Assembly: GCA_001874335.1 (NCBI GenBank)
Contig: MPDE01000009.1
Location: 62,001 to 126,000, forward strand
DNA: 64,000 bases
Direction of reading: 5' to 3'
DNA from: Bacteroidetes bacterium MedPE-SWsnd-G2
Lineage (GTDB): Bacteria > Bacteroidota > Bacteroidia > Flavobacteriales > Flavobacteriaceae
Position 1 is the stretch's first letter; every line of letters begins with the position of its first letter. Positions 1 through 64,000 of this stretch are shown here, in pieces. The translations under genes and the position numbers were made by a program. Under the pieces are notes generated by a model. The model was not told the origin of the DNA, made no database searches, and saw only the letters and a program-made list of their open reading frames with translations.

Positions 1-182
1 TTAAAGCGCTTAGAACAAATAAAGTGTATTCCTTTACTAATACCACAGGAGAAACGGGAGGTGTACTCTATTATGAATTAGGGTTAACTCGACCGGATTT
101 AATTTTAAAGGACATTGTAAAAATCTCCCATCCAGAATTACTTGAAGACTACCAAACCGTATTTTTTAAATTATTAGAATAG
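1..182 (+). CDS. ABC transporter substrate-binding protein, C-terminal end (partial)
   Basis: Only the last 59 codons are in the window (open frame from base 3, stop TAG at 180-182). The text reads as the C-terminal end of a periplasmic-binding-protein-like fold (segments VYSFTNTTGETGG and LTRPDLILKDIVKISHPELL). This ending, with a conserved 'RPDLILKD' helix, is typical of the FecB/BtuF family, which binds ferric siderophores, haem or cobalamin. The following FecCD permease and FecE-type ATPase support this reading: the stop overlaps the GTG of the permease. The family is well supported by context. The exact ligand cannot be decided. Confidence 0.75.
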   Translation, partial: KALRTNKVYSFTNTTGETGGVLYYELGLTRPDLILKDIVKISHPELLEDYQTVFFKLLE

Positions 183-1207
183 TGTACCAGAAATCATTTA
201 GTCTTCATTTTGTCATTCTTAGCATTTTCTTAATTATGCTATTCTTGCTTAATATAAGTTTAGGCTCCGTATCAATACCCGTTGAAGAAGTATTAAAAAG
301 CTTTTTTATAAAAATTGACAATGAAGCATGGTATTATATTATCCAAAACTATAGGTTACCAAAAGCCATAACGGCTATACTTGTAGGTTCAGGCCTCAGT
401 ATTTCAGGCTTATTAATGCAAACCTTGTTTAGAAACCCATTAGCGGGTCCATTTGTATTAGGTATAACATCGGGAGCAAGTTTGGGAGTAGCCTTGGTAA
501 TAATGGGTAGTTCTATTTTTGGAGGTGTATTTGCTACGATTTTTTCAAGTAGTTGGAGCATGGTTATAGCGTCAAGTTTAGGAAGCTTTTTAGTACTACT
601 AACAGTTTTATTAGCCTCCTTTAAAATTAGAGACACCATGGCATTACTCATTATCGGATTAATGTTTGGAAGTATAACCTCTGCAATTGTAAGCGTGCTT
701 TCATATTTTAGTTCGGCAGATCAAATTCAACAATTTGTATTCTGGGGATTTGGTAGCTTAGGAAATTTAACTTGGGGAGAAGTTGCGGTGTTAGCGTCCT
801 TCTGCAGTGTCGGGTTTATAATAACCATTGCAAAAATAAAAGGGCTAAATACACTCTTATTAGGAGAGAATTATGCTAAAAGCTTAGGCCTAAATATTAA
901 AACAAATAGAATTTTAATTATTGTTGCTACCAGTTTATTAGCTGGAACCATAACCGCTTTTGCTGGTCCTATTGCATTTATCGGTCTTGCTGTTCCACAC
1001 ATCACCAGACAGATTTTCAATACTTCAAATCATAAAACGTTAATTCCGGCTGTATTTTTAATTGGCTCAATTATCATGCTGATTTGCGACAGTATAGCTC
1101 AAATTCCGAACAGTGATTATACCTTACCTATAAATGCCATAACATCATTAATTGGAGCTCCTGTAGTTATTTGGTTGTTACTTAGAAAACGTAAAATGAT
1201 TTTTTAA
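182..1207 (+). CDS. FecCD/BtuC-family ABC transporter permease
   Basis: A 341-residue polytopic inner-membrane protein of the FecCD family, which moves iron-siderophore, haem or vitamin B12 across the inner membrane as a homodimer with an ATPase. Family hallmarks seen: RLPKAITAILVGSGLSISG near residues 60-78, followed by QTLFRNPLAGPFVLGITSGA, and the C-terminal GPIAFIGLAVPHITR. Length is normal for the family. The start is a GTG sharing its first G with the TAG of the upstream binding protein; the first in-frame ATG would remove most of the first membrane helix. The stop overlaps the ATG of the ATPase gene by one base, so all three are translationally coupled. Substrate unknown. Confidence 0.93.
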   Translation: MYQKSFSLHFVILSIFLIMLFLLNISLGSVSIPVEEVLKSFFIKIDNEAWYYIIQNYRLPKAITAILVGSGLSISGLLMQTLFRNPLAGPFVLGITSGASLGVALVIMGSSIFGGVFATIFSSSWSMVIASSLGSFLVLLTVLLASFKIRDTMALLIIGLMFGSITSAIVSVLSYFSSADQIQQFVFWGFGSLGNLTWGEVAVLASFCSVGFIITIAKIKGLNTLLLGENYAKSLGLNIKTNRILIIVATSLLAGTITAFAGPIAFIGLAVPHITRQIFNTSNHKTLIPAVFLIGSIIMLICDSIAQIPNSDYTLPINAITSLIGAPVVIWLLLRKRKMIF

Positions 1208-2001
1208 TGACTAAAAACACCGCACATACCGTCCTTAAAACACAAGCTTTAGAAATAGGTTACAAAAGTAAATCTAAAACGTCCTCTATAGCTCAAAACA
1301 TAAACCTTAGTTTTAATAAGGGCGAACTCATTGGACTCGTAGGCGCTAACGGAATTGGAAAATCTACATTCATCAGAACTTTAACCAAGGTACAACCTTC
1401 TTTAAATGGTAATATCATTTTAAACGATATTAATTTATCGGAATACAATAATTTGGAATTAGCTAAATCTCTAAGTGTAGTACTTACAGAAAGTGTTCCA
1501 TCAAAAAACCTATCTGTATTTGAGCTTGTTGCCCTGGGTAGACACCCCTATACCAATTGGGTTGGGAATCTAAATAAAAAAGATTTAGAAACTGTGAATC
1601 AAGCCTTAGAGCAAACCAATATTTTACATCTTTCTGACAAAAAATGTTATGAATTAAGTGACGGTCAGCTTCAAAAGGTTATGCTCTCCAGAGCACTTTG
1701 TCAAGATACCAATTTAATTATTTTAGATGAGCCTACATCTCATCTTGACATGTATCATAAAGCCTATATTTTAAAGTTGCTTAAAACTTTAACTCAGGAA
1801 ACCGAAAAAACAATTTTATTCTCTTCCCATGAAATTGATTTAGCCATACAACTCTGTGACAAAATCATAGTAATGACTGGAGAAACAGTTGAGTATGACA
1901 CGCCTTGCAATCTTATTAGTAAAGGGGCCTTCACTAATTTATTCCCTTCTGACCTTATCAAATTTGATGAAAAAACAGGGAGTTTTAGAGTCACAAAGTA
2001 A
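1207..2001 (+). CDS. FecE/BtuD-family ABC transporter ATP-binding protein
   Basis: A 264-residue cytoplasmic ATPase that would power the FecCD permease encoded just upstream. Visible motifs: Walker A GANGIGKST (about residues 46-54), signature LSDGQLQK (150-157, with D replacing the usual G after LS), Walker B LIILDEP (170-176), D-loop SHLD and switch His in FSSHEID. Start ATG overlaps the preceding stop (TAATG). The GRHPYTNW segment before the signature motif is typical of iron/B12 importers (GRxPY). The third gene of a binding protein-permease-ATPase operon. No receptor gene lies in the window, so the ligand (iron chelate, haem or cobalamin) remains open. Confidence 0.93.
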   Translation: MTKNTAHTVLKTQALEIGYKSKSKTSSIAQNINLSFNKGELIGLVGANGIGKSTFIRTLTKVQPSLNGNIILNDINLSEYNNLELAKSLSVVLTESVPSKNLSVFELVALGRHPYTNWVGNLNKKDLETVNQALEQTNILHLSDKKCYELSDGQLQKVMLSRALCQDTNLIILDEPTSHLDMYHKAYILKLLKTLTQETEKTILFSSHEIDLAIQLCDKIIVMTGETVEYDTPCNLISKGAFTNLFPSDLIKFDEKTGSFRVTK

Positions 2002-2014
2002 CATTCAGTTTTTC

Positions 2015-2045
2015 TTGACTAATGACTTGAACAACCTTATATTTG
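2015..2045 (+). promoter_or_regulatory. Bacteroidetes-type promoter for rmuC
   Basis: TTG at 2015-2017, a 20-base spacer, and a perfect -7 box TATATTTG at 2038-2045, 16 bases before the rmuC ATG. It matches the Bacteroidetes housekeeping consensus (TTG ... TAnnTTTG). Its position right after the ABC operon stop separates rmuC from that operon. Confidence 0.65.
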
Positions 2046-2061
2046 AGAAACTTATGTAAGT

Positions 2062-3396
2062 ATGACTCAAAATTTAATTTTAATCTTAGCCATTGTAATT
2101 GGCGGCGGTATAGGTTTTTATATTGGCATGATGTTCAATAAATTAAAAGGGAACGCTCTTAAAAGTACCCTCAAAGAAAGAGAACATCAATTAAACGAAA
2201 CCATAGTACAATTACGAGATTCTAATTCTAAATTGGAATTAAACTTAGAGTCTATCCGAGTAGAAAAGGAAAGTCTTAATTTAGACTTAGCGAAAAAATC
2301 TTCTGATTATGACAACTTACTTTATCAAACAGAATCTAAGGATAAAGAAATTGAACAACAACAGGCACAAATAAGAAAGGACTTTGAACTTTTAGCCAAT
2401 AAAATACTTGAGGAAAAATCAGAAAAGTTTACTCTTCAAAACCGAGAGAACATAACTAATATTTTAAATCCGTTACAAGAAAAAATAAAAGGGTTTGAGA
2501 AAAAGGTTGAAGATTCTCAAAAAGAAAGTATTAGTATGCATTCTGCCTTAAAAGAGCAATTGTTAGGCTTAAAAGACTTAAACCAACAAATGACCAAAGA
2601 GGCCACTAATCTAACTAGAGCCCTAAAGGGAGATAGCAAATTACAAGGAAACTGGGGTGAATTGGTATTGGAACGTGTTCTTGAAAAATCTGGATTAGAA
2701 AAAGATAGAGAGTATTTTGTACAGCAAAGTTTTACTCGTGAAGATGGTAGAAGAGTACTTCCAGATGTTGTATTGTATTTACCTGATAATAAGAAAATGA
2801 TTATTGATTCTAAGGTATCTATCACAGACTACAACAGATATGTAAATGCAGAAGGCGAAGAACAAAGTAATTATTTAAAAGCCCATGTCAATTCGATAAA
2901 AAGACATGTTGAGCAACTTTCAGATAAGAATTATCAAGATTTATACGACATTGAATCTCCTGATTTCGTTCTCATGTTTATTCCTATAGAACCAGCTTTT
3001 GCTGTGGCCTTAAACCAAGATAACACCTTATACAACAAGGCATTTGAAAAAAATATTGTTATCGTTACTCCAACGACTTTACTTGCTACACTTCGTACCA
3101 TTGATAGTATGTGGAACAATGAAAAGCAACAACGAAACGCCATTGAAATAGCAAGACAAGCGGGTGCCCTTTACGATAAATTTGAAGGTTTGGTAAAAGA
3201 CTTAACCAATGTTGGACGTAAAATTGATGCCGCTAAAACAGATTATTCAAGCGCCATGAACAAACTTATTGATGGTAGAGGAAATTTAATAACAAGTGTA
3301 GAGAAGCTTAAAAAAATGGGAGCTAAAGCTAAAAAATCACTGCCCGAACCTATTTTAAAACGTGCTCAGTCTGAAGACGAGTTAGATACACTATAA
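2062..3396 (+). CDS. rmuC: DNA recombination protein RmuC
   Basis: A 444-residue membrane-anchored RmuC-family protein; the family limits inversions at short inverted repeats and has a nuclease-like core. An N-terminal membrane helix (about residues 4-25, rich in I, L and G) is followed by a long coiled coil (about 35-185; many E, K, Q and L), then the RmuC domain with GNWGELVLERVLEKSGLEK, LPDVVLYLPDNKKMIIDSKV and the late segment VIVTPTTLLATLRTI. Length agrees with family members. It is a single-gene unit with its own promoter at 2015-2045. Confidence 0.93.
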   Translation: MTQNLILILAIVIGGGIGFYIGMMFNKLKGNALKSTLKEREHQLNETIVQLRDSNSKLELNLESIRVEKESLNLDLAKKSSDYDNLLYQTESKDKEIEQQQAQIRKDFELLANKILEEKSEKFTLQNRENITNILNPLQEKIKGFEKKVEDSQKESISMHSALKEQLLGLKDLNQQMTKEATNLTRALKGDSKLQGNWGELVLERVLEKSGLEKDREYFVQQSFTREDGRRVLPDVVLYLPDNKKMIIDSKVSITDYNRYVNAEGEEQSNYLKAHVNSIKRHVEQLSDKNYQDLYDIESPDFVLMFIPIEPAFAVALNQDNTLYNKAFEKNIVIVTPTTLLATLRTIDSMWNNEKQQRNAIEIARQAGALYDKFEGLVKDLTNVGRKIDAAKTDYSSAMNKLIDGRGNLITSVEKLKKMGAKAKKSLPEPILKRAQSEDELDTL

Positions 3397-3502
3397 CCCC
3401 TAACATCATCTTATTTATTGATTATCAGAAGTTTAACAAAATTTAAGAATAAAATTTTGTAATTTGTAGTTATAGTACAACTCATTTAAATTGTTGAATA
3501 TC

Positions 3503-4255
3503 ATGAAAATCAATTACTTAAAATTATTTTTCTTACTAACTATATTTGGGTTTACGAGTCTTGGATTAAGAGCTCAAGTTAGAATTGTGCAAGTTAATCC
3601 TGCTACAAACGCCATAAAACTTCATAATTATGGGAGCGATGCTATAGATGTCAGTGATTATTACCTCTGTACATTATTTTCCTACGGACAATTAGACGGC
3701 ATGCCTTTAATTTCAGGTACATTTAATATTCCAGCAGGAGGTGACGTCACATTTACAAGCGATGTGGATCTAACCATTTCTGCTGCTGATTTAGGTTTAT
3801 ATAATACTAATAATTTTGGATCATTATCTGCTATGGAGGACTTCACACAATGGGGTTCAGGAGGAAATGGTCGAGAAAATGTTGCTGTGGCCAAAGGTAT
3901 TTGGACTGCAGGGACCTTTATATCACTTCCCCCTCCTTATGAATATAGTGGAGATGGCAACCAAAACGGGTCTCCTTTTTGGATTACTTCTCTAAGTCTT
4001 CAAAAAAACCAATTTCCGGCTGCATTCGAGATATCACCTAACCCAGCTAAATCTTATTTATCATTGGAGTTCTATAACAACCAAGAATCAAAGCAAATAA
4101 AAGTTTTTGATGTTCTTGGTAAACAAATTTATGTTCAGAATTTAGGATCTGGGGTATTTGTAGATATTAATGTTGTAAACTGGAATAAAGGAATTTATAT
4201 TGTAAAAATAGAAACTGAATCGTCATCACAATCCAAACGATTTATAAAAAATTAG
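3503..4255 (+). CDS. T9SS-exported protein with lamin-tail-like domain
   Basis: A 250-residue secreted protein. I start it at the ATG at 3503, which gives a clean signal peptide (MKINYLKLFFLLTIFG... ending LRAQ); the TTG start 12 bases earlier only adds MLNI. The mature N-terminal half has the pattern of a lamin-tail-like beta domain (VNPATNAIKLHNYGSDAIDVSDYYLC). The last ~75 residues are a type A T9SS sorting domain: FEISPNPAKSYLSLEF, IKVFDVLGKQIY, GIYIVKIETESSSQSKRFIKN. The protein is thus exported by the Por/T9SS system and probably anchored or released at the surface. No enzymatic motif is visible. Convergent with another T9SS cargo gene across a shared terminator. Confidence 0.8.
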   Translation: MKINYLKLFFLLTIFGFTSLGLRAQVRIVQVNPATNAIKLHNYGSDAIDVSDYYLCTLFSYGQLDGMPLISGTFNIPAGGDVTFTSDVDLTISAADLGLYNTNNFGSLSAMEDFTQWGSGGNGRENVAVAKGIWTAGTFISLPPPYEYSGDGNQNGSPFWITSLSLQKNQFPAAFEISPNPAKSYLSLEFYNNQESKQIKVFDVLGKQIYVQNLGSGVFVDINVVNWNKGIYIVKIETESSSQSKRFIKN

Positions 4256-4278
4256 AGTACCCAATTATGTTTAATACT

Positions 4279-4314
4279 AAAAAAGGGAAACTATAATTAC
4301 AGTTTCCCTTTTTT
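4279..4314. terminator. Bidirectional intrinsic terminator
   Basis: Perfect 14-base arms (4279-4292 and 4301-4314; GGGAAACT paired with AGTTTCCC, flanked by A and T runs) around an 8-base loop. It sits between two convergent T9SS cargo genes and carries a T-run in both directions. Confidence 0.9.
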
Positions 4315-4332
4315 ATAATATTTAAAATGATA

Positions 4333-5187
4333 CTATGATCGTATTAATCTCATTACAATTTGTTTTGAATCACTAATTACTTTCACCATATAAATACCTG
4401 AGTTAAGTCCTTGAACATTCAATTGAGCTAAGCCATTATTTATCTGTTGCGTCATAACCTTTTTACCAAGGATATCATAGATCTCAGCAACACCATTGCT
4501 TCCATTACCCAAACTAACATTTACTAAGTTAGTTGCTGGGTTAGGTGACATTGTTACCTTAAATTCATCTTGTTTATTTGAATCAATGGATAAGGATTGA
4601 TCTGTAGCATCAACATTATCCACTTGTAAAGTGGCATCCACTCGATCTCCAATCCATTCAGGAGTAAGCTCAGCACTAATAATTCTTATGGTTGCAACAT
4701 CATCTAATACTTCTTCTACCGTTGAAGCAGAAGATGGTAAAAGCGTTAAACTTGAAGCATCCATTGGAAAGTAATAATTTGTCCAAGCACCTCCAGGAAG
4801 AACTTCTATTGCTTGAGTAGAACAGACTTGGCCCAATGTGCTCGATTCTAAGGCTATTCTTAAATACAATGTTTCGGTACCTAATACCTTTGCATCCATT
4901 GTAAACCCTGCAACACCTATAGTTGAATAATCTCCAGCCCAGTTTGTTGAAAACATGGCCATTCTACCACCTGCACCCGGAGTGCCTGAGGAATAGTTTT
5001 CTAAAAAACCATCATCTGTACCTAAAGGTCCACCAGTAGCTATATAAACAGGAGGGTTGGGAGAAACTCCACCTTCCGCCCAACCCATTGTTGTTTCATC
5101 TTCAAAATCTTCTAAACGGTCAAGTACTTGAGAATAACCGCTTAAGGAAAAAATTAATCCTAATATTATAAGTAGTTTTGTTTTCAT
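4333..5187 (-). CDS. T9SS-exported protein, jelly-roll-like
   Basis: A 284-residue secreted protein with signal peptide (MKTKLLIILGLIFSLSGYSQ), a central all-beta region (residues ~22-200) and a C-terminal T9SS sorting domain (MSPNPATNLVNVSLGNG, AEIYDILGKKVM, LNSGIYMVKV, ending MRLIRS). The central part has the layout of a carbohydrate-binding or concanavalin-like jelly roll (FEDETTMGWAEGG, then GGRMAMFSTNWAGDYSTIG and ETLYLRIALESS), but I cannot assign a ligand. It lies 67 bases downstream of carB on the same strand but is functionally unrelated, so it is probably a separate unit. Confidence 0.8.
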   Translation of the reverse strand: MKTKLLIILGLIFSLSGYSQVLDRLEDFEDETTMGWAEGGVSPNPPVYIATGGPLGTDDGFLENYSSGTPGAGGRMAMFSTNWAGDYSTIGVAGFTMDAKVLGTETLYLRIALESSTLGQVCSTQAIEVLPGGAWTNYYFPMDASSLTLLPSSASTVEEVLDDVATIRIISAELTPEWIGDRVDATLQVDNVDATDQSLSIDSNKQDEFKVTMSPNPATNLVNVSLGNGSNGVAEIYDILGKKVMTQQINNGLAQLNVQGLNSGIYMVKVISDSKQIVMRLIRS

Positions 5188-5254
5188 AGTGGCAATATTT
5201 AATAGCTAAAATAATAACTTTTAGCGTATTAGCACCACATTGTACAAAATTATC

Positions 5255-8110
5255 CTACTTACTTAAATACATTTTTCGTCTTGAATATAAATTATAGAAC
5301 TCATCATCTTTCAAACTATCGATAAATAAAATGCTCTCACCCGTACTTTTCATTTCAGGGCCTAAAGTTTTATCTACATTCGGGAATTTGTTAAATGAGA
5401 ATACTGGTTGTTTAATTGCATAGCCTTCCAATTGCGGATTGAAATCAAAATCAGTTACTTTTTTCTCTCCTAACATCACCTTTGTTGCATAGTTTACATA
5501 AGGTTCTTTATAAGCCTTAGCAATAAATGGTACTGTTCTTGAAGCTCTTGGATTAGCCTCAATAATGTACACTATATCGTTTTTAATTGCGAATTGAATG
5601 TTTATTAATCCAACTGTATTAAGTGCCTTAGCAATAGTGTGTGTATGATCTATAACTTGTTGCATAACCAAATCGCCTAAGTTAAAGGCTGGTAATGTAG
5701 CATTTGAATCTCCTGAATGCACTCCACAAGGCTCAATATGTTCCATAATACCGATAATATATACATTTCCATCAGCGTCACAAATGGCATCTGCTTCAGC
5801 TTCTATGGCGCCGTCTAAATAATGATCTAATAGTAATTTGTTATTCGGAATCTTTCGAAGTAAATCGACTACATGCTCTACTAAGTCTTCCTTATTAATT
5901 ACAATTTTCATCCCTTGACCTCCTAATACATATGATGGTCTTACCAAGATTGGGAAATCTAATTCGTCTGCTAAAGTCAATGCTTCATCAGCCGTTTCAG
6001 CGACACCAAATTCAGGGAATGGAATATTATTTTCTTTTAATAATTTAGAGAAGCTTCCTCTATCTTCAGCTAAATCTAAAGATTCAAAGCTCGTACCTAA
6101 TATTTTAATTCCGTATTTAGTCAATTTCTCAGCTAACTTTAAGGCTGTCTGCCCACCTAACTGAACAATTACACCTTCTGGTTTTTCATGACGAATAATA
6201 TCATAAATATGTTCCCAGAATACCGGCTCGAAATAAAGCTTATCAGCGGTGTCAAAATCGGTAGATACCGTTTCTGGATTACAGTTAATCATTATGGTTT
6301 CATAACCACATTCGGCTGCTGCTAAAACCCCATGAACACAGCAGTAATCAAACTCAATACCCTGCCCAATACGGTTAGGTCCAGAACCTAATACAACTAC
6401 TTTTTTCTTATCTGAAACTACACTTTCATTTGCCGTAGTTTCATTACCATCTTTATCTACAACTACGTTTTCAAAGGTTGAATAATAATATGGTGTTTGA
6501 GCTTTAAACTCAGCAGCACAAGTATCAACTAATTTATAAACACGTTGAATATTTAGTTTTTCACGTTTATTATACACCTGACTTTCTAAACAGCCTAACA
6601 TATGAGCTATTTGGCGGTCACCGTACCCTTTTTGTTTAGCTTCTAATAACAATTCTCTGCCTAAAGTATCAATTGTATATGTAGAAATTTCTTTTTCTAA
6701 AGTGTATAACTCTTCATATTGCTTTAAGTACCACATATCAATTTTAGTGATATCGTGAATCTGACTTAAAGGAATCCCCATTTGGATAGCATCGTAAATT
6801 ACAAATACTCTATCCCAAGAGGCGTGTTTTAATTTGTCTAATATTTGATTATAATCTTTATAACCTTTTCCATCAGCACCTAATCCGTTACGTTTAATTT
6901 CTAACGACTGTGCAGCTTTGTGCAATGCTTCTTGGAAAGAACGACCAATTCCCATCACCTCTCCAACAGCCTTCATTTGAAGACCTAATGTTCTGTCAGA
7001 ACCTTCAAATTTATCAAAGTTCCAACGTGGTATTTTTACGATAACATAATCTAATGTAGGCTCAAATAAAGCCGATGTCGATTTAGTAATTTGATTATCT
7101 AATTCATCTAAAGTATAACCAATTGCCAATTTCGCAGCAATTTTTGCAATGGGATATCCTGTTGCTTTACTTGCCAATGCCGAAGAACGTGAAACCCTTG
7201 GGTTAATTTCAATGGCAATAATATCTTCTTTGTCATCAGGACTTACAGCAAATTGTACATTACACCCTCCTTCAAAATCACCGATACTACGCATCATTTT
7301 GATGGCCATATCTCTCATTTTCTGGAATGTCGTATCAGAAAGTGTCATCGCTGGAGCAACTGTTATCGAATCTCCGGTGTGAATCCCCATAGGATCCATA
7401 TTTTCAATAGTACAAATAATAACAACGTTATCATTTCTATCTCTAAGTAACTCTAATTCATATTCTTTCCACCCCATCATGGCCTTGTCAATCATGACTT
7501 CATGAATAGGCGAAACCTCTAAACCGTTACGTAACAACTTATCAAAATCTTCTTCTTCGTAAACAATTGCAGCTCCTGCTCCACCTAAAGTAAATGAAGA
7601 ACGAATACATAAAGGAAAACCAAATTCTTGAGCAATTTCTTTTCCTTTTAAAAATGATGTAGCCGTTGCTTGAGGTGCCATTGGCACATCAATAGTTTTC
7701 ATCAACTCTCTAAACTGTTCTCTATCTTCAGTAATATTAATGGCATTAATATCAACCCCAATTAACTTCACGTCAAAATCTTCCCAAATTCCCTTTTCAT
7801 CTGCTTCTATACACAGGTTTAAAGCTGTTTGACCACCCATTGTAGGTAAAACAGCATCAATTTGAGGATGCTCTTTTAAAATTTGAATGATTGATTTAGT
7901 ATTTAGCGGTAATAGATAAACATGATCAGCCATGGTTGGATCTGTCATGATTGTCGCTGGATTTGAGTTAATTAAAATGGTTTCTATTCCATCTTCTCTC
8001 AGCGATCTTAATGCTTGACTTCCTGAATAATCAAATTCACATGCTTGACCGATTACAATAGGACCTGATCCTATTAATAGTATTGATTTAATGTCGTTAT
8101 TTCTTGGCAT
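5255..8110 (-). CDS. carB: Carbamoyl-phosphate synthase, large subunit
   Basis: Makes carbamoyl phosphate from bicarbonate, ammonia (delivered by CarA) and 2 ATP, feeding pyrimidine and arginine synthesis. 951 residues with the family's duplicated ATP-grasp architecture: first half with KSILLIGSGPIVIGQACEFDYSG, SFTLGGAGAA and EINPRVSRSSALASKATGYP; second half with VVVLGSGPNRIGQGIEFDY, RPSYVLGGQGM and EANPRASRTVPF. The frame is open to 8182, but the extra 24 codons run through the rpmH terminator (8155-8185) and read MLLRCSAFFCTL..., so I use the ATG at 8110 (MPRNNDIKS). The C-terminal allosteric domain is short, as in other Bacteroidetes. No carA is adjacent. Confidence 0.97.
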   Translation of the reverse strand: MPRNNDIKSILLIGSGPIVIGQACEFDYSGSQALRSLREDGIETILINSNPATIMTDPTMADHVYLLPLNTKSIIQILKEHPQIDAVLPTMGGQTALNLCIEADEKGIWEDFDVKLIGVDINAINITEDREQFRELMKTIDVPMAPQATATSFLKGKEIAQEFGFPLCIRSSFTLGGAGAAIVYEEEDFDKLLRNGLEVSPIHEVMIDKAMMGWKEYELELLRDRNDNVVIICTIENMDPMGIHTGDSITVAPAMTLSDTTFQKMRDMAIKMMRSIGDFEGGCNVQFAVSPDDKEDIIAIEINPRVSRSSALASKATGYPIAKIAAKLAIGYTLDELDNQITKSTSALFEPTLDYVIVKIPRWNFDKFEGSDRTLGLQMKAVGEVMGIGRSFQEALHKAAQSLEIKRNGLGADGKGYKDYNQILDKLKHASWDRVFVIYDAIQMGIPLSQIHDITKIDMWYLKQYEELYTLEKEISTYTIDTLGRELLLEAKQKGYGDRQIAHMLGCLESQVYNKREKLNIQRVYKLVDTCAAEFKAQTPYYYSTFENVVVDKDGNETTANESVVSDKKKVVVLGSGPNRIGQGIEFDYCCVHGVLAAAECGYETIMINCNPETVSTDFDTADKLYFEPVFWEHIYDIIRHEKPEGVIVQLGGQTALKLAEKLTKYGIKILGTSFESLDLAEDRGSFSKLLKENNIPFPEFGVAETADEALTLADELDFPILVRPSYVLGGQGMKIVINKEDLVEHVVDLLRKIPNNKLLLDHYLDGAIEAEADAICDADGNVYIIGIMEHIEPCGVHSGDSNATLPAFNLGDLVMQQVIDHTHTIAKALNTVGLINIQFAIKNDIVYIIEANPRASRTVPFIAKAYKEPYVNYATKVMLGEKKVTDFDFNPQLEGYAIKQPVFSFNKFPNVDKTLGPEMKSTGESILFIDSLKDDEFYNLYSRRKMYLSK

Positions 8111-8154
8111 TTTTGGAAATTTATCTGTAGTTGTAATTGTTGTTGATAAGGTAC

Positions 8155-8185
8155 AAAAAAAGGCGCTACACCTAAGCAACACCTT
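8155..8185 (-). terminator. Intrinsic terminator after rpmH
   Basis: On the minus strand a GC-containing stem (AAGGTGTTGC with GTAGCGCCTT, including G-T pairs; 8160-8185) is followed by seven T. It lies 23 bases after the rpmH stop and 45 bases before the carB ATG, so carB is either read through from rpmH or started within this short gap. Confidence 0.75.
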
Positions 8186-8208
8186 ATACTATTAAAAATA
8201 GTTATTCA

Positions 8209-8370
8209 TTATTTTTTATGTCTTGATTCAGAAGATACAGACAGTTTCTTTCTTCCTTTCGCTCTTCTACGAGCCAACACTTTTCTACCGTTTACAGTAG
8301 CCATTCTTTCTCTAAAACCGTGTTTGTTTCTTCTCTTTCTTTTTGATGGTTGAAACGTTCTTTTACTCAT
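8209..8370 (-). CDS. rpmH: 50S ribosomal protein L34
   Basis: A 53-residue, very basic protein beginning [20 protein letters not shown] and ending with ...SSESRHKK. The N-terminal TFQPS+RKR and the internal [19 protein letters not shown] are the full L34 signature, so the gene is intact. It binds 23S rRNA in the large subunit. It is too short to appear in an ordinary ORF search. It is driven by a consensus promoter (8441-8471) and followed by an intrinsic terminator; carB lies downstream. The usual neighbours (rnpA, dnaA) are absent here. Confidence 0.98.
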
Positions 8371-8440
8371 TGCCTTGTATCTTTAAAATCGTCCTTTTTT
8401 CTTTAAAACAAAGTTTTGACACTATGCTCAAAACTGAGCG

Positions 8441-8471
8441 CAAATATACAAAGACTTTTTACTTTGACAAA
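8441..8471 (-). promoter_or_regulatory. Consensus promoter for rpmH
   Basis: Read on the minus strand: TTTG (8471-8468), 19-base spacer, TATATTTG (8448-8441). Both elements and spacing fit the Bacteroidetes consensus perfectly, as expected for a ribosomal protein gene. The leader to the rpmH ATG is about 65 bases. Confidence 0.8.
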
Positions 8472-8504
8472 CCTAAATATAAAAATATTTTGAATTGTTT
8501 TTAT

Positions 8505-8512
8505 TACCTTTG
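8505..8512 (+). promoter_or_regulatory. -7 promoter element of the TPR gene
   Basis: TACCTTTG matches TAnnTTTG exactly and lies 25 bases before the ATG at 8538. No good TTG sits at the right distance upstream, so only the -7 half is claimed. The rpmH promoter runs divergently from the same 170-base spacer. Confidence 0.5.
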
Positions 8513-8537
8513 CAATCCAATTTTCTAAATCAAACCT

Positions 8538-9098
8538 ATGTACAATAAGAATATCAAATTAGTTATAGCAATTTTAATATTTGGTTATTCTGTTTTCCAA
8601 TTTACTGAAGGTAATATCGGAAACGGAATAATGTATATTCTTCTATCTCTAATTTTTGTCTTTTTCTACTTTAAAAACGAATTTATCCTTCTGGCATTTT
8701 TGCGTTTACGTAAACAAGATTTTGATGGCGCTAAAAAGTGGTTAGGAAAAATTAAAAATCCATCTTCGGCCTTAGTTAAAAAACAAGAAGGGTATTACAA
8801 TTACCTTTTAGGTATAATGGATTCCCAATCTAATATGAATAATGCGGAGAAGCATTTTAAAAAGGCAATTAGCTTAGGCTTATCTATGGATCATGATTTA
8901 GCAATGGCTAAATTAAACTTGGCCGGAATTGCTTTTAGTAAAAGACGCCCACAAGAAGCTAAACAGTTATTAAATGAGGCTCAGAAGTTAGATAAAAGAA
9001 ATATGCTAACAGATCAAATAAAAATGATGAAGCAAAATATGAAGAAAGCTCAAGGTCCTACACCGCATTATGGTAATAGACAAATGAGAAGACGATAA
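8538..9098 (+). CDS. Membrane-anchored TPR-repeat protein
   Basis: A 186-residue protein with two N-terminal membrane helices (about residues 7-22 and 27-53, joined by FTEGNIGNG), followed by a cytoplasmic helical region with TPR-like repeats (KKQEGYYNYLLGIMD, NNAEKHFKKAISLGL, LAMAKLNLAGIAFSKRRPQEAKQLLNEAQKLD). The basic, Met/Gln-rich tail ends GNRQMRRR. Probably a scaffold for protein-protein contacts at the inner membrane. No specific partner is suggested by the neighbours, and the gene stands alone between its -7 element and a bidirectional terminator. Confidence 0.75.
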   Translation: MYNKNIKLVIAILIFGYSVFQFTEGNIGNGIMYILLSLIFVFFYFKNEFILLAFLRLRKQDFDGAKKWLGKIKNPSSALVKKQEGYYNYLLGIMDSQSNMNNAEKHFKKAISLGLSMDHDLAMAKLNLAGIAFSKRRPQEAKQLLNEAQKLDKRNMLTDQIKMMKQNMKKAQGPTPHYGNRQMRRR

Positions 9099-9113
9099 GC
9101 ATACATTCAAAAT

Positions 9114-9146
9114 AAAAAAGGCAGTGATAAATTCACTGCCTTTTTT
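9114..9146. terminator. Bidirectional intrinsic terminator
   Basis: Perfect 14-base arms (9114-9127 and 9133-9146; core GGCAGTGA / TCACTGCC) with A/T runs on both sides, between the TPR gene and the convergent transglycosylase gene. Confidence 0.92.
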
Positions 9147-9149
9147 ATT

Positions 9150-10067
9150 TTAATAGTATCCTTCTAAAGGAATATCTATATAATATAGTTTCCGCGATTT
9201 ATTATTTAAATGGCGTTCTCTTAACCAAGGATTGTGAAGTTTTAAAATCTTATAATTGATATCAAAAGATTTTGCAAACTTGGCAAAGTCTGCAACTGCA
9301 GTATCCACAGCAACCTGTTTTGTTGGAATATATGAATACAAATCGGAGTCTTTATAATTAAACCCATACTGTTTAGGATGTGACAAAATCTCTTTTAAAG
9401 CTACAATTCTAAATATATATCTCCCGGTTTCTTCGCCCAACAACAAATCGTAGTATTCCTCAACCTGTTGCTGCTTTAAACGTCGTGACATTCCAGCTTT
9501 ACCTGCATTATAGGCAGAAGCTGCTAAAGTCCAGGAACCTAATTGCTCTTTTGCTTCAATTAAATAATTACAAGCTACCTCTGTTGATTTTATTAAATGG
9601 TAGCGTTCATCTACATTAGCATTAACTTCTAAGCCATTTTCTCGGCCAGTAGTTTTCATGATTTGCCAAAACCCTCTTGCGCCTGCAGGTGAAACCGCAT
9701 TGGTTAATCCGCTTTCTATAACAGCTAAATATTTAAAATCATCCGGAACCCCCTTTGCCTTTAAGATTGGTTCAATAATTGGAAAGTATTTTTTTGCTCT
9801 TTTAAACATTAAAAGACCATTAGACTGCCAATAGGTGTTCACCAATAATTCACGATCCATACGCTCATAAATATCTGGTTTATCTAAAGGCATTGCCTCT
9901 CCCGCAAAGTTTAAATTTTCAGGGACTGATAAGGCATAAACATTATAATCATTTACCCCATTTTCTTCAATTTCATTATATTCTTTTGGTGCCTCTTGAA
10001 CTGCAAAAATAAGTAGCCCAGACAAACACACCACTCCAAAAACCGCTAATATATTTCTCATCATCAT
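9150..10067 (-). CDS. Lytic transglycosylase domain protein (MltD-like)
   Basis: A 305-residue exported peptidoglycan-cleaving enzyme of the SLT/GEWL family. N-terminal signal/anchor helix (MMMRNILAVFGVVCLSGLLIF); catalytic Glu in LAVIESGLTNAVSPAGARG followed by FWQIM, then the second signature SAYNAGKAGMSRRL and the closing segment ETGRYIFRIVALKEIL. These match the MltD catalytic domain; no LysM repeats follow, unlike E. coli MltD. Three consecutive ATG codons (10067, 10064, 10061) make the exact start uncertain by two residues. The alpha/beta hydrolase gene lies 40 bases upstream on the same strand, so the two may be cotranscribed. Confidence 0.9.
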   Translation of the reverse strand: MMMRNILAVFGVVCLSGLLIFAVQEAPKEYNEIEENGVNDYNVYALSVPENLNFAGEAMPLDKPDIYERMDRELLVNTYWQSNGLLMFKRAKKYFPIIEPILKAKGVPDDFKYLAVIESGLTNAVSPAGARGFWQIMKTTGRENGLEVNANVDERYHLIKSTEVACNYLIEAKEQLGSWTLAASAYNAGKAGMSRRLKQQQVEEYYDLLLGEETGRYIFRIVALKEILSHPKQYGFNYKDSDLYSYIPTKQVAVDTAVADFAKFAKSFDINYKILKLHNPWLRERHLNNKSRKLYYIDIPLEGYY

Positions 10068-10107
10068 ATTTTTTATAAAGTTAGAGAAATGCCAAAGGGA
10101 TTCAAAA

Positions 10108-10770
10108 TCAATCTAAGAGAAGTTTTGGTAAATTTTCGTTAAACCATTTAAACCTATTAATTATCATAATGTGTGTTCCGTCTTCTATATTAATACAACT
10201 GTCATCGCAGGTATGAGTAAATATCTCATCCTTTGTACCATGAATATAAATTGCTCTCGGATTTGGTTCTGCTTGATCCCAGTTGACAACTTGATCTATA
10301 GACCAATCTAAGTAGTACTTATCGCTTACAGATAAAAATTTCTTGTAAAGCTCAACACGCTTCGCTGCAAAATCACCAAAAGCAAATTTTGCCAATATAT
10401 CAATATTACTAGCCAAGCCCGTTGGTAATAACTTATGCAAAGAGGTAGCTCTGGCAATACGCATTCTTCTCGGTAAATCGTGCATTGATTTCACACTGGA
10501 TACCACAATTAATTTCTTAACAGAAATGTACTTCTCCATCTCTTGAACCAATATCCCCCCAAAAGAAACACCAATAAGACCTATGTTTTCATGTTCAATT
10601 TTCTCACACATACGCTTAGCGTAATCTGACAATAATTCCCCTTTCACAGGCACCATCCACTCTAACCAATGTACTTTAAATTGGTCCTCCGGGAGTACTA
10701 TATTCTCAAATATAGCGGGGTTTGCCGCCATTCCTGGCATCATGTAAACATGCATTACATTTTCACTCAT
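10108..10770 (-). CDS. Alpha/beta-hydrolase family protein
   Basis: A 220-residue soluble hydrolase of the alpha/beta fold. The likely triad is visible: nucleophile Ser in GLIGVSFGGILVQEM (G-x-S-x-G type elbow), Asp in YIHGTKDEIF, and His in DGTHIMI near the C-terminus. The N-terminal HVYMMPGMAANPAIFENI matches the first strand and oxyanion-hole region. No lid large enough to suggest a lipase and no signal peptide, so it is probably a cytoplasmic esterase or thioesterase. Substrate unknown. It precedes the transglycosylase gene on the same strand. Confidence 0.8.
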   Translation of the reverse strand: MSENVMHVYMMPGMAANPAIFENIVLPEDQFKVHWLEWMVPVKGELLSDYAKRMCEKIEHENIGLIGVSFGGILVQEMEKYISVKKLIVVSSVKSMHDLPRRMRIARATSLHKLLPTGLASNIDILAKFAFGDFAAKRVELYKKFLSVSDKYYLDWSIDQVVNWDQAEPNPRAIYIHGTKDEIFTHTCDDSCINIEDGTHIMIINRFKWFNENLPKLLLD

Positions 10771-10814
10771 AAGGTTTTAACATTAAATAGAAAAGAAAAT
10801 TGTGATATTTTTCG

Positions 10815-10822
10815 TAAATTTG
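10815..10822 (+). promoter_or_regulatory. -7 promoter element with downstream leader hairpin
   Basis: TAAATTTG is a perfect -7 box, 64 bases before the GNAT-like gene. The leader contains an 8-bp hairpin (AAACTAAA at 10830-10837 with TTTAGTTT at 10843-10850, loop of five). A matching TTG at -33 is not seen at the usual distance. Confidence 0.45.
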
Positions 10823-10886
10823 CACAGCTAAACTAAAAAATATTTAGTTTCTTTTCTTTATCCTACTGAATTTTAAACAAAACATT

Positions 10887-11183
10887 ATGATCGATGCTGC
10901 AGAATTAATAGACAATGATTTTCTACGCCAATTTGAATTAAAAGTAGATGATGATTTAGCGATTATAGAGTATTCCCTACAGGATAGGAAAATTTTCCTA
11001 ACAAAATTAGTTGTTCCTAACACATTAGATTCAGAAGAATTTCAATTAGATTTTTTGACAATGGTTTTTGAAACTATTCAAGAAAGAAACATTAGCGTTG
11101 TGCCAACTAGTCCTGAAATAGCAAAATTTATGAGACGCCATAGACGTTACAAAAGTATGCTTCCAGTGGGGATAAGGATATAA
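10887..11183 (+). CDS. GNAT-like small protein lacking the acetyl-CoA loop
   Basis: A 98-residue protein. Its overall pattern (strands AIIEYSLQDRKIFLTKLVVP, a helix, then ERNISVVPTSPEIAKFMRRH followed by RRYKSML) resembles the short YjdJ-type GNAT acetyltransferases, whose C-terminus reads as 'VVPxCPxxxxFxxxHPEY'. The pyrophosphate-binding RGxG/A loop expected after the VP strand is absent; here it reads VVPNTLDSEEFQLDFLTMVF. So it may be an acetyltransferase relative that has lost acetyl-CoA binding, perhaps a regulatory or structural protein. The family call rests on my reading of the C-terminal motif. Stand-alone gene before a strong bidirectional terminator. Confidence 0.55.
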   Translation: MIDAAELIDNDFLRQFELKVDDDLAIIEYSLQDRKIFLTKLVVPNTLDSEEFQLDFLTMVFETIQERNISVVPTSPEIAKFMRRHRRYKSMLPVGIRI

Positions 11184-11194
11184 TTAAAAACATT

Positions 11195-11231
11195 AAAAAA
11201 AAGAGCTTCAAAATTTTGAAGCTCTTTTTTT
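11195..11231. terminator. Bidirectional intrinsic terminator
   Basis: Near-continuous inverted repeat (GAGCTTCAAAA with TTTTGAAGCTC) flanked by long A and T runs, shared by the GNAT-like gene and the convergent mtaB. Confidence 0.92.
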
Positions 11232-11248
11232 ATCTATTATTTATAAGA

Positions 11249-12568
11249 TTAGAATTCAAATCTAACCATTCCATCTTCATCAATTTTAGAAAGCTTACCG
11301 GTTTTTAAGGTATTTACCAATTCAGGGTTCCAAGGCGCTTTAATTTTCACATAATTTTCTGTAAAACCATGAATGTACCCTTCTTTGTTTTCACTTTCAA
11401 ACAACACTTCATGCTTACTGCCTAATTGGCTTTCATAAAAGGCTCTTCTTTTCTTTACAGATAGTCCTCTTAGCATTTTACTACGTTTACTTCGCACATT
11501 TTTAGGCACCACACCTTCCATTTCTACGGCGGCTGTATTATCTCTTTCAGAATAGGTAAAGACATGCAAATAAGAGATATCTAATGCGTTTAAAAACTCA
11601 TAGGTTTCTAAAAAGTGCTCATCTGTTTCTCCAGGAAATCCAACAATAACATCAACTCCAATACAAGCATTTGGCATCGTTTCACGAATAGCATTAACGC
11701 GATCCACATACAACTCTCGCATATAACGACGACGCATTAATTTTAATATATCATTACTTCCACTTTGTAACGGGATGTGAAAATGAGGCACAAATGCCTT
11801 ACTAGCTGCAACAAAGTTTATAGTTTCATTCTTCAATAAATTGGGCTCAATAGATGAAATTCTAAGACGTTCAATTCCTTCTACAGAATCTAATTCCTTA
11901 ACTAATTCAAGAAAAGTATGCTCATGCTTTTTATTTCCAAATTCGCCTTTACCGTAATCTCCAATATTAACGCCGGTCAATACAATTTCCTTTATACCTT
12001 TCTCTGAGATTTCTTTGGCATTTTTAAGAACGTTTTCTAAAGTATCACTCCTAGAAATCCCTCTTGCCAAAGGAATTGTGCAGTATGTGCATTTATAATC
12101 ACAACCATCTTGTACTTTTAAAAAGGCTCTTGTTCTGTCCCCTATAGAATAACTCCCAACATAAAAATCGGCATCTTCTATTTCACATGAATGCACTTCA
12201 CCAAAATCATTTTTGGTCAAATCATTTAAATAATCGGTAATTTTAAATTTTTCGGTAGCACCTAAAACCAAATCCACACCATTAACATCTGCCAATTGCT
12301 GAGGCTTAAGCTGAGCATAACAACCAACAGCTGCAACAAAGGCTTCTGGATTGTTTTTTTGAGCTTGCTTAACAATAGATTTAAAACGTTTATCTGCATT
12401 TTCAGTGACCGAACATGTATTTATCACATAAATATCTGCAGGGTCATTAAAATCTACTCTATCAAATCCTTCATCTACAAAACTTCTTGCTATTGTAGAA
12501 GTTTCAGAAAAATTCAACTTACAACCTAATGTATAAAATGCAACCTTTTTTCTTTCCATAAATTCCAT
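11249..12568 (-). CDS. mtaB: tRNA (t6A37) methylthiotransferase MtaB
   Basis: Radical-SAM methylthiotransferase that converts t6A37 to ms2t6A37 in tRNAs decoding ANN codons. Domain order: N-terminal UPF0004 domain with cluster-binding cysteines (FYTLGCKLNFSETS, INTCSVTENAD, AAVGCYAQLKP), radical SAM motif DGCDYKCTYCTIPLARG (CxxxCxxC), and C-terminal TRAM-like domain (ESENKEGYIHGFTENYVKIK). The 'TLGCKLNFSET' start separates MtaB from MiaB and RimO. 439 residues, normal length. A second ATG lies three codons in (12559) and is equally plausible. Confidence 0.94.
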   Translation of the reverse strand: MEFMERKKVAFYTLGCKLNFSETSTIARSFVDEGFDRVDFNDPADIYVINTCSVTENADKRFKSIVKQAQKNNPEAFVAAVGCYAQLKPQQLADVNGVDLVLGATEKFKITDYLNDLTKNDFGEVHSCEIEDADFYVGSYSIGDRTRAFLKVQDGCDYKCTYCTIPLARGISRSDTLENVLKNAKEISEKGIKEIVLTGVNIGDYGKGEFGNKKHEHTFLELVKELDSVEGIERLRISSIEPNLLKNETINFVAASKAFVPHFHIPLQSGSNDILKLMRRRYMRELYVDRVNAIRETMPNACIGVDVIVGFPGETDEHFLETYEFLNALDISYLHVFTYSERDNTAAVEMEGVVPKNVRSKRSKMLRGLSVKKRRAFYESQLGSKHEVLFESENKEGYIHGFTENYVKIKAPWNPELVNTLKTGKLSKIDEDGMVRFEF

Positions 12569-12658
12569 TCTGGTATTTGTTTTCAGACCTATTAAAATTT
12601 ATATTTACCTCTAATAATACTGCATTCATTGAGATTAAAGCCTAATTTTAACAGCTTG

Positions 12659-12666
12659 CAAATTTA
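12659..12666 (-). promoter_or_regulatory. Possible -7 element for mtaB
   Basis: Minus strand reads TAAATTTG, a perfect -7 box, about 90 bases upstream of the mtaB ATG; no TTG at normal spacing. It lies only 16 bases before the start of the divergent lipoprotein gene, so the two transcripts would nearly abut. Confidence 0.35.
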
Positions 12667-12681
12667 CAACTAATTAATGAT

Positions 12682-14313
12682 ATGATAAAACGCATTAACA
12701 AGCCCTTAAACCTATTAATTAACTACTTTTCAGTTTGTTGTGTTTTAGTTGTTTTATTTTCATGCCATACAAATTCAAATTCTGATCGTGACCATTTAGT
12801 TTTCAGATATAACGAACATAAAAACATTGGATCATTAGATCCTGCCTTCGCTAAAGACAATGCCGATATTTGGGCTGTAAACCAACTCTTTAATGGTTTA
12901 GTGCAAATGGATGCTAACTTAAATGTCAAGCCATGTATTGCTAAATCGTGGACTATTTCACCTGACGGATTACTTTACACCTTCAATTTAAGAACTGATG
13001 TTCTATTTCATACTAATCCGGCATTTAAAAGCGAAGAAAGCAGATTAGTAAAAGCTGAAGATTTTGAATTTAGTTTCAATCGTATAATAGACCCAAAAGT
13101 AGCGTCTCCAGGTAGTTGGGTTTTTCAGAATGTTGAAAAATTTTCAGCTTTAGGCACTCATACATTTCAAATAAAATTAAAAACTCCCTTCCCTGCTTTT
13201 TTAAGTTTACTCACAATGAAGTACTGCTCTGTAGTACCAAAACTTATTGTTTCAAACCCGAATATAGATTTTAGATCAACTCCAGTAGGAACAGGTCCGT
13301 TTCTATTCAAAAGATGGGAAGAAAACATTAAACTGGTTTTTAGAAAAAACAACAACTATTTTGAAAAAGACTTAAACGGTAACACCCTGCCCTATCTTGA
13401 AGCCGTATCCATTACATTTTTACCTGACAAACAAAGTGAATTTTTACAATTTGCTCAAGGAAACATAGATTTTGTCTCCGGATTAGACGCCTCCTATAAA
13501 GATGAAATTCTTACTGCCGATGGGCAATTAAATAATAAATACAAGTCAACCGTTAATATGTTACGGGCACCTTATTTAAATACAGAATACCTGGCTTTTT
13601 ACATGGATAACGAAATTCCTGAAATTCAGTCACAACTCATAAGAAAAGCCGTAAATCATGGATTTGACAGAGAAAAAATGATGTTGTATTTAAGAAATGG
13701 CGTAGGCATTCCAGCCGATGGCGGCTTCATACCAAAAGGCTTACCTGGGTATAATAATAAAATAGGATTTAAATATAATCCTGAGTTAGCAAAAAAACTT
13801 GTTGACAGCTTTAAATTATCAACAACGAATCAAAATCCAAAAATCACATTAACAACTACTGGAAATTATCTTAGTTTTTGCGAGTTTATTCAAAGAGAAA
13901 TACAGAAAATTGGATTGGAAGTAAGCGTTGATGTCGTACCTGCTGCAACACTAAAAAATGCTAAAGCTAACGGAAAATTAGATTTGTTTAGAGCCAGCTG
14001 GGTTGCAGATTACCCAGATGCTCAAAACTATTTATCGCTATACTACAGCAAGAATTTTGCGCCCTTAGGCCCAAACTACACGCATTTTTCGAGTCCTACA
14101 TTTGACAGTTGGTATGAAAACGCACTTAAAGAAACAGACGTTTACAAAAGAGAATTACTCTACTCTAAAATGGATTCACTTGTGATGGCCAAAACACCTA
14201 TTGTACCTCTGTTTTATGATGAAGTAGTTAGATTTACAACTATTAAAGTGAAAGGGCTAGGTATAAATCCCATTAATCTTTTAGATTTAAAATATGTGAA
14301 AAAAGAGCATTGA
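12682..14313 (+). CDS. Peptide ABC transporter substrate-binding lipoprotein (SBP family 5)
   Basis: A 543-residue DppA/OppA-type solute-binding protein. N-terminal lipoprotein signal with lipobox VLFSC (Cys28) indicates lipid anchoring. Family features: GSLDPAFAKDNADIWAVNQL, AKSWTISPDGLLYTFNLR (the 'W..s.Dg.tytf.LR' signature), FKRWEENIKLVFRKNNNYF and the late VPLFYDEVVRF. Such proteins bind oligopeptides or similar small molecules and pass them to a Dpp/Opp permease. No permease or ATPase genes adjoin it, so it is an orphan binding protein that may work with a distant transporter or as a sensor. Transcribed alone, converging with the YhhN gene seven bases away. Confidence 0.88.
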   Translation: MIKRINKPLNLLINYFSVCCVLVVLFSCHTNSNSDRDHLVFRYNEHKNIGSLDPAFAKDNADIWAVNQLFNGLVQMDANLNVKPCIAKSWTISPDGLLYTFNLRTDVLFHTNPAFKSEESRLVKAEDFEFSFNRIIDPKVASPGSWVFQNVEKFSALGTHTFQIKLKTPFPAFLSLLTMKYCSVVPKLIVSNPNIDFRSTPVGTGPFLFKRWEENIKLVFRKNNNYFEKDLNGNTLPYLEAVSITFLPDKQSEFLQFAQGNIDFVSGLDASYKDEILTADGQLNNKYKSTVNMLRAPYLNTEYLAFYMDNEIPEIQSQLIRKAVNHGFDREKMMLYLRNGVGIPADGGFIPKGLPGYNNKIGFKYNPELAKKLVDSFKLSTTNQNPKITLTTTGNYLSFCEFIQREIQKIGLEVSVDVVPAATLKNAKANGKLDLFRASWVADYPDAQNYLSLYYSKNFAPLGPNYTHFSSPTFDSWYENALKETDVYKRELLYSKMDSLVMAKTPIVPLFYDEVVRFTTIKVKGLGINPINLLDLKYVKKEH

Positions 14314-14320
14314 AATTAAA

Positions 14321-15034
14321 TTACATGAGGTATTCTTCAGTTTCCAAGTTTTTATTAATAGAATCCTTCTCAAAGAAAATCCCTATTACAACAAAGTACA
14401 TTCCCCAAATTACACCAACATAATTTAGCAAGTAAAAATCTCTGCTCAGCTTATTGGTAAACAAAGATATTGCAGATATATTCTCTCCAATAAAATAAAG
14501 AACAGCGCCAAAAAGAACTGTAAAAAAGCTTCGTGTACTAAATACCCCTTTGCGCAAGTAAACAAATAAACCAGTTATTAATGAAAATATATAATACAAT
14601 AAAACAGGAATGAAAAATTCTTTTAGATTATTTAAGATCAAACCAAAAATAATAATCAAAATAAATCCATAAATAATAGCTAACGGTATCAATTCTGAAA
14701 ATTTAAAATCTCTTTTATTAGCCATTTTCAAGCACAAACATATTTTAGACAGCACAATACATAGCATTCCAAAGAAAACCAAGAGTTTCCCGGCATAATC
14801 AATATTTATTAAAAACATCTCTGCAAAAAATATAAATACAAGACTTAAAACTACATACAAGTTTTTTGTTATCCCTTTTTTGTTTAATAAGAAGAACAGC
14901 AACAAACACATTAACAATGCCCCCTTTGTCAAATACCTATAATTAATAGGCATATTAATTTTAGTCCAAAAGTCTATTAAAAATAGAATAAAGTAGATTA
15001 AAGTAAAAGACTTTATGTTCTTAAAAAGAGGCAT
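14321..15034 (-). CDS. YhhN-family (lysoplasmalogenase-like) membrane protein
   Basis: A 237-residue, strongly hydrophobic protein with seven to eight predicted membrane helices. The layout and the segments ALLMCLLLFFLL, KLLVFFGMLCIVLSKICL and FGAVLYFIGENISAISLF fit the YhhN/TMEM86 family, some members of which hydrolyse lysoplasmalogens. The usual acidic positions are only partly conserved (FIGENI where many members have FxxSD), so activity is uncertain and I give no symbol. The T-rich, low-complexity codon usage matches the neighbourhood. A decayed second copy of the same C-terminal region lies just upstream (15106-15273), so the locus once held a tandem pair. Confidence 0.5.
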   Translation of the reverse strand: MPLFKNIKSFTLIYFILFLIDFWTKINMPINYRYLTKGALLMCLLLFFLLNKKGITKNLYVVLSLVFIFFAEMFLINIDYAGKLLVFFGMLCIVLSKICLCLKMANKRDFKFSELIPLAIIYGFILIIIFGLILNNLKEFFIPVLLYYIFSLITGLFVYLRKGVFSTRSFFTVLFGAVLYFIGENISAISLFTNKLSRDFYLLNYVGVIWGMYFVVIGIFFEKDSINKNLETEEYLM

Positions 15035-15105
15035 ACTAACGCTTTTCTATTTGCTTTATAATTTGACTTAAAAAAGAAGTTTAGCACTTCTATCTCACTA
15101 CTCAG

Positions 15106-15273
15106 TTACCAAACATTTAATATTAAATAGCAGACCATATACATAAATAAATATTGCATTTGAAGCATGCCACCTACGGTATAGTCCGAAAATAATACAA
15201 AAATGATAATATTTTCACCTATAAAGCATAAAATTTCATAAACAGCAATTAAAGCCCAATTAGTGAAACACCA
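15106..15273 (-). pseudogene. Decayed YhhN-family paralogue (C-terminal remnant)
   Basis: The 336-base spacer 15035-15370 holds no intact gene, but on the minus strand an open stretch of 55 codons ending at TAA (15106-15108) reads FTNWALIAVYEILCFIGENI, then IIFVLFSDYTVGG and MQYLFMYMVCYLILNVW. This parallels the C-terminus of the adjacent 14321-15034 protein (FFTVLFGAVLYFIGENISAI ... LLNYVGVIWGMYFVVIG), with FIGENI identical and the same helix spacing. There is no start codon, and stops (TAG, TAA) precede it. A second frame just upstream (15263-15350) reads FVIRKMFTVVMVF and may be the shifted continuation. I read it as a dead tandem duplicate. Confidence 0.5.
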
Positions 15274-15370
15274 TTACTACTGTAAACATTTTTCTAATTA
15301 CAAAACGAACGCAATCAACATTAAATTCAGAAAAAAAGATTAAGGTTGATTGTTAATTAAGAACTTCCAG

Positions 15371-16546
15371 TTATTCTTTTCTATATTTTTTAGTCAAATC
15401 AAACACATGCGATAATATTTGTGCATCTTCTTCGGTAAATTCTATACCCCTTCTATCCATTACAATTTTAGAAACTTCAAAAGCCTTTTTTGTTAGATAC
15501 GTTGTATAACCACTGCTTCCTCCCCATGAGAAACTTGGCACAAAGTTTCTTGGAAAACCACTTCCAAATATATTGGAGCTCACACCTACTACTGTCCCGG
15601 TATTAAACATTGTATTGATACCACATTTACTATGATCTCCCATCATTAAACCACAAAATTGCAAACCTGTTCTGGCAAAACCTTCAGTTTCATAATCCCA
15701 TAATCGCACCTCGGCATAATTATTTTTAAGGTTAGAATTATTCGTGTCTGCTCCCAAATTACACCATTCACCCAAAACCGAATTCCCTAAAAAGCCATCA
15801 TGCCCTTTATTAGAATATCCAAACAACACCGAATTGTTTACTTCTCCTCCAACCTTACTGTGGGGCCCTATAGTTGTTGGACCGTAAATTTTTGCACCTA
15901 ACTTAACCGTAGCATGATCACATAAAGCAAAAGGCCCTCTGATAATGCTTCCTTCCATAATTTCAGCATCCTTACCAATATAAATTGGACCTGAAGACGC
16001 ATTTAGAGTTGCAAATTCAAGCTTTGCTCCTTCTTCAATAAATACCTGTGAAGGATTTATCACATTGTTAGATTCTGGTAAGAGTTGAGACTTCCTATCT
16101 TTAGTTAACGCTTTAAAGTCGGCTTCAATAGCCAATCCGTTTTTAGCAAAAATATCCCACGTATGCTCAATAGAAACAGGCTCTTCTGAGCATTCTATTT
16201 TTTGATAGGTTTCTAAATTGATATGCTCTTGATCTTCTGTTGTAAAAAATGCTATCAATTCTTCTTTGTAATAAATAGCTTGATTTGCTTTTAAAACTTG
16301 AACTTGTTTCACCAAACTATCATTTGGTAAGACTGATGCATTAATCATTACATTTTCTTCTAACTCTACCATTGGGTACTTTTCAGATAAATAATCTTCT
16401 GTAACTGTAGTTATTGTAGAAGTTAAAGCCAATTGCCATTTTTCTCTAATAGTTAGAATTCCAACTCTAATATCTGCAACTGGTCTTGTATATGTAAACG
16501 GAAGTAATTGGTCCCTTGAGGGGCCATCAAAAAGTATATAATTCAT
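15371..16546 (-). CDS. GlmU-like putative sugar nucleotidyltransferase
   Basis: A 391-residue protein of the Bacteroidetes-specific 'alternative GlmU' family. The N-terminus (MNYILFDGPSRDQLLPFTYT, RPVADIRVGILTIREKW) is characteristic. The C-terminal half is a left-handed beta-helix of hexapeptide repeats (YIGKDAEIMEGSIIRGPFAL, AKIYGPTTIGPHSKVGGEV, then GLMMGDHSKCGINTMFNTGT) like the acetyltransferase half of GlmU. Expected role: N-acetylglucosamine 1-phosphate/UDP-GlcNAc formation or a related nucleotide sugar step in the cytoplasm; the N-terminal domain lacks the usual GxGTRM loop. The ATG is only 15 bases after the rpmE2 terminator. Confidence 0.85.
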   Translation of the reverse strand: MNYILFDGPSRDQLLPFTYTRPVADIRVGILTIREKWQLALTSTITTVTEDYLSEKYPMVELEENVMINASVLPNDSLVKQVQVLKANQAIYYKEELIAFFTTEDQEHINLETYQKIECSEEPVSIEHTWDIFAKNGLAIEADFKALTKDRKSQLLPESNNVINPSQVFIEEGAKLEFATLNASSGPIYIGKDAEIMEGSIIRGPFALCDHATVKLGAKIYGPTTIGPHSKVGGEVNNSVLFGYSNKGHDGFLGNSVLGEWCNLGADTNNSNLKNNYAEVRLWDYETEGFARTGLQFCGLMMGDHSKCGINTMFNTGTVVGVSSNIFGSGFPRNFVPSFSWGGSSGYTTYLTKKAFEVSKIVMDRRGIEFTEEDAQILSHVFDLTKKYRKE

Positions 16547-16560
16547 GTTGTAAATTTAAG

Positions 16561-16598
16561 AAAAATAAAAAAGCCTTTCTTAAAGAAGAAAGGCTTTT
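16561..16598 (-). terminator. Intrinsic terminator between rpmE2 and the GlmU-like gene
   Basis: Minus strand: AAAAGCCTTTCTT, four-base loop, AAGAAAGGCTTTT then TTATTTTT. Perfect 13-bp stem (16569-16581 with 16586-16598). The T-run ends about 15 bases before the start codon of the downstream gene, leaving no room for a separate promoter. Confidence 0.88.
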
Positions 16599-16620
16599 CA
16601 CTATATCAATGCGACTAAAT

Positions 16621-16872
16621 TTATTTTTTAAATTTAGCGTATTTGTTTTTGAATTTATCAATACGACCAGCTGTATCTACTAATTTAGATTTACCAGTGT
16701 AAAATGGATGAGATGTTCTTGAAATCTCTAACTTGATTAATGGATACTCTACACCATCTACCTCAAGCGTTTCGTTTGTATTTGCAGTTGACTTAGTTAA
16801 AAACACGTCCTCGTTAGACATATCTTTAAACGCTACTAGTCTATAATTTTCTGGATGTATACCTTTTTTCAT
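16621..16872 (-). CDS. rpmE2: 50S ribosomal protein L31, type B
   Basis: An 83-residue L31 of the zinc-free type B: starts [20 protein letters not shown] and ends with [14 protein letters not shown]; none of the zinc-binding cysteines of type A L31 are present. The frame is open 23 codons further upstream, but that extension crosses the promoter -7 box at 16909-16916, so the ATG at 16872 is correct. It binds the large ribosomal subunit. Followed by an intrinsic terminator and the GlmU-like gene. Confidence 0.97.
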
Positions 16873-16908
16873 CGCTAAAGCTTTATTATCATTACATTTT
16901 TGGAAGTG

Positions 16909-16938
16909 CAAATTTAATGCTTTTTTACTAATTAACAA
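16909..16938 (-). promoter_or_regulatory. Consensus promoter for rpmE2
   Basis: Minus strand: TTG (16938-16936), 19-base spacer, TAAATTTG (16916-16909). Same elements and same spacer length as the rpmH promoter. It places the transcript start about 30 bases before the ATG at 16872. Confidence 0.8.
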
Positions 16939-17025
16939 CAAATATATTCACTTTTTATTTATAAATTTTCTGTAACATATTTTAATTATCTTATACCTAT
17001 TAAAAAAACCAACAAAACACTATTT

Positions 17026-17538
17026 ATGGAAACACAAAAAATCTCCACAGGAAAATTTGCAATGAATTACGGTTTGGCCTTAGGCCTTATAATGACTGCA
17101 ATTGGAGTAATCATGTACGTCACAGGTATGGCCTTAGAAGGCGTACAATGGCCTCAATACTTATACTATTTAATATTTCCCATTGTCATTTATATGGCAA
17201 TTAGCAAATATAAAGCTTCTAACGGAGCTACCCTTTCATTAGGCGATGCTATTAAAGTAGGACTAACAATAAGTATAATTAGCGCCTTAATATATGGAGC
17301 TTATACCTTGCTTTTCAATTATGTTATTGATCCAGAATTCCTAGGACAGGCGATGGATGCTGCTAGGGAAAAAGTCATGGAAAACAATGAAATGACACAA
17401 GAACAATTAGACCAAACAATGGAATGGATGGAAAAATTCTCTAACCCTGCCCTAGGAGTTGCTTTTTGGGTTGCTTTAAGTGGATTTTTCGGTCTTATTT
17501 ATTCATTAATCTTCGGATTAATAATGAAATCTGAATAA
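17026..17538 (+). CDS. DUF4199 family membrane protein
   Basis: A 170-residue inner-membrane protein with four helices (about residues 14-35, 42-60, 76-100 and 145-167). Family features: KFAMNYGLALGLIM at the N-terminus, a central SNGATLSLGDAIKVGLTISI, and an amphipathic acidic loop rich in Met and Glu (AREKVMENNEMTQEQLDQ). DUF4199 is common in Bacteroidetes and has no known function. It sits 58 bases before a GT2 glycosyltransferase, an arrangement seen in related genomes as I recall it, which suggests a shared role in lipid or envelope glycosylation, but this is inference. Confidence 0.85.
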   Translation: METQKISTGKFAMNYGLALGLIMTAIGVIMYVTGMALEGVQWPQYLYYLIFPIVIYMAISKYKASNGATLSLGDAIKVGLTISIISALIYGAYTLLFNYVIDPEFLGQAMDAAREKVMENNEMTQEQLDQTMEWMEKFSNPALGVAFWVALSGFFGLIYSLIFGLIMKSE

Positions 17539-17596
17539 CATCTTGTTCATCAAATAATTTCTTTATTTTTGAGCTATCAAATTAGAAAGAAATTAC

Positions 17597-18544
17597 ATGA
17601 ACATATCAGTAGTCATACCACTACTTAACGAACAAGAATCTTTACAAGAATTACATGATTGGATTGCAAAAGTTATGCAGTCCAATCATTTTTCATATGA
17701 AATCATTTTTATTGATGATGGAAGTACAGATCAATCTTGGAATACCATCCTAAAACTTTCAGAAAAAGATGCCAATGTAAAAGGCATTAGATTTCTAAAA
17801 AACTTTGGAAAATCACAAGCCCTTCATGCAGGGTTTGAAAAAGCTCAAGGCGAAGTAGTCATAACAATGGATGCCGACCTTCAGGATAATCCAGATGAAA
17901 TACCAGAACTTTATAGTATGATTGTAAATGATCATTATGATTTGGTTTCGGGATGGAAGAAAAAGCGATACGATTCTGTAATTGCTAAAAACCTACCTTC
18001 AAAACTTTTTAATTGGGCCGCCAGAAAAACTTCTGGAGTAAAACTCAACGATTTTAACTGCGGACTTAAAGCATACAATTTAAAGGTTGTAAAAAACATT
18101 GATGTAAACGGAGAGATGCACCGCTATATTCCTGTGCTTGCTAAAAATGCAGGATTTCAAAATATAGGAGAAAAAGTTGTAAAACATCAAGCCCGAAAAT
18201 ATGGCCATACTAAATTTGGTATGGAACGATTTATCAATGGATTTCTTGATTTAATAACCATTTGGTTTATTTCGAGATTTGGAAGACGCCCTATGCATTT
18301 ATTTGGCGCCTTAGGTGTATTGATGTTTATAATTGGATTCGCTTTTGCTCTTTATTTAGGTATAGACAAGCTCTTTTTTAATCCGCTAGGCCGATTAATA
18401 ACAGAACGACCTCAGTTTTATATTGCCCTAAGTACAATGATAATTGGTAGTCAGTTTTTTGTAGCTGGATTTCTTGGCGAACTTATTCTAAGATCAAAAT
18501 CTAACAAAAAACGCTACTTAATTCAAACGCAATTAAACCTATAA
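17597..18544 (+). CDS. Family 2 glycosyltransferase, DPM1/GtrB-like
   Basis: A 315-residue membrane-bound glycosyltransferase. The N-terminal GT-A domain carries ISVVIPLLNEQESLQELHDW, the nucleotide-binding FIDDGSTDQSW, the DxD-type VITMDADLQDNPDEIPEL and a late QARKYGHTKFGMERFINGF. Two C-terminal membrane helices (about residues 232-255 and 272-295) place it with polyprenyl-phosphate glycosyltransferases such as GtrB/ArnC, which load a sugar onto undecaprenyl phosphate at the inner face of the membrane. Acceptor and sugar not determinable. Neighbours (phospho-sugar mutase, MsbA-like exporter) fit an envelope glycoconjugate role. Confidence 0.9.
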   Translation: MNISVVIPLLNEQESLQELHDWIAKVMQSNHFSYEIIFIDDGSTDQSWNTILKLSEKDANVKGIRFLKNFGKSQALHAGFEKAQGEVVITMDADLQDNPDEIPELYSMIVNDHYDLVSGWKKKRYDSVIAKNLPSKLFNWAARKTSGVKLNDFNCGLKAYNLKVVKNIDVNGEMHRYIPVLAKNAGFQNIGEKVVKHQARKYGHTKFGMERFINGFLDLITIWFISRFGRRPMHLFGALGVLMFIIGFAFALYLGIDKLFFNPLGRLITERPQFYIALSTMIIGSQFFVAGFLGELILRSKSNKKRYLIQTQLNL

Positions 18545-18590
18545 TAACAGTATAATACTATTGAGGTTAAACGCAATTCTCCTAATTGCT

Positions 18591-18598
18591 TATTTTTG
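18591..18598 (+). promoter_or_regulatory. -7 promoter element of the phospho-sugar mutase gene
   Basis: TATTTTTG fits TAnnTTTG, 24 bases before the ATG at 18623. The nearest upstream TTG is 27 bases away, longer than normal. Confidence 0.45.
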
Positions 18599-18622
18599 CA
18601 TTACTATTAAATACAAATTCTT

Positions 18623-20344
18623 ATGGATTCTAAAATTTTAAAAAACATAGAGTCTTGGTTAACACCAACATTTGATCAAGACACACAAAATTATATAAAG
18701 GAAAACCTAGATTCTAACCCAAATTCACTTATTGAAGGATTTTACAAAAATCTTGAATTTGGAACCGGGGGAATGCGAGGAGTTATGGGTGTTGGTACAA
18801 ACCGTATCAATAAATACACTTTAGGAAAAAACACCCAAGGGCTTAGTAATTATTTACATCAAGAGTTTAAAGGTGAAGATTTAAAAGTAGCTATCGCTTT
18901 TGATTGCAGACATAATAGTAAAGCTTTAGCAAAATTGGTAGCAGATGTCTTTTCTGCAAACGATATAAAAGTTTACCTTTTTGAAGATTTAAGACCTACG
19001 CCTGAGCTTTCTTTCACACTTAAACACCTTAATTGCCATTGTGGGATTGTATTAACAGCTTCTCATAACCCACCAGAATACAATGGCTATAAAGTTTACT
19101 GGCAAGACGGTGGGCAATTAGTTCCACCTCAAGATGCTGAGATAATTAATGAAATAAATAATTTAGACTATTCTGAAATTAACTTTGAAGGTAATGACAA
19201 CCTTATAGAATATATAGGAGAAGAAGTAGATAATGTGTTTATCAATGCAGCTGTTGAAAATGGAAGTTTTGATAATTCTGAAACTACAAAAAGTAACTTA
19301 AATGTTGTTTTCACCTCACTTCACGGCACTTCTATTGCCATTATTCCAGAAACACTTAAAAGAGCTGGATATTCAAATGTTCATATCGTAAAAGAGCAAG
19401 AAGTACCAAATGGTGATTTCCCAACTGTAAAATCTCCTAATCCTGAAGAACCTGAAGCTTTGAAAATGGCATTAGAATTAGCAGATAAGGTTGACGGTGA
19501 TATTGTTATTGGTACTGATCCTGATTCTGATCGAGTTGGTGTCGCAGTTAGAGATTTAAACAATAATATGGTACTCTTAAATGGGAATCAAACCATGGTT
19601 ATGATGACTAACTTCTTATTGCATCAATGGAAAACTAAAGGACTAATCAAAGGCAAAGAATTTATTGGATCTACCATTGTATCTACGCCTATGATGATTG
19701 ATCTTGGGATGGCTTATAATGTAGAGTGCAAAGTAGGGTTAACCGGATTTAAGTGGATTGCCAAAATGATTAAAGACTTTCCTGAACTTGATTTTATTGG
19801 TGGTGGAGAAGAAAGCTTTGGTTTTATGGTCGGTGATTTTGTTAGGGATAAAGATGCTGTAACCGCTACCTTGTTGGCATGTGAAATTGCAGCTCAAGCT
19901 AAGGCCAACGGAAGTTCTTTTTACAAAGAATTAATAAAACTATATGTAGATTTAGGATGCTATAAAGAACGCCTTGTGGCAATTACTAAAAAAGGAATTG
20001 AAGGCGCTGCAGCTATCAAACAAATAATGATTGATGCCAGAGACACACCAAGAACAGAAATTGCGGGTTCTAAGGTTGTTATGGTTGAAGATTATCAATC
20101 TTCAATTGCTAAAAATATGGTAACAAATAGTGAAGAATTTATAGATATTCCAAAATCTAATGTATTAATTTATTACACCGAAGATGGTAGTAAAATTGCA
20201 TTGAGACCAAGCGGAACTGAGCCAAAAATAAAATTCTACGTTAGCGTAAATACACAATTAGATAAGGCTGAAAACTTTTTGACAACAGAGGCACAATTAG
20301 AAGAAAAAATTGATGCCATATTAAAAGACTTTAATCCTTCTTAA
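18623..20344 (+). CDS. Phospho-sugar mutase (phosphoglucomutase/phosphomannomutase)
   Basis: A 573-residue alpha-D-phosphohexomutase that shifts phosphate between C6 and C1 of glucose or mannose. All four domains are marked: active-site Ser loop [16 protein letters not shown], metal loop [10 protein letters not shown], sugar-binding loop GGGEESFG, and phosphate-binding loop [12 protein letters not shown]. Length and the [15 protein letters not shown] segment match the PgcA/ManB group of Firmicutes and Bacteroidetes. It supplies hexose 1-phosphate for nucleotide sugars. Its stop overlaps the ATG of the exporter gene (TAATG). Confidence 0.95.
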
Positions 20345-22173
20345 TGGACTATTTTAAACAAATTATCCGGTTTGCAAAACCCTACAAAGGTTACGCATAT
20401 CTCAATATTATTTGCAACATTTTCTATGCCTTATTTAGTGCGTTGTCTTTCGTTGCATTAATACCAATGTTAGACGTTTTATTTCAGCAGGACAAAGTAA
20501 GAGAAATTAAAGAACCTGTTTATACAGGATTGACAGAGCTAGGTGATTTTTATAAAGATTACATGGCATTTCAAGTGCAGGAATACGCTCAAAATGATCC
20601 TACAAAGGCACTTACTCTTGTAATTACTTTAGTTATTATACTGTTTTTCTTGAAAAACATATTTAATTACTTGGCCATGTTTTTTATTACCTTTTTAAGA
20701 AACGGGGTATTAAAGGACATTAGAAACAAACTGTATGACAAAACCCTAGAACTTCCAATTTCATTTTTCTCAGAAAAAAGAAAGGGTGATATCCTCGCCC
20801 GTATCGGTACCGATGTATTAGAAATACAACACTCGTTCTTATCTGTTTTAGAATTGATTTTTAGAGAGCCTCTTACTATAATTTTCACCATAGTAATGAT
20901 GCTACTTATATCTGTCAAGTTAACCTTGTTTGTTTTTATCTTTATTCCTATTTCTGGTTTTATCATATCGAGAATAGGAAAAACACTAAAAAGTCACTCA
21001 GATAAGGTTCAAACAGAGCAAGGCGTATTTTTATCAACCATTGAAGAAACCTTAGGCGGGCTCAAAGTGATAAAGGGATTTAATGGCGAAACCTTATTCG
21101 GTAATAAATTCAAAGCGTCAACACAACGTTTTTTCAATTATTCTAATACCCTTTTAAATAGACAAAATTTAGCTTCTCCAACCAGTGAGTTCCTCGGGAT
21201 TACAGTGATATCTATTTTATTGTGGTATGGTGGACAAATGGTACTTGTCGATGGCACATTAGATGGAAGTTCGTTTATAGCCTATATGGGATTAGCGTAT
21301 AACATCTTAACACCAGCAAAAGCTATAAGTAAGGCCAGTTATAGTGTCAAAAAAGGAAATGCAGCGGCAGAACGTGTACTTGAAATTTTAAACACAGAAT
21401 CACCTATTAAAGATGCGCCTAATGCGAAAGTCATAACCGATTTTAATTCGAATTTAGAGATCAATAATATTTCGTTTAAATATGAAAATAATTATGTTCT
21501 TAAAAACTTCAACTTATCAGTTCCAAAAGGAAAAAGTGTGGCCTTAGTTGGTCAGTCGGGTTCAGGAAAAAGTACAATTGCAAACCTTGTAACCCGATTT
21601 TACGATGTCAATAAAGGAGAAATATGCATAGACGGAACCCCTATAAAGGAGATTACAAAGCATTCACTTCGTGACCAAATGGGCTTAGTTACACAAGATT
21701 CTATTCTGTTTAATGATAGCATAAAAAACAATCTTTTATTAGGTAAAGAAGATGCCAGTGACTCAGAAATTATTGATGCCTTAAAGGTTGCCAATGCTTG
21801 GGAGTTTGTAAAAGATCTTCCTAAAGGAATAGATACAAATATTGGGGATTCCGGTAACAAACTTTCTGGCGGACAAAAACAAAGATTAAGCATCGCGAGA
21901 GCTGTATTAAAGAATCCTCCAATTATGATATTAGATGAAGCTACTTCTGCGCTGGACACAGAAAGCGAACAACTGGTTCAAAAAGCTTTAGAAAATATGA
22001 TGAAGAACAGAACATCAATAGTTATAGCACATAGACTTTCTACTATTCAAAATTCCGATTTAATTGTTGTACTTAAAAAAGGTGAAATAGCTGAGCAAGG
22101 TACACATCAAGAATTACTTTCTAACAATAGTATTTACAAAAAGCTTGTAGATATGCAAAGTTTTGATTCTTAA
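20344..22173 (+). CDS. MsbA-like ABC exporter (fused permease-ATPase)
   Basis: A 609-residue half-transporter: six membrane helices in residues ~15-330, then an ATPase domain with Walker A VGQSGSGKST, Q-loop GLVTQDSILF, signature LSGGQKQR, Walker B IMILDEATSALD and H-loop IAHRLSTI. It works as a homodimer; relatives flip lipid A-core, lipid-linked sugars or drugs. Translational overlap with the phospho-sugar mutase and the nearby GT2 make envelope lipid export the likely role, but substrate cannot be read from sequence. A strong terminator follows. Confidence 0.92.
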   Translation: MDYFKQIIRFAKPYKGYAYLNIICNIFYALFSALSFVALIPMLDVLFQQDKVREIKEPVYTGLTELGDFYKDYMAFQVQEYAQNDPTKALTLVITLVIILFFLKNIFNYLAMFFITFLRNGVLKDIRNKLYDKTLELPISFFSEKRKGDILARIGTDVLEIQHSFLSVLELIFREPLTIIFTIVMMLLISVKLTLFVFIFIPISGFIISRIGKTLKSHSDKVQTEQGVFLSTIEETLGGLKVIKGFNGETLFGNKFKASTQRFFNYSNTLLNRQNLASPTSEFLGITVISILLWYGGQMVLVDGTLDGSSFIAYMGLAYNILTPAKAISKASYSVKKGNAAAERVLEILNTESPIKDAPNAKVITDFNSNLEINNISFKYENNYVLKNFNLSVPKGKSVALVGQSGSGKSTIANLVTRFYDVNKGEICIDGTPIKEITKHSLRDQMGLVTQDSILFNDSIKNNLLLGKEDASDSEIIDALKVANAWEFVKDLPKGIDTNIGDSGNKLSGGQKQRLSIARAVLKNPPIMILDEATSALDTESEQLVQKALENMMKNRTSIVIAHRLSTIQNSDLIVVLKKGEIAEQGTHQELLSNNSIYKKLVDMQSFDS

Positions 22174-22193
22174 ATCATTAACTCTTAAATAGA

Positions 22194-22230
22194 GAAAAGG
22201 ATGCTGTTGTACAGCATCCTTTTCTTTTTT
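22194..22230 (+). terminator. Intrinsic terminator after the exporter gene
   Basis: Perfect 13-bp stem GAAAAGGATGCTG / CAGCATCCTTTTC (22194-22206, 22212-22224) followed by six T. The 214-base spacer from here to the sigma-factor gene shows no gene; it contains two ATCGAT repeats and AT-rich sequence only. Confidence 0.92.
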
Positions 22231-22444
22231 TATCACCAGATTTGGGGACACTGGCAATAATTTAGTAAGTTAAGTTGAGACAAACATAAGGTAAAAAAAC
22301 ATACCAACCAAGAAAAAAGTGTATTTTATCGATATAATCAACACTTAATCGATGTTTTTGGCGATTTTAAGCTATTGAGGAAAGTTTAATTACTTTTAAA
22401 TTAAACCTTATTAATAACTCTTAGTCAAAGGACAAATATATTTT

Positions 22445-22987
22445 TTGGATAGCGAACAACAACTTATAGAGCAGCTTAAATCCCCCTTAACAAAAGAACG
22501 AGCTTTTATTGAATTGCTTAACCTTTATAAGGAACGTTTGTATTGGCATATTCGAAAAATTGTGAACTCACATGATGATACAGATGATGTGCTTCAAAAC
22601 ACATTTATAAAAGTATATAAGAATATAGATAAGTTTAAAGGTGAAAGTAAACTTTATTCCTGGATGTATAGAATTGCAACTAATGAATCACTTACCTTTT
22701 TAAGTAAAAAAGCAAAACAATTAAATATTACTGACGAAGAGTTGCAAGAACTATCCATAAATAACTTAAAGGCCGACCCTTATTTCGAGGGAGATGAGGT
22801 GCAATTAAAATTACAAAACGCAATAACAACCTTACCTCGAAAACAACAAATGGTCTTTAATATGAAATATTTTGACAATCTTAAATACACAGATATGGCC
22901 GAAATATTAGAAACCAGTGAGGGCGCTTTAAAAGCATCTTATCACATAGCTGTTAAAAAAATAGAAGCCTTTATACTAAAAGATTAA
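22445..22987 (+). CDS. ECF-type RNA polymerase sigma factor
   Basis: A 180-residue sigma-70 family protein with regions 2 and 4 only. Region 2: LLNLYKERLYWHIRKIV, DDTDDVLQNTFIKVYKNIDK, KLYSWMYRIATNESLTFL; region 4: ITTLPRKQQMVFNMKYFD, YTDMAEILETSEGALKASYH. No ATG is possible without removing region 2, so the TTG at 22445 (MDSEQQLIEQLKSP) is used. The next two genes are a single-pass membrane protein and a periplasmic Spy-like protein, so this is a sigma/anti-sigma envelope-stress operon. Confidence 0.9.
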   Translation: MDSEQQLIEQLKSPLTKERAFIELLNLYKERLYWHIRKIVNSHDDTDDVLQNTFIKVYKNIDKFKGESKLYSWMYRIATNESLTFLSKKAKQLNITDEELQELSINNLKADPYFEGDEVQLKLQNAITTLPRKQQMVFNMKYFDNLKYTDMAEILETSEGALKASYHIAVKKIEAFILKD

Positions 22988-23019
22988 ACCTTTTAGTATT
23001 TTAAAAGTCAAACTTATAC

Positions 23020-23523
23020 ATGAAAAACAATAAGCTAAATAATAACATTTCTTCTGGACACCTTGTTCCAGATAATTATTTTGCGTCTTTGAATGACAAC
23101 TTAATTGAAAAATTAAACTTGAATTCAGAGCATAAAACTGGTCATGTAATGCCAGAAGGCTATCTCGATAAGCTTCAGGATAAAATTTTAGCAAGTACAA
23201 AAGAAACCTTACCTAAGGAAACAAAGGTTAGAACGATGTTTCCTCCTAATATGCTTTGGTATGCATCCGGTATTGCAGCTAGTATATTGATCTTATTGAG
23301 TATTTTTACAACTTCTATAGAGTCTACTAATTTAGAAACCATTGAAACCGTTAGTATAGAAAATTACCTCTTTGAGGAATCCTATACGTCATATGATTTG
23401 GCTTCTTTATTGGAAGATGAAGATTTAACCTTTGATAATATTATAAACGATCCTATAACTGATGAATACCTGCAAAGTTATTTATTAGAGAACTCAGACA
23501 TTGAAGACCTAATTTTAGACTAA
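23020..23523 (+). CDS. Single-pass membrane protein, probable anti-sigma factor
   Basis: A 167-residue protein with one membrane helix (about residues 85-103, YASGIAASILILLSIF). The cytoplasmic N-terminal part holds two copies of a short motif: GHLVPDNYFASLNDNLIEKL and GHVMPEGYLDKLQDKIL (pattern GHxxPxxYxxxLxDxxxxK). The region outside is acidic and beta-poor (LLEDEDLTFDNIINDPITD). Position between an ECF sigma factor (33 bases upstream) and a Spy-like periplasmic protein (stop/start overlap downstream) strongly suggests an anti-sigma role, with the repeats as candidate sigma-binding segments. No zinc anti-sigma motif is present. Confidence 0.65.
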   Translation: MKNNKLNNNISSGHLVPDNYFASLNDNLIEKLNLNSEHKTGHVMPEGYLDKLQDKILASTKETLPKETKVRTMFPPNMLWYASGIAASILILLSIFTTSIESTNLETIETVSIENYLFEESYTSYDLASLLEDEDLTFDNIINDPITDEYLQSYLLENSDIEDLILD

Positions 23524-23981
23524 TGAAAAAGATACTACCCCTACTCCTTATCGCTTTGTTTTGTATTTCTGCAATGGCACAAAAAGGTGACAGAAAAGAA
23601 CGTATTAAGGCCTTGAAAATTGCTTATTTAACAGAAGAATTAGAGCTTACAAAAGAAGAAGCTCAAAAATTTTGGCCTGTATATAACGCTTTTGAGGAAC
23701 AAAAACATAAAATGAGAAGAAATGAGCGTAAACGTAAAAATTTGGAAGAAATCAAAACTCTGTCTGAAGCCGAAGCGCAAACACTTCTTGATGACCTGAT
23801 AGAAAAAGAACAAAATCATCTGCAATTTAAACAGGACTATCTCAAAGATTTGCAAGCCATATTATCACCTAAAAAAATTGTGATTTTACACGCAGCTGAA
23901 GACGAATTTAATAGAAAAATGTTTGCCGAATTTAAAAAACGACATGGCGCACTTTCTAAATCTAATTCACCTAAACATTAA
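23523..23981 (+). CDS. Periplasmic Spy/CpxP-like protein of the ECF operon
   Basis: A 152-residue exported protein: signal peptide MKKILPLLLIALFCISAMAQ, then an all-helical, highly charged mature part with the LTxEEAQKFWPVYNAF segment, LSEAEAQTLLDDLIEKEQ and LQAILSPKKIVIL. This pattern is that of Spy/CpxP-type periplasmic chaperone-like proteins and of the Bacteroidetes family annotated as 'sensor of ECF-type sigma factor'. Its ATG overlaps the stop of the probable anti-sigma gene. It likely senses or buffers envelope damage and feeds back on the anti-sigma protein; that link is inference. Confidence 0.75.
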   Translation: MKKILPLLLIALFCISAMAQKGDRKERIKALKIAYLTEELELTKEEAQKFWPVYNAFEEQKHKMRRNERKRKNLEEIKTLSEAEAQTLLDDLIEKEQNHLQFKQDYLKDLQAILSPKKIVILHAAEDEFNRKMFAEFKKRHGALSKSNSPKH

Positions 23982-23989
23982 GCCATATT

Positions 23990-24030
23990 AAAAAAATAGT
24001 TCATTATGTCACTTGACATAATGAACTATT
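23990..24030 (-). terminator. Intrinsic terminator of the globin gene
   Basis: Perfect 16-bp stem (23995-24010 with 24015-24030) and loop of four. A T-run follows only on the minus strand, so it ends the globin transcript efficiently; on the plus strand it is a hairpin without T-run. Confidence 0.88.
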
Positions 24031-24034
24031 TACG

Positions 24035-24526
24035 CTACTGATTCATAACAGCATCTTTCATTGAGTATAGTGTTGCCAGCAACTCATTTTTTGAAGCCCG
24101 GTCTACATTATGTCTATCCAGTACAATCAAAATATCATCAATAGCATGCATAAAATCATCTGCAGAGAGATTTAATCCTTGATGAGCACTTGCCATGTCT
24201 CGGCCGGAATATTGTTCAGAACCTCCAGTTCCTGCAGCTAAAAACGCCTTTACATGATTCTTAAACTGATTAAAATAAGCCTCGTCTTTTTTTAATGGCT
24301 CGAAGTAATGCTTGATGTGTTCATTCTTCAAATGTTCAGCAACAATATCATCTACAAGTACTGAAACGCCATTTGCACCTCCTAATTTTTCGTAAATAGT
24401 TTTCTCCTTTACTTCAACAACTTCAGCTTTCACCTCTGTTGTCTTCATTTCTTCTTTTTTTTCTTCGCCGCAAGACCATAGAAATACGACAAGAACGAAA
24501 AGCAGCTTGTAACTAGTTGTTTTCAT
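24035..24526 (-). CDS. Truncated haemoglobin (group I) with lipoprotein anchor
   Basis: A 163-residue protein: lipoprotein signal with lipobox FLWSC (Cys19), a charged E/K/V-rich linker (residues 20-42), then a truncated globin domain (TIYEKLGGANGVSVLVDDIV, HIKHYFEPL, FKNHVKAFLAAGTGG, MASAHQGLNLSADDFM with the proximal His in AHQGL). Group I truncated globins bind O2 or NO; the lipid anchor places this one in the periplasm or outer membrane rather than the cytoplasm. A 21-base imperfect palindrome lies 25 bases upstream of the start. Monocistronic. Confidence 0.9.
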   Translation of the reverse strand: MKTTSYKLLFVLVVFLWSCGEEKKEEMKTTEVKAEVVEVKEKTIYEKLGGANGVSVLVDDIVAEHLKNEHIKHYFEPLKKDEAYFNQFKNHVKAFLAAGTGGSEQYSGRDMASAHQGLNLSADDFMHAIDDILIVLDRHNVDRASKNELLATLYSMKDAVMNQ

Positions 24527-24550
24527 TGTAATTAAATTTAGTTATAGAAT

Positions 24551-24571
24551 GTAGCACAATACTTGTACTAC
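24551..24571. promoter_or_regulatory. Imperfect palindrome upstream of the globin gene
   Basis: GTAG-C-ACAA-TAC-TTGT-A-CTAC: nine-base arms with one mismatch, centred 35 bases before the globin ATG. Candidate operator; no recognisable regulator class. The rest of the 24527-24816 spacer holds no convincing gene. Confidence 0.4.
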
Positions 24572-24816
24572 CGATTTTCAAAAACAATATTGAGGCAAGA
24601 AAATTTAACTAAATAAGAAGTTCTTTAGAGAAAAGAGAGCATTAATAGTCTTAAAGATACAGCTTTTAAACCATTTTTTATTTTATGAAGCATATTCGGT
24701 TACAATAAGACCTAAATAATCCATCAACATAAATTGCTCTAAGAAAACCGAGAATAAAAAAATTTGTAATCCAGATTTATTGAGTTTTAATCACAACTCA
24801 TTATGTGCAAAATATT

Positions 24817-25866
24817 TTACCGTCTAAAATTCAATTTAGAAATTCGTTTAGAGCCAGCTGCAAAAGCTGTACTATCATTTACAAAGCGCACAGTGTAAAA
24901 CCCTTCTTGACTCAAATTTTTCCAAGTCTGTCCGCCATCCGAAGAATAATCAATTCCTTTAAAACCAACAGCCAACAACTCTTTAGCATTACCATTAGGA
25001 ATATATTGCACACAACTTCTATAACCCAGAGACTTACCATTTGCAACGGTTTGCCAAGTTATTCCGCCATCTGTTGTTACTATTTTATTGTTAATTGTGG
25101 CATCTGCTGCTGTGTAATCTCCTCCAATGGCAAAACCATTTTTTGCATCATAAAAATCTATAGAATAGATTCCGGTAGTAGGTTTACCTTGAATAATTGG
25201 AGTCTCAAAGACTTGCCATGAAAGGCCTTTATCATCAGAATAAAGAATTCTACTTGACTCCCCTCCTGTCGCTATCCAGGTATGATTTTTATAAATTGAA
25301 ATATTCGTATTACTTGCTGCAAATGCAGCTTCTCCTTTATTGGCATTAGGTAATTTATCACAATCTAACTTGTGCCATGAATTTCCTCCATCACGCGTAA
25401 TAATTACACTCATACAACCATCTATAGGATCTCCAACTGCAATGCCTTCTTTATCATTCCAGAAGTTCATGGCATCATAAAACACATTTTCATGTTCTTC
25501 TTTATATACTAACTCCATATGACCAGAATCTCCCGTTTTATATAACAATGCAGGATTAGCGACACTCAAAGTAAAAAAATCTTCAGCTGTATGTCCAACC
25601 GCTCTAAATTCGGTCATCAAACTATCAGGCGTATTCAAATTGCCTATCGAAATCAAATCTTTCTTTGTATTGTATATCCCATACCTCGATTTATTTCCTG
25701 AAAATGCCAGATTACCATCATCCAAAATCTCAATAGCCCTAACCGATAATGTTGAGTCCTGATAAACCTCAACTATTTCAATTGCTGACACCGGTACAAT
25801 AACAGGTTTCTGATTGGAGCAATTAAAGCACAATAAAACAAAAAACAGGAGGAATAATTTTTTCAT
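24817..25866 (-). CDS. Asp-box (BNR) beta-propeller lipoprotein
   Basis: A 349-residue lipoprotein (lipobox CFNC, Cys16) made of beta-propeller blades with four Asp-box motifs: TRDGGNSW, SDDKGLSW, TTDGGITW and SDGGQTW. The fold resembles Ycf48/sialidase-like propellers, but the arginine triad and acid/base residues of sialidases are not evident. Bacteroidetes homologues are usually called oxidoreductase or BNR-repeat protein without biochemical basis. It is likely a surface or periplasmic assembly or binding protein. A weak hairpin (TGAGTT/AACTCA, 24782-24801) follows the stop. Single-gene unit. Confidence 0.75.
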   Translation of the reverse strand: MKKLFLLFFVLLCFNCSNQKPVIVPVSAIEIVEVYQDSTLSVRAIEILDDGNLAFSGNKSRYGIYNTKKDLISIGNLNTPDSLMTEFRAVGHTAEDFFTLSVANPALLYKTGDSGHMELVYKEEHENVFYDAMNFWNDKEGIAVGDPIDGCMSVIITRDGGNSWHKLDCDKLPNANKGEAAFAASNTNISIYKNHTWIATGGESSRILYSDDKGLSWQVFETPIIQGKPTTGIYSIDFYDAKNGFAIGGDYTAADATINNKIVTTDGGITWQTVANGKSLGYRSCVQYIPNGNAKELLAVGFKGIDYSSDGGQTWKNLSQEGFYTVRFVNDSTAFAAGSKRISKLNFRR

Positions 25867-26006
25867 GGTTTCATATTTGAGATAAAAATACTAAAGCTCC
25901 AAGTGAATAAAGAATGATAGTTATAAAAAAATGTGCATCAAAATAATGAGAATAACAAATATCTCTATAGGCTTCATTTAAACAACATTAATTGCTGAAT
26001 TAAGTT

Positions 26007-26014
26007 TACCTTTG
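26007..26014 (+). promoter_or_regulatory. -7 promoter element of the RsmB-like gene
   Basis: TACCTTTG, a perfect -7 box, 17 bases before the ATG at 26032. The TTG at 25992-25994 is only 12 bases upstream, too near for a normal -33. Confidence 0.45.
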
Positions 26015-26031
26015 CATCCTAATTTATAGAC

Positions 26032-27243
26032 ATGCGATTACATAAAAATTTATGCTTTGCCATAATTGACGGACTTACCCTAATCTTCAATGAAGGCAAA
26101 TATGCAGATAAAGTTATACAACAACTATTAAAAAGAGATAAACGCTGGGGAAGCAGAGATCGTGCATTTGTTGCAGAAACAACATATGACATTGTAAGAT
26201 GGAAACGTCTATATGCCGAAATTGCTGAAGTTAAAGAACCATTTGACAGAGAAAACCTGTGGCGTTTGTTTGCCGTTTGGGCCACATTAAAAGGCATAAA
26301 ACTACCTGACTGGAAATACTTTGAAAATACACCTTCAAGAAAAATTAAAGGTCGTTTTGATGAGCTTTCTAAAACAAGAAAATTCAAAGAATCCATTCCA
26401 GATTGGATGGATAATTTAGGTCAAAAAGAACTTGGTGAGTCTACTTGGACAAAAGAAATTGCTGCTTTAAATACTCAAGCCGATGTTATTTTAAGAGTAA
26501 ACACTTTAAAAACTACCAAAGAAAAACTTAAAGGTGATTTATTTGATGCCGGTATAGATACCGAGTTCATTAAAAATCATCCTGATGCACTGAGGTTAAT
26601 TGAGCGTGCAAACGTTTTTGCTACCGATGCGTTTAAAAGTGGCTATTTTGAAGTACAAGATGCTTCTTCTCAATTAGTGGCTGAGTTTTTAGATGTGAAA
26701 CCTGGCATGAGAGTTGTGGATACTTGCGCAGGTGCTGGTGGAAAAACATTGCACTTGGCTTCAAAAATGGAAAACAAAGGTCAAATAATTGCTATGGACA
26801 TCTATGCAAACAAACTTCATGAATTGAAGCGAAGAGCTAAACGTAATGGCGCCCATAATATCGAAACAAGAGCCATTGAGTCTACAAAAGTGATTAAAAA
26901 ACTTTATGACAAAGCAGACCGTGTTCTAATTGATGCACCTTGTTCTGGGCTGGGAGTGTTACGAAGAAACCCTGATGCCAAATGGAAACTGAAGGAAGAG
27001 TTTATTAAAGAAATTCAATCCACTCAGCAAGAAATTCTTCAATCCTATTCAAGAATGGTAAAACCTGGAGGTAAAATGGTGTACGCAACTTGCTCTATAC
27101 TCCCATCAGAAAACCAACAACAGGTTCAATTATTTTTAGCCAGCGATGCAGGTCAAAATTTTAAATTAACAAAAGACAAAAAAGTACTTGCTCATAAATC
27201 TGGATTTGACGGATTTTACATGGCACTTTTAGAAAAATCGTGA
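26032..27243 (+). CDS. RsmB/NOP-family rRNA methyltransferase
   Basis: A 403-residue SAM-dependent m5C RNA methyltransferase. An N-terminal NusB-like helical region (KYADKVIQQLLKRDKRWGSR) is followed by the Rossmann domain: SAM-binding VVDTCAGAGGKTLHLAS, motif IV DAPCSGLGVLRRNPDAKWK (Pro-Cys) and motif VI YATCSILPSENQQQ (catalytic Thr-Cys). Both cysteines needed for m5C chemistry are present. The target is likely 16S rRNA as for RsmB, but NOP/Sun enzymes differ in target and I leave the symbol open. The endonuclease gene begins 13 bases later but encodes an unrelated function. Confidence 0.9.
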   Translation: MRLHKNLCFAIIDGLTLIFNEGKYADKVIQQLLKRDKRWGSRDRAFVAETTYDIVRWKRLYAEIAEVKEPFDRENLWRLFAVWATLKGIKLPDWKYFENTPSRKIKGRFDELSKTRKFKESIPDWMDNLGQKELGESTWTKEIAALNTQADVILRVNTLKTTKEKLKGDLFDAGIDTEFIKNHPDALRLIERANVFATDAFKSGYFEVQDASSQLVAEFLDVKPGMRVVDTCAGAGGKTLHLASKMENKGQIIAMDIYANKLHELKRRAKRNGAHNIETRAIESTKVIKKLYDKADRVLIDAPCSGLGVLRRNPDAKWKLKEEFIKEIQSTQQEILQSYSRMVKPGGKMVYATCSILPSENQQQVQLFLASDAGQNFKLTKDKKVLAHKSGFDGFYMALLEKS

Positions 27244-27256
27244 TATTTATTAAACT

Positions 27257-28987
27257 ATGAAAAACCTTTACCTTTTAACACTTATTTTTTTTACTCAACT
27301 AAGCTTCGGACAGCAACCTTACTACGACAATGTAGATTTAGATCTTACTGGTTTGACGCTTAAATCTGAATTAGCATCGCATATTATTAGTACACACACT
27401 ACTTTTTTAACTTATAGTGAAGCCTACCAAATAATTAAAGATACCGACGAAGACCCCAACAATTCAAGCAATGTACTTTTAATGTATAATAGCCAAAGTG
27501 AATCTAAAGATAACACTTTGGGTGGCGGTAACGTTAGCAACCCAGAAGTTTGGAATAGAGAACACACTTATCCAAATTCATTGGGGAATCCACCTTTAGG
27601 GACTGCCGGGCCCGGATCTGATGTTCATCACTTAAGAGCTTGTGAAGCAAACGTGAACAATAACAGAGGAAGTTTACCATTTGCTGATGGTTCCGGAACG
27701 TACAGTAATCTAGGTTCAAGTTTTTACCCTGGAGATTCCTGGAAAGGTGATGTTGCTAGAATGATGATGTACATGTACTTAAGATACGGCGACCAATGTT
27801 TACCGGCAACTGTTGGTGTTGGTAGTGCTGCAAGTACACCTGATGACATGATCGATTTATTTATAGAATGGAATGCGGAAGACCCAGTATCAGCTATCGA
27901 AATTCAACGAAATAACATCTTAGAAACTGAACAAGGCAATAGAAATCCATTTATAGACGAACCTTATTTGGCAACAATTATTTGGGGAGGTACCCCTGCT
28001 CAAGATATTTGGGGCATTTTTATTGGAACAGATACAGAAGCTCCAACAGCGCCAACTAATTTGGTGGCCTCAAACCCAAGTATATCGTCTATTGATTTAA
28101 GTTGGGATGCAGCTACAGATAATATTGGGGTAACAGAATATCATGTTTACGTTGATGATGTGTTCTTATATTCTACACCAAACACAACATATACGGTTTC
28201 CTTCTTAAGCTCTGATACCAACTACTGTTTTAAAATTGTGGCAACAGACTTAGCTGCCAATACTTCCGGTTTTAGTAATACGGATTGCGAAACGACTTTA
28301 GAAAATTCAAATCCAAATTCTTGCTTAACTGAAAGTTTTTCAAATGTAGGGAGTACAAATACATCTCAATATACATCAAGAACTTGGACAGGTGATGAAG
28401 GTGGAGAATGGAATGCTACCGATGCTCGAATTGATCAAACTATTACGGGTAGTGCTGTAACCGTTAGAAATGGACTACTTATAGCTCCCGAAAGATTAAA
28501 TGGTATTGGAAATTTAACTGTGAGTACACAACGTGTATTTAGTGGATCTGCAGGTACTTTTAATTTAAATGTTAACGGCAGTTTTGTAGCGACTATCCCT
28601 TATGACGAAACTGTTCAGACCACAACGATATCTAATATTGATATTTCTGGAAATGTAATAATATCGTTTACTGATAACAGTGGATCTGGAAATAGAGTAA
28701 CATTCGACGACCTATCATGGACTTGCTTTCCTTCCTTAAGTATTGAAGATAAAACTAAAAATAGCTTTAGTTTCTACCCTAACCCTGTACAATCTGAATT
28801 GACACTAGAAACACAATCAGGTCAAGCCACGACTTATTACATCTACAATATTTTAGGTAAGTTACAATCCCAGGGAGCTTTTCAAGGGCAAACTAAAATT
28901 AACGTATCCAATTTATCTTCAGGAATTTATTTGATAAAACTAGAATCTAATGGTACAACGTCCACTAAAAAGCTAATTAAAAATTAG
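27257..28987 (+). CDS. Secreted endonuclease I with FN3 and T9SS sorting domain
   Basis: A 576-residue exported nuclease. Signal peptide (MKNLYLLTLIFFTQLSFGQ), then an EndA/NucM-type endonuclease I domain (residues ~20-255) with the catalytic segment VWNREHTYPNSLG and the DVHHLRACEANVNNNRGSLPF region (His, Asn). A fibronectin type III domain follows (about 262-345; APTNLVASNPSISSIDLSWD), then a beta-rich region (~355-490) and the T9SS sorting domain (SFYPNPVQSELTLET, YIYNILGKLQS, LSSGIYLIKL, KKLIKN). Expected to degrade extracellular DNA or RNA for nutrients or biofilm control. A GC-rich terminator follows. Confidence 0.92.
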   Translation: MKNLYLLTLIFFTQLSFGQQPYYDNVDLDLTGLTLKSELASHIISTHTTFLTYSEAYQIIKDTDEDPNNSSNVLLMYNSQSESKDNTLGGGNVSNPEVWNREHTYPNSLGNPPLGTAGPGSDVHHLRACEANVNNNRGSLPFADGSGTYSNLGSSFYPGDSWKGDVARMMMYMYLRYGDQCLPATVGVGSAASTPDDMIDLFIEWNAEDPVSAIEIQRNNILETEQGNRNPFIDEPYLATIIWGGTPAQDIWGIFIGTDTEAPTAPTNLVASNPSISSIDLSWDAATDNIGVTEYHVYVDDVFLYSTPNTTYTVSFLSSDTNYCFKIVATDLAANTSGFSNTDCETTLENSNPNSCLTESFSNVGSTNTSQYTSRTWTGDEGGEWNATDARIDQTITGSAVTVRNGLLIAPERLNGIGNLTVSTQRVFSGSAGTFNLNVNGSFVATIPYDETVQTTTISNIDISGNVIISFTDNSGSGNRVTFDDLSWTCFPSLSIEDKTKNSFSFYPNPVQSELTLETQSGQATTYYIYNILGKLQSQGAFQGQTKINVSNLSSGIYLIKLESNGTTSTKKLIKN

Positions 28988-29007
28988 AATTTTATCACAA
29001 TATACAT

Positions 29008-29034
29008 AAGCGCCTATTTTGGGCGCTTTTTTTT
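29008..29034 (+). terminator. Intrinsic terminator after the endonuclease gene
   Basis: AAGCGCC / GGCGCTT stem (29008-29014, 29022-29028), six-to-seven-base loop, then a run of six or more T. Confidence 0.9.
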
Positions 29035-29102
29035 GTTTAAAACACAGTGAATAAATCATAAATTATAGCTGCAATTTTCATCTTAATTCTATATAAATAA
29101 AT

Positions 29103-29110
29103 TAAATTTG
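29103..29110 (+). promoter_or_regulatory. -7 promoter element of purL
   Basis: TAAATTTG, perfect -7 box, 33 bases before the purL ATG. No TTG at -33. No PurR-type riboswitch or operator recognised in the spacer. Confidence 0.5.
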
Positions 29111-29143
29111 CACTTTAAATTAAACAACACAAACTAACTCATA

Positions 29144-32100
29144 ATGATTCATTTCTTTGGAAACGTAAACAGCAACGTATTTGCTGTACAAACAGCAAAA
29201 GAATTATCTTCAGAAACTATAGCTAAATTAACATGGCTTTTTGGGGACCAGCCTAAAATTGAACAAGCATCATTAGATGCTTTTTTTGTTGGACCAAGAG
29301 CTGCTATGATTACACCCTGGAGTACAAATGCAGTAGAGATTACTCAAAATATGGGTATCGACGATATTATTAGAATTGAAGAATTTGAATCTGTAGCTCA
29401 AGATTTTTCAGAATTCGACCCAATGATTTCTCAAAAATTTGAAAGCCTTAATCAAGATACTTTTACAATTGATATTAAGCCTGAACCAATTCTTAACATT
29501 GAGGATATTCAAGCTTATAACCAACAAGAAGGTTTAGCTTTAAGTCAAGAGGAAGTAGAATATTTGGAGTCTGTATCAAAAAAAATAGGCAGGCCTCTAA
29601 CTGATTCTGAAGTATTTGGTTTTTCACAAGTAAACTCAGAGCACTGTCGCCATAAAATATTTAATGGCACTTTCGTTATTGATGGTGAAGAAAAACCGAC
29701 TTCTCTATTCAAACTTATCAAAGAAACGTCTAAACAACATCCAAATGATATTGTTTCGGCATATAAAGATAACGTGGCCTTTATCAAAGGCCCACAGGTA
29801 GAACAATTTGCACCTTCTCGTGCAGATGTGCCAGATTACTACCAAACCAAACCATTTGATTCTGTAATTTCAATAAAAGCAGAAACACACAACTTCCCTA
29901 CTACAGTAGAGCCTTTTAATGGTGCTGCTACTGGTTCTGGTGGAGAAATTAGAGACCGTTTAGCAGGTGGAAAAGGTTCTTTACCTTTAGCCGGTACTGC
30001 CGTATATATGACATCATACTCAAGGCTTGAAGAAAGCAGACCTTGGGAACAAGCTTTTGATGCACGACCATGGTTATACCAAACACCAATGGATATTTTA
30101 ATTAAAGCGTCAAATGGTGCCTCAGATTTCGGTAACAAATTTGGGCAACCCCTAATTTGTGGTTCTGTATTAACTTTTGAACATGAAGAAAATGCAAGAA
30201 AGTTAGGTTTTGACAAAGTGATAATGCAAGCTGGCGGCATTGGTTACGGAAAAGCAGAACAAGCTTTAAAAGACACCCCACAAACGGGAGATAAGATTGT
30301 AATCATAGGAGGAGAAAATTATAGAATTGGTATGGGAGGAGCAGCAGTTTCTTCTGCAGATACTGGAGAATTTGCTTCTGGCATTGAATTAAATGCTGTA
30401 CAACGTTCAAATCCTGAAATGCAAAAAAGAGCTGCCAATGCAGTGAGAGGCATGGTAGAAAGTGATGAAAACTTAATCGTTTCTATTCATGATCACGGCG
30501 CTGGCGGACACTTAAACTGTCTTTCCGAACTTGTAGAAGATACAGGTGGTAAAATAGACTTAGACGCTCTTCCGGTTGGTGACCCTACTCTATCTGATAA
30601 AGAGATAATCGGTAATGAATCTCAGGAACGAATGGGATTGGTTATTGCTCAAGATCATATTGACACCTTGCAGCGCATCGCTGAACGTGAAAGATCTCCA
30701 ATGTATACCGTAGGAGATGTTACTGGGGACCACAGATTTACTTTTGAATCTAAATCTAACGGTAATAAACCAATGGATTTAGAAATGGAAGATATGTTTG
30801 GAAGTTCTCCTAAAACGATCTTGACAGATAATAAAATTGAATACAATTACGCTGACACCCAATATAACTCTGATAAGTTTTACGACTATTTAGATCAACT
30901 TTTACAACTTGAAGCTGTTGCATGTAAAGATTGGTTAACCAACAAAGTTGACCGTTGTGTCGGTGGTAAAGTAGCCAAACAACAATGTGTTGGACCATTA
31001 CAAATACCTCTAAACAATGTTGGTGTAATGGCTTTAGATTTTAAAGGAAAAGAAGGTATTGCAACTTCTATTGGTCATTCTCCAATTTCTGGTTTAATCG
31101 ACCCTAAGGCTGGAAGCAAAAATAGTATTACCGAAGCCTTAACCAACATCATGTGGGCACCTTTAAAAGAAGGATTAAAAAGTGTTTCACTTTCTGCAAA
31201 CTGGATGTGGCCTTGTAAAAATGAAGGTGAAGATGCGAGACTTTACGAAGCAGTTGAAACCATTTCTCAATTTGCAATAGATTTAGGTATTAATGTTCCT
31301 ACTGGAAAGGATTCTCTTTCTATGAAACAAAAATATCCAAATGACGAAGTAATTGCACCAGGAACAGTTATTATTTCTGCTGCAGCAAATTGTAATGACA
31401 TCACCAAAGTAGTTGAACCTGTGTTCAAAACAAATGGTGGTGCTATATACTATATCAACATATCTCAAGACAATTATAAGCTTGGAGGAAGTTCTTTTGC
31501 TCAGGTATTAAATACTATTGGTAATGAAGCACCTTCTGTAAAAGATGCCGCATATGTAAAAACGGTATTCAATACGATTCAAGAATTAATCAAATCTGAA
31601 GAAATTATAGCGGGTCATGATGTGGCTTCTGGTGGTTTAATCACTACCCTTTTAGAGTTATGTTTTGCAGACAACAATATTGGAGCCGAATTAGATTTAA
31701 CCGCCTTAAATGAAAAAGATTCATTTAAATTATTATTTGCTGAAAATGCAGGGATTGTTGTTCAATCTAAATCTGATGCTATTGAATCTGCTTTAACTAA
31801 AGCTGGTATTGAATTTCATAATATTGGTAAAGTAACAACTTTAGATTCTTTAAGCATTATCAATAATGCCGAAGTGTTTACTATGACCGTTTCTCAATTA
31901 AGAGATATGTGGTATAAAACTTCATATTTATTAGATCAAAAGCAAACAGCTAACAATCTTGCTACTGCTAGATATGCTAATTATAAAACTCAGCCTTTAC
32001 AATACAAATTCCCTGAAGGATTTACAGGAAAATTAAGTGATGTGGTTGGAAACACCACTAATGGTAAGAAACCAAAAGCAGCCATTTTAAGAGAAAAAGG

Positions 32101-32815
32101 GAGTAACAGTGAACGTGAAATGGCAAATGCTATGTATTTAGCGGGCTTTGATGTTAAAGACGTTCATATGACCGATTTGATTTCAGGTAGAGAAACTCTG
32201 GAAGATATTCAGTTTATTGGTGCTGTTGGTGGATTTTCTAACAGTGATGTTCTTGGTTCTGCTAAAGGTTGGGCTGGAGCATTTTTATATAATGAAAAAG
32301 CAAATACAGCGCTTAAAAATTTCTTTAAAAGAGAAGACACACTTTCTGTTGGAATTTGTAATGGATGTCAATTATTCATGGAATTAGAAGTTATTAACCC
32401 TGAACATCACGTTCACGGTAAAATGATTCATAATGATTCAAAAAAACATGAGAGTTCATTCACTTCTGTAAAAATTCAGAAAAACAACTCTGTAATGTTA
32501 TCGTCATTAGAAGGTTGTGAACTTGGCGTTTGGATATCACATGGAGAAGGTAAATTTAACTTACCAATGGAAGAAAGCAACTATGATATTGTTGCTAAAT
32601 ACGCTTATGAAGGCTACCCTAACAACCCTAATGGTTCTGATTTCAACACGGCTATGCTTTGTGACAGTACTGGTAGACATTTAGTAACTATGCCCCATAT
32701 TGAGCGTTCTACCTTCCAATGGAACTGGGCAAATTACCCTGACCAAAGAAAGGATGAAGTTTCACCTTGGTTAGAAGCATTTGTGAACGCCAGAAAATGG
32801 ATAGAAAATAAGTAA
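29144..32815 (+). CDS. purL: Phosphoribosylformylglycinamidine synthase (fused PurL/PurQ)
   Basis: A 1223-residue, single-chain enzyme of purine synthesis that converts FGAR, glutamine and ATP into FGAM. N-terminal PurS-like and linker regions, then FGAM synthetase domains with FSQVNSEHCRHKIFNG, KAETHNFPTTVEPFNGAATG and SIHDHGAGGHLNCLSELVE. The C-terminal glutaminase domain (from about residue 960) has the nucleophile Cys in VGICNGCQLFMEL and the late HIERSTFQWNW (His, Glu nearby). Length is usual for the large-type enzyme. Transcribed alone, ending at a bidirectional terminator. Confidence 0.97.
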   Translation: MIHFFGNVNSNVFAVQTAKELSSETIAKLTWLFGDQPKIEQASLDAFFVGPRAAMITPWSTNAVEITQNMGIDDIIRIEEFESVAQDFSEFDPMISQKFESLNQDTFTIDIKPEPILNIEDIQAYNQQEGLALSQEEVEYLESVSKKIGRPLTDSEVFGFSQVNSEHCRHKIFNGTFVIDGEEKPTSLFKLIKETSKQHPNDIVSAYKDNVAFIKGPQVEQFAPSRADVPDYYQTKPFDSVISIKAETHNFPTTVEPFNGAATGSGGEIRDRLAGGKGSLPLAGTAVYMTSYSRLEESRPWEQAFDARPWLYQTPMDILIKASNGASDFGNKFGQPLICGSVLTFEHEENARKLGFDKVIMQAGGIGYGKAEQALKDTPQTGDKIVIIGGENYRIGMGGAAVSSADTGEFASGIELNAVQRSNPEMQKRAANAVRGMVESDENLIVSIHDHGAGGHLNCLSELVEDTGGKIDLDALPVGDPTLSDKEIIGNESQERMGLVIAQDHIDTLQRIAERERSPMYTVGDVTGDHRFTFESKSNGNKPMDLEMEDMFGSSPKTILTDNKIEYNYADTQYNSDKFYDYLDQLLQLEAVACKDWLTNKVDRCVGGKVAKQQCVGPLQIPLNNVGVMALDFKGKEGIATSIGHSPISGLIDPKAGSKNSITEALTNIMWAPLKEGLKSVSLSANWMWPCKNEGEDARLYEAVETISQFAIDLGINVPTGKDSLSMKQKYPNDEVIAPGTVIISAAANCNDITKVVEPVFKTNGGAIYYINISQDNYKLGGSSFAQVLNTIGNEAPSVKDAAYVKTVFNTIQELIKSEEIIAGHDVASGGLITTLLELCFADNNIGAELDLTALNEKDSFKLLFAENAGIVVQSKSDAIESALTKAGIEFHNIGKVTTLDSLSIINNAEVFTMTVSQLRDMWYKTSYLLDQKQTANNLATARYANYKTQPLQYKFPEGFTGKLSDVVGNTTNGKKPKAAILREKGSNSEREMANAMYLAGFDVKDVHMTDLISGRETLEDIQFIGAVGGFSNSDVLGSAKGWAGAFLYNEKANTALKNFFKREDTLSVGICNGCQLFMELEVINPEHHVHGKMIHNDSKKHESSFTSVKIQKNNSVMLSSLEGCELGVWISHGEGKFNLPMEESNYDIVAKYAYEGYPNNPNGSDFNTAMLCDSTGRHLVTMPHIERSTFQWNWANYPDQRKDEVSPWLEAFVNARKWIENK

Positions 32816-32832
32816 TATCATTATTTATAGAT

Positions 32833-32868
32833 ACAAAAAAGCCTCTCATAACTGAGAGGCTTTTTTGT
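32833..32868. terminator. Bidirectional intrinsic terminator
   Basis: Perfect 16-bp stem (ACAAAAAAGCCTCTCA with its complement at 32853-32868) and loop TAAC, shared by purL and the convergent DUF3360 gene. Confidence 0.93.
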
Positions 32869-32884
32869 AGTATCGATTATTGTT

Positions 32885-34387
32885 TTATAGCATTGCTCTA
32901 ATACCATAGTTTCCACTAAGCATACCAACTGCCAACATAGCCATTAAGCAAATAATAAGTATACTTAAAGGGATGGCCAATCGGTCAATAAAACTTAAAC
33001 TTTTTGGTCGTTCTTTATCTCCTATTAATCCATTATTATCTAAAAACATAGCTAAAGCCCAAGCCAAAACAGGATTGGTAACCATTGCCGTGAAAATACA
33101 AATCCCTGCAGCTTGCGCAGATTTGCTTTCTTTTATCATTTGAATACCAGCTTCAATCATTGGTAAAAACACCCCCACCAATAAGGCTATTGATCGCACT
33201 GGCGGCCATACTGCAACATCCATTGGTGATCCTAAAATTGCTACTAATATTACCATTAGTCCTAACAATATTGCACCGGCAGGAATTGGTCGTTTAGCAA
33301 TTGCCGCAGGTATCATATAAGTTCCCCAAGACGACGTAATATTACCACCACCCACAGCAGTACCGACCACTTGTCTTACAGAACACATAGTCATAGTATC
33401 ATCTACATCCATAAGTACTTTTTCAGATTTTTTGGGATAATTCATCTCTTGAAAAATACGATGTCCTAAGAAATCTGGGGACCACATGGCTACTGCTAAA
33501 ATTGCAAATGGCAATGAGGCTATAAAGTGTTGCGCGTTTGGTAAACCAAGCATCCAACCTTCTTCTGTACTACCCCACCAATGCGCGGGATTCAAATTTG
33601 GCAACCCCATTTCTGTAGTGAAATGAAGATCGAATCCAGCGCCACCTATTAAGGCCACAGCTAATGCAGTAATTGCACATGCCGGAATTGCCAACCAACG
33701 CTTGTCTACTCGCGCCAAATAGCTATACAAAACAACAGTGACCCCGAGAATTATTAAACCTAAAAAACCCATTGATCCAGCGGCTACTCCTATGGTTTCT
33801 AACCCCATACTCCAACCTTGAATCGTTTTTATTTGACTCATAGCTCCGGTAAACCCCAAAAATATAAGGAGCCCTCCTGCAACACCTTTACTCGTTAAAT
33901 TCACTAGTCTTGAGCCACCTTTAAACAAACTGAGTAATAACCCAAATACACCTATCAAAATTGCCAATGCCAATGGATGCGCTCCTGCTAAAGCAATACT
34001 CGCAATTAATGGAATCATCGGACCATGGTTACCTGCTAAATTAGCTCTTGGATTAAAAAAACCTGAAGCCAAAATCACGAATAATAAAGAAGGGATAATC
34101 ATTTCTACACGAGAAACTTCAATTGCAAAATCTCGTCCTAAATTTACATGGTCCCAAGCTTGAGTTAGGCCTTCAGCCCAAGCCATCATCACAGAAGAAT
34201 ACATGGCAATAATACCAAGTGTTCCTGCTAATGCTGGTACTAAATCTTCCCATTCAAATCTAAAATCTCGACCTGGTAAGTTTAATTTAAAACGCCTTGG
34301 TTTCATGATTTGCAGCTCATGATCTAAATAATCAGAACGATTTTCAAATTCTGATGAAGGCCTATGTTCTTCTTGGTATGTTTTCAT
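32885..34387 (-). CDS. DUF3360 family transporter (SLC23/26-like)
   Basis: A 500-residue protein with about 12-14 membrane helices. The soluble N-terminus (EEHRPSSEFENRSDYLDHEL, then MKPRRFKLNLPGRDFRFEWEDLVPA) and NPRANLAGNHGPMIPLIASI match the DUF3360 family, related to UraA/SLC26-type anion or nucleobase carriers. Function is not established. I start at ATG 34387; the longer frame begins with a TTG. The gene follows pflB and pflA on the same strand but is separated from pflA by an intrinsic terminator only 38 bases before its ATG, so expression may depend on read-through. In this position many genomes carry the formate channel focA. Confidence 0.85.
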   Translation of the reverse strand: MKTYQEEHRPSSEFENRSDYLDHELQIMKPRRFKLNLPGRDFRFEWEDLVPALAGTLGIIAMYSSVMMAWAEGLTQAWDHVNLGRDFAIEVSRVEMIIPSLLFVILASGFFNPRANLAGNHGPMIPLIASIALAGAHPLALAILIGVFGLLLSLFKGGSRLVNLTSKGVAGGLLIFLGFTGAMSQIKTIQGWSMGLETIGVAAGSMGFLGLIILGVTVVLYSYLARVDKRWLAIPACAITALAVALIGGAGFDLHFTTEMGLPNLNPAHWWGSTEEGWMLGLPNAQHFIASLPFAILAVAMWSPDFLGHRIFQEMNYPKKSEKVLMDVDDTMTMCSVRQVVGTAVGGGNITSSWGTYMIPAAIAKRPIPAGAILLGLMVILVAILGSPMDVAVWPPVRSIALLVGVFLPMIEAGIQMIKESKSAQAAGICIFTAMVTNPVLAWALAMFLDNNGLIGDKERPKSLSFIDRLAIPLSILIICLMAMLAVGMLSGNYGIRAML

Positions 34388-34424
34388 AACAATATCGTTT
34401 AAGGTCAAGTTTAGTTTAATGCCC

Positions 34425-34459
34425 TAAAAAAAGCTTTATTACTTGTCTCTAATAAAGCT
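34425..34459 (-). terminator. Intrinsic terminator/attenuator between pflA and the DUF3360 gene
   Basis: Minus strand: AGCTTTATTA, 8-base loop, TAATAAAGCT then TTTTTT. Perfect 10-bp stem (34432-34441 with 34450-34459). It ends 38 bases before the next start codon and I see no promoter in the gap. Confidence 0.85.
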
Positions 34460-34501
34460 GAATAATTATAGTGGTATAATGTATGTGAATATAAAGTGCG
34501 C

Positions 34502-35224
34502 TTAATTTCGCTTTACATCTTTAAAGTATTGCTTCAAAATATTTTCGGCTGCTTCTAATTCTTCTTCTGTATTTTCCCTTGCATCTTTCAATTCGTAGTC
34601 CATTCCTAAGGCTTCCCATTTATGAACACCTAATTTATGATAAGGTTGAAGTTCTATCTTTTCAATAGAATTAAAGTCTTTAAAATACGCTCCTAATGCA
34701 TGCAGTAATTCAGGTTTATTCGTGATTTCCGGAATTAAAACATACCTCAACCACATCTTTTTCCCTGTAGATTCTCTGTAATCAGCAAAGGTAAAGGTGG
34801 TTTGTTTATGTCTTTTTTTAGTCAAAAACTCATAGCCTTCTTCAGTCATATGCTTAATATCTAGCATCACTAAATCGGTATAATCATCTAATAGCGTTTT
34901 TGTAAAATGATTCAAAACTCTACCGTTTGTATCGATATTGGTATGAATTCCTTCTTCTTTTAACCTTTTAAAAAACTGAATTAAAGCCTTAGATTGTAAA
35001 AGCGGCTCACCACCCGACACTGTAACACCGCCATTTTTTCCGAAATACGATTTCATTTTAATGGCTTTTTGAACCAAATCTTCAATTTCATATTCGGTAC
35101 CTCCTGAGGTTTTCATAGTATCTGGATTGTGACAATACAGACAATTTAAATTACAGCCCTGTAAAAACACCACAAATCGAATCCCAGGACCATCATGTGT
35201 TCCCATAGACTCAATTGAATGCAC
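34502..35224 (-). CDS. pflA: Pyruvate formate-lyase activating enzyme
   Basis: A 240-residue radical-SAM enzyme that installs the glycyl radical on PflB. The cluster motif CNLNCLYC (CxxxCxxC) follows GTHDGPGIRFVVFLQG, the classical PflA signature; also NGGVTVSGGEPLLQ (SAM binding) and the late KIELQPYHKLGVHKWEALG. The start is GTG at 35224 (MHSIESMGT). The frame continues upstream as ...KENILR before it, resembling homologous N-termini, so the true start may be a few codons earlier at a non-ATG codon. It lies behind pflB, separated by a strong hairpin at 35267-35299. Confidence 0.95.
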   Translation of the reverse strand: MHSIESMGTHDGPGIRFVVFLQGCNLNCLYCHNPDTMKTSGGTEYEIEDLVQKAIKMKSYFGKNGGVTVSGGEPLLQSKALIQFFKRLKEEGIHTNIDTNGRVLNHFTKTLLDDYTDLVMLDIKHMTEEGYEFLTKKRHKQTTFTFADYRESTGKKMWLRYVLIPEITNKPELLHALGAYFKDFNSIEKIELQPYHKLGVHKWEALGMDYELKDARENTEEELEAAENILKQYFKDVKRN

Positions 35225-35266
35225 TCTTAATATGTTTTCTTTAGTTTTGATATGGCTATAAATTTT

Positions 35267-35299
35267 AAAACTGCATTCGAGTTTATCGAATGCAGTTTT
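35267..35299 (-). terminator. Intercistronic hairpin between pflB and pflA
   Basis: Perfect 14-bp inverted repeat (AAAACTGCATTCGA with TCGAATGCAGTTTT, loop of five). On the minus strand it is followed by TTTTAAAATTT. It either partly terminates after pflB or protects the pflB message, lowering pflA relative to pflB. Confidence 0.75.
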
Positions 35300-35312
35300 A
35301 TTTAAATTATGA

Positions 35313-37547
35313 TTACATAGATTCGTGGAACGAACGTGTAATAACTTCTAATTGTTGCTCTTTAGTTAATCGCACAAAATTCACTGCATAACCAGACACT
35401 CTAATTGTAAGTTGAGGATAATTTTCTGGATGCTCCATGGCGTCTATTAATGTTTCTTTATTCAATACATTAATATTAACGTGTTGCGCATTTCTTGAGA
35501 AATAACCATCTAAAATAGTAGATAAATTATCAATTCTATCTTGCTCATCAGCTCCTAAAGATTTAGGCACAATTGAGAACGTATTTGAGATTCCGTCTTG
35601 AGAATCTTCGTAGTTAATTTTAGCTACAGAATTTAATGAAGCAATAGCCCCGTTTGCATCACGACCATGCATTGGATTTGCTCCTGGTGCAAATGCTATA
35701 CCTTTAGCTCTACCATCTGGCGTAGCTCCAGTTTTCTTACCATATGCTACGTTAGAAGTAATTGTTAATACAGACATTGTAGGGTCAGCATTTTTGTATA
35801 CAGGCAATTCTTTTAATTCATTATTAAAATCTGCTACTGCATTTGCCGCTAATACATCTACTCTATCGTCGTCATTTCCGTAACATGGAAACTCACCTTC
35901 AATTTTAAACTCAACAGTTAAACCGTCTTCATTTCTAATAGGCGTAACTTTTGCATATTTAATTGCAGAAAGAGAATCTGAAACAATTGATAATCCTGCA
36001 ATACCGTATGCTATATTAATACTTGGATTAGTATCTATTAAAGCCATTTGAGCTTTTTCGTAATAGTACTTATCATGCATGTAATGAATAATGTTCATTG
36101 AATCATTATATACTCTTGCAACCTCTTTCATAGCTATTTTAAAATTAGCCATTACTTGATCAAAATCTAATACATCACCCTCAATTGGATCAATACCATC
36201 AACCATTTGTGTTCCTGTAATTTCACAACGTCCACCATTAATAGCTAATAATAATGTTTTAGCGAGGTTGGTACGTGCTCCAAAAAACTGAATTGATTTC
36301 CCTAGACTTTGATGAGACACACAACAAGCAATACCGTAATCATCAGAACCTCTACTTGCTCTCATTAAATCGTCATTTTCAAACTGAATGGAAGACGTAT
36401 CAATTGCTACTTTCGAGCAGAAATTTTTAAAATTTTGAGGTAAATCTTGAGACCAAAGTATCGTCATATTTGGTTCTGGTGAAGGGCCTAGATTGTAAAG
36501 TGTATTTAAGAATCTAAAAGATGTTTTTGTTACTTTGGTTCTACCATCTTCAAAAAGCCCACCTATTGCTTCTGTAACCCAAGTTGGATCACCAGCAAAT
36601 ATTTCGTCGTAAGCTCCCATTCTTAAATGACGTACCATTCTTAATTTCATCACAAATTGATCAATAAACTCTTGAGCTTCTTCCTCTGTTATTAATCCTT
36701 CTTGTAAATCGTTTTCAATATATATGTCTAAAAATGTAGAAACATTTCCTAAAGACATAGCAGCGCCATCTTGTTCTTTTACAGCTGCTAAATAAGCCAT
36801 ATACGTCCACTGCACAGCTTCTTGAGCTGTTTCTGCAGGTCTATTCAATTCTAAATTATAGGTGTTACCTAAAGCAATAATCTCATTTAAAGCCTTGATT
36901 TGCTCTGCAACTTCTTCCCTTAATCTAATTTTAGCATCCGTCATTGGCCCTGTGATAGCCTCTAAGTCTGCCTTTTTAGATTCGATTAGAGCATCTACAC
37001 CGTATAAAGCAATTCTACGGTAGTCACCAATTATTCTACCTCTTGCATAGTTATCAGGTAAGCCTGTTAAGAATCCTAATGAACGGAATTTTTTGATTTC
37101 GGTGGTATACGCATCAAATACACCATCATTATGCGTCTTTACATATTTAGAAAAAAGCTCGGTTAATTTGTCATTAGGCTTCACTCCGTGCTCAGCCAAT
37201 GCTTTTTGAACCACTTTAAAACCACCAAAAGGTTTCATTGTTCTTTTTAATAATTCGTCAGTTTGTAAACCAACAATTACTTCATTTTCTTGATCGATAT
37301 AACCCGCAGCAAAGGCACTTACAGTAGAAATTGTTTCTGTATCCAAAGCTCTTACACCATTGTTTTTTCTTTCCTCTAAAGTGGCAGCTTTACAAATTTC
37401 CCATAACTTATTTGTTCTCTCACTTGGTCCAACTAAAAAGTCATGTGTTCCTTGATATGGCGTTATATTTGTAACCACAAAATCTCTAACATCAATTTGG
37501 TTAGTCCAATTCCCAGGTTTAAATTTTTTCACTTCCATTTTGTTCAT
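35313..37547 (-). CDS. pflB: Formate C-acetyltransferase (pyruvate formate-lyase)
   Basis: A 744-residue glycyl-radical enzyme that splits pyruvate with CoA into acetyl-CoA and formate in the absence of oxygen. Visible: [20 protein letters not shown] at the N-terminus; the catalytic Cys-Cys pair in GIACCVSHQ; and the C-terminal glycyl-radical loop [19 protein letters not shown] (Gly near residue 719). Full length, typical of E. coli PflB type. The frame is open to a TTG at 37556; I use the ATG at 37547, with another at 37538. An Fnr-like box and a perfect -7 element lie upstream (37583-37628), consistent with anaerobic induction. Rare outside facultatively anaerobic flavobacteria. Confidence 0.97.
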
Positions 37548-37582
37548 CTTTAACAAATTTGTATTTCAATGTTTTTAAAACA

Positions 37583-37628
37583 CAAAGTTACATTCGCAGC
37601 CTTCTTCAAAAACTGACAAAAGTCAGTT
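37583..37628 (-). promoter_or_regulatory. Fnr-like box and -7 element of the pflBA promoter
   Basis: Box AACTGACAAAAGTCAGTT (37611-37628): perfect 7-base arms around AAAA. Downstream on the minus strand is a perfect -7 box TAACTTTG (37590-37583). The box centre is 36.5 bases from the last G of that element, the same distance as at hemN, ccoI and crp. This is class II activator geometry. The leader to the pflB ATG is about 35 bases. Remainder of the spacer to 37880 holds the acyl-CoA synthetase promoter and no gene. Confidence 0.75.
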
Positions 37629-37822
37629 AATTGAAGATGTACTCACTTAAAAACGAAATACTTATGAACTATAACGTTTGAGAAAACCTTATAAGTTTTA
37701 CACTCTTAAAACCATCTTAACGGATAGATAGATTTTAACATAAAATTAAATCCACACCTATTAGAAAAATCGAAGAACAGAAATAGCTAAATATTATAGT
37801 AAGTTATATTTACTGTCTATTA

Positions 37823-37852
37823 TTTGATAATACTTTCAAATTTCATACTTTG
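37823..37852 (+). promoter_or_regulatory. Promoter of the acyl-CoA synthetase gene
   Basis: TTTG at 37823-37826, 19-base spacer, TACTTTG at 37846-37852 (one base shorter than TAnnTTTG), 28 bases before the ATG. A GCGTAGTA sequence at its 3' edge resembles one half of the MarR-gene palindrome (GCATAGTA). Confidence 0.5.
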
Positions 37853-37880
37853 CGTAGTACACCCTAACACGGCAAACTAA

Positions 37881-39650
37881 ATGACTGACATTACGAGAAT
37901 ATTCGATTTCCCATATTACCAAAGGGAGACCTATAATTTAGATAAATCATTCACATCAAAATATAATGGCAAATGGGAGTCTCTATCCTCTCAACAGTAT
38001 ATAGATCAAGCAAATGCTATTAGTAGAGGACTTCTAAAACTTGGAGTAAAAGCTAATGATAAAATTGCCGTAATCTCAAGTTCAAATCGAACTGAATGGA
38101 ACGTATTAGACACAGGGGTCCTTCAATTAGGAGCTCAAAATGTGCCAATTTACCCAACAATATCAAAAGAAGATTATGAATATATTTTAAATCATTCAGA
38201 ATCTACTTATTGTTTTGTATCGGATAATGACATTTTAGAAAAAATAAATGCAATAAAGGGAAATACAAAACTTAAAGAAGTTTTTACTTTTAATGATATC
38301 CCGGGCGCTAAAAATTGGAAGGAAGTTATTGAATTAGGTCAAGATGAATCGCTTCAACCTGAAGTAGAACGTTTAATGAGTAATGTTACTCCCGACCATT
38401 TAGCTACCATTATATATACTTCGGGAACGACAGGGCAACCTAAAGGTGTTATGATTACGCACCGAAACCTTGTTTCGAATGTATTGGACAGTGAAAAACG
38501 AGTACCATTAAAATATGGGAAGTCAAAAGGTTTGAGTTTTTTACCAATTAATCACGTTTTTGAACGTATGATTATTTACTTATACCAGTATTGTGGTGTA
38601 GAAATTTATTTCGCTGAATCTATAGAAAAGATGAGTGATAATTTAAAGGAAATTAAGCCTAACGTTATGACCGCTGTACCTCGATTATATGAGAAGGTAT
38701 ATGATAAGATTTATGCGAAAGGCTCTGAATTATCTGGAATCAAAAAAATGCTATTTTTCTGGGCCATTGGCTTAGGATTAAGATATAAGCCCTACGGTGA
38801 AAATGGCTGGTGGTATGAAAAGCAATTGGGCTTGGCTCGAAAAATAATTTTCAGTAAATGGCAAGAAGGTCTTGGTGGCAATTTAGAATTAATGGTTTCT
38901 GGAAGTGCCGCTTTACAACCTCGCTTGGCTCGTGTGTTTGCAGCTGCCGGTATGCCAATAATGGAAGGTTATGGCTTAACAGAAACGTCTCCTGTAATTT
39001 CTGTAAACGATATGCGTAATGGCGGATTTAGAATCGGGACCGTTGGAAAAGTAATTGATAACGTAGAAGTTAAAATTGCTCAAGATGGTGAGATCCTGGT
39101 AAAAGGCCCTAACGTGATGAAGGGCTATTTTAAGGATGATCAAAAAACAGCCGAGGTGATGACAGGAGAATATTTCCATACCGGAGATATAGGAGAAATT
39201 TGTGAGGAAGGCTTCTTAAAAATTACCGATAGGAAAAAAGAAATGTTTAAAACCTCGGGAGGAAAATACATTGCTCCTGCTCATATAGAAAATAGATTAA
39301 AACAATCCCGTTTTATAGAACAAGCCATAGTTATTGGTGAAGGCGAGAAAATGCCAGCCGCACTTATTCAGCCTAATTTTAGGTTCGTAAAAGAATGGGC
39401 CAAACGTCACGATATTGAGTTTATTTCTGAATCTGACATAGCTGCAAATACAACCCTTATTGAACGCATTGAGGAAGAAGTAGCACATGCAAATAAAAAA
39501 TTTGGAAAATGGGAACAGGTTAAAAAGTTTGAACTCACTCCAGAGACTTGGACCATTGATGATGGATTACTTACTCCTACTCTTAAACTTAAAAGGAAAA
39601 ATATTAAGGCCAAATACAATCACCTCATAGAAAAAATATACCGACCATGA
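37881..39650 (+). CDS. Long-chain fatty acid-CoA ligase
   Basis: A 589-residue AMP-forming acyl-CoA synthetase that activates fatty acids for beta-oxidation. Motifs: P-loop TIIYTSGTTGQPKGVMITH, FLPINHVFERM, the GYGLTETSPVIS adenylate-binding motif, HTGDIGEI and the C-terminal KITDRKKEMFKTSGGKYIAP. The internal FWAIGLGLRYKPYGENGWWY is typical of the FAA1/long-chain subgroup in Bacteroidetes. It precedes the MarR-fadN-fadA-fadE operon but is separated by a terminator and has its own promoter, so it is a neighbour in function rather than part of that transcript. Confidence 0.94.
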   Translation: MTDITRIFDFPYYQRETYNLDKSFTSKYNGKWESLSSQQYIDQANAISRGLLKLGVKANDKIAVISSSNRTEWNVLDTGVLQLGAQNVPIYPTISKEDYEYILNHSESTYCFVSDNDILEKINAIKGNTKLKEVFTFNDIPGAKNWKEVIELGQDESLQPEVERLMSNVTPDHLATIIYTSGTTGQPKGVMITHRNLVSNVLDSEKRVPLKYGKSKGLSFLPINHVFERMIIYLYQYCGVEIYFAESIEKMSDNLKEIKPNVMTAVPRLYEKVYDKIYAKGSELSGIKKMLFFWAIGLGLRYKPYGENGWWYEKQLGLARKIIFSKWQEGLGGNLELMVSGSAALQPRLARVFAAAGMPIMEGYGLTETSPVISVNDMRNGGFRIGTVGKVIDNVEVKIAQDGEILVKGPNVMKGYFKDDQKTAEVMTGEYFHTGDIGEICEEGFLKITDRKKEMFKTSGGKYIAPAHIENRLKQSRFIEQAIVIGEGEKMPAALIQPNFRFVKEWAKRHDIEFISESDIAANTTLIERIEEEVAHANKKFGKWEQVKKFELTPETWTIDDGLLTPTLKLKRKNIKAKYNHLIEKIYRP

Positions 39651-39653
39651 TTT

Positions 39654-39679
39654 AAAGCTCCTTTTCTGGAGCTTTTTTT
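39654..39679 (+). terminator. Intrinsic terminator after the acyl-CoA synthetase gene
   Basis: AAAGCTCC / GGAGCTTT stem (39654-39661, 39668-39675) with six-base loop and a run of T. Confidence 0.9.
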
Positions 39680-39704
39680 AAATCAAACTGTTACATTTTT
39701 TCAA

Positions 39705-39741
39705 TTTACTATGCATGCATAGTAAAAATTTTATATATTTG
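39705..39741 (+). promoter_or_regulatory. 22-bp palindromic operator and -7 element of the MarR-fad operon
   Basis: 39705-39726 is a perfect 22-base palindrome (half site TTTACTATGCA; its complement TGCATAGTAAA follows directly). Seven bases later is a perfect -7 box TATATTTG (39734-39741), 19 bases before the MarR gene ATG. The palindrome fills the place where the -33 element would be, so a bound dimer would block RNA polymerase. Autoregulation by the MarR protein encoded next is the natural reading. Confidence 0.75.
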
Positions 39742-39760
39742 AAATCAACACATCAAATAT

Positions 39761-40216
39761 ATGAAAGACACTACCATAGATTACGAGCTTAGAACCAGTT
39801 GGTTAGCCGTAAATAAAATGTACAATGAAGAGGCCTTAAAATTTGGCAGCACGATGGCTACTGGATTTGCTCTTCTTTATATGGATGCCCACGAAGGTAC
39901 ACCTTCTACATCTTTAGGCCCAAGAATGGGTATGGAAGCGACCAGTCTTTCCCGAACATTAAAATCAATGGAAGAAAAAGGTTTAATTGAAAGGAAACCA
40001 AATCCTGAAGATGGAAGAGGTGTTCTTATTTTCTTAACCGATTTTGGCCGTGAAAAACGCGAATATTCTAAAGAGCGTGTACTTATCTTTAATAAAGCCA
40101 TCCAAAATAATATTTCTCAAGAAAAATTAGATCATTTTTATGAAGTCACCGAGCTGATTAAAAACATGATTTCCAATAAAAAAATATACTCACAAAACGA
40201 TAACATCAACAAATAA
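39761..40216 (+). CDS. MarR-family transcriptional regulator
   Basis: A 151-residue winged-helix dimeric regulator. The DNA-binding core is seen: GTPSTSLGPRMGMEATSLSR (recognition helix MEATSLSRTLKSME), KGLIERKPNPEDGRG (wing) and VLIFLTDFGREKR. N- and C-terminal helices form the dimer. It is the first gene of the operon that encodes fatty acid beta-oxidation, one base before the fadN ATG, so it most likely senses a fatty acid or acyl-CoA and controls its own operon through the adjacent palindrome. In Bacillus the same enzymes are under a TetR-type FadR instead. Confidence 0.9.
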   Translation: MKDTTIDYELRTSWLAVNKMYNEEALKFGSTMATGFALLYMDAHEGTPSTSLGPRMGMEATSLSRTLKSMEEKGLIERKPNPEDGRGVLIFLTDFGREKREYSKERVLIFNKAIQNNISQEKLDHFYEVTELIKNMISNKKIYSQNDNINK

Positions 40217-40217
40217 A

Positions 40218-42626
40218 ATGAGCAATCGAAGAATTAAAAAAGTAGCAGTGATTGGTTCCGGTATCATGGGTAGCGGTATAGCTTGTCACTTTGCTAATAT
40301 TGGTGTAGAAGTGCTTTTGCTTGATATAGTACCAAGAGAACTTAACAAAGCAGAAGAAGCCAAAGGATTAACACTTGAAGACAAAGTAGTAAGAAATAGA
40401 TTGGTAAATAATGCCTTAAAAACGGCTTTAAAATCAAAACCATCTCCTATCTACAATAAAAGTTTTGCATATCGCATAAAAACTGGAAATTTAGAAGACG
40501 ACATTGCCAAAGTAAAAGATGTAGATTGGATTATTGAAGTGGTAGTCGAACGATTAGACATTAAGAAAATTGTACTGGAAAAATTAGATAAACATCGTAC
40601 TCCAGGAACTCTAATTACAACAAACACATCTGGAATTCCGATTAAATTTATGAGCGAAGGACGTTCAGAAGATTTTCAAAAGCATTTTTGTGGAACGCAC
40701 TTTTTCAACCCAGCCAGATATTTAAAACTATTCGAAATAATTCCTGGACCACAAACATCTAATTCTGTTTTAGAGTTTTTAAATGGTTATGGTGAAAAGT
40801 TTTTAGGTAAGACATCGGTTATAGCCAAAGACACTCCGGCATTTATTGGGAATAGAATTGGGATATTTAGTATCATGAGTCTTTTTCATACCGTTAAAGA
40901 TTTAGACATGACCATTGAGGAAGTAGACAAATTAACGGGCCCTGTTATTGGTCGACCTAAATCGGCCACTTTTAGAACAGTTGATGTTGTTGGTCTTGAC
41001 ACCTTGGTTCATGTTGCCAATGGTATAGCTGACAATTGTAAAGAGGATGAACAAATAGATCTATTTAAACTACCAGAATTCATTTCAACCATGGTCAACA
41101 ATCAATGGTTAGGTAGTAAAACTGGTCAAGGCTTCTATAAAAAGCAAGTGTCTGATTCTGGTAAAAAAGAAATTCTTTCTTTAGATTTAAATACACTTGA
41201 ATACCGACAAAAAAAATCGGCTAAATTCCAAACCTTAGAGCTCACCAAAACTATTGATAGAGTTGCCGACCGTTTTAAAGTATTAGTAAACGGAAAAGAC
41301 AAAGCTGGTACATTTTACAGAAAGAGTTTTGCTTCACTTTTTGCTTATGTAACTAAACGTATTCCTGAAATAACTGACGATTTATACAAAATCGATGACG
41401 CCATGAAAGCTGGATTTGGTTGGGAACATGGTCCGTTTCAAATTTGGGATGCCATTGGTGTAGAAGCTGGTTTAAAAATAATGGAAGATGAAGGTTGTAC
41501 GCCTGCAAATTGGGTTAGAGAAATGCTCGATTCAGGAAGCTCGTCATTTTACACCGTAAAAAACGGGACAACACTTGCATACGATATTCCTTCTAAATCC
41601 CAACAAAAAGTACCAGGACAAGATGCATTTATCATCCTTGATAATATTAGAACGACCAAAGAAGTATTTAAAAACTCAGGAGTTGTTTTAGAAGATTTAG
41701 GTGATGGTATTCTAAACTTAGAATTCCAATCTAAAATGAACACCATTGGTGGTGATGTTTTAGCTGGATTGAATAAAGCTGTAGATATTGCCGAAAAAGA
41801 TTTTGCTGGCTTAGTAGTGGGTAACCAAGGTGCTAACTTCTCGGTTGGAGCAAACATTGGGATGATATTTATGATGGCTGTTGAACAAGAATATGATGAA
41901 TTAAACATGGCCATAAAGTATTTTCAAGATACAATGATGCGTATGAGATATTCTTCAATCCCAACTGTAGCAGCCCCTCACGGAATGACCTTAGGTGGTG
42001 GTTGTGAATTATCAATGCACGCCGACAAGGTTGTTGCAGCAGCAGAAACTTACATTGGATTAGTAGAATTTGGTGTTGGTGTTATCCCTGGCGGTGGTGG
42101 TTCTAAAGAAATGACTTTAAGAGCTTCGGATACTTTCCAGAAAAATGACGTCGAGCTAAATGTGCTTCAAGAATATTTCTTAACCATTGGTATGGCTAAG
42201 GTAGCCACTTCTGCTCATGAAGCTTTTGATTTAGGAATTCTTCAAAAGGGTAAAGATGTAGTTGTTGTTAATAAAGACAGACAAATTGCTTTAGCAAAAT
42301 CTTATGCTAAGATAATGGCTGATCAAGGTTACACACAACCTGTAAAAAGAGAAGACATTAAGGTTCTTGGTAAACAAGCTTTAGGAATGTTTTTAGTAGG
42401 AACCGATTCTATGCAAGCCGGGAAATTCATTTCAGAACACGATAGAAAAATTGCAAATAAATTAGCCTACGTCATGGCGGGTGGTGACCTATCTGAGCCG
42501 ACTAAAGTTAACGAACAATATTTATTAGATCTTGAAAGAGAAGCCTTTTTAAGTTTATGTACAGAACGTAAGACTTTAGAGCGTATTCAACACATGTTAA
42601 AAACTGGCAAACCTTTAAGAAACTAA
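40218..42626 (+). CDS. fadN: 3-hydroxyacyl-CoA dehydrogenase/enoyl-CoA hydratase (FadN type)
   Basis: An 802-residue bifunctional beta-oxidation enzyme. N-terminal 3-hydroxyacyl-CoA dehydrogenase with NAD fold (VIGSGIMGSGIACHFANIG, GTHFFNPARYLKLFEIIPG, KDTPAFIGNRIG); C-terminal crotonase domain (LVVGNQGANFSVGANIGM and HGMTLGGGCELSMHAD with the catalytic glutamate region LVEFGVGVIPGGGG). The order dehydrogenase then hydratase is that of FadN, not of E. coli FadB (hydratase first). Transcribed with the MarR gene, fadA and fadE, an arrangement like the fadNAE operon of Bacillus subtilis. Confidence 0.92.
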   Translation: MSNRRIKKVAVIGSGIMGSGIACHFANIGVEVLLLDIVPRELNKAEEAKGLTLEDKVVRNRLVNNALKTALKSKPSPIYNKSFAYRIKTGNLEDDIAKVKDVDWIIEVVVERLDIKKIVLEKLDKHRTPGTLITTNTSGIPIKFMSEGRSEDFQKHFCGTHFFNPARYLKLFEIIPGPQTSNSVLEFLNGYGEKFLGKTSVIAKDTPAFIGNRIGIFSIMSLFHTVKDLDMTIEEVDKLTGPVIGRPKSATFRTVDVVGLDTLVHVANGIADNCKEDEQIDLFKLPEFISTMVNNQWLGSKTGQGFYKKQVSDSGKKEILSLDLNTLEYRQKKSAKFQTLELTKTIDRVADRFKVLVNGKDKAGTFYRKSFASLFAYVTKRIPEITDDLYKIDDAMKAGFGWEHGPFQIWDAIGVEAGLKIMEDEGCTPANWVREMLDSGSSSFYTVKNGTTLAYDIPSKSQQKVPGQDAFIILDNIRTTKEVFKNSGVVLEDLGDGILNLEFQSKMNTIGGDVLAGLNKAVDIAEKDFAGLVVGNQGANFSVGANIGMIFMMAVEQEYDELNMAIKYFQDTMMRMRYSSIPTVAAPHGMTLGGGCELSMHADKVVAAAETYIGLVEFGVGVIPGGGGSKEMTLRASDTFQKNDVELNVLQEYFLTIGMAKVATSAHEAFDLGILQKGKDVVVVNKDRQIALAKSYAKIMADQGYTQPVKREDIKVLGKQALGMFLVGTDSMQAGKFISEHDRKIANKLAYVMAGGDLSEPTKVNEQYLLDLEREAFLSLCTERKTLERIQHMLKTGKPLRN

Positions 42627-42657
42627 TCAGCATTTTTTTTACAAAACAGCATAAATT

Positions 42658-43848
42658 ATGAAAACAGCATATATAGTAAAAGCCTACAGAACAGCAGTTG
42701 GAAAAGCTCCAAAGGGTGTATTTAGGTTCAAAAGACCAGACGAGTTAGCCGCGGAAACCATAGAGCATATGATGGCCGAACTCCCTAACCTTGACAAATC
42801 GAGAATTGATGATGTGATCGTTGGTAACGCCATGCCAGAAGCCGAACAAGGTTTAAATATGGGCCGTTTAATTTCTCTTATGGGGCTTAAAACAGAAGAT
42901 GTTCCTGGTGTTACAGTTAATAGATATTGTGCTTCCGGAATTGAAACTATAGGAATTGCAACTGCTAAAATACAATCAGGTATGGCAGATTGTATCATTG
43001 CCGGAGGTTCTGAAAGTATGAGTTACATCCCAATGGGAGGCTATAAACCAGTACCAGATTACAAAGCTGCAAAAGAAGGAAACGAAGATTATTATTGGGG
43101 AATGGGATTAACAGCTGAAGCTGTTGCAAATCAGTTTAAAATCTCAAGAGAAGATCAAGATGAGTTTGCTTACAATTCGCATATGAAAGCTTTAAAAGCT
43201 CAAGCTGAAGGTCGATTTGATGATCAAATTGTTCCTATCAATATTGAAGAAGTATTCATAAATGAAAACGGTAAAAAAGATAAAAGATCATATACTGTAG
43301 CCAAAGATGAAGGTCCAAGAAAGGGCACAAATACTGCCGTGCTTAATAAACTACGACCAGTATTTGCAGCAGGTGGAAGTGTGACGGCAGGAAATTCATC
43401 CCAAATGAGTGATGGTGCAGCCTTTGTAGTTGTGATGAGTGAAGAAATGGTGAAAGAATTGAACTTAGAGCCCATTGCTCGAATGGTAAATTACGCTGCT
43501 GCAGGTGTAGAACCTCGTATTATGGGAATTGGCCCAGTAAAGGCTATTCCTAAAGCTCTTAAACAAGCAGGATTACAACAAAATGATATTTCACTTATCG
43601 AATTAAATGAAGCCTTTGCTTCTCAATCTTTAGCGGTAATTAGAGAATTAGATCTAAATCCTGAGATTATTAATGTCAATGGAGGTGCTATTGCTTTAGG
43701 ACACCCATTAGGTTGTACTGGAGCCAAATTATCAGTTCAACTATTTGATGAAATGAGAAAACAAAACATGAAAGGAAAATATGGTATGGTTACAATGTGC
43801 GTAGGTACAGGACAAGGTGCAGCCGGAATATTTGAATTTCTTAATTAA
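42658..43848 (+). CDS. fadA: Acetyl-CoA C-acyltransferase (3-ketoacyl-CoA thiolase)
   Basis: A 396-residue thiolase that cleaves 3-ketoacyl-CoA to acetyl-CoA and a shortened acyl-CoA. Active-site residues are all visible: nucleophile Cys in VNRYCASGIETIG, His in NGGAIALGHPLGCTG, and second Cys in TMCVGTGQGAAGIF; the substrate loop ELNEAFASQSLAVIRELDLN is present. Full length. Third gene of the MarR-fadN-fadA-fadE operon, 31 bases after fadN. Confidence 0.95.
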   Translation: MKTAYIVKAYRTAVGKAPKGVFRFKRPDELAAETIEHMMAELPNLDKSRIDDVIVGNAMPEAEQGLNMGRLISLMGLKTEDVPGVTVNRYCASGIETIGIATAKIQSGMADCIIAGGSESMSYIPMGGYKPVPDYKAAKEGNEDYYWGMGLTAEAVANQFKISREDQDEFAYNSHMKALKAQAEGRFDDQIVPINIEEVFINENGKKDKRSYTVAKDEGPRKGTNTAVLNKLRPVFAAGGSVTAGNSSQMSDGAAFVVVMSEEMVKELNLEPIARMVNYAAAGVEPRIMGIGPVKAIPKALKQAGLQQNDISLIELNEAFASQSLAVIRELDLNPEIINVNGGAIALGHPLGCTGAKLSVQLFDEMRKQNMKGKYGMVTMCVGTGQGAAGIFEFLN

Positions 43849-43905
43849 TAACACTTAATAACACAAACTTAAATATTAACCTCAGCCTTATAAAGTTAGC
43901 GACCT

Positions 43906-45708
43906 ATGGAAACAAAAGAAAAAGAATTACTACGAGGAGGTCAATTTCTCGTGAAGGAAAGTAAATGTGAAGACATCTTTACTCCAGAAGATTTCACAGA
44001 AGAACAACAGATGATGAAATCTGCTGTAATGGAATTTAACGACAGAGAAATTATTCCTCATAAAGATAGATTTGAAAAGAAGGATTACGCGCTTACAGAA
44101 GAAGTCATGCGTAAGGCTGGTGAATTAGGGTTTTTAGGTGTAGCTGTTCCCGAATCCTACGGCGGATTGGGAATGGGGTTCGTGTCTACAATGCTTACTT
44201 GTGATTATATTTCAAGTGGTACAGGCTCTTTCAGTACTGCATTTGGAGCACACACCGGAATTGGGACAATGCCAATCACGCTTTATGGTACAGAAGAACA
44301 AAAATCAAAATACGTTCCTAAGTTAGCAACTGGAGAATGGTTTGGTGCATATTGCCTTACAGAACCGGGAGCAGGTAGTGACGCAAATTCAGGGAAAACT
44401 ACCGCTGTTTTATCTGAAGACGGAAAATCGTATAAAATTAACGGCCAGAAAATGTGGATTTCAAATGCCGGGTTCTGTAAACTATTTATAGTATTTGCTC
44501 GTATTGAAGATGATAAAAACATTACTGGTTTTATCGTTGAAAATGATCCTGAAAACGGAATTACACTTGGTGAAGAAGAACACAAATTAGGTATTAGAGC
44601 GTCTTCTACAAGACAAGTGTTTTTTAATGATACAGTTGTCCCAGCTGAAAACATGTTATCTGCAAGAGGCAACGGATTTAAAATCGCGATGAATGCTTTA
44701 AATGTTGGTCGTATTAAATTAGCTGCTGCTTGTTTAGATTCTCAAAGAAGAATAACAACTCTTGGGGTGCAATATGCACAAGAAAGAAAACAATTTAAAA
44801 CTCCAATTGCAGATTTTGGAGCGATTAAATCAAAGTTAGCAGAAATGGCTGCATCTGCCTATGCTGGTGAGTCTGCAAGTTATAGAGCTGCCAAAGACAT
44901 TGAAGATCGAATCGCATTACGAATCGCTTCAGGAAACACACATCAAGAAGCCGAATTAAAAGGTGTTGAAGAGTACGCTATCGAGTGCTCCATTTTAAAA
45001 GTTGCAGTCTCTGAAGATGTACAAAACTGTGCTGATGAAGGGATTCAAATTTTTGGAGGAATGGGATTCTCTGAAGACACACCAATGGAAGCTGCTTGGA
45101 GAGATGCGAGAATCGCTCGTATTTATGAAGGTACTAATGAAATAAACCGAATGTTATCTGTTGGAATGCTTGTTAAAAAAGCAATGAAAGGACATGTAGA
45201 TTTATTAGGCCCTGCAATGAAAGTTGCTGATGAACTTATGGGAATACCTTCGTTTGACACTCCTGATTATTCTGAATTGTTTTCTGAAGAAAAAGAAATA
45301 GTAGCCAGACTTAAAAAGGTGTTTTTAATGGTAGCAGGTTCAGCTGTTCAAAAATTTGGGCCAGAATTAGAAGAACACCAACAACTTTTAATGGCCGCTT
45401 CAAACATTTTAATTGAAGTTTATATGGCTGAATCTACGATTCTAAGAACAGAAAAGAATGTTAAACGTACTAGTGAAAAAGATCAAGAAGCCCAAATAGC
45501 AATGGCTAAATTATATTTATATAATGCTGTTGAAACTGTAATCAAAAACGGAAAAGAAGGTGTTATTTCTTTTGCTGAAGGTGATGAACAGCGCATGATG
45601 CTTATGGGACTTAAACGATTCACAAAGTATACCAACTATCCTAATATAGTAAAACTAAGAAATACAATAGCAGAAAAACTGAAGTCAGAAAACAAATATT
45701 GTTTTTAA
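43906..45708 (+). CDS. fadE: Acyl-CoA dehydrogenase (FadE type)
   Basis: A 600-residue FAD enzyme performing the first oxidation of beta-oxidation. N-terminal helix domain (FTEEQQMMKSAVMEFNDREI), beta domain (YCLTEPGAGSDANSGKTTAV, MWISNAGFCKLFIVFARIED) and C-terminal helix domain with the catalytic region IARIYEGTNEINRMLSVGM (catalytic Glu in YEGTNEI). The extra ~200 C-terminal residues (from about residue 420) make it the large form like Bacillus FadE. Ends the operon, followed by a terminator. Electrons probably pass to ETF; no etf genes lie here. Confidence 0.95.
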   Translation: METKEKELLRGGQFLVKESKCEDIFTPEDFTEEQQMMKSAVMEFNDREIIPHKDRFEKKDYALTEEVMRKAGELGFLGVAVPESYGGLGMGFVSTMLTCDYISSGTGSFSTAFGAHTGIGTMPITLYGTEEQKSKYVPKLATGEWFGAYCLTEPGAGSDANSGKTTAVLSEDGKSYKINGQKMWISNAGFCKLFIVFARIEDDKNITGFIVENDPENGITLGEEEHKLGIRASSTRQVFFNDTVVPAENMLSARGNGFKIAMNALNVGRIKLAAACLDSQRRITTLGVQYAQERKQFKTPIADFGAIKSKLAEMAASAYAGESASYRAAKDIEDRIALRIASGNTHQEAELKGVEEYAIECSILKVAVSEDVQNCADEGIQIFGGMGFSEDTPMEAAWRDARIARIYEGTNEINRMLSVGMLVKKAMKGHVDLLGPAMKVADELMGIPSFDTPDYSELFSEEKEIVARLKKVFLMVAGSAVQKFGPELEEHQQLLMAASNILIEVYMAESTILRTEKNVKRTSEKDQEAQIAMAKLYLYNAVETVIKNGKEGVISFAEGDEQRMMLMGLKRFTKYTNYPNIVKLRNTIAEKLKSENKYCF

Positions 45709-45742
45709 GATTTTAGCCAATTAACACTTTTAATACTCAATT

Positions 45743-45777
45743 AAAGCCAATTCTAATTTATAGAATTGGCTTTTTTA
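45743..45777 (+). terminator. Intrinsic terminator of the fad operon
   Basis: Perfect 13-bp stem (AAAGCCAATTCTA with its complement at 45761-45773), five-base loop, and a T-run. Confidence 0.93.
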
Positions 45778-45814
45778 TTTTCCTTACTTTTAAGTTCTAA
45801 TTACTTTATTAACG

Positions 45815-47158
45815 ATGAGCACGAAATTATTCTCCTTTTTACTCTTTTGTTTATTCATAACTTTTAGTTCGGCACAGAACAACGACCAGTTGTTTTATAA
45901 CATCATAGATCAAATATCTGATGAACGCTTAGAAAAGGATGTTCAAACTTTAGTCAATTTTGGTACAAGAAACACCTTTAGTGATACCATATCAAATACC
46001 AAAGGGATAGGAGCGGCAAGACGCTGGGTTAAATCTGAATTTGAAAAAATCTCTAAAAATTGCAAAGATTGTTTAGAGGTGATGTATCAAAAAGATTTTG
46101 TATCAAAAGAAGGAAATAGACGTGTACCACATGATGCATGGGTTGTTAATGTACTTGCCATACAGAGAGGTTCAAAATACCCTAACAGATTTATTATCAT
46201 GAGTGGTGATATCGATTCGAGAGCAAGTGACACCATGGATTTCACAACAGATGCTCCTGGTGCAAATGATAACGCTACAGGCCTAGCAGGTACCATAGAA
46301 GCAGCAAGAGTATTAAGTCAATATCAATTTGAATCAAGTATTATTTACGTTGGCTTATCAGGTGAAGAACAAGGGTTATTTGGTGGTGCAGGTTTGGCTA
46401 ATTATGCTAAGAAAAACAATTGGGAAATTATAGGGGTTTTAAATAATGACATGATTGGAAACATAGAAGGTGTAGATGGCGTTATTGATAATCGAACTTT
46501 CCGCATTTTTTCAGAACCAACACCGGCTAACGAATCTGATAAACAAAGAAAACTTAGACGATTTTACGGTGGCGAAGTTGATGGTATTTCCAGACAATTA
46601 GCTCGATACATCTATAAATCTACTATCAAATATATGCCAGAAATGAATCCGTTAATGATTTATCGCTTGGACAGGTTTGGTAGAGGTGGACATCATAGAC
46701 CGTTTAATGATTTGGGATTTGCCGGAATTAGAATTATGGAAGCCCATGAAAACTACACCCAACAACATCACGATATAAGAGTAGAAAACGGAATAAGTTA
46801 TGGAGATGTGATAGAACACGTAAATTTTGAATACTGTAAAAAACTTACTGCCGTTAATGCCTTAAACTTAGCCCTTTTAGCTTCGGCGCCTCCAGCGCCG
46901 GAAAATGTGAGTATTGGCGGCATTGTTGAACCCTCTGCTAAGTTTAAATGGACAAAATCTGAAAGTGCTATTGGATACAAAATATATTGGAGAGATACCA
47001 CCTCCCCTACTTGGGATTATAGTAGATTTGTTGGTGACATAAACACTTATACCTTAAACGGTATTGTAATAGATAATTATTTTTTCGGAATAGCAGCTGT
47101 CAATGCGGAAGGTATTGAAAGTCCAGTGGTATTTCCAAATCAAGTTTTTAGAAATTAG
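45815..47158 (+). CDS. Secreted M28-family metallopeptidase with atypical first zinc site
   Basis: A 447-residue exported aminopeptidase-like protein. Signal peptide (MSTKLFSFLLFCLFITFSSA), M28 domain (residues ~40-350) and a C-terminal FN3-like domain (~360-440). Zinc-site elements: APGANDNATG (Asp152), SGEEQGLFG (Glu184/Glu185), NNDMIGN (Asp212) and the late His in GIRIMEAHENYTQ. The usual first ligand His of GHxDS is Asp here (SGDIDSR, Asp132), so the metal geometry may differ. Next to a secreted M1 peptidase 3 bases downstream; both probably digest peptides outside the cytoplasm. Confidence 0.88.
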   Translation: MSTKLFSFLLFCLFITFSSAQNNDQLFYNIIDQISDERLEKDVQTLVNFGTRNTFSDTISNTKGIGAARRWVKSEFEKISKNCKDCLEVMYQKDFVSKEGNRRVPHDAWVVNVLAIQRGSKYPNRFIIMSGDIDSRASDTMDFTTDAPGANDNATGLAGTIEAARVLSQYQFESSIIYVGLSGEEQGLFGGAGLANYAKKNNWEIIGVLNNDMIGNIEGVDGVIDNRTFRIFSEPTPANESDKQRKLRRFYGGEVDGISRQLARYIYKSTIKYMPEMNPLMIYRLDRFGRGGHHRPFNDLGFAGIRIMEAHENYTQQHHDIRVENGISYGDVIEHVNFEYCKKLTAVNALNLALLASAPPAPENVSIGGIVEPSAKFKWTKSESAIGYKIYWRDTTSPTWDYSRFVGDINTYTLNGIVIDNYFFGIAAVNAEGIESPVVFPNQVFRN

Positions 47159-47161
47159 AAT

Positions 47162-48781
47162 ATGAATAGACTTTTAATGATAGCCGTTTGTGGCTTTTTA
47201 TCGGTGCAAGCTTATGCTCAAGAGCAAAAATTCACACATCAAGATACCCTTAGAGGAAGCATTACCCCAGAAAGAGCTTGGTGGGATTTAACATATTATC
47301 ATTTAGATATTGATGTCAATCCAGATAAGAAACACATATCTGGAACCAACACAGTTCATTACAAGGTATTAAAGGAACATCATGTGATGCAAATTGATCT
47401 TCAATCACCAATGCAACTTACTCAAGCTATTCAAAATGGAAAACAATTAAGCATTAAGCATGACGGAAACGCTCATTTCATTTCACTACCAAAGCAACAA
47501 AAAGTTGGCAGTTTACAATCCGTAACTCTGCATTACCAAGGGCATCCTAAAGAAGCAATTAATGCGCCTTGGGATGGCGGTTTATCATGGAAGAAAGATG
47601 AAAACGACAATCACTTTATTGCAACTTCTTGCCAAGGTTTAGGTGCAAGTGTATGGTGGCCAAACAAAGACCATATGTATGATGAAGTAGATAGTATGCT
47701 TATTAGTGTTACTGTGCCTAAAGGCTTAAGTAATGTATCAAATGGAAGACTTAGGGAATTAGAAGAATCCGAAACCCATGTCACTTCACATTGGTTCGTA
47801 AATAACCCTATCAATAATTACGGAGTTAATATTAACATCGGCGATTATGTGAATTTTTCGGAGGTATACCAAGGCGAAAATGGGCCTTTAGATATGGATT
47901 ATTATGTCCTAAGTTACAATCTTGAAAAAGCAAAAGTTCATTTTAATGATGCTCCTAAAATGATGAAAGCATTTGAACATTGGTTTGGGCCATATCCTTT
48001 TTATGAAGACAGTTTTAAATTAGTTGAAGTACCTTATTTAGGTATGGAGCATCAAAGTTCTGTAACCTATGGTAACCAATACACCAAAGGCTATTTAAAT
48101 TCTGATATTTCGGGTACAGGATGGGGATTAAAATTTGATTTTATAATTATTCATGAAGCTGGACATGAATGGTTTGCTAACAATATCACAAACAAGGATA
48201 TTGCCGACATGTGGATTCATGAATCCTTCACCTCTTATTCAGAAAATTTGTTTCTGGATTACTATTACGGTAAAGAAGCAGGAGCAGAATATGCTATTGG
48301 TAAAGGGCAGCGCATCAGAAACGATAGTCCGATTATAGGTCATTATAATGTAAATAATGAAGGTTCAGGAGATATGTATAACAAAGGACAATACATGCTG
48401 CACACTTTAAGAACCTTGTTGGAAGATGATGAAAAATGGCGTCAAATTTTAAGAGGTATGAACAAAACCTTTTATCATCAAACCGTTACAACTCAACAAA
48501 TAGAAAATTATTTAAGTGATGAAACCGGAATTGATTTAACTGCCTTTTTTAATCAGTATTTAAGAGATGTAAGGATTCCAACTTTAGAATACAAACTTGA
48601 AAAGGAAGGCCTAAGTTTTAGATGGATAAATATTGTTGAGGATTTCGATATGCCTGTTTTGGTAGAAATTAATGGCGAAACAAAATGGCTATTCCCAAAT
48701 TCTCAATGGAAAACCGAAAAAGGTAACATCACACACTTTGAAGTTTCAAAAAACATATTTGCTAACACAAAACAGTTATAA
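47162..48781 (+). CDS. Secreted M1-family metallopeptidase
   Basis: A 539-residue exported aminopeptidase of the gluzincin type. Signal peptide ends at AYAQ; a beta-sandwich N-domain (WWDLTYYHLDIDVNPDKKHI, ISGTNTVHYKV) is followed by the catalytic domain with zinc motif HEAGH (IIHEAGHEWFANN) and the third ligand Glu in WIHESFTSYSE. The GAMEN exopeptidase motif reads GMEHQSS here. No C-terminal T9SS domain, so it is probably periplasmic or outer-membrane associated. Starts 3 bases after the M28 gene: cotranscribed peptide-degradation unit. Confidence 0.92.
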   Translation: MNRLLMIAVCGFLSVQAYAQEQKFTHQDTLRGSITPERAWWDLTYYHLDIDVNPDKKHISGTNTVHYKVLKEHHVMQIDLQSPMQLTQAIQNGKQLSIKHDGNAHFISLPKQQKVGSLQSVTLHYQGHPKEAINAPWDGGLSWKKDENDNHFIATSCQGLGASVWWPNKDHMYDEVDSMLISVTVPKGLSNVSNGRLRELEESETHVTSHWFVNNPINNYGVNINIGDYVNFSEVYQGENGPLDMDYYVLSYNLEKAKVHFNDAPKMMKAFEHWFGPYPFYEDSFKLVEVPYLGMEHQSSVTYGNQYTKGYLNSDISGTGWGLKFDFIIIHEAGHEWFANNITNKDIADMWIHESFTSYSENLFLDYYYGKEAGAEYAIGKGQRIRNDSPIIGHYNVNNEGSGDMYNKGQYMLHTLRTLLEDDEKWRQILRGMNKTFYHQTVTTQQIENYLSDETGIDLTAFFNQYLRDVRIPTLEYKLEKEGLSFRWINIVEDFDMPVLVEINGETKWLFPNSQWKTEKGNITHFEVSKNIFANTKQL

Positions 48782-48835
48782 TTTAGAGCATAAAATTATT
48801 GCTCTCAAAACATTAATATAATTAGAAAACCAATC

Positions 48836-51800
48836 ATGAAAAAACTACTACTTCTAACTTGCTTTTTAACTACTCTTACACTCTGTTCTCAGGAGTTATC
48901 AATGGATTTGGTTAAAAACATGGCTCCAAGAAATATTGGCCCTGGCGGAATGTCAGGAAGAGTAACTGCTATTGATGCCATTCATTCTAACCCAGATGTC
49001 ATGTATGTAGGAACAGCCTCTGGCGGTGTATGGAAATCAACTTCTGGCGGAATTAAATGGGAACCTATTTTTGATAATGAAGTCACAGCTTCAGTCGGTG
49101 CATTAGCCATTCAGCAGTCTAACCCAAGTGTTGTTTGGGTAGGAACAGGAGAAGGAAACCCAAGAAATAGTTTGAACGGGGGTTATGGCATTTTCAAAAC
49201 CTTAGATGGAGGAAAAACATGGCAATCTATGGGACTCGAAAACACGAGACATATTCACAGAATTGTGATAGACCCAACCAATCCAGATGTCGTTTATGCA
49301 GCTGCAATAGGTTCGCCTTGGGGAGAACACCCAGAAAGAGGCATATTTAAAACCACTAATGGTGGAGAGACTTGGACCAAAATTTTATTTGAAAACAACA
49401 AAACTGGAGCTGCCGATTTGGTTATGGATCCTAGTAATCCTAACAAACTAATTGCCTGTCTTTGGGAACACAAAAGAGAGCCATGGTTTTTTAACTCTGG
49501 AGGAGAAGGTTCTGGGATGCATATTTCTCACGATGGTGGAGAGACATGGAAAAAAGTCACTTCGGAAGATGGTTTTCCTAAAGGAAATTTAGGTCGTATA
49601 GGGGTTGCTATTGCAAGTAACAAACCAAATGTAATTTATGCTCTGGTAGAAGCCGAAAAAAATGCATTGTATAAAAGCACAGATGGTGGCTTTAAATGGC
49701 GAAAAATTAATGATAAAAGTGACATTGGTAACCGTCCCTTTTATTATTCCGAAATCTACGTAGATCCTCAAAATGAAAATAGAGTTTACTCTGTGTTCAC
49801 TTATATTAATGTTAGTGAAGATGGTGGAAAAAACTTCTCCCAATTAATGCCTGCATACGGTGTTAGCAATGGGGTTCACCCCGATCATCATGCCTGGTGG
49901 ATTCACCCAGAAAACGGCAACTTTATGATTGATGGTAACGATGGAGGACTAAACATTACTAAAGATGGTGGCGATAGTTGGCGCTTTATTGGCAATTTAC
50001 CTGTAGCTCAATTTTATCATATAAATGTTGATAATGAATATCCGTATAACGTTTATGGTGGTATGCAAGATAATGGCTCATGGAGAGGCCCGGCTTATGT
50101 TTGGAAAACTCAAGGTATCAGAAATTCATACTGGCAAGAAATTTCATTTGGTGATGGTTTTGATGTTGTTCCTGACAAAGATAACTCCAGATATGGTTGG
50201 ACCATGAGTCAGCAAGGTTCTGTAAGTCGATACGATTGGCAAACAGGAAATAATTACACTGTAAAACCTACACATCCAGATGCTAATGTTCAGCTTAGAT
50301 TTAATTGGAATTCAGCTATAAATATAGACCCATTCAATAATAATACAATTTACTTTGGAAGCCAATTTGTGCACAAATCCTATGACAAAGGTCTAACTTG
50401 GGAAATAATTTCGGAAGACTTAACAACCAATGACCCTGAAAAATTAAAGCAGGCTGAAAGCGGTGGATTAACCATGGATGCCACCGGTGCAGAAAACCAC
50501 TGTAGTATTTTAGTTATTGAGCCCTCTCCTATTCAAAAAGATGTTTTATGGGTTGGGACTGACGATGGTCGCGTTCATATCACTACAAATGGCGGTGAAG
50601 AATGGAGTGACGTTACAAAAAACATTAAAGGGTTACCAAAGGGAAGTTGGATTCCACAAATAAAGGCTTCAAATAAAACTGAAGGAGCAGCTTTATTAAT
50701 TGCCAATGACTACAGACGATTTAATTATGCACCCTATGCTTTTAGAACAAAAGATTATGGAAAAACCTGGAAACGTATTGTTGATGAATCTGATGTAATT
50801 AGCTATACACTTAGCATTGTAGAAGACCCAGTTGAACCAAACTTACTGTTTTTAGGAAGTGATGATGGTCTTTATGTATCCTTGAATGCAGGAGAATCCT
50901 GGACCAAATGGACTCAAGGATTCCCAACGGTATCTGTTAAAGATTTAATTATCCACCCGAGAGAACACGATTTAGTAATCGGAACTTTTGGCAGAGCCGC
51001 TTGGGTATTAGATGACATTAGACCTTTACGTGCATTAGCAAAAGACATTAAAACTGCTGAAAAACCACTAAGTTTATTCCAACCACCTACAGCTATTTTG
51101 GCTGCCTACCAAGAGCCAACAGGAAGTCGATTTGGTGGAGATGCCATGTACAATGGAACCAACCGAGCATATGGAGCACAAATTTCATATTTAATCAATA
51201 CTCCTGAAACTAATGACAAATCAGATTCATTAGAAAAAGATGAAGCGGTCGAAGCTGTAAAATGGGATTCAATCACTCTAAACATTTACGATCAAGACCG
51301 ATTAATTAGAACATTAAAACGAAAAGCTCCAAAAGAAAACGGCATTCACAAATGGACATGGTATATGGATGAAAAAGGAGTTTCAAGAGCTTCTCGTTCA
51401 AAAAGAAAAACGACTCGTGAACCAGGAGGTGTTACCGTAAAACCAGGCGTTTATAACCTTAAAATGACATTCGGAAATCAAGTTTCAGAACAACAAATCA
51501 AAGTAAAATCTGACCCACGTATTGAAGTGGAATCAAAAGCCATAGATGAGGTTTATAGCGCTTTAAAGGAAGTAGAATCCTTAAGAGCTTTAAATGCCGA
51601 AGTTGTAGCTCAACTTGTAGAAAGCAAAACATCGGCTCAATTTTACAAATCGAGTTTAAACAAATTAGACCAGAAAACTTATGAAGCTGAAATTAAAGCT
51701 TCAAAAGATATTATTGAAAAATTAGATACTCAAATCGCCCTGTATTTAGGTAAAGTTGACAAAAGACAAGGTATTACAAGAAATCCTGAAGTTACCGTTT

Positions 51801-52009
51801 CTCAACGTTTAGGTTTGGCCTCATGGTATGTTGGCTCTCGAAAATCCGGAATTACCGCTACCGAAAGACAACTCATTTCTCAAGCTCAAACAGCTTTGAA
51901 TGAAGCCATAAAATCTACCAATACATTTTTTGAAAATGAGTGGTTGGATTATAAACAACAAATTAAGAAATTAAAACTTGACGGATTTAAAGAAACAAAA
52001 TCATTCTAA
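48836..52009 (+). CDS. Large secreted sortilin/VPS10-like beta-propeller protein
   Basis: A 1057-residue exported protein: signal peptide (MKKLLLLTCFLTTLTLCSQ), then many Asp-box/BNR repeats (TLDGGKTW, TTNGGETW, SHDGGETW, STDGGFKW, SEDGGKNF, TNGGEEW, RTKDYGKTW) forming one or two propellers (about residues 30-735), and a C-terminal part with an all-beta module (PGVYNLKMTFG) and helical end (~870-1050). Resembles the sortilin N-terminal fold. In Bacteroidetes such proteins are called 'glycosyl hydrolase' without catalytic evidence; no catalytic residues are apparent. It follows the secreted M28 and M1 peptidases on the same strand, so a role in peptide handling is plausible. Confidence 0.85.
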   Translation: MKKLLLLTCFLTTLTLCSQELSMDLVKNMAPRNIGPGGMSGRVTAIDAIHSNPDVMYVGTASGGVWKSTSGGIKWEPIFDNEVTASVGALAIQQSNPSVVWVGTGEGNPRNSLNGGYGIFKTLDGGKTWQSMGLENTRHIHRIVIDPTNPDVVYAAAIGSPWGEHPERGIFKTTNGGETWTKILFENNKTGAADLVMDPSNPNKLIACLWEHKREPWFFNSGGEGSGMHISHDGGETWKKVTSEDGFPKGNLGRIGVAIASNKPNVIYALVEAEKNALYKSTDGGFKWRKINDKSDIGNRPFYYSEIYVDPQNENRVYSVFTYINVSEDGGKNFSQLMPAYGVSNGVHPDHHAWWIHPENGNFMIDGNDGGLNITKDGGDSWRFIGNLPVAQFYHINVDNEYPYNVYGGMQDNGSWRGPAYVWKTQGIRNSYWQEISFGDGFDVVPDKDNSRYGWTMSQQGSVSRYDWQTGNNYTVKPTHPDANVQLRFNWNSAINIDPFNNNTIYFGSQFVHKSYDKGLTWEIISEDLTTNDPEKLKQAESGGLTMDATGAENHCSILVIEPSPIQKDVLWVGTDDGRVHITTNGGEEWSDVTKNIKGLPKGSWIPQIKASNKTEGAALLIANDYRRFNYAPYAFRTKDYGKTWKRIVDESDVISYTLSIVEDPVEPNLLFLGSDDGLYVSLNAGESWTKWTQGFPTVSVKDLIIHPREHDLVIGTFGRAAWVLDDIRPLRALAKDIKTAEKPLSLFQPPTAILAAYQEPTGSRFGGDAMYNGTNRAYGAQISYLINTPETNDKSDSLEKDEAVEAVKWDSITLNIYDQDRLIRTLKRKAPKENGIHKWTWYMDEKGVSRASRSKRKTTREPGGVTVKPGVYNLKMTFGNQVSEQQIKVKSDPRIEVESKAIDEVYSALKEVESLRALNAEVVAQLVESKTSAQFYKSSLNKLDQKTYEAEIKASKDIIEKLDTQIALYLGKVDKRQGITRNPEVTVSQRLGLASWYVGSRKSGITATERQLISQAQTALNEAIKSTNTFFENEWLDYKQQIKKLKLDGFKETKSF

Positions 52010-52043
52010 AAAAAAGGCTCTGTAAAAACAGAGCCTTTTTTTT
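52008..52043. terminator. Bidirectional intrinsic terminator
   Basis: A-run plus GGCTCTG, six-base loop, CAGAGCC plus T-run (stem 52008-52022 with 52029-52043). It ends the propeller gene and overlaps the stop of the convergent regulator gene. Confidence 0.92.
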
Positions 52044-52719
52044 ATTCCATTATTTCCAATCCGTGAGGATCTTCTATTTTAATAAATTTTCCTTCAGTAG
52101 AAATAAGTCCATCCTTTTTAAATTGTGACAAAATTCTAATAGCCGATTCGGTAGCCGTTCCAACTATAGTTGCATAATCTTCACGTGATAATGCCACTGC
52201 AATGGCCCCTTTCTCATTAACGCCAAATTGCTTTTCCATGTACAATAACGTAGCAGCTATACGTTGCTTAACCGATTTTTGAGCCATATACACAATGATG
52301 TCATCAGCATCTCTTAAATCGTGTGCCATTTGTTGCATCAAATCCATAGAAAACTCCGGGTTTCGCTTTAGATCATGAATTATTTCAGATTTCGGGATAA
52401 AACACAACTCCATATCTGTCAAAGCGGTAGCTTGTAAATTGGTACTCTCCTCCACAATCAGCGAACGTTGCCCAATCAAATCTCCCTTAACATTAAGCTT
52501 AACTACCTGGTCTTTACCATTAGCACTTAACTTAGTTAGTTTACAAACACCATCTCTAACGCAATAAACGCCATTCAGAATGTCGCCTTCGTCAAAAATA
52601 ATTTCTCCTTTTTTTACATGTTTTGCAGTTTTACAATTCGAAATCCTTATTAATTCATCTTTAGTCAGTGATTTTAAGGCATTAAATTGCTTAACGATAC
52701 ATTGGTCACATTTACTCAT
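52042..52719 (-). CDS. Fnr/Crp-family transcriptional regulator
   Basis: A 225-residue regulator: N-terminal cyclic-nucleotide-binding-type beta-roll (GEIIFDEGDILNGVYCVRDG, GDLIGQRSLIVEE), dimer helix (LMQQMAHDLRDADDIIVYMA) and C-terminal HTH (ALSREDYATIVGTATESAIR with recognition helix TATESAIRILSQF, which keeps the Glu and Arg that read TGA in Fnr). Cysteines at 4, 7, 29, 53, 59 and 106 offer ligands for an iron-sulfur cluster, as in Fnr (CxxC near the N-terminus). Divergent from the cbb3 oxidase operon; the shared spacer carries an Fnr-like box at matching distance to both promoters. Proposed as the oxygen regulator of pfl, hemN and cco. Confidence 0.85.
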   Translation of the reverse strand: MSKCDQCIVKQFNALKSLTKDELIRISNCKTAKHVKKGEIIFDEGDILNGVYCVRDGVCKLTKLSANGKDQVVKLNVKGDLIGQRSLIVEESTNLQATALTDMELCFIPKSEIIHDLKRNPEFSMDLMQQMAHDLRDADDIIVYMAQKSVKQRIAATLLYMEKQFGVNEKGAIAVALSREDYATIVGTATESAIRILSQFKKDGLISTEGKFIKIEDPHGLEIME

Positions 52720-52727
52720 ATATTGCG

Positions 52728-52801
52728 CAAAGATTATAACTCAAAATTACACAAAACATGACAATTATCATATAATTATATTCACTATATTCTAACCTTT
52801 G
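52728..52801. promoter_or_regulatory. Shared Fnr-like box with divergent crp and ccoI promoters
   Basis: Box ATGACAATTATCAT at 52758-52771 (TGAC-N4-ATCA). On the plus strand TAACCTTTG ends at 52801 (ccoI); on the minus strand TAATCTTTG ends at 52728 (regulator gene). The centre, 52764.5, is exactly 36.5 bases from the final G on both sides. Each -7 box has one extra base between TA and TTTG. Leader lengths: about 23 bases for ccoI and only about 8 bases from the box to the regulator ATG. Confidence 0.78.
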
Positions 52802-52824
52802 ATGTCTAATACTAAAGGGTATAA

Positions 52825-55200
52825 ATGAACCAGGCCAACTGTTTCCATTGCGGTGATATTTGTGTGACAACCAACATTAAAATTGAGGAAAAACAATTTT
52901 GTTGTACAGGTTGTAAAACTGTGTTCGAAATTTTATCTGAAAGTGATTTAACTAATTATTATGATTTAGTATCATCGCCCGGCGCTATACCTGAAGAAAT
53001 TGTTGGTAAGTACGATTTTTTAGAAGACAAAACAATAGTCAATAAACTCTTAGACTTTAATGATGACAAACATCAAATTGTAACGCTTTACATTCCTCAT
53101 ATTCACTGTAGTTCATGTATTTGGATTTTAGAAAACTTACATAAGCTTCAAAATGACATTTCAAGTTCACAGGTTAATTTTGGAAAGAAAACTGTTAGAG
53201 TTTCATACAATTCTGAGAATTACAGCCTTAAGGCTTTAGTATTACTTTTGAGTTCTATTGGTTATGAACCCTATATTAGCTTAGAAGATTATGACAAAGC
53301 AAAACATTCTGTAGACCGATCATTAATTTATAAATTAGGGATAGCTGGATTTGCCTTTGGTAATGTTATGTTCCTGTCGTTTCCAGAATATTTTCAAGTA
53401 AGTGGGTACTGGATTGAAACTTATAGCCCTCTTTTTAGATGGCTCATGTTTGGCTTTTCCCTACCTGTTGTTTTTTATGCTTCAGCAGATTATTTTAAAT
53501 CGGCTTACAAAGGTTTAACATCTAAATTATTAAATATTGATGTGCCAATAGCACTGGGGATTACCGTTCTTTTTGTTAGAAGTACAATTGAAATTGTTTT
53601 TGATTTAGGTACTGGATTCTTTGATAGTTTAACAGGATTAGTCTTCTTTTTACTATTAGGAAAGTTTTTTCAGCAAAAAACATATTCCTTCCTATCTTTT
53701 GAAAGAGATTACAAATCATATTTCCCAATTGCAGTCACAAAAATTGACCAACAGAAAGAAGAAACTCCTATTCAACTCTACGAAATAGAAAAGGGCGACC
53801 GATTACTTATCAGAAATGAAGAATTAATTCCAGTGGATGGCATTTTGATTAATGGAGATGCTAACATAGATTACAGTTTTGTTACTGGAGAAAAGGAATC
53901 TGTCCCGAAACAATCTGGAGATAAACTTTTTGCAGGAGGGAAACAAACTTCTGGCAGTATTGAAATAGAAGCTATAAAATCTGTTGAACAAAGTTATTTG
54001 ACACAACTATGGAGTAATGATGTCTTTAACGCAGCTAATGCCGATGGATTTACCACGATAACAAACGCAATCAGTAAACATTTTACAATAGCTATTCTAT
54101 CTATTGCCTTTATCTCAACTGCCTATTGGTTATTTGCAGATGCTTCAAAAGCACTTAATGTGTTTACAGCTGTACTAATTATCGCTTGTCCTTGTGCCAT
54201 TGCATTATCAGCGCCGTTCACATTTGGAAATCTACTTCGTATTTTTGGAAAGAAAGGCTTTTACTTAAAAAACGCTAGTGTACTCGAAAAATTAGCAGAT
54301 TTAAATACTCTTATTTTTGATAAAACAGGTACACTTACAACAAGCGAAAAAGGAAAATCTGAATATGAAGGGTTAGCCTTGACAGCAGAAGAAAATAATC
54401 TTTTAAAAAGTACTGTAAGAAGCTCAAACCACCCCTTAAGTAGACAATTATACAATATCTTGGATAAACATAATATTGTAAGTATTGATCATTTTGAAGA
54501 GCATTTAGGGCAAGGTATTGAAGCTAAATCTAAAGACAATTCTATTAAATTAGGTTCTGCACAATTTGTAGGCCAACTCACCGCAAAAAAACCCTTAAAC
54601 ACTGAAATACACCTAAGTACAAATAATATTTACAAAGGAAAATTTACCTTTTATGGGGCTTATAGAAAGGGGCTTTCAAAATTATTTAATATCTTAAAGG
54701 AAAATTACGATTTAGTGGTTTTATCTGGAGATAATGATGGTGAACGTGGTAATCTTAAAAAATTACTCCCAGTTAAAACCAAATTGTTTTTTAACCAAAA
54801 ACCAGCTGATAAATTGGAGTACATAAAATATCATCAAAGTGAAGGTTCTAAGATACTAATGGTTGGTGATGGTTTAAATGATGCAGGTGCTTTAGCCCAA
54901 AGTAATGTCGGTATAGCCCTTTCGGAAAACGTAAACGTGTTTTCTCCCGCTTGTGATGCAATTTTACAGGCCGATAAACTACCACAATTAAGCGGCTATC
55001 TAAAAGCATCGCAACAAGCAATTTCAGTAATTAAATTCAGTTTTTTACTTTCTTTTATATACAATCTTGTAGGTCTTTATTTTGCAACTACTGGACAATT
55101 ATCTCCTGTTATAGCTGCTATTTTAATGCCTTTAAGTTCAATTAGTATTGTTGTGTTTACAACAATATGCAGTAATTATATAGGATCTAAACTTCAATAA
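52825..55200 (+). CDS. ccoI: CcoI/FixI-type copper P-type ATPase for cbb3 assembly
   Basis: A 791-residue P1B-type ATPase that supplies copper for the cbb3 oxidase. N-terminal cysteine cluster (NCFHCGDICV, FCCTGCKTVFEIL), heavy-metal domain with HIHCSSCIWILENL (CxxC), membrane copper site IACPCAIALSAP (CPC), phosphorylation site FDKTGTLT and hinge MVGDGLNDAGALAQS. About eight membrane helices. The first gene of the cco operon, immediately behind the Fnr-controlled promoter. It exports copper across the inner membrane for insertion into CcoN rather than for detoxification. Confidence 0.95.
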   Translation: MNQANCFHCGDICVTTNIKIEEKQFCCTGCKTVFEILSESDLTNYYDLVSSPGAIPEEIVGKYDFLEDKTIVNKLLDFNDDKHQIVTLYIPHIHCSSCIWILENLHKLQNDISSSQVNFGKKTVRVSYNSENYSLKALVLLLSSIGYEPYISLEDYDKAKHSVDRSLIYKLGIAGFAFGNVMFLSFPEYFQVSGYWIETYSPLFRWLMFGFSLPVVFYASADYFKSAYKGLTSKLLNIDVPIALGITVLFVRSTIEIVFDLGTGFFDSLTGLVFFLLLGKFFQQKTYSFLSFERDYKSYFPIAVTKIDQQKEETPIQLYEIEKGDRLLIRNEELIPVDGILINGDANIDYSFVTGEKESVPKQSGDKLFAGGKQTSGSIEIEAIKSVEQSYLTQLWSNDVFNAANADGFTTITNAISKHFTIAILSIAFISTAYWLFADASKALNVFTAVLIIACPCAIALSAPFTFGNLLRIFGKKGFYLKNASVLEKLADLNTLIFDKTGTLTTSEKGKSEYEGLALTAEENNLLKSTVRSSNHPLSRQLYNILDKHNIVSIDHFEEHLGQGIEAKSKDNSIKLGSAQFVGQLTAKKPLNTEIHLSTNNIYKGKFTFYGAYRKGLSKLFNILKENYDLVVLSGDNDGERGNLKKLLPVKTKLFFNQKPADKLEYIKYHQSEGSKILMVGDGLNDAGALAQSNVGIALSENVNVFSPACDAILQADKLPQLSGYLKASQQAISVIKFSFLLSFIYNLVGLYFATTGQLSPVIAAILMPLSSISIVVFTTICSNYIGSKLQ

Positions 55201-55239
55201 ACTAAATATGAAACAAATACCAACCAAACCAAATTATTC

Positions 55240-55425
55240 ATGAGTGTTATTTATCTCTTATTAGCCTTAAGTATACTTGTTGCTCTTGTATTTTTTATTG
55301 CCTTCATTTTGGCTGTAAAAAAAGGGCAATATGATGATAGCTACACACCATCAGTGCGAATGCTTTTTGATGATGAACTTATAACAGAACCTTCAAATAA
55401 AACGTCAACCAATAACAAAGATTAA
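55240..55425 (+). CDS. ccoS: cbb3 oxidase assembly protein CcoS
   Basis: A 61-residue protein with one N-terminal membrane helix (MSVIYLLLALSILVALVFFI) followed by the CcoS pattern AVKKGQYDD and a short hydrophilic tail. CcoS is needed for insertion of cofactors into the cbb3 catalytic subunit. Located between ccoI and the fused ccoNO gene, its usual place. Confidence 0.93.
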   Translation: MSVIYLLLALSILVALVFFIAFILAVKKGQYDDSYTPSVRMLFDDELITEPSNKTSTNNKD

Positions 55426-55435
55426 TTAAATTATT

Positions 55436-57631
55436 ATGGAACTACAACAATTTTATTACGATAATAAGATCGTTAAAAATTTTATCTATGCCACCATATT
55501 GTGGGGTGTAGTTGGGATGTTAGTAGGATTAATTCTTGCTTTTATGTTTCTTTTTCCCAACTTAACAGATGGAATTTCATGGCTAAGTTTTGGTCGCTTA
55601 AGACCACTGCATACAAACGCTGTAATTTTCGCATTTGTGGGTAATGCCATTTATGCCGGTGTTTACTATTCTTCTCAAAGGCTATTAAAAGCCAGGATGT
55701 TTAGTGATACATTAAGTAAAATTAATTTTTGGGGCTGGCAATTGATTATAGTTGCTGCCGCTATTACATTACCTCTTGGGTATACATCTTCTAAAGAGTA
55801 TGCTGAGTTAGAATGGCCTATTGATATTGCGATTGCTGTTGTTTGGGTTGTGTTTGGTTGGAACTTAATAGGTACCATCTTAAAACGTAGACAACGTCAC
55901 CTATATGTTGCAATTTGGTTCTATTTAGCAACATTTGTAACGGTAGCAGTATTGCATATTTTTAACAGTTTAGAATTGCCTTTAAGCGCAATGAAAAGTT
56001 ACTCTGTATATGCGGGTGTTCAAGATGCATTAGTACAATGGTGGTATGGCCACAATGCCGTGGCATTCTTCCTGACAACGCCTTTCTTAGGTTTAATGTA
56101 TTACTTCGTTCCAAAAGCAGCTAACAGACCCGTTTACTCATATAGATTATCTATTGTTCACTTCTGGTCTTTAATTTTCATTTATATATGGGCTGGTCCT
56201 CACCACCTTTTATATACTGCCTTACCAGAGTGGGCACAAAATTTAGGTGTAGCCTTTTCTGTAATGCTTATTGCGCCTTCTTGGGGTGGTATGATAAACG
56301 GTCTTTTAACCTTGCGTGGTGCTTGGGACAAAGTAAGAACAGATCCTGTTTTAAAATTTATGGTTGTGGCAATTACTGGATACGGTATGGCAACCTTCGA
56401 AGGACCAATGTTATCGCTTAAAAACGTAAACGCAATTGCCCACTTTACAGATTGGATTATTGCTCACGTTCACGTTGGTGCCTTAGCTTGGAATGGTTTC
56501 TTCGCATTTGGTATGATTTACTGGTTAGTACCAAAGTTATTTAAAACAAGATTGCATTCTATACCATTAGCCAATTTCCATTTTTGGATTGGAACATTAG
56601 GTATTATCCTTTATGCGCTTCCTATGTATGTTGCTGGATTTACTCAAGCAAGTATGTGGAAACAATTTAATCCAGATGGAACATTAGTATATGGTAACTT
56701 CTTAGAAACCGTTTCTGAAATTATGCCAATGTATTGGATGCGTGCCATCGGTGGAACATTATTCTTACTAGGTACACTTGTATTAGTCTACAATATAATA
56801 ATGACCGTAAAACAAGGGTCAACAGTTACTGATGAATTAGCTGAAGCTGCGCCATTAGCAAAAGTTTCAAGTAAACGAGTTGCCGGAGAAGGATGGCACA
56901 CATGGATTGAACGTAAGCCAATTCAACTTACAATATTAGCGACATTAACCATCCTTATAGGTGGAGCATTTCAAATAATACCAACTATACTGGTTAAAAG
57001 TAATATCCCAACCATATCAAGTGTACAGCCATACTCCCCACTAGAGTTAGAAGGTAGAGATATTTATATAAGAGAGGGTTGTGTGAGTTGTCACTCTCAA
57101 ATGGTAAGACCATTTAGAAGTGAAGTAGAACGTTATGGAGAATACAGTAAAGCAGGTGAGTTTGTTTATGACCATCCATTCTTATGGGGTAGTAAACGTA
57201 CTGGACCAGATTTACACCGTATTGGTGGAAAATACTCAGATAACTGGCACCTAAACCATATGTATGATCCTCAAAGTACATCAAGCGGATCTATCATGCC
57301 AGGTTATAAATGGCTGATAAAAGACGAGTTAGACAAGTCTCAAACTGAAGCAAAAATGGAAGTTATGGTCTCATTAGGTGTACCATATACAGAATCTGAT
57401 ATTGCCAATGCAGCCCAAGACATGTTAGCGCAAGGTACACGTATAGAGAAAAACTTGTATACAGATCCTGACTTTGCAAAAAGTTATGAGGCTGATAAAA
57501 AAGCAGCAAGTGACAAAGGTGAAGCTTTTGTAGAAATGAGAAACAGAGAAATTGTTGCCTTAATCGCTTATTTACAGCGTTTAGGTACAGATATATCTGT
57601 TAAAGATATTGATAATCAAACTTCAAATTAG
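55436..57631 (+). CDS. ccoNO: cbb3 cytochrome oxidase subunits I and II, fused (CcoN-CcoO)
   Basis: A 731-residue fusion. Residues ~1-480 are CcoN, with twelve helices and haem/copper histidines in RPLHTNAVIFAF, WWYGHNAVAFF, GPHHLLYTALPEW and HFTDWIIAHVHVGALAWNG. Residues ~490-731 are CcoO: a helix (ILATLTILIGGAFQIIPTIL) then a c-type haem site REGCVSCHSQMVRPF (CxxCH) and distal Met in GSIMPGY. This reduces O2 at low concentration and pumps protons. The fusion is usual in Bacteroidetes. Part of the Fnr-controlled cco operon. Confidence 0.96.
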   Translation: MELQQFYYDNKIVKNFIYATILWGVVGMLVGLILAFMFLFPNLTDGISWLSFGRLRPLHTNAVIFAFVGNAIYAGVYYSSQRLLKARMFSDTLSKINFWGWQLIIVAAAITLPLGYTSSKEYAELEWPIDIAIAVVWVVFGWNLIGTILKRRQRHLYVAIWFYLATFVTVAVLHIFNSLELPLSAMKSYSVYAGVQDALVQWWYGHNAVAFFLTTPFLGLMYYFVPKAANRPVYSYRLSIVHFWSLIFIYIWAGPHHLLYTALPEWAQNLGVAFSVMLIAPSWGGMINGLLTLRGAWDKVRTDPVLKFMVVAITGYGMATFEGPMLSLKNVNAIAHFTDWIIAHVHVGALAWNGFFAFGMIYWLVPKLFKTRLHSIPLANFHFWIGTLGIILYALPMYVAGFTQASMWKQFNPDGTLVYGNFLETVSEIMPMYWMRAIGGTLFLLGTLVLVYNIIMTVKQGSTVTDELAEAAPLAKVSSKRVAGEGWHTWIERKPIQLTILATLTILIGGAFQIIPTILVKSNIPTISSVQPYSPLELEGRDIYIREGCVSCHSQMVRPFRSEVERYGEYSKAGEFVYDHPFLWGSKRTGPDLHRIGGKYSDNWHLNHMYDPQSTSSGSIMPGYKWLIKDELDKSQTEAKMEVMVSLGVPYTESDIANAAQDMLAQGTRIEKNLYTDPDFAKSYEADKKAASDKGEAFVEMRNREIVALIAYLQRLGTDISVKDIDNQTSN

Positions 57632-57640
57632 AATTAAATC

Positions 57641-57829
57641 ATGTTGAAATTTGTTAAAAACCATATGGAAAGTATAAGTGGGATAGAGATCTATCCCCTT
57701 ATCTCCCTAGTTATATTCTTTGCATTCTTTGTAGTTCTTTTTTGGTGGGTGATTTCTGCTAATAAAGATTATATAAAAAATGTAAGTAACCTTCCTTTTG
57801 AAAACCAAAATAACAACGACATATTATGA
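57641..57829 (+). CDS. ccoQ: cbb3 oxidase small subunit, CcoQ-like
   Basis: A 62-residue single-helix protein (helix about residues 18-40, YPLISLVIFFAFFVVLFWWV) followed by a short hydrophilic tail (SANKDYIKNVSNLPFENQ). This is the size, position and pattern of CcoQ/FixQ, which stabilises the oxidase. Its stop overlaps the ccoP ATG by four bases (ATGA), showing translational coupling. Confidence 0.85.
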   Translation: MLKFVKNHMESISGIEIYPLISLVIFFAFFVVLFWWVISANKDYIKNVSNLPFENQNNNDIL

Positions 57830-58785
57830 GAACTTTATTCCCATCATACATAAGAGTCCCTATTTTATTTTTTATCGTAGCAGGTATCGTTGAATACTTC
57901 GTAGATTCTGGGGACAAACCCGCTTTTATTGAAAATCCTTACGTAGGTCTATTCCTATTGTTAGTTTTAATATTAATCATTGCTATAGAAGTTATTGTTA
58001 GTGCATTAGAAAATGTAATGTTTCAAACCTTAACAGAAGAAGAAAAGCAACGTTATTTAGAATCTAAAAATAAAGAGCCTCAGTTCACAAAACTGAAAAA
58101 GATATACCTTAAACTATTAGGTTCTAAACCTATTGAAGAAGAATCTGAAATTATATTAGATCATAATTATGATGGTATTAGAGAGTTAGACAACTCATTA
58201 CCGCCCTGGTGGGTTTACGGGTTCTATGTAACTATATTCTTTGCCGTATTCTATTTATTTAAATACGAAGTTTTTAATGGTGACAGTCAAGTTACTGAAT
58301 ATGAAAACGAAATGGCACAGGCCGAAAAAGATATTGCCGAATACAAGAAAAACGCTAAAAACCTAGTAGATATCAACACCGTAACCTTATTAACTGATGC
58401 AGGAGATTTAAGTGCAGGTAAAAAAGTATTTATGACTAACTGTGTTGCATGTCACAAAGCTGATGGTGGCGGTGGTATTGGACCAAACCTTACCGATCCA
58501 AATTGGATTTTAGGTGGTGGAATTAAAAATGTGTTTAGAACAGTTTCTGAAGGTGGACGATCTGGAAAAGGTATGGTATCATGGAAAAAAGAAGGTCTTA
58601 AACCATTAGAAATTGCACAAGTTTCAAGTTATGTCTTATCCTTAGAAGGTACAACACCTGCTGAGCCTAAAGCTCCTGAAGGTGATGTATGGGTAGACGA
58701 ATCTGCTCCTGCCGAATCTGGAGATGAGGCACCAGCTGAAGACACTGAAACTGAAACTGTTCCTGAGCAAGCAGTAGAAAATTAA
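57826..58785 (+). CDS. ccoP: cbb3 oxidase dihaem-type subunit III, single-haem form (CcoP)
   Basis: A 319-residue membrane-attached cytochrome c that passes electrons to CcoO. Helices near residues 9-24, 38-60 and 128-148; the conserved YDGIRELDNSLPPWWVYGFY (CcoP N-terminal motif) precedes the last helix. One haem site only, NCVACHKADGGGGIGPNL, with distal Met in GKGMVSWKKEG; proteobacterial CcoP has two. The C-terminal ~40 residues are an acidic Pro/Ala/Glu tail without structure. Overlaps ccoQ. Confidence 0.94.
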   Translation: MRTLFPSYIRVPILFFIVAGIVEYFVDSGDKPAFIENPYVGLFLLLVLILIIAIEVIVSALENVMFQTLTEEEKQRYLESKNKEPQFTKLKKIYLKLLGSKPIEEESEIILDHNYDGIRELDNSLPPWWVYGFYVTIFFAVFYLFKYEVFNGDSQVTEYENEMAQAEKDIAEYKKNAKNLVDINTVTLLTDAGDLSAGKKVFMTNCVACHKADGGGGIGPNLTDPNWILGGGIKNVFRTVSEGGRSGKGMVSWKKEGLKPLEIAQVSSYVLSLEGTTPAEPKAPEGDVWVDESAPAESGDEAPAEDTETETVPEQAVEN

Positions 58786-58808
58786 AAAACGTACGCCAAG
58801 ACGACCCC

Positions 58809-60233
58809 ATGGAAACGCCAGAAAACGAAGTTTTTAGAGACTCAATTGCCACAATTAATGAAGAAGGTAAAAGAGCTTGGGTTTATCCTAAAAAACCAAG
58901 CGGACCATATTACGATAAACGTAAACTGGTTAGTTATTTTCTTTTACTAATTCTATTAGTCTCTCCATTTATAAAAATAAATGGAAACCAGTTTCTAATG
59001 TTCAATGTCTTGGAAAGGCGATTTAATATTTTTGGATTACCATTCTGGCCACAAGATTTTCATCTCTTTGTAGTTTCAATGATAATTGGTGTAGTGTTTA
59101 TAACGCTTTTTACCGTTGCTTTTGGGAGAATATTTTGTGGTTGGATATGTCCTCAAACCATTTTCATGGAAATGGTTTTTAGAAGAATTGAATACTGGAT
59201 TGAGGGAGACCGAGGCAAACAAATACGGTTAGACAAACAAAAATGGAATGCTGAAAAAATAAGAAAAAGAGTAATTAAGTGGTCTATTTTCTTAGTCTTT
59301 TCATTTTTAATTGCAAACGTTTTTTTAGCCTACCTTATTGGTAGTGACGTACTCATACAATATGTCACTGATGGCCCCACCTCACACGTGAATACCTTAG
59401 TATCCCTATTAATATTTACGGTAATATTTTATTTTGTATTTGCTTGGTTTAGAGAACAAGTGTGTATTATAGCTTGCCCTTACGGTAGATTACAAGGTGT
59501 ATTATTAGACAACAAATCTATTATTGTAGCCTATGACCATAAACGTGGTGAAGGCAGCAATGGTCGCAAAAAATGGCGTAAAAACGAAGATCGGAAGGAA
59601 TTAGGCCATGGTGATTGTATTGATTGCTATCAATGTGTACATGTGTGTCCTACCGGAATTGATATTAGAAATGGAACACAATTAGAGTGTGTTAATTGTA
59701 CCGCTTGTATGGACGAGTGTGACAGCATTATGGAAAAGGTTGGACTTGAAAAAGGTTTGATTCGTTATGCTAGTGAAGCCAATATTGAAAATAAAGAAAA
59801 ATTCAAATTTACACCTCGACTCAAAGGATATACCGGTGTTCTAATATTCTTGTGTATTATTCTTTTCGGTATGCTTTTGATGAGAAATGATCTCGAAGCC
59901 CGAGTTTTAAGATTACCTGGTCAACTTTATGAGCATAAAGACAATAACATTATTAGTAACGTGTTCACTTACAAACTTGTGAATAAAACTACTGAAGAGG
60001 TTGAAAACGTTAGCTTTAAATTAGAAGGAATTCAAGGTGAGATTATCTTGGTTTCTGCTGAAAAACATTTTGATGTTCCTAAACAAGGTCTAAGTGAAGG
60101 TACTTTGTTTATTGAGTTAAATCAATCAAATCTTGCAGGAGACAAAACAAAACTTACCATTGCTATTTACAGTAATGACAAAAAAATTGAAACTACAACA
60201 GTAAACTTTTTGGGACCAAGAAGTTTTAATTAA
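58809..60233 (+). CDS. ccoG: cbb3 assembly iron-sulfur protein CcoG/FixG
   Basis: A 474-residue membrane protein with ferredoxin-like [4Fe-4S] centres. Features: about five membrane helices, GRIFCGWICPQTIFMEMVF, CIIACPYGRLQGVL, then two Cys clusters DCIDCYQCVHVCPTG and CVNCTACMDECDSIME, followed by a C-terminal Ig-like domain (from ~residue 370). CcoG acts as a cupric reductase that prepares Cu(I) for CcoI. Fifth functional element in the operon, 23 bases after ccoP. Confidence 0.95.
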   Translation: METPENEVFRDSIATINEEGKRAWVYPKKPSGPYYDKRKLVSYFLLLILLVSPFIKINGNQFLMFNVLERRFNIFGLPFWPQDFHLFVVSMIIGVVFITLFTVAFGRIFCGWICPQTIFMEMVFRRIEYWIEGDRGKQIRLDKQKWNAEKIRKRVIKWSIFLVFSFLIANVFLAYLIGSDVLIQYVTDGPTSHVNTLVSLLIFTVIFYFVFAWFREQVCIIACPYGRLQGVLLDNKSIIVAYDHKRGEGSNGRKKWRKNEDRKELGHGDCIDCYQCVHVCPTGIDIRNGTQLECVNCTACMDECDSIMEKVGLEKGLIRYASEANIENKEKFKFTPRLKGYTGVLIFLCIILFGMLLMRNDLEARVLRLPGQLYEHKDNNIISNVFTYKLVNKTTEEVENVSFKLEGIQGEIILVSAEKHFDVPKQGLSEGTLFIELNQSNLAGDKTKLTIAIYSNDKKIETTTVNFLGPRSFN

Positions 60234-60253
60234 TCGGTAAAAAAAGAAAAGGC

Positions 60254-60700
60254 ATGAAAATTAATTGGGGAACAGGAATTGTTATCGCATTTGTTTGCTT
60301 CATAGCATTTATTATGTATTTCGTTGTAAGCATGAGTACCAATGATAAATACGACCATGATTTAGTAAATGAAAACTATTACGAGCAAGAATTAAAATAT
60401 CAAGAAGATATTGATAAAGAAAAGAAAGCAAAGAACCTTTCTGAAAATGTTAAATGGAGAAAAAGTAGCGAAGGGATTGAAATTGAATTTCCTTCAACTA
60501 TGAATTATTCAGACATAAAAGGCACACTGCACTTAGATAGACCATCTAATAAAACTTTGGATTTTAAATCTGAATTAAATTTAAATTCTTCAAAATTTAT
60601 AATTCCAAAGGACAACCTATTAGAAGGGCGTTGGAACCTTAAAATTTACTGGAACTACAAAGGGAATGATTACCTATTTAAAGAATTAATCGTGTATTAA
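60254..60700 (+). CDS. ccoH: FixH family protein (CcoH)
   Basis: A 148-residue membrane-anchored assembly factor. N-terminal helix (NWGTGIVIAFVCFIAFIMYF), the conserved segment YDHDLVNENYYEQELKYQED and a periplasmic beta domain ending LLEGRWNLKIYWNYKGN. CcoH interacts with CcoN in late assembly. Stop overlaps the next start by one base. Confidence 0.93.
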   Translation: MKINWGTGIVIAFVCFIAFIMYFVVSMSTNDKYDHDLVNENYYEQELKYQEDIDKEKKAKNLSENVKWRKSSEGIEIEFPSTMNYSDIKGTLHLDRPSNKTLDFKSELNLNSSKFIIPKDNLLEGRWNLKIYWNYKGNDYLFKELIVY

Positions 60701-61404
60701 TGATATACTCGGCGTTCATATTAGGCTTATTAGGAAGTTTTCATTGCGTTGGCATGTGCGGACCTATAGCATTTATGTTACCAGTAGACCGGAGTAATAC
60801 GTTTTCAAAAGTAACTCAAATTTCAATATATCATTTTGGGAGACTTTTGGCTTATGCTATGCTGGGGCTATGTTTTGGGCTTCTTGGTAAGGGACTCTAC
60901 CTATTCGGGATGCAACAAAAATTATCTATTGCCATTGGGGTAATTATGATTTTAGTTGTAATCCTACCGCATCATATAATTGATAAATTTTCTATTACAA
61001 AACCTATTTATAAGCTGATTTCAAAAGTTAAATCGGCAATGGGTAAGGCCTTAAAAAAGAAAACTGCCGATACGTTTTTAACTATTGGTTTTTTAAACGG
61101 ATTTTTACCCTGTGGTTTGGTATATATGGCTGTTTTTGGGTCAATGGCTACTGCCGATTTCAAACTTGGCGCCCTATATATGGTTGTATTTGGATTAGGT
61201 ACAATACCGCTCATGACTTTAGCTATTTACATTGGCAAATTTTTAAATCAAACGGTTAGAACTTACATTCAAAAAACAATACCAGTTGTTATAGTATTAA
61301 TCGGATTTCTTTTTATTCTAAGAGGCATGGGATTAGGTATACCTTATATTTCACCAGAACCCGTTTTTGATGTTGCCTCTGGAAATATTGAATGTCACGA
61401 ATAA
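60700..61404 (+). CDS. TauE/SafE-like (COG2836) membrane protein in the cco operon
   Basis: A 234-residue protein with about six membrane helices. It carries the COG2836/DsbD-like hallmark near the start, SFHCVGMCGPIAFMLP (HCxGMC), and a second motif GFLNGFLPCGLVYMAVFG (PCG), which together place paired cysteines in the membrane. The 'sulfite exporter' name is inherited; the cysteine pattern and translational overlap with ccoH suggest metal (copper) or thiol transfer for the oxidase. Last gene of the operon, ending at a terminator. Confidence 0.85.
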   Translation: MIYSAFILGLLGSFHCVGMCGPIAFMLPVDRSNTFSKVTQISIYHFGRLLAYAMLGLCFGLLGKGLYLFGMQQKLSIAIGVIMILVVILPHHIIDKFSITKPIYKLISKVKSAMGKALKKKTADTFLTIGFLNGFLPCGLVYMAVFGSMATADFKLGALYMVVFGLGTIPLMTLAIYIGKFLNQTVRTYIQKTIPVVIVLIGFLFILRGMGLGIPYISPEPVFDVASGNIECHE

Positions 61405-61406
61405 AA

Positions 61407-61428
61407 AAAGCACCTAAAAAGGTGCTTT
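61407..61428. terminator. Bidirectional intrinsic terminator
   Basis: AAAGCACCT / AGGTGCTTT stem (61407-61415, 61420-61428), four-base loop; stronger T-run on the minus strand. Separates the cco operon from the convergent hemN-uspA operon. Confidence 0.9.
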
Positions 61429-61453
61429 CTTAATTATATAATGAGTTCTAAAA

Positions 61454-62293
61454 CTACTTCTTAATTTTAATAGTCATTACTGGTACTTTTGCATGGTTAG
61501 CAACATCTTCAGAAATACTGCCTTCAAAGAAATGTGCTAAACCTGTTCTACCATTTGTAGGTAATACTATTAAATTTGCATCTACTTTTTTACCAAAGCT
61601 AAGAATACCTTTTTCTACCGTATAATCACTACAAACAGAAACATCGGCATACTTATCTGTGTTACCATGAGCTTCTTCCAAAAATCCTTTGATACGATCT
61701 TCAATTTCTTCAGTGCTGTAAAATTGTTCACCTGGTAGGTTCACAAATAACAATTTAAACGAAGATCCTAAATGCCCAAACAATCTACTTGCGTTAAGGT
61801 AAGACGATAAGGATTTTTGTAAAAAGTTTGAAGCAAATACAACATTATCAAACTCTAATCCTTCAGGAGCTTCTTTTACTACTAATACAGGAATTTCTGA
61901 GTATCTTACAACTTTCTCTGTATTTGAACCTAAAAACACTTCTTTAACTCCACTGCTTCCGCGTGACCCCATCACAACTAAATCGGCGTTGTGCTCTTCA
62001 GCAACTTTACTAACCTCTTTAAAAACTTTAAGATGCTTTACAATTCGAGTTACTTTAACTCCTTCTAAGTAAGGTTTATCTAAAAATTTCTCGAATTTCT
62101 TCTCAGCCATTTTTATAAAAAATACAGCTTCAGCAGCTAATTCGTTTTCTCCATGAGACAAGAATGCATCTGATAACTCCAACATATGCAAGGCAATAAT
62201 TTTAGAGTCATTTTTTTTAGCCAAAATAGCAGCTGTTTGTAAAGCATATTCTGAATACTCAGAGAAATCAATAGGGACGATAATGTTTTTCAT
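61454..62293 (-). CDS. Universal stress protein, tandem UspA domains
   Basis: A 279-residue protein with two Usp domains. The first (1-145) ends with the ATP-binding pattern MGSRGSSGVKEVFLGSNTEK (G-x2-G-x9-G-S), the second (~150-279) with LPTNGRTGLAHFFEGSISED. Typical stress survival protein acting under starvation or oxygen limitation. Start is 13 bases after the hemN stop, so both are cotranscribed under the Fnr-like promoter upstream of hemN. Confidence 0.93.
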   Translation of the reverse strand: MKNIIVPIDFSEYSEYALQTAAILAKKNDSKIIALHMLELSDAFLSHGENELAAEAVFFIKMAEKKFEKFLDKPYLEGVKVTRIVKHLKVFKEVSKVAEEHNADLVVMGSRGSSGVKEVFLGSNTEKVVRYSEIPVLVVKEAPEGLEFDNVVFASNFLQKSLSSYLNASRLFGHLGSSFKLLFVNLPGEQFYSTEEIEDRIKGFLEEAHGNTDKYADVSVCSDYTVEKGILSFGKKVDANLIVLPTNGRTGLAHFFEGSISEDVANHAKVPVMTIKIKK

Positions 62294-62306
62294 AGTTTTA
62301 TATAGT

Positions 62307-63671
62307 TTAAATAGTCATTGAAAATAATTGCGTATTTGGTTTTTTTGCTTGTAACAGCACATCAAATGCCATACAAACATTTCGTACAAAAGGTCTTCCT
62401 TTCTCTGTAACTAAAAGTACTCCATCTTCAACTTCAATCAACCCGTCTGTCTTAAATTCTTCGAGCTTTGGTAAAACCCCACCTAATGTAGTAAAAAAGA
62501 AATCATCTTCACCCCAAGAGGTCTTAAATTTGCACATTATATTTAAAATATGTTGTCTTATTTTTAAGTCTTCATCATTTAGAATATGCCCTCTATAAAC
62601 AGGGATACAATCTTCATCTAATGCTTTATAATACGTTTTAATATCTTTTATATTTTGACCAAATCCGTACCAACTATCCCCAATCGATGAAACACCTAAA
62701 CCAATCATTAATTGCGTTTTTGATGCTGTATATCCCATAAAGTTTCGATGAAGCTTTCCAGTCTCCATAGCTTCATAAAGAGAATCCGATTTTAATCCGA
62801 AATGATCCATACCAATTTCGTGATATCCTGCCTTTGCCAATTCCAATTTACCATGTTCATATTGCTTGCGCTTTATTTCTGGTGTTGGCAAATTAGACTC
62901 ATCATAACCGCGTTGCCCAGTTCCTTTAATCCAAGGCACATGTGCATAACTATAAAACGCAATACGGTCAGGTAATAACGCTTTGGTTTTTGCTATAGTC
63001 TCGATCACATGTTCTTCTGTTTGAAAGGGAAGACCAAAAATAATATCGTGACTTATTGAGGTGTACCCAATTTCTCGGGATTGTTTTGTTACACGTTCAA
63101 CATTTTCAAAAGGCTGAATTCTATTTATCGCTTTTTGTACTGTGATATTATAATCCTGAACACCAAAACTCACACGTCTAAACCCTAAATCATAAAAGGT
63201 TTGTAGATGTTCTACTGTGGTGTTGTTTGGGTGACCTTCAAAACTAAACTCATAGTCCTTTGCCAAATCAGATTTGGCAAGGATACCATCAATTAGAAGT
63301 TTTAAATTTTGAGGTTCAAAAAATGTAGGCGTACCTCCACCCAAATGTATTTCCTTTATTACTGGCTTGTCAACAAATAATTCGCAATACAAATCCCATT
63401 CTTTCAGCAATGCTGTTATATATGGAGATTCTACTTCATGACGTTTTGTTATACGTTTATGGCATCCACAAAACGTACATAAACTTTCGCAAAAGGGAAG
63501 ATGAATATAAAGGCTCAATCCATCTATAGTATTACTTTCATCAAAAGATTTTTTCACTGACATTTTCCAGTTATCCAAGCTAAAGGTATTCTCATCCCAA
63601 TAAGGAACCGTGGGATAGCTTGTATAACGTGGCCCTGCAACATTATATTTATTTACTAAAGATTTTGACAT
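62307..63671 (-). CDS. hemN: Oxygen-independent coproporphyrinogen III oxidase
   Basis: A 454-residue radical-SAM enzyme that makes protoporphyrinogen IX without oxygen in haem synthesis. Visible: YTSYPTVPYWDE at the N-terminus, cluster motif YIHLPFCESLCTFCGCHKR (CxxxCxxC plus the extra Cys), GGGTPTFFEPQNL, then HDIIFGLPFQTEEHV and a C-terminal HemN domain (MGYTASKTQLMIGLGVSSIG). True HemN length and motifs, not the HemW paralogue. It lies upstream of uspA and is preceded by an Fnr-like box with a perfect -7 element (63688-63736): oxygen-limited expression supplies haem for the adjacent cbb3 oxidase. Confidence 0.96.
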   Translation of the reverse strand: MSKSLVNKYNVAGPRYTSYPTVPYWDENTFSLDNWKMSVKKSFDESNTIDGLSLYIHLPFCESLCTFCGCHKRITKRHEVESPYITALLKEWDLYCELFVDKPVIKEIHLGGGTPTFFEPQNLKLLIDGILAKSDLAKDYEFSFEGHPNNTTVEHLQTFYDLGFRRVSFGVQDYNITVQKAINRIQPFENVERVTKQSREIGYTSISHDIIFGLPFQTEEHVIETIAKTKALLPDRIAFYSYAHVPWIKGTGQRGYDESNLPTPEIKRKQYEHGKLELAKAGYHEIGMDHFGLKSDSLYEAMETGKLHRNFMGYTASKTQLMIGLGVSSIGDSWYGFGQNIKDIKTYYKALDEDCIPVYRGHILNDEDLKIRQHILNIMCKFKTSWGEDDFFFTTLGGVLPKLEEFKTDGLIEVEDGVLLVTEKGRPFVRNVCMAFDVLLQAKKPNTQLFSMTI

Positions 63672-63687
63672 AAGTAACGATTATAAA

Positions 63688-63736
63688 CAAATGTAGTTTT
63701 CCTAATTTTCTAAAATTATGACAAATATCATAATTT
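63688..63736 (-). promoter_or_regulatory. Fnr-like box and -7 element of the hemN-uspA promoter
   Basis: Box TTATGACAAATATCATAA (63716-63733; arms AAATTATGA / TCATAATTT reach 63713-63736). On the minus strand a perfect -7 box TACATTTG lies at 63695-63688. Box centre to last G is 36.5 bases, equal to the pflB, ccoI and crp promoters. The hemN ATG is 16 bases beyond the -7 box. Confidence 0.8.
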
Positions 63737-63849
63737 ACGTTATTCCTCCTGATAATCAAAGCGATAAAAACACAAATTGTCTAAGTTTATTAATTTGCTA
63801 TTGAACAAATATTGATTAACTTTCATCCAACTTAAAACCACAATTAACC

Positions 63850-64000
63850 ATGAAAAAATCATTACTATTTTTAGCAACATTGGCATTAATGTTTGCTACA
63901 TCTTGTAAAAATGATAAAAAAGAAACAGAACCTGAAGTTCAACAAGACGTTGAAACGGAACAAGTAACTAACGAAGATAAAGCGACCATAAAGGGAACTC
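63850..64000 (+). CDS. Small lipoprotein, N-terminal part (runs off the window)
   Basis: The ATG at 63850 opens a frame to the window end (50 codons). The product begins MKKSLLFLATLALMFATSCK, a lipoprotein signal with lipobox (Cys19), followed by a charged, unstructured stretch rich in E, D, K, Q (KNDKKETEPEVQQDVETEQV). The functional domain lies beyond the window. No family can be given. The divergent hemN promoter lies 100 bases upstream; its Fnr box is not at the matching distance to any TTTG on this strand. Confidence 0.75.
   Translation, partial: MKKSLLFLATLALMFATSCKNDKKETEPEVQQDVETEQVTNEDKATIKGT

Follow-up and report, generated by a model that had tools for sequence, protein, structure and literature searches.

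Gene Content of the Locus

The question raised by this locus is whether one regulator dimer, bound between two divergent genes, would activate both of them, or would activate one and repress the other. The window analysed here is a whole stretch of 64,000 nucleotides from Bacteroidetes bacterium MedPE-SWsnd-G2. It holds a gene for an Fnr-like regulator, which is divergent to ccoI and further genes of a cbb3 oxidase, as follows:

52042..52719, minus strand: Fnr-like regulator, with a cNMP-binding fold, a Crp helix-turn-helix and invariant Cys4, Cys7, Cys53 and Cys106
52825..55200, plus strand: ccoI, P-type ATPase of the copper/heavy-metal kind, cbb3 oxidase assembly
55240..55425, plus strand: ccoS (TIGR00847)
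55436..57631, plus strand: ccoNO fusion, cbb3 oxidase subunits I/II (NF011053)
57826..58785, plus strand: ccoP (FixP_N, cytochrome c)
58809..60233, plus strand: ccoG (TIGR02745)

The regulator scored above the cut-off for both PF00027 (cNMP-binding-like fold) and PF13545 (Crp-type helix-turn-helix). Against the NCBI Fnr models, the top match was NF008365 with 100 bits (cut-off 228), and the FnrL model gave 76 bits (cut-off 300). Because these scores are well below the NCBI Fnr subfamily/equivalog cut-offs, the protein is named Fnr-like and not Fnr. Cys4, Cys7, Cys53 and Cys106 were unchanged in 120 of 120 regulator homologues. Cys4, Cys7 and Cys106 align with three Fe-S ligands at the E. coli/A. 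fischeri Fnr positions, and the third N-terminal ligand is missing. The invariant cysteines suggest an Fe-S site whose fourth ligand is unlike that of E. coli Fnr; Cys53 could replace the missing third N-terminal ligand, and a [4Fe-4S] cluster would be possible with such a ligand. A misplaced start codon was considered for the regulator and rejected, as M(S/G)xC(D/E)xC aligns at the start in close relatives.

Geometry of the Shared Spacer

The spacer between the two genes contains one predicted Fnr-type site and three predicted -7 elements:

52758..52771, no strand assigned: Fnr-type box ATGACAATTATCAT, predicted site, centre 52764.5, kept in 161 of 162 orthologous spacers
52794..52801, plus strand: ccoI -7 element AACCTTTG, G 36.5 bases from the box centre, predicted start near 52806, box at -41.5
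52742..52749, minus strand: regulator proximal -7 element TAATTTTG, six of six matches, G 22.5 bases from the box centre
52728..52735, minus strand: mirrored regulator element AATCTTTG, five of six matches, G 36.5 bases from the box centre

The last G of the TTTG falls at 52801 on the plus strand and at 52728 on the minus strand, each 36.5 bases from the centre at 52764.5. The sequence-only reading had described this symmetry, and its geometry is exact. The window thus presents -7 elements at an equal class II distance on both sides, although each octamer matches the flavobacterial -7 consensus TAnnTTTG at five of six positions, the first T being absent from both AACCTTTG and AATCTTTG. The perfect minus-strand TAATTTTG at 52742-52749 was absent from that earlier account.

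Conservation of the Box and Predicted Activation of ccoI

Regulator/ccoI spacers were gathered from Flavobacteriaceae, giving 162 in which ccoI adjoins the regulator gene, and a non-redundant set of 139 spacers less than 80% identical was derived. A clear box, taken as a TGAYAnnTRTCA palindrome with at least nine of ten matches, was present in 161 of the 162 orthologous spacers, and on this conservation the box is not a chance occurrence. The ccoI-side TTTG was located at exactly 36.5 bases in 126 of the 139 non-redundant spacers and within one base of that distance in 135, a regularity from which we judge that the plus-strand spacing is not due to chance either. The conservation scan that had been proposed for related genomes therefore bore out the box and the ccoI side; the mirror element on the regulator side was without counterparts in the near relatives.

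In class II promoters of E. coli Fnr the activator is centred at -41.5, which resembles the arrangement seen here; in contrast, the promoter here is the Bacteroidota TAnnTTTG, and the half-site is ATGAY instead of TTGAT. In Flavobacterium psychrophilum, TAnnTTTG occupies -12 to -5 (PMC9723704), so a G at 36.5 bases corresponds to a box centred at -41.5, as in class II promoters. The cbb3 oxidase of that species is strongly induced by oxygen limitation (PMC9723704).

The same spacing was observed elsewhere in the genome, where counts were made by pattern searches with reversed-pattern controls. A box followed by N18-28 and TAnnTTTG gave 13 matches genome-wide, nine of them at exactly 36.5 bases although 11 spacings were possible, and the control gave three over all spacings. 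A loose box pattern with two mismatches was uninformative (855 matches vs 756 in the control). Two of the sites lie in the window:

63718..63731, minus strand: second Fnr-type box ATGACAAATATCAT, with TACATTTG at 63688-63695 (36.5 bases), before a hemN-like radical SAM gene
37583..37625, minus strand: Fnr-type box with TAACTTTG at 36.5 bases, before a pyruvate formate-lyase-like gene

Further genes behind such sites encode a ribosome hibernation factor (hpf), a CBS protein, a pyridine nucleotide-disulphide oxidoreductase and PEP carboxykinase. These putative targets, among them pfl, hemN and the hibernation factor, are typical of an Fnr regulon, and the site at 63688-63731 would give independent support for the class II spacing. 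Given the conserved spacing, its recurrence at other targets and the start-site rules (PMC9723704), there is good support for the prediction that the regulator activates ccoI from a class II site at -41.5.

In 134 of 138 non-redundant spacers the ccoI element has another base in place of the first T of TAnnTTTG, unlike the other Fnr-type targets of this genome. From the missing T we infer that the activator may be a stricter requirement for ccoI than for those targets.

Two Arrangements on the Regulator Side

On the regulator side, the 139 non-redundant spacers were distributed bimodally. Mode B, defined by TAnnTTT(G/A) with at least five of six matches at 22.5 bases, comprised 93 spacers, and mode A, defined by a six-of-six TAnnTTTG at exactly 36.5 bases, comprised 21. 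No six-of-six TAnnTTTG was found at 35.5 or 37.5 bases on the regulator side of these 139 spacers. Since mode A was picked by its perfect element, the conservation of that element, including a first T in 21 of 21, is partly a product of selection, which does not apply to the exactness of the peak or to the AGGTA leader. This leader, not used in the selection, stood behind the regulator element in 18 of 21 mode-A spacers vs 2 of 98 in mode B. Altogether, 22 spacers other than that of the window (21 non-redundant) show the symmetric arrangement with a perfect TAnnTTTG at exactly 36.5 bases, so the idea of symmetry describes the geometry of another group correctly.

An element resembling CAGGTATAA begins 3-8 bases after the TTTG. 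Most species have it on the ccoI side (e.g. L013 and L018); on the regulator side it was confined to mode-A species. The idea that this CAGGTATAA leader belongs to promoters in general was rejected for the genomes searched.

Among the 161 spacers with a clear box, 117 carried TAnnTTT(G/A) within one base of 22.5 and no perfect element at 36.5 on the regulator side. In a set of 106 mode-B spacers less than 85% identical, TA and TTT of the proximal element were 95-100% conserved at fixed spacing while the flanks drifted, part of this conservation being due to the choice of the set by a five-of-six match. The final base of the element is A in 54% and G in 38% of mode-B relatives, and because it is mostly A, not G, the promoter strength of the element is unsure. 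In mode B, 17-24 bases usually separate the 22.5 element from the ATG. In several Flavobacterium species (L054-L058, L060) the box was about 143 bases from the regulator start, and a perfect -7 element was about 126 bases from the box; by these distances, the regulator promoter of these species seems independent of the shared box.

Mapping of the A/B state onto a tree of 120 regulators indicated at least four changes with strong clustering, a count that is approximate as branch support is modest. Some mode-B rows are nested among mode-A rows (e.g. L016, L183, L185), and L059, a mode-A row, was placed in the Flavobacterium group. By this tree, some four or more switches of wiring seem to have taken place around the fixed box.

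The Probable Regulator Promoter in the Window

The window belongs to mode B by its perfect 22.5 element, located 22 bases from the ATG. Neighbouring rows of the regulator tree belong to mode B or lack a readable spacer, with L047 as the sole exception, although the window sits on a long branch and several of the forks are not settled; L111, L158 and L160, which are fairly near but not in the tree, do not fit mode B. No second genome of the window's own genus was found in the search.

The element TAATTTTG predicts a regulator start near 52737. With its G at 22.5 bases, the box would be centred at about -27.5, over the -33 region of the regulator promoter, which is a position where members of the CRP/FNR family usually repress. 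By the -12 to -5 rule (PMC9723704), the box would span about -34 to -21 and overlap the -33/-7 core. As the 22.5 element is common to nearly all near relatives, is intact here and puts the box on the -33 region, autorepression appears the likelier default for the regulator in this genome.

From the mirrored AATCTTTG, a start is predicted near 52723 with a leader of 4 bases, and such a second promoter is doubtful. In mode-B relatives, the background frequency of a five-of-six TTTG octamer is 0.16% per position; for an octamer scoring as well as the mirror element on the ccoI-side matrix, 0.03% of background positions qualify. The match is therefore uncommon, and at a position named beforehand it would be unlikely as chance; however, this position was noticed afterwards. 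On the ccoI-side matrix the mirror element scores higher than the ccoI element of the window itself, and because of this good match and the low chance rate per position it may be functional. The other non-redundant mode-B spacers have no TTTG at 36.5 bases on the regulator side. The mode-A elements of L059 and L184 have leaders of few bases or none, so a short leader does not exclude the mirror element, and leaderless mRNAs account for 5.5% in F. psychrophilum (PMC9723704). The element may thus be either a chance match or a second, nearly leaderless promoter.

Proposed Mechanism and Alternatives

We consider it probable that the dimer formed at low oxygen activates ccoI and represses its own gene from TAATTTTG, the mirror element being at most minor. 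From sequence, spacing, conservation, gene content and the spacing shared with other targets, we infer the binding, transcript starts, sign of regulation and oxygen sensing that this mechanism involves. At low oxygen, one dimer of the Fnr-like regulator would occupy the box at 52758-52771 and, centred at -41.5, would switch on the ccoI promoter as a class II activator; lacking the first T in its -7 element, this promoter is probably activator-dependent. The regulator gene would be transcribed mainly from the element at 52742-52749; since the box also covers the -33 region of that promoter, the bound dimer would repress the regulator's own gene. The mirrored element at 52728-52735 would add no more than a weaker second promoter with almost no leader, which the same dimer could activate. 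In other Flavobacteriaceae, a regulator promoter 14 bases further from the same box would result in mirror class II positions and predicted autoactivation.

The sequence-only reading had proposed a class II activator for both transcripts, with AATCTTTG as the main regulator promoter. This holds well for ccoI. For the regulator it is unlikely in this genome, given that the mirror element is absent from the near relatives, and that the 22.5 element is common to them, matches perfectly here and points to autorepression. The exact 36.5 spacing and the good match to activator-type -7 elements do speak for such symmetric autoactivation, and the geometry is kept in the 22 other spacers, two of them with very short leaders; yet at one position the mirror element carries A against T in all 21 mode-A regulator elements, it is without the CAGGTA leader, and it is 8 bases from the ATG vs 22-26 in nearly all mode-A species. 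As the main mode in the window, symmetric autoactivation would therefore be unlikely, and possible by way of a second promoter. A dual regulator promoter similar to that of Cmr, described below, would have the dimer repress the 52737 start and activate both the 52723 start and ccoI, so that the regulator level is buffered. Both elements are present in the window, and L170, L171 and L175 also have both spacings, but their 22.5 elements match at five of six positions and relatives near the window do not share the mirror element, which makes us rather doubtful of this arrangement despite the precedents of a Cmr site with the same topology (PMC5499769) and of Rhizobium leguminosarum FnrN, auto-regulated in both directions, though by two boxes (PMC7888657). 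It is quite improbable that the box serves ccoI only, with the regulator expressed independently and the 22.5 element being no promoter: the proximal element often lacks its final G in relatives, and some Flavobacterium species have the box more than 140 bases from the regulator start, but the strong conservation of TA and TTT at fixed spacing in the partly selected set of 106 mode-B spacers argues against it.

Precedents and Significance

The principle of divergent control from a single site is known. Work by El-Robh and Busby from 2002, cited in PMC5499769, reportedly found that one target site suffices for E. coli CRP to activate divergent promoters; it shares with the present case the principle of one dimer activating in both directions, and differs in being, by its title, a systematic promoter-probe plasmid study with no oxygen-sensor autoregulation. 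In Mycobacterium tuberculosis, one CRP/FNR-family site lies between the regulator gene cmr and its divergent target rv1676; in vitro, Cmr activates the divergent target and has two promoters of its own, one repressed and one activated (PMC5499769). That system concerns another phylum, promoter type and signal in one studied species, and the part of the report available to us does not describe a family-wide fixed spacing or a switch of wiring (PMC5499769). In R. leguminosarum, the Fnr-type oxygen regulator FnrN likewise activates the cbb3 genes (fixNOQP) and regulates itself both ways, but fnrN has two anaeroboxes, at -34 and -2, and no single box shared with the oxidase genes (PMC7888657). The earlier remark that no such case was known for Bacteroidetes agrees with our literature search on Bacteroidota Fnr with cbb3 and shared-site control, which yielded nothing specific; neither Fnr-cbb3 control of this kind in Bacteroidota nor the fixed mirror geometry and the apparent repeated switch were found described in the searchable literature.

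For the family as a whole, a tentative picture, to which we give slightly less than an even chance, is that one lineage uses mirror class II activation of its own gene and the cbb3 operon, that sister lineages repress themselves, and that feedback has switched repeatedly, with the window as a hybrid having both promoters. The distance of 36.5 bases from the box centre to the last G of the TTTG offers a testable rule for the oxygen response of Flavobacteriaceae. The predicted change in feedback sign is visible as a 14-base displacement of one promoter around a fixed site, across many sequenced species, some of them cultivable, and would thus represent a natural experiment on the evolution of feedback sign.
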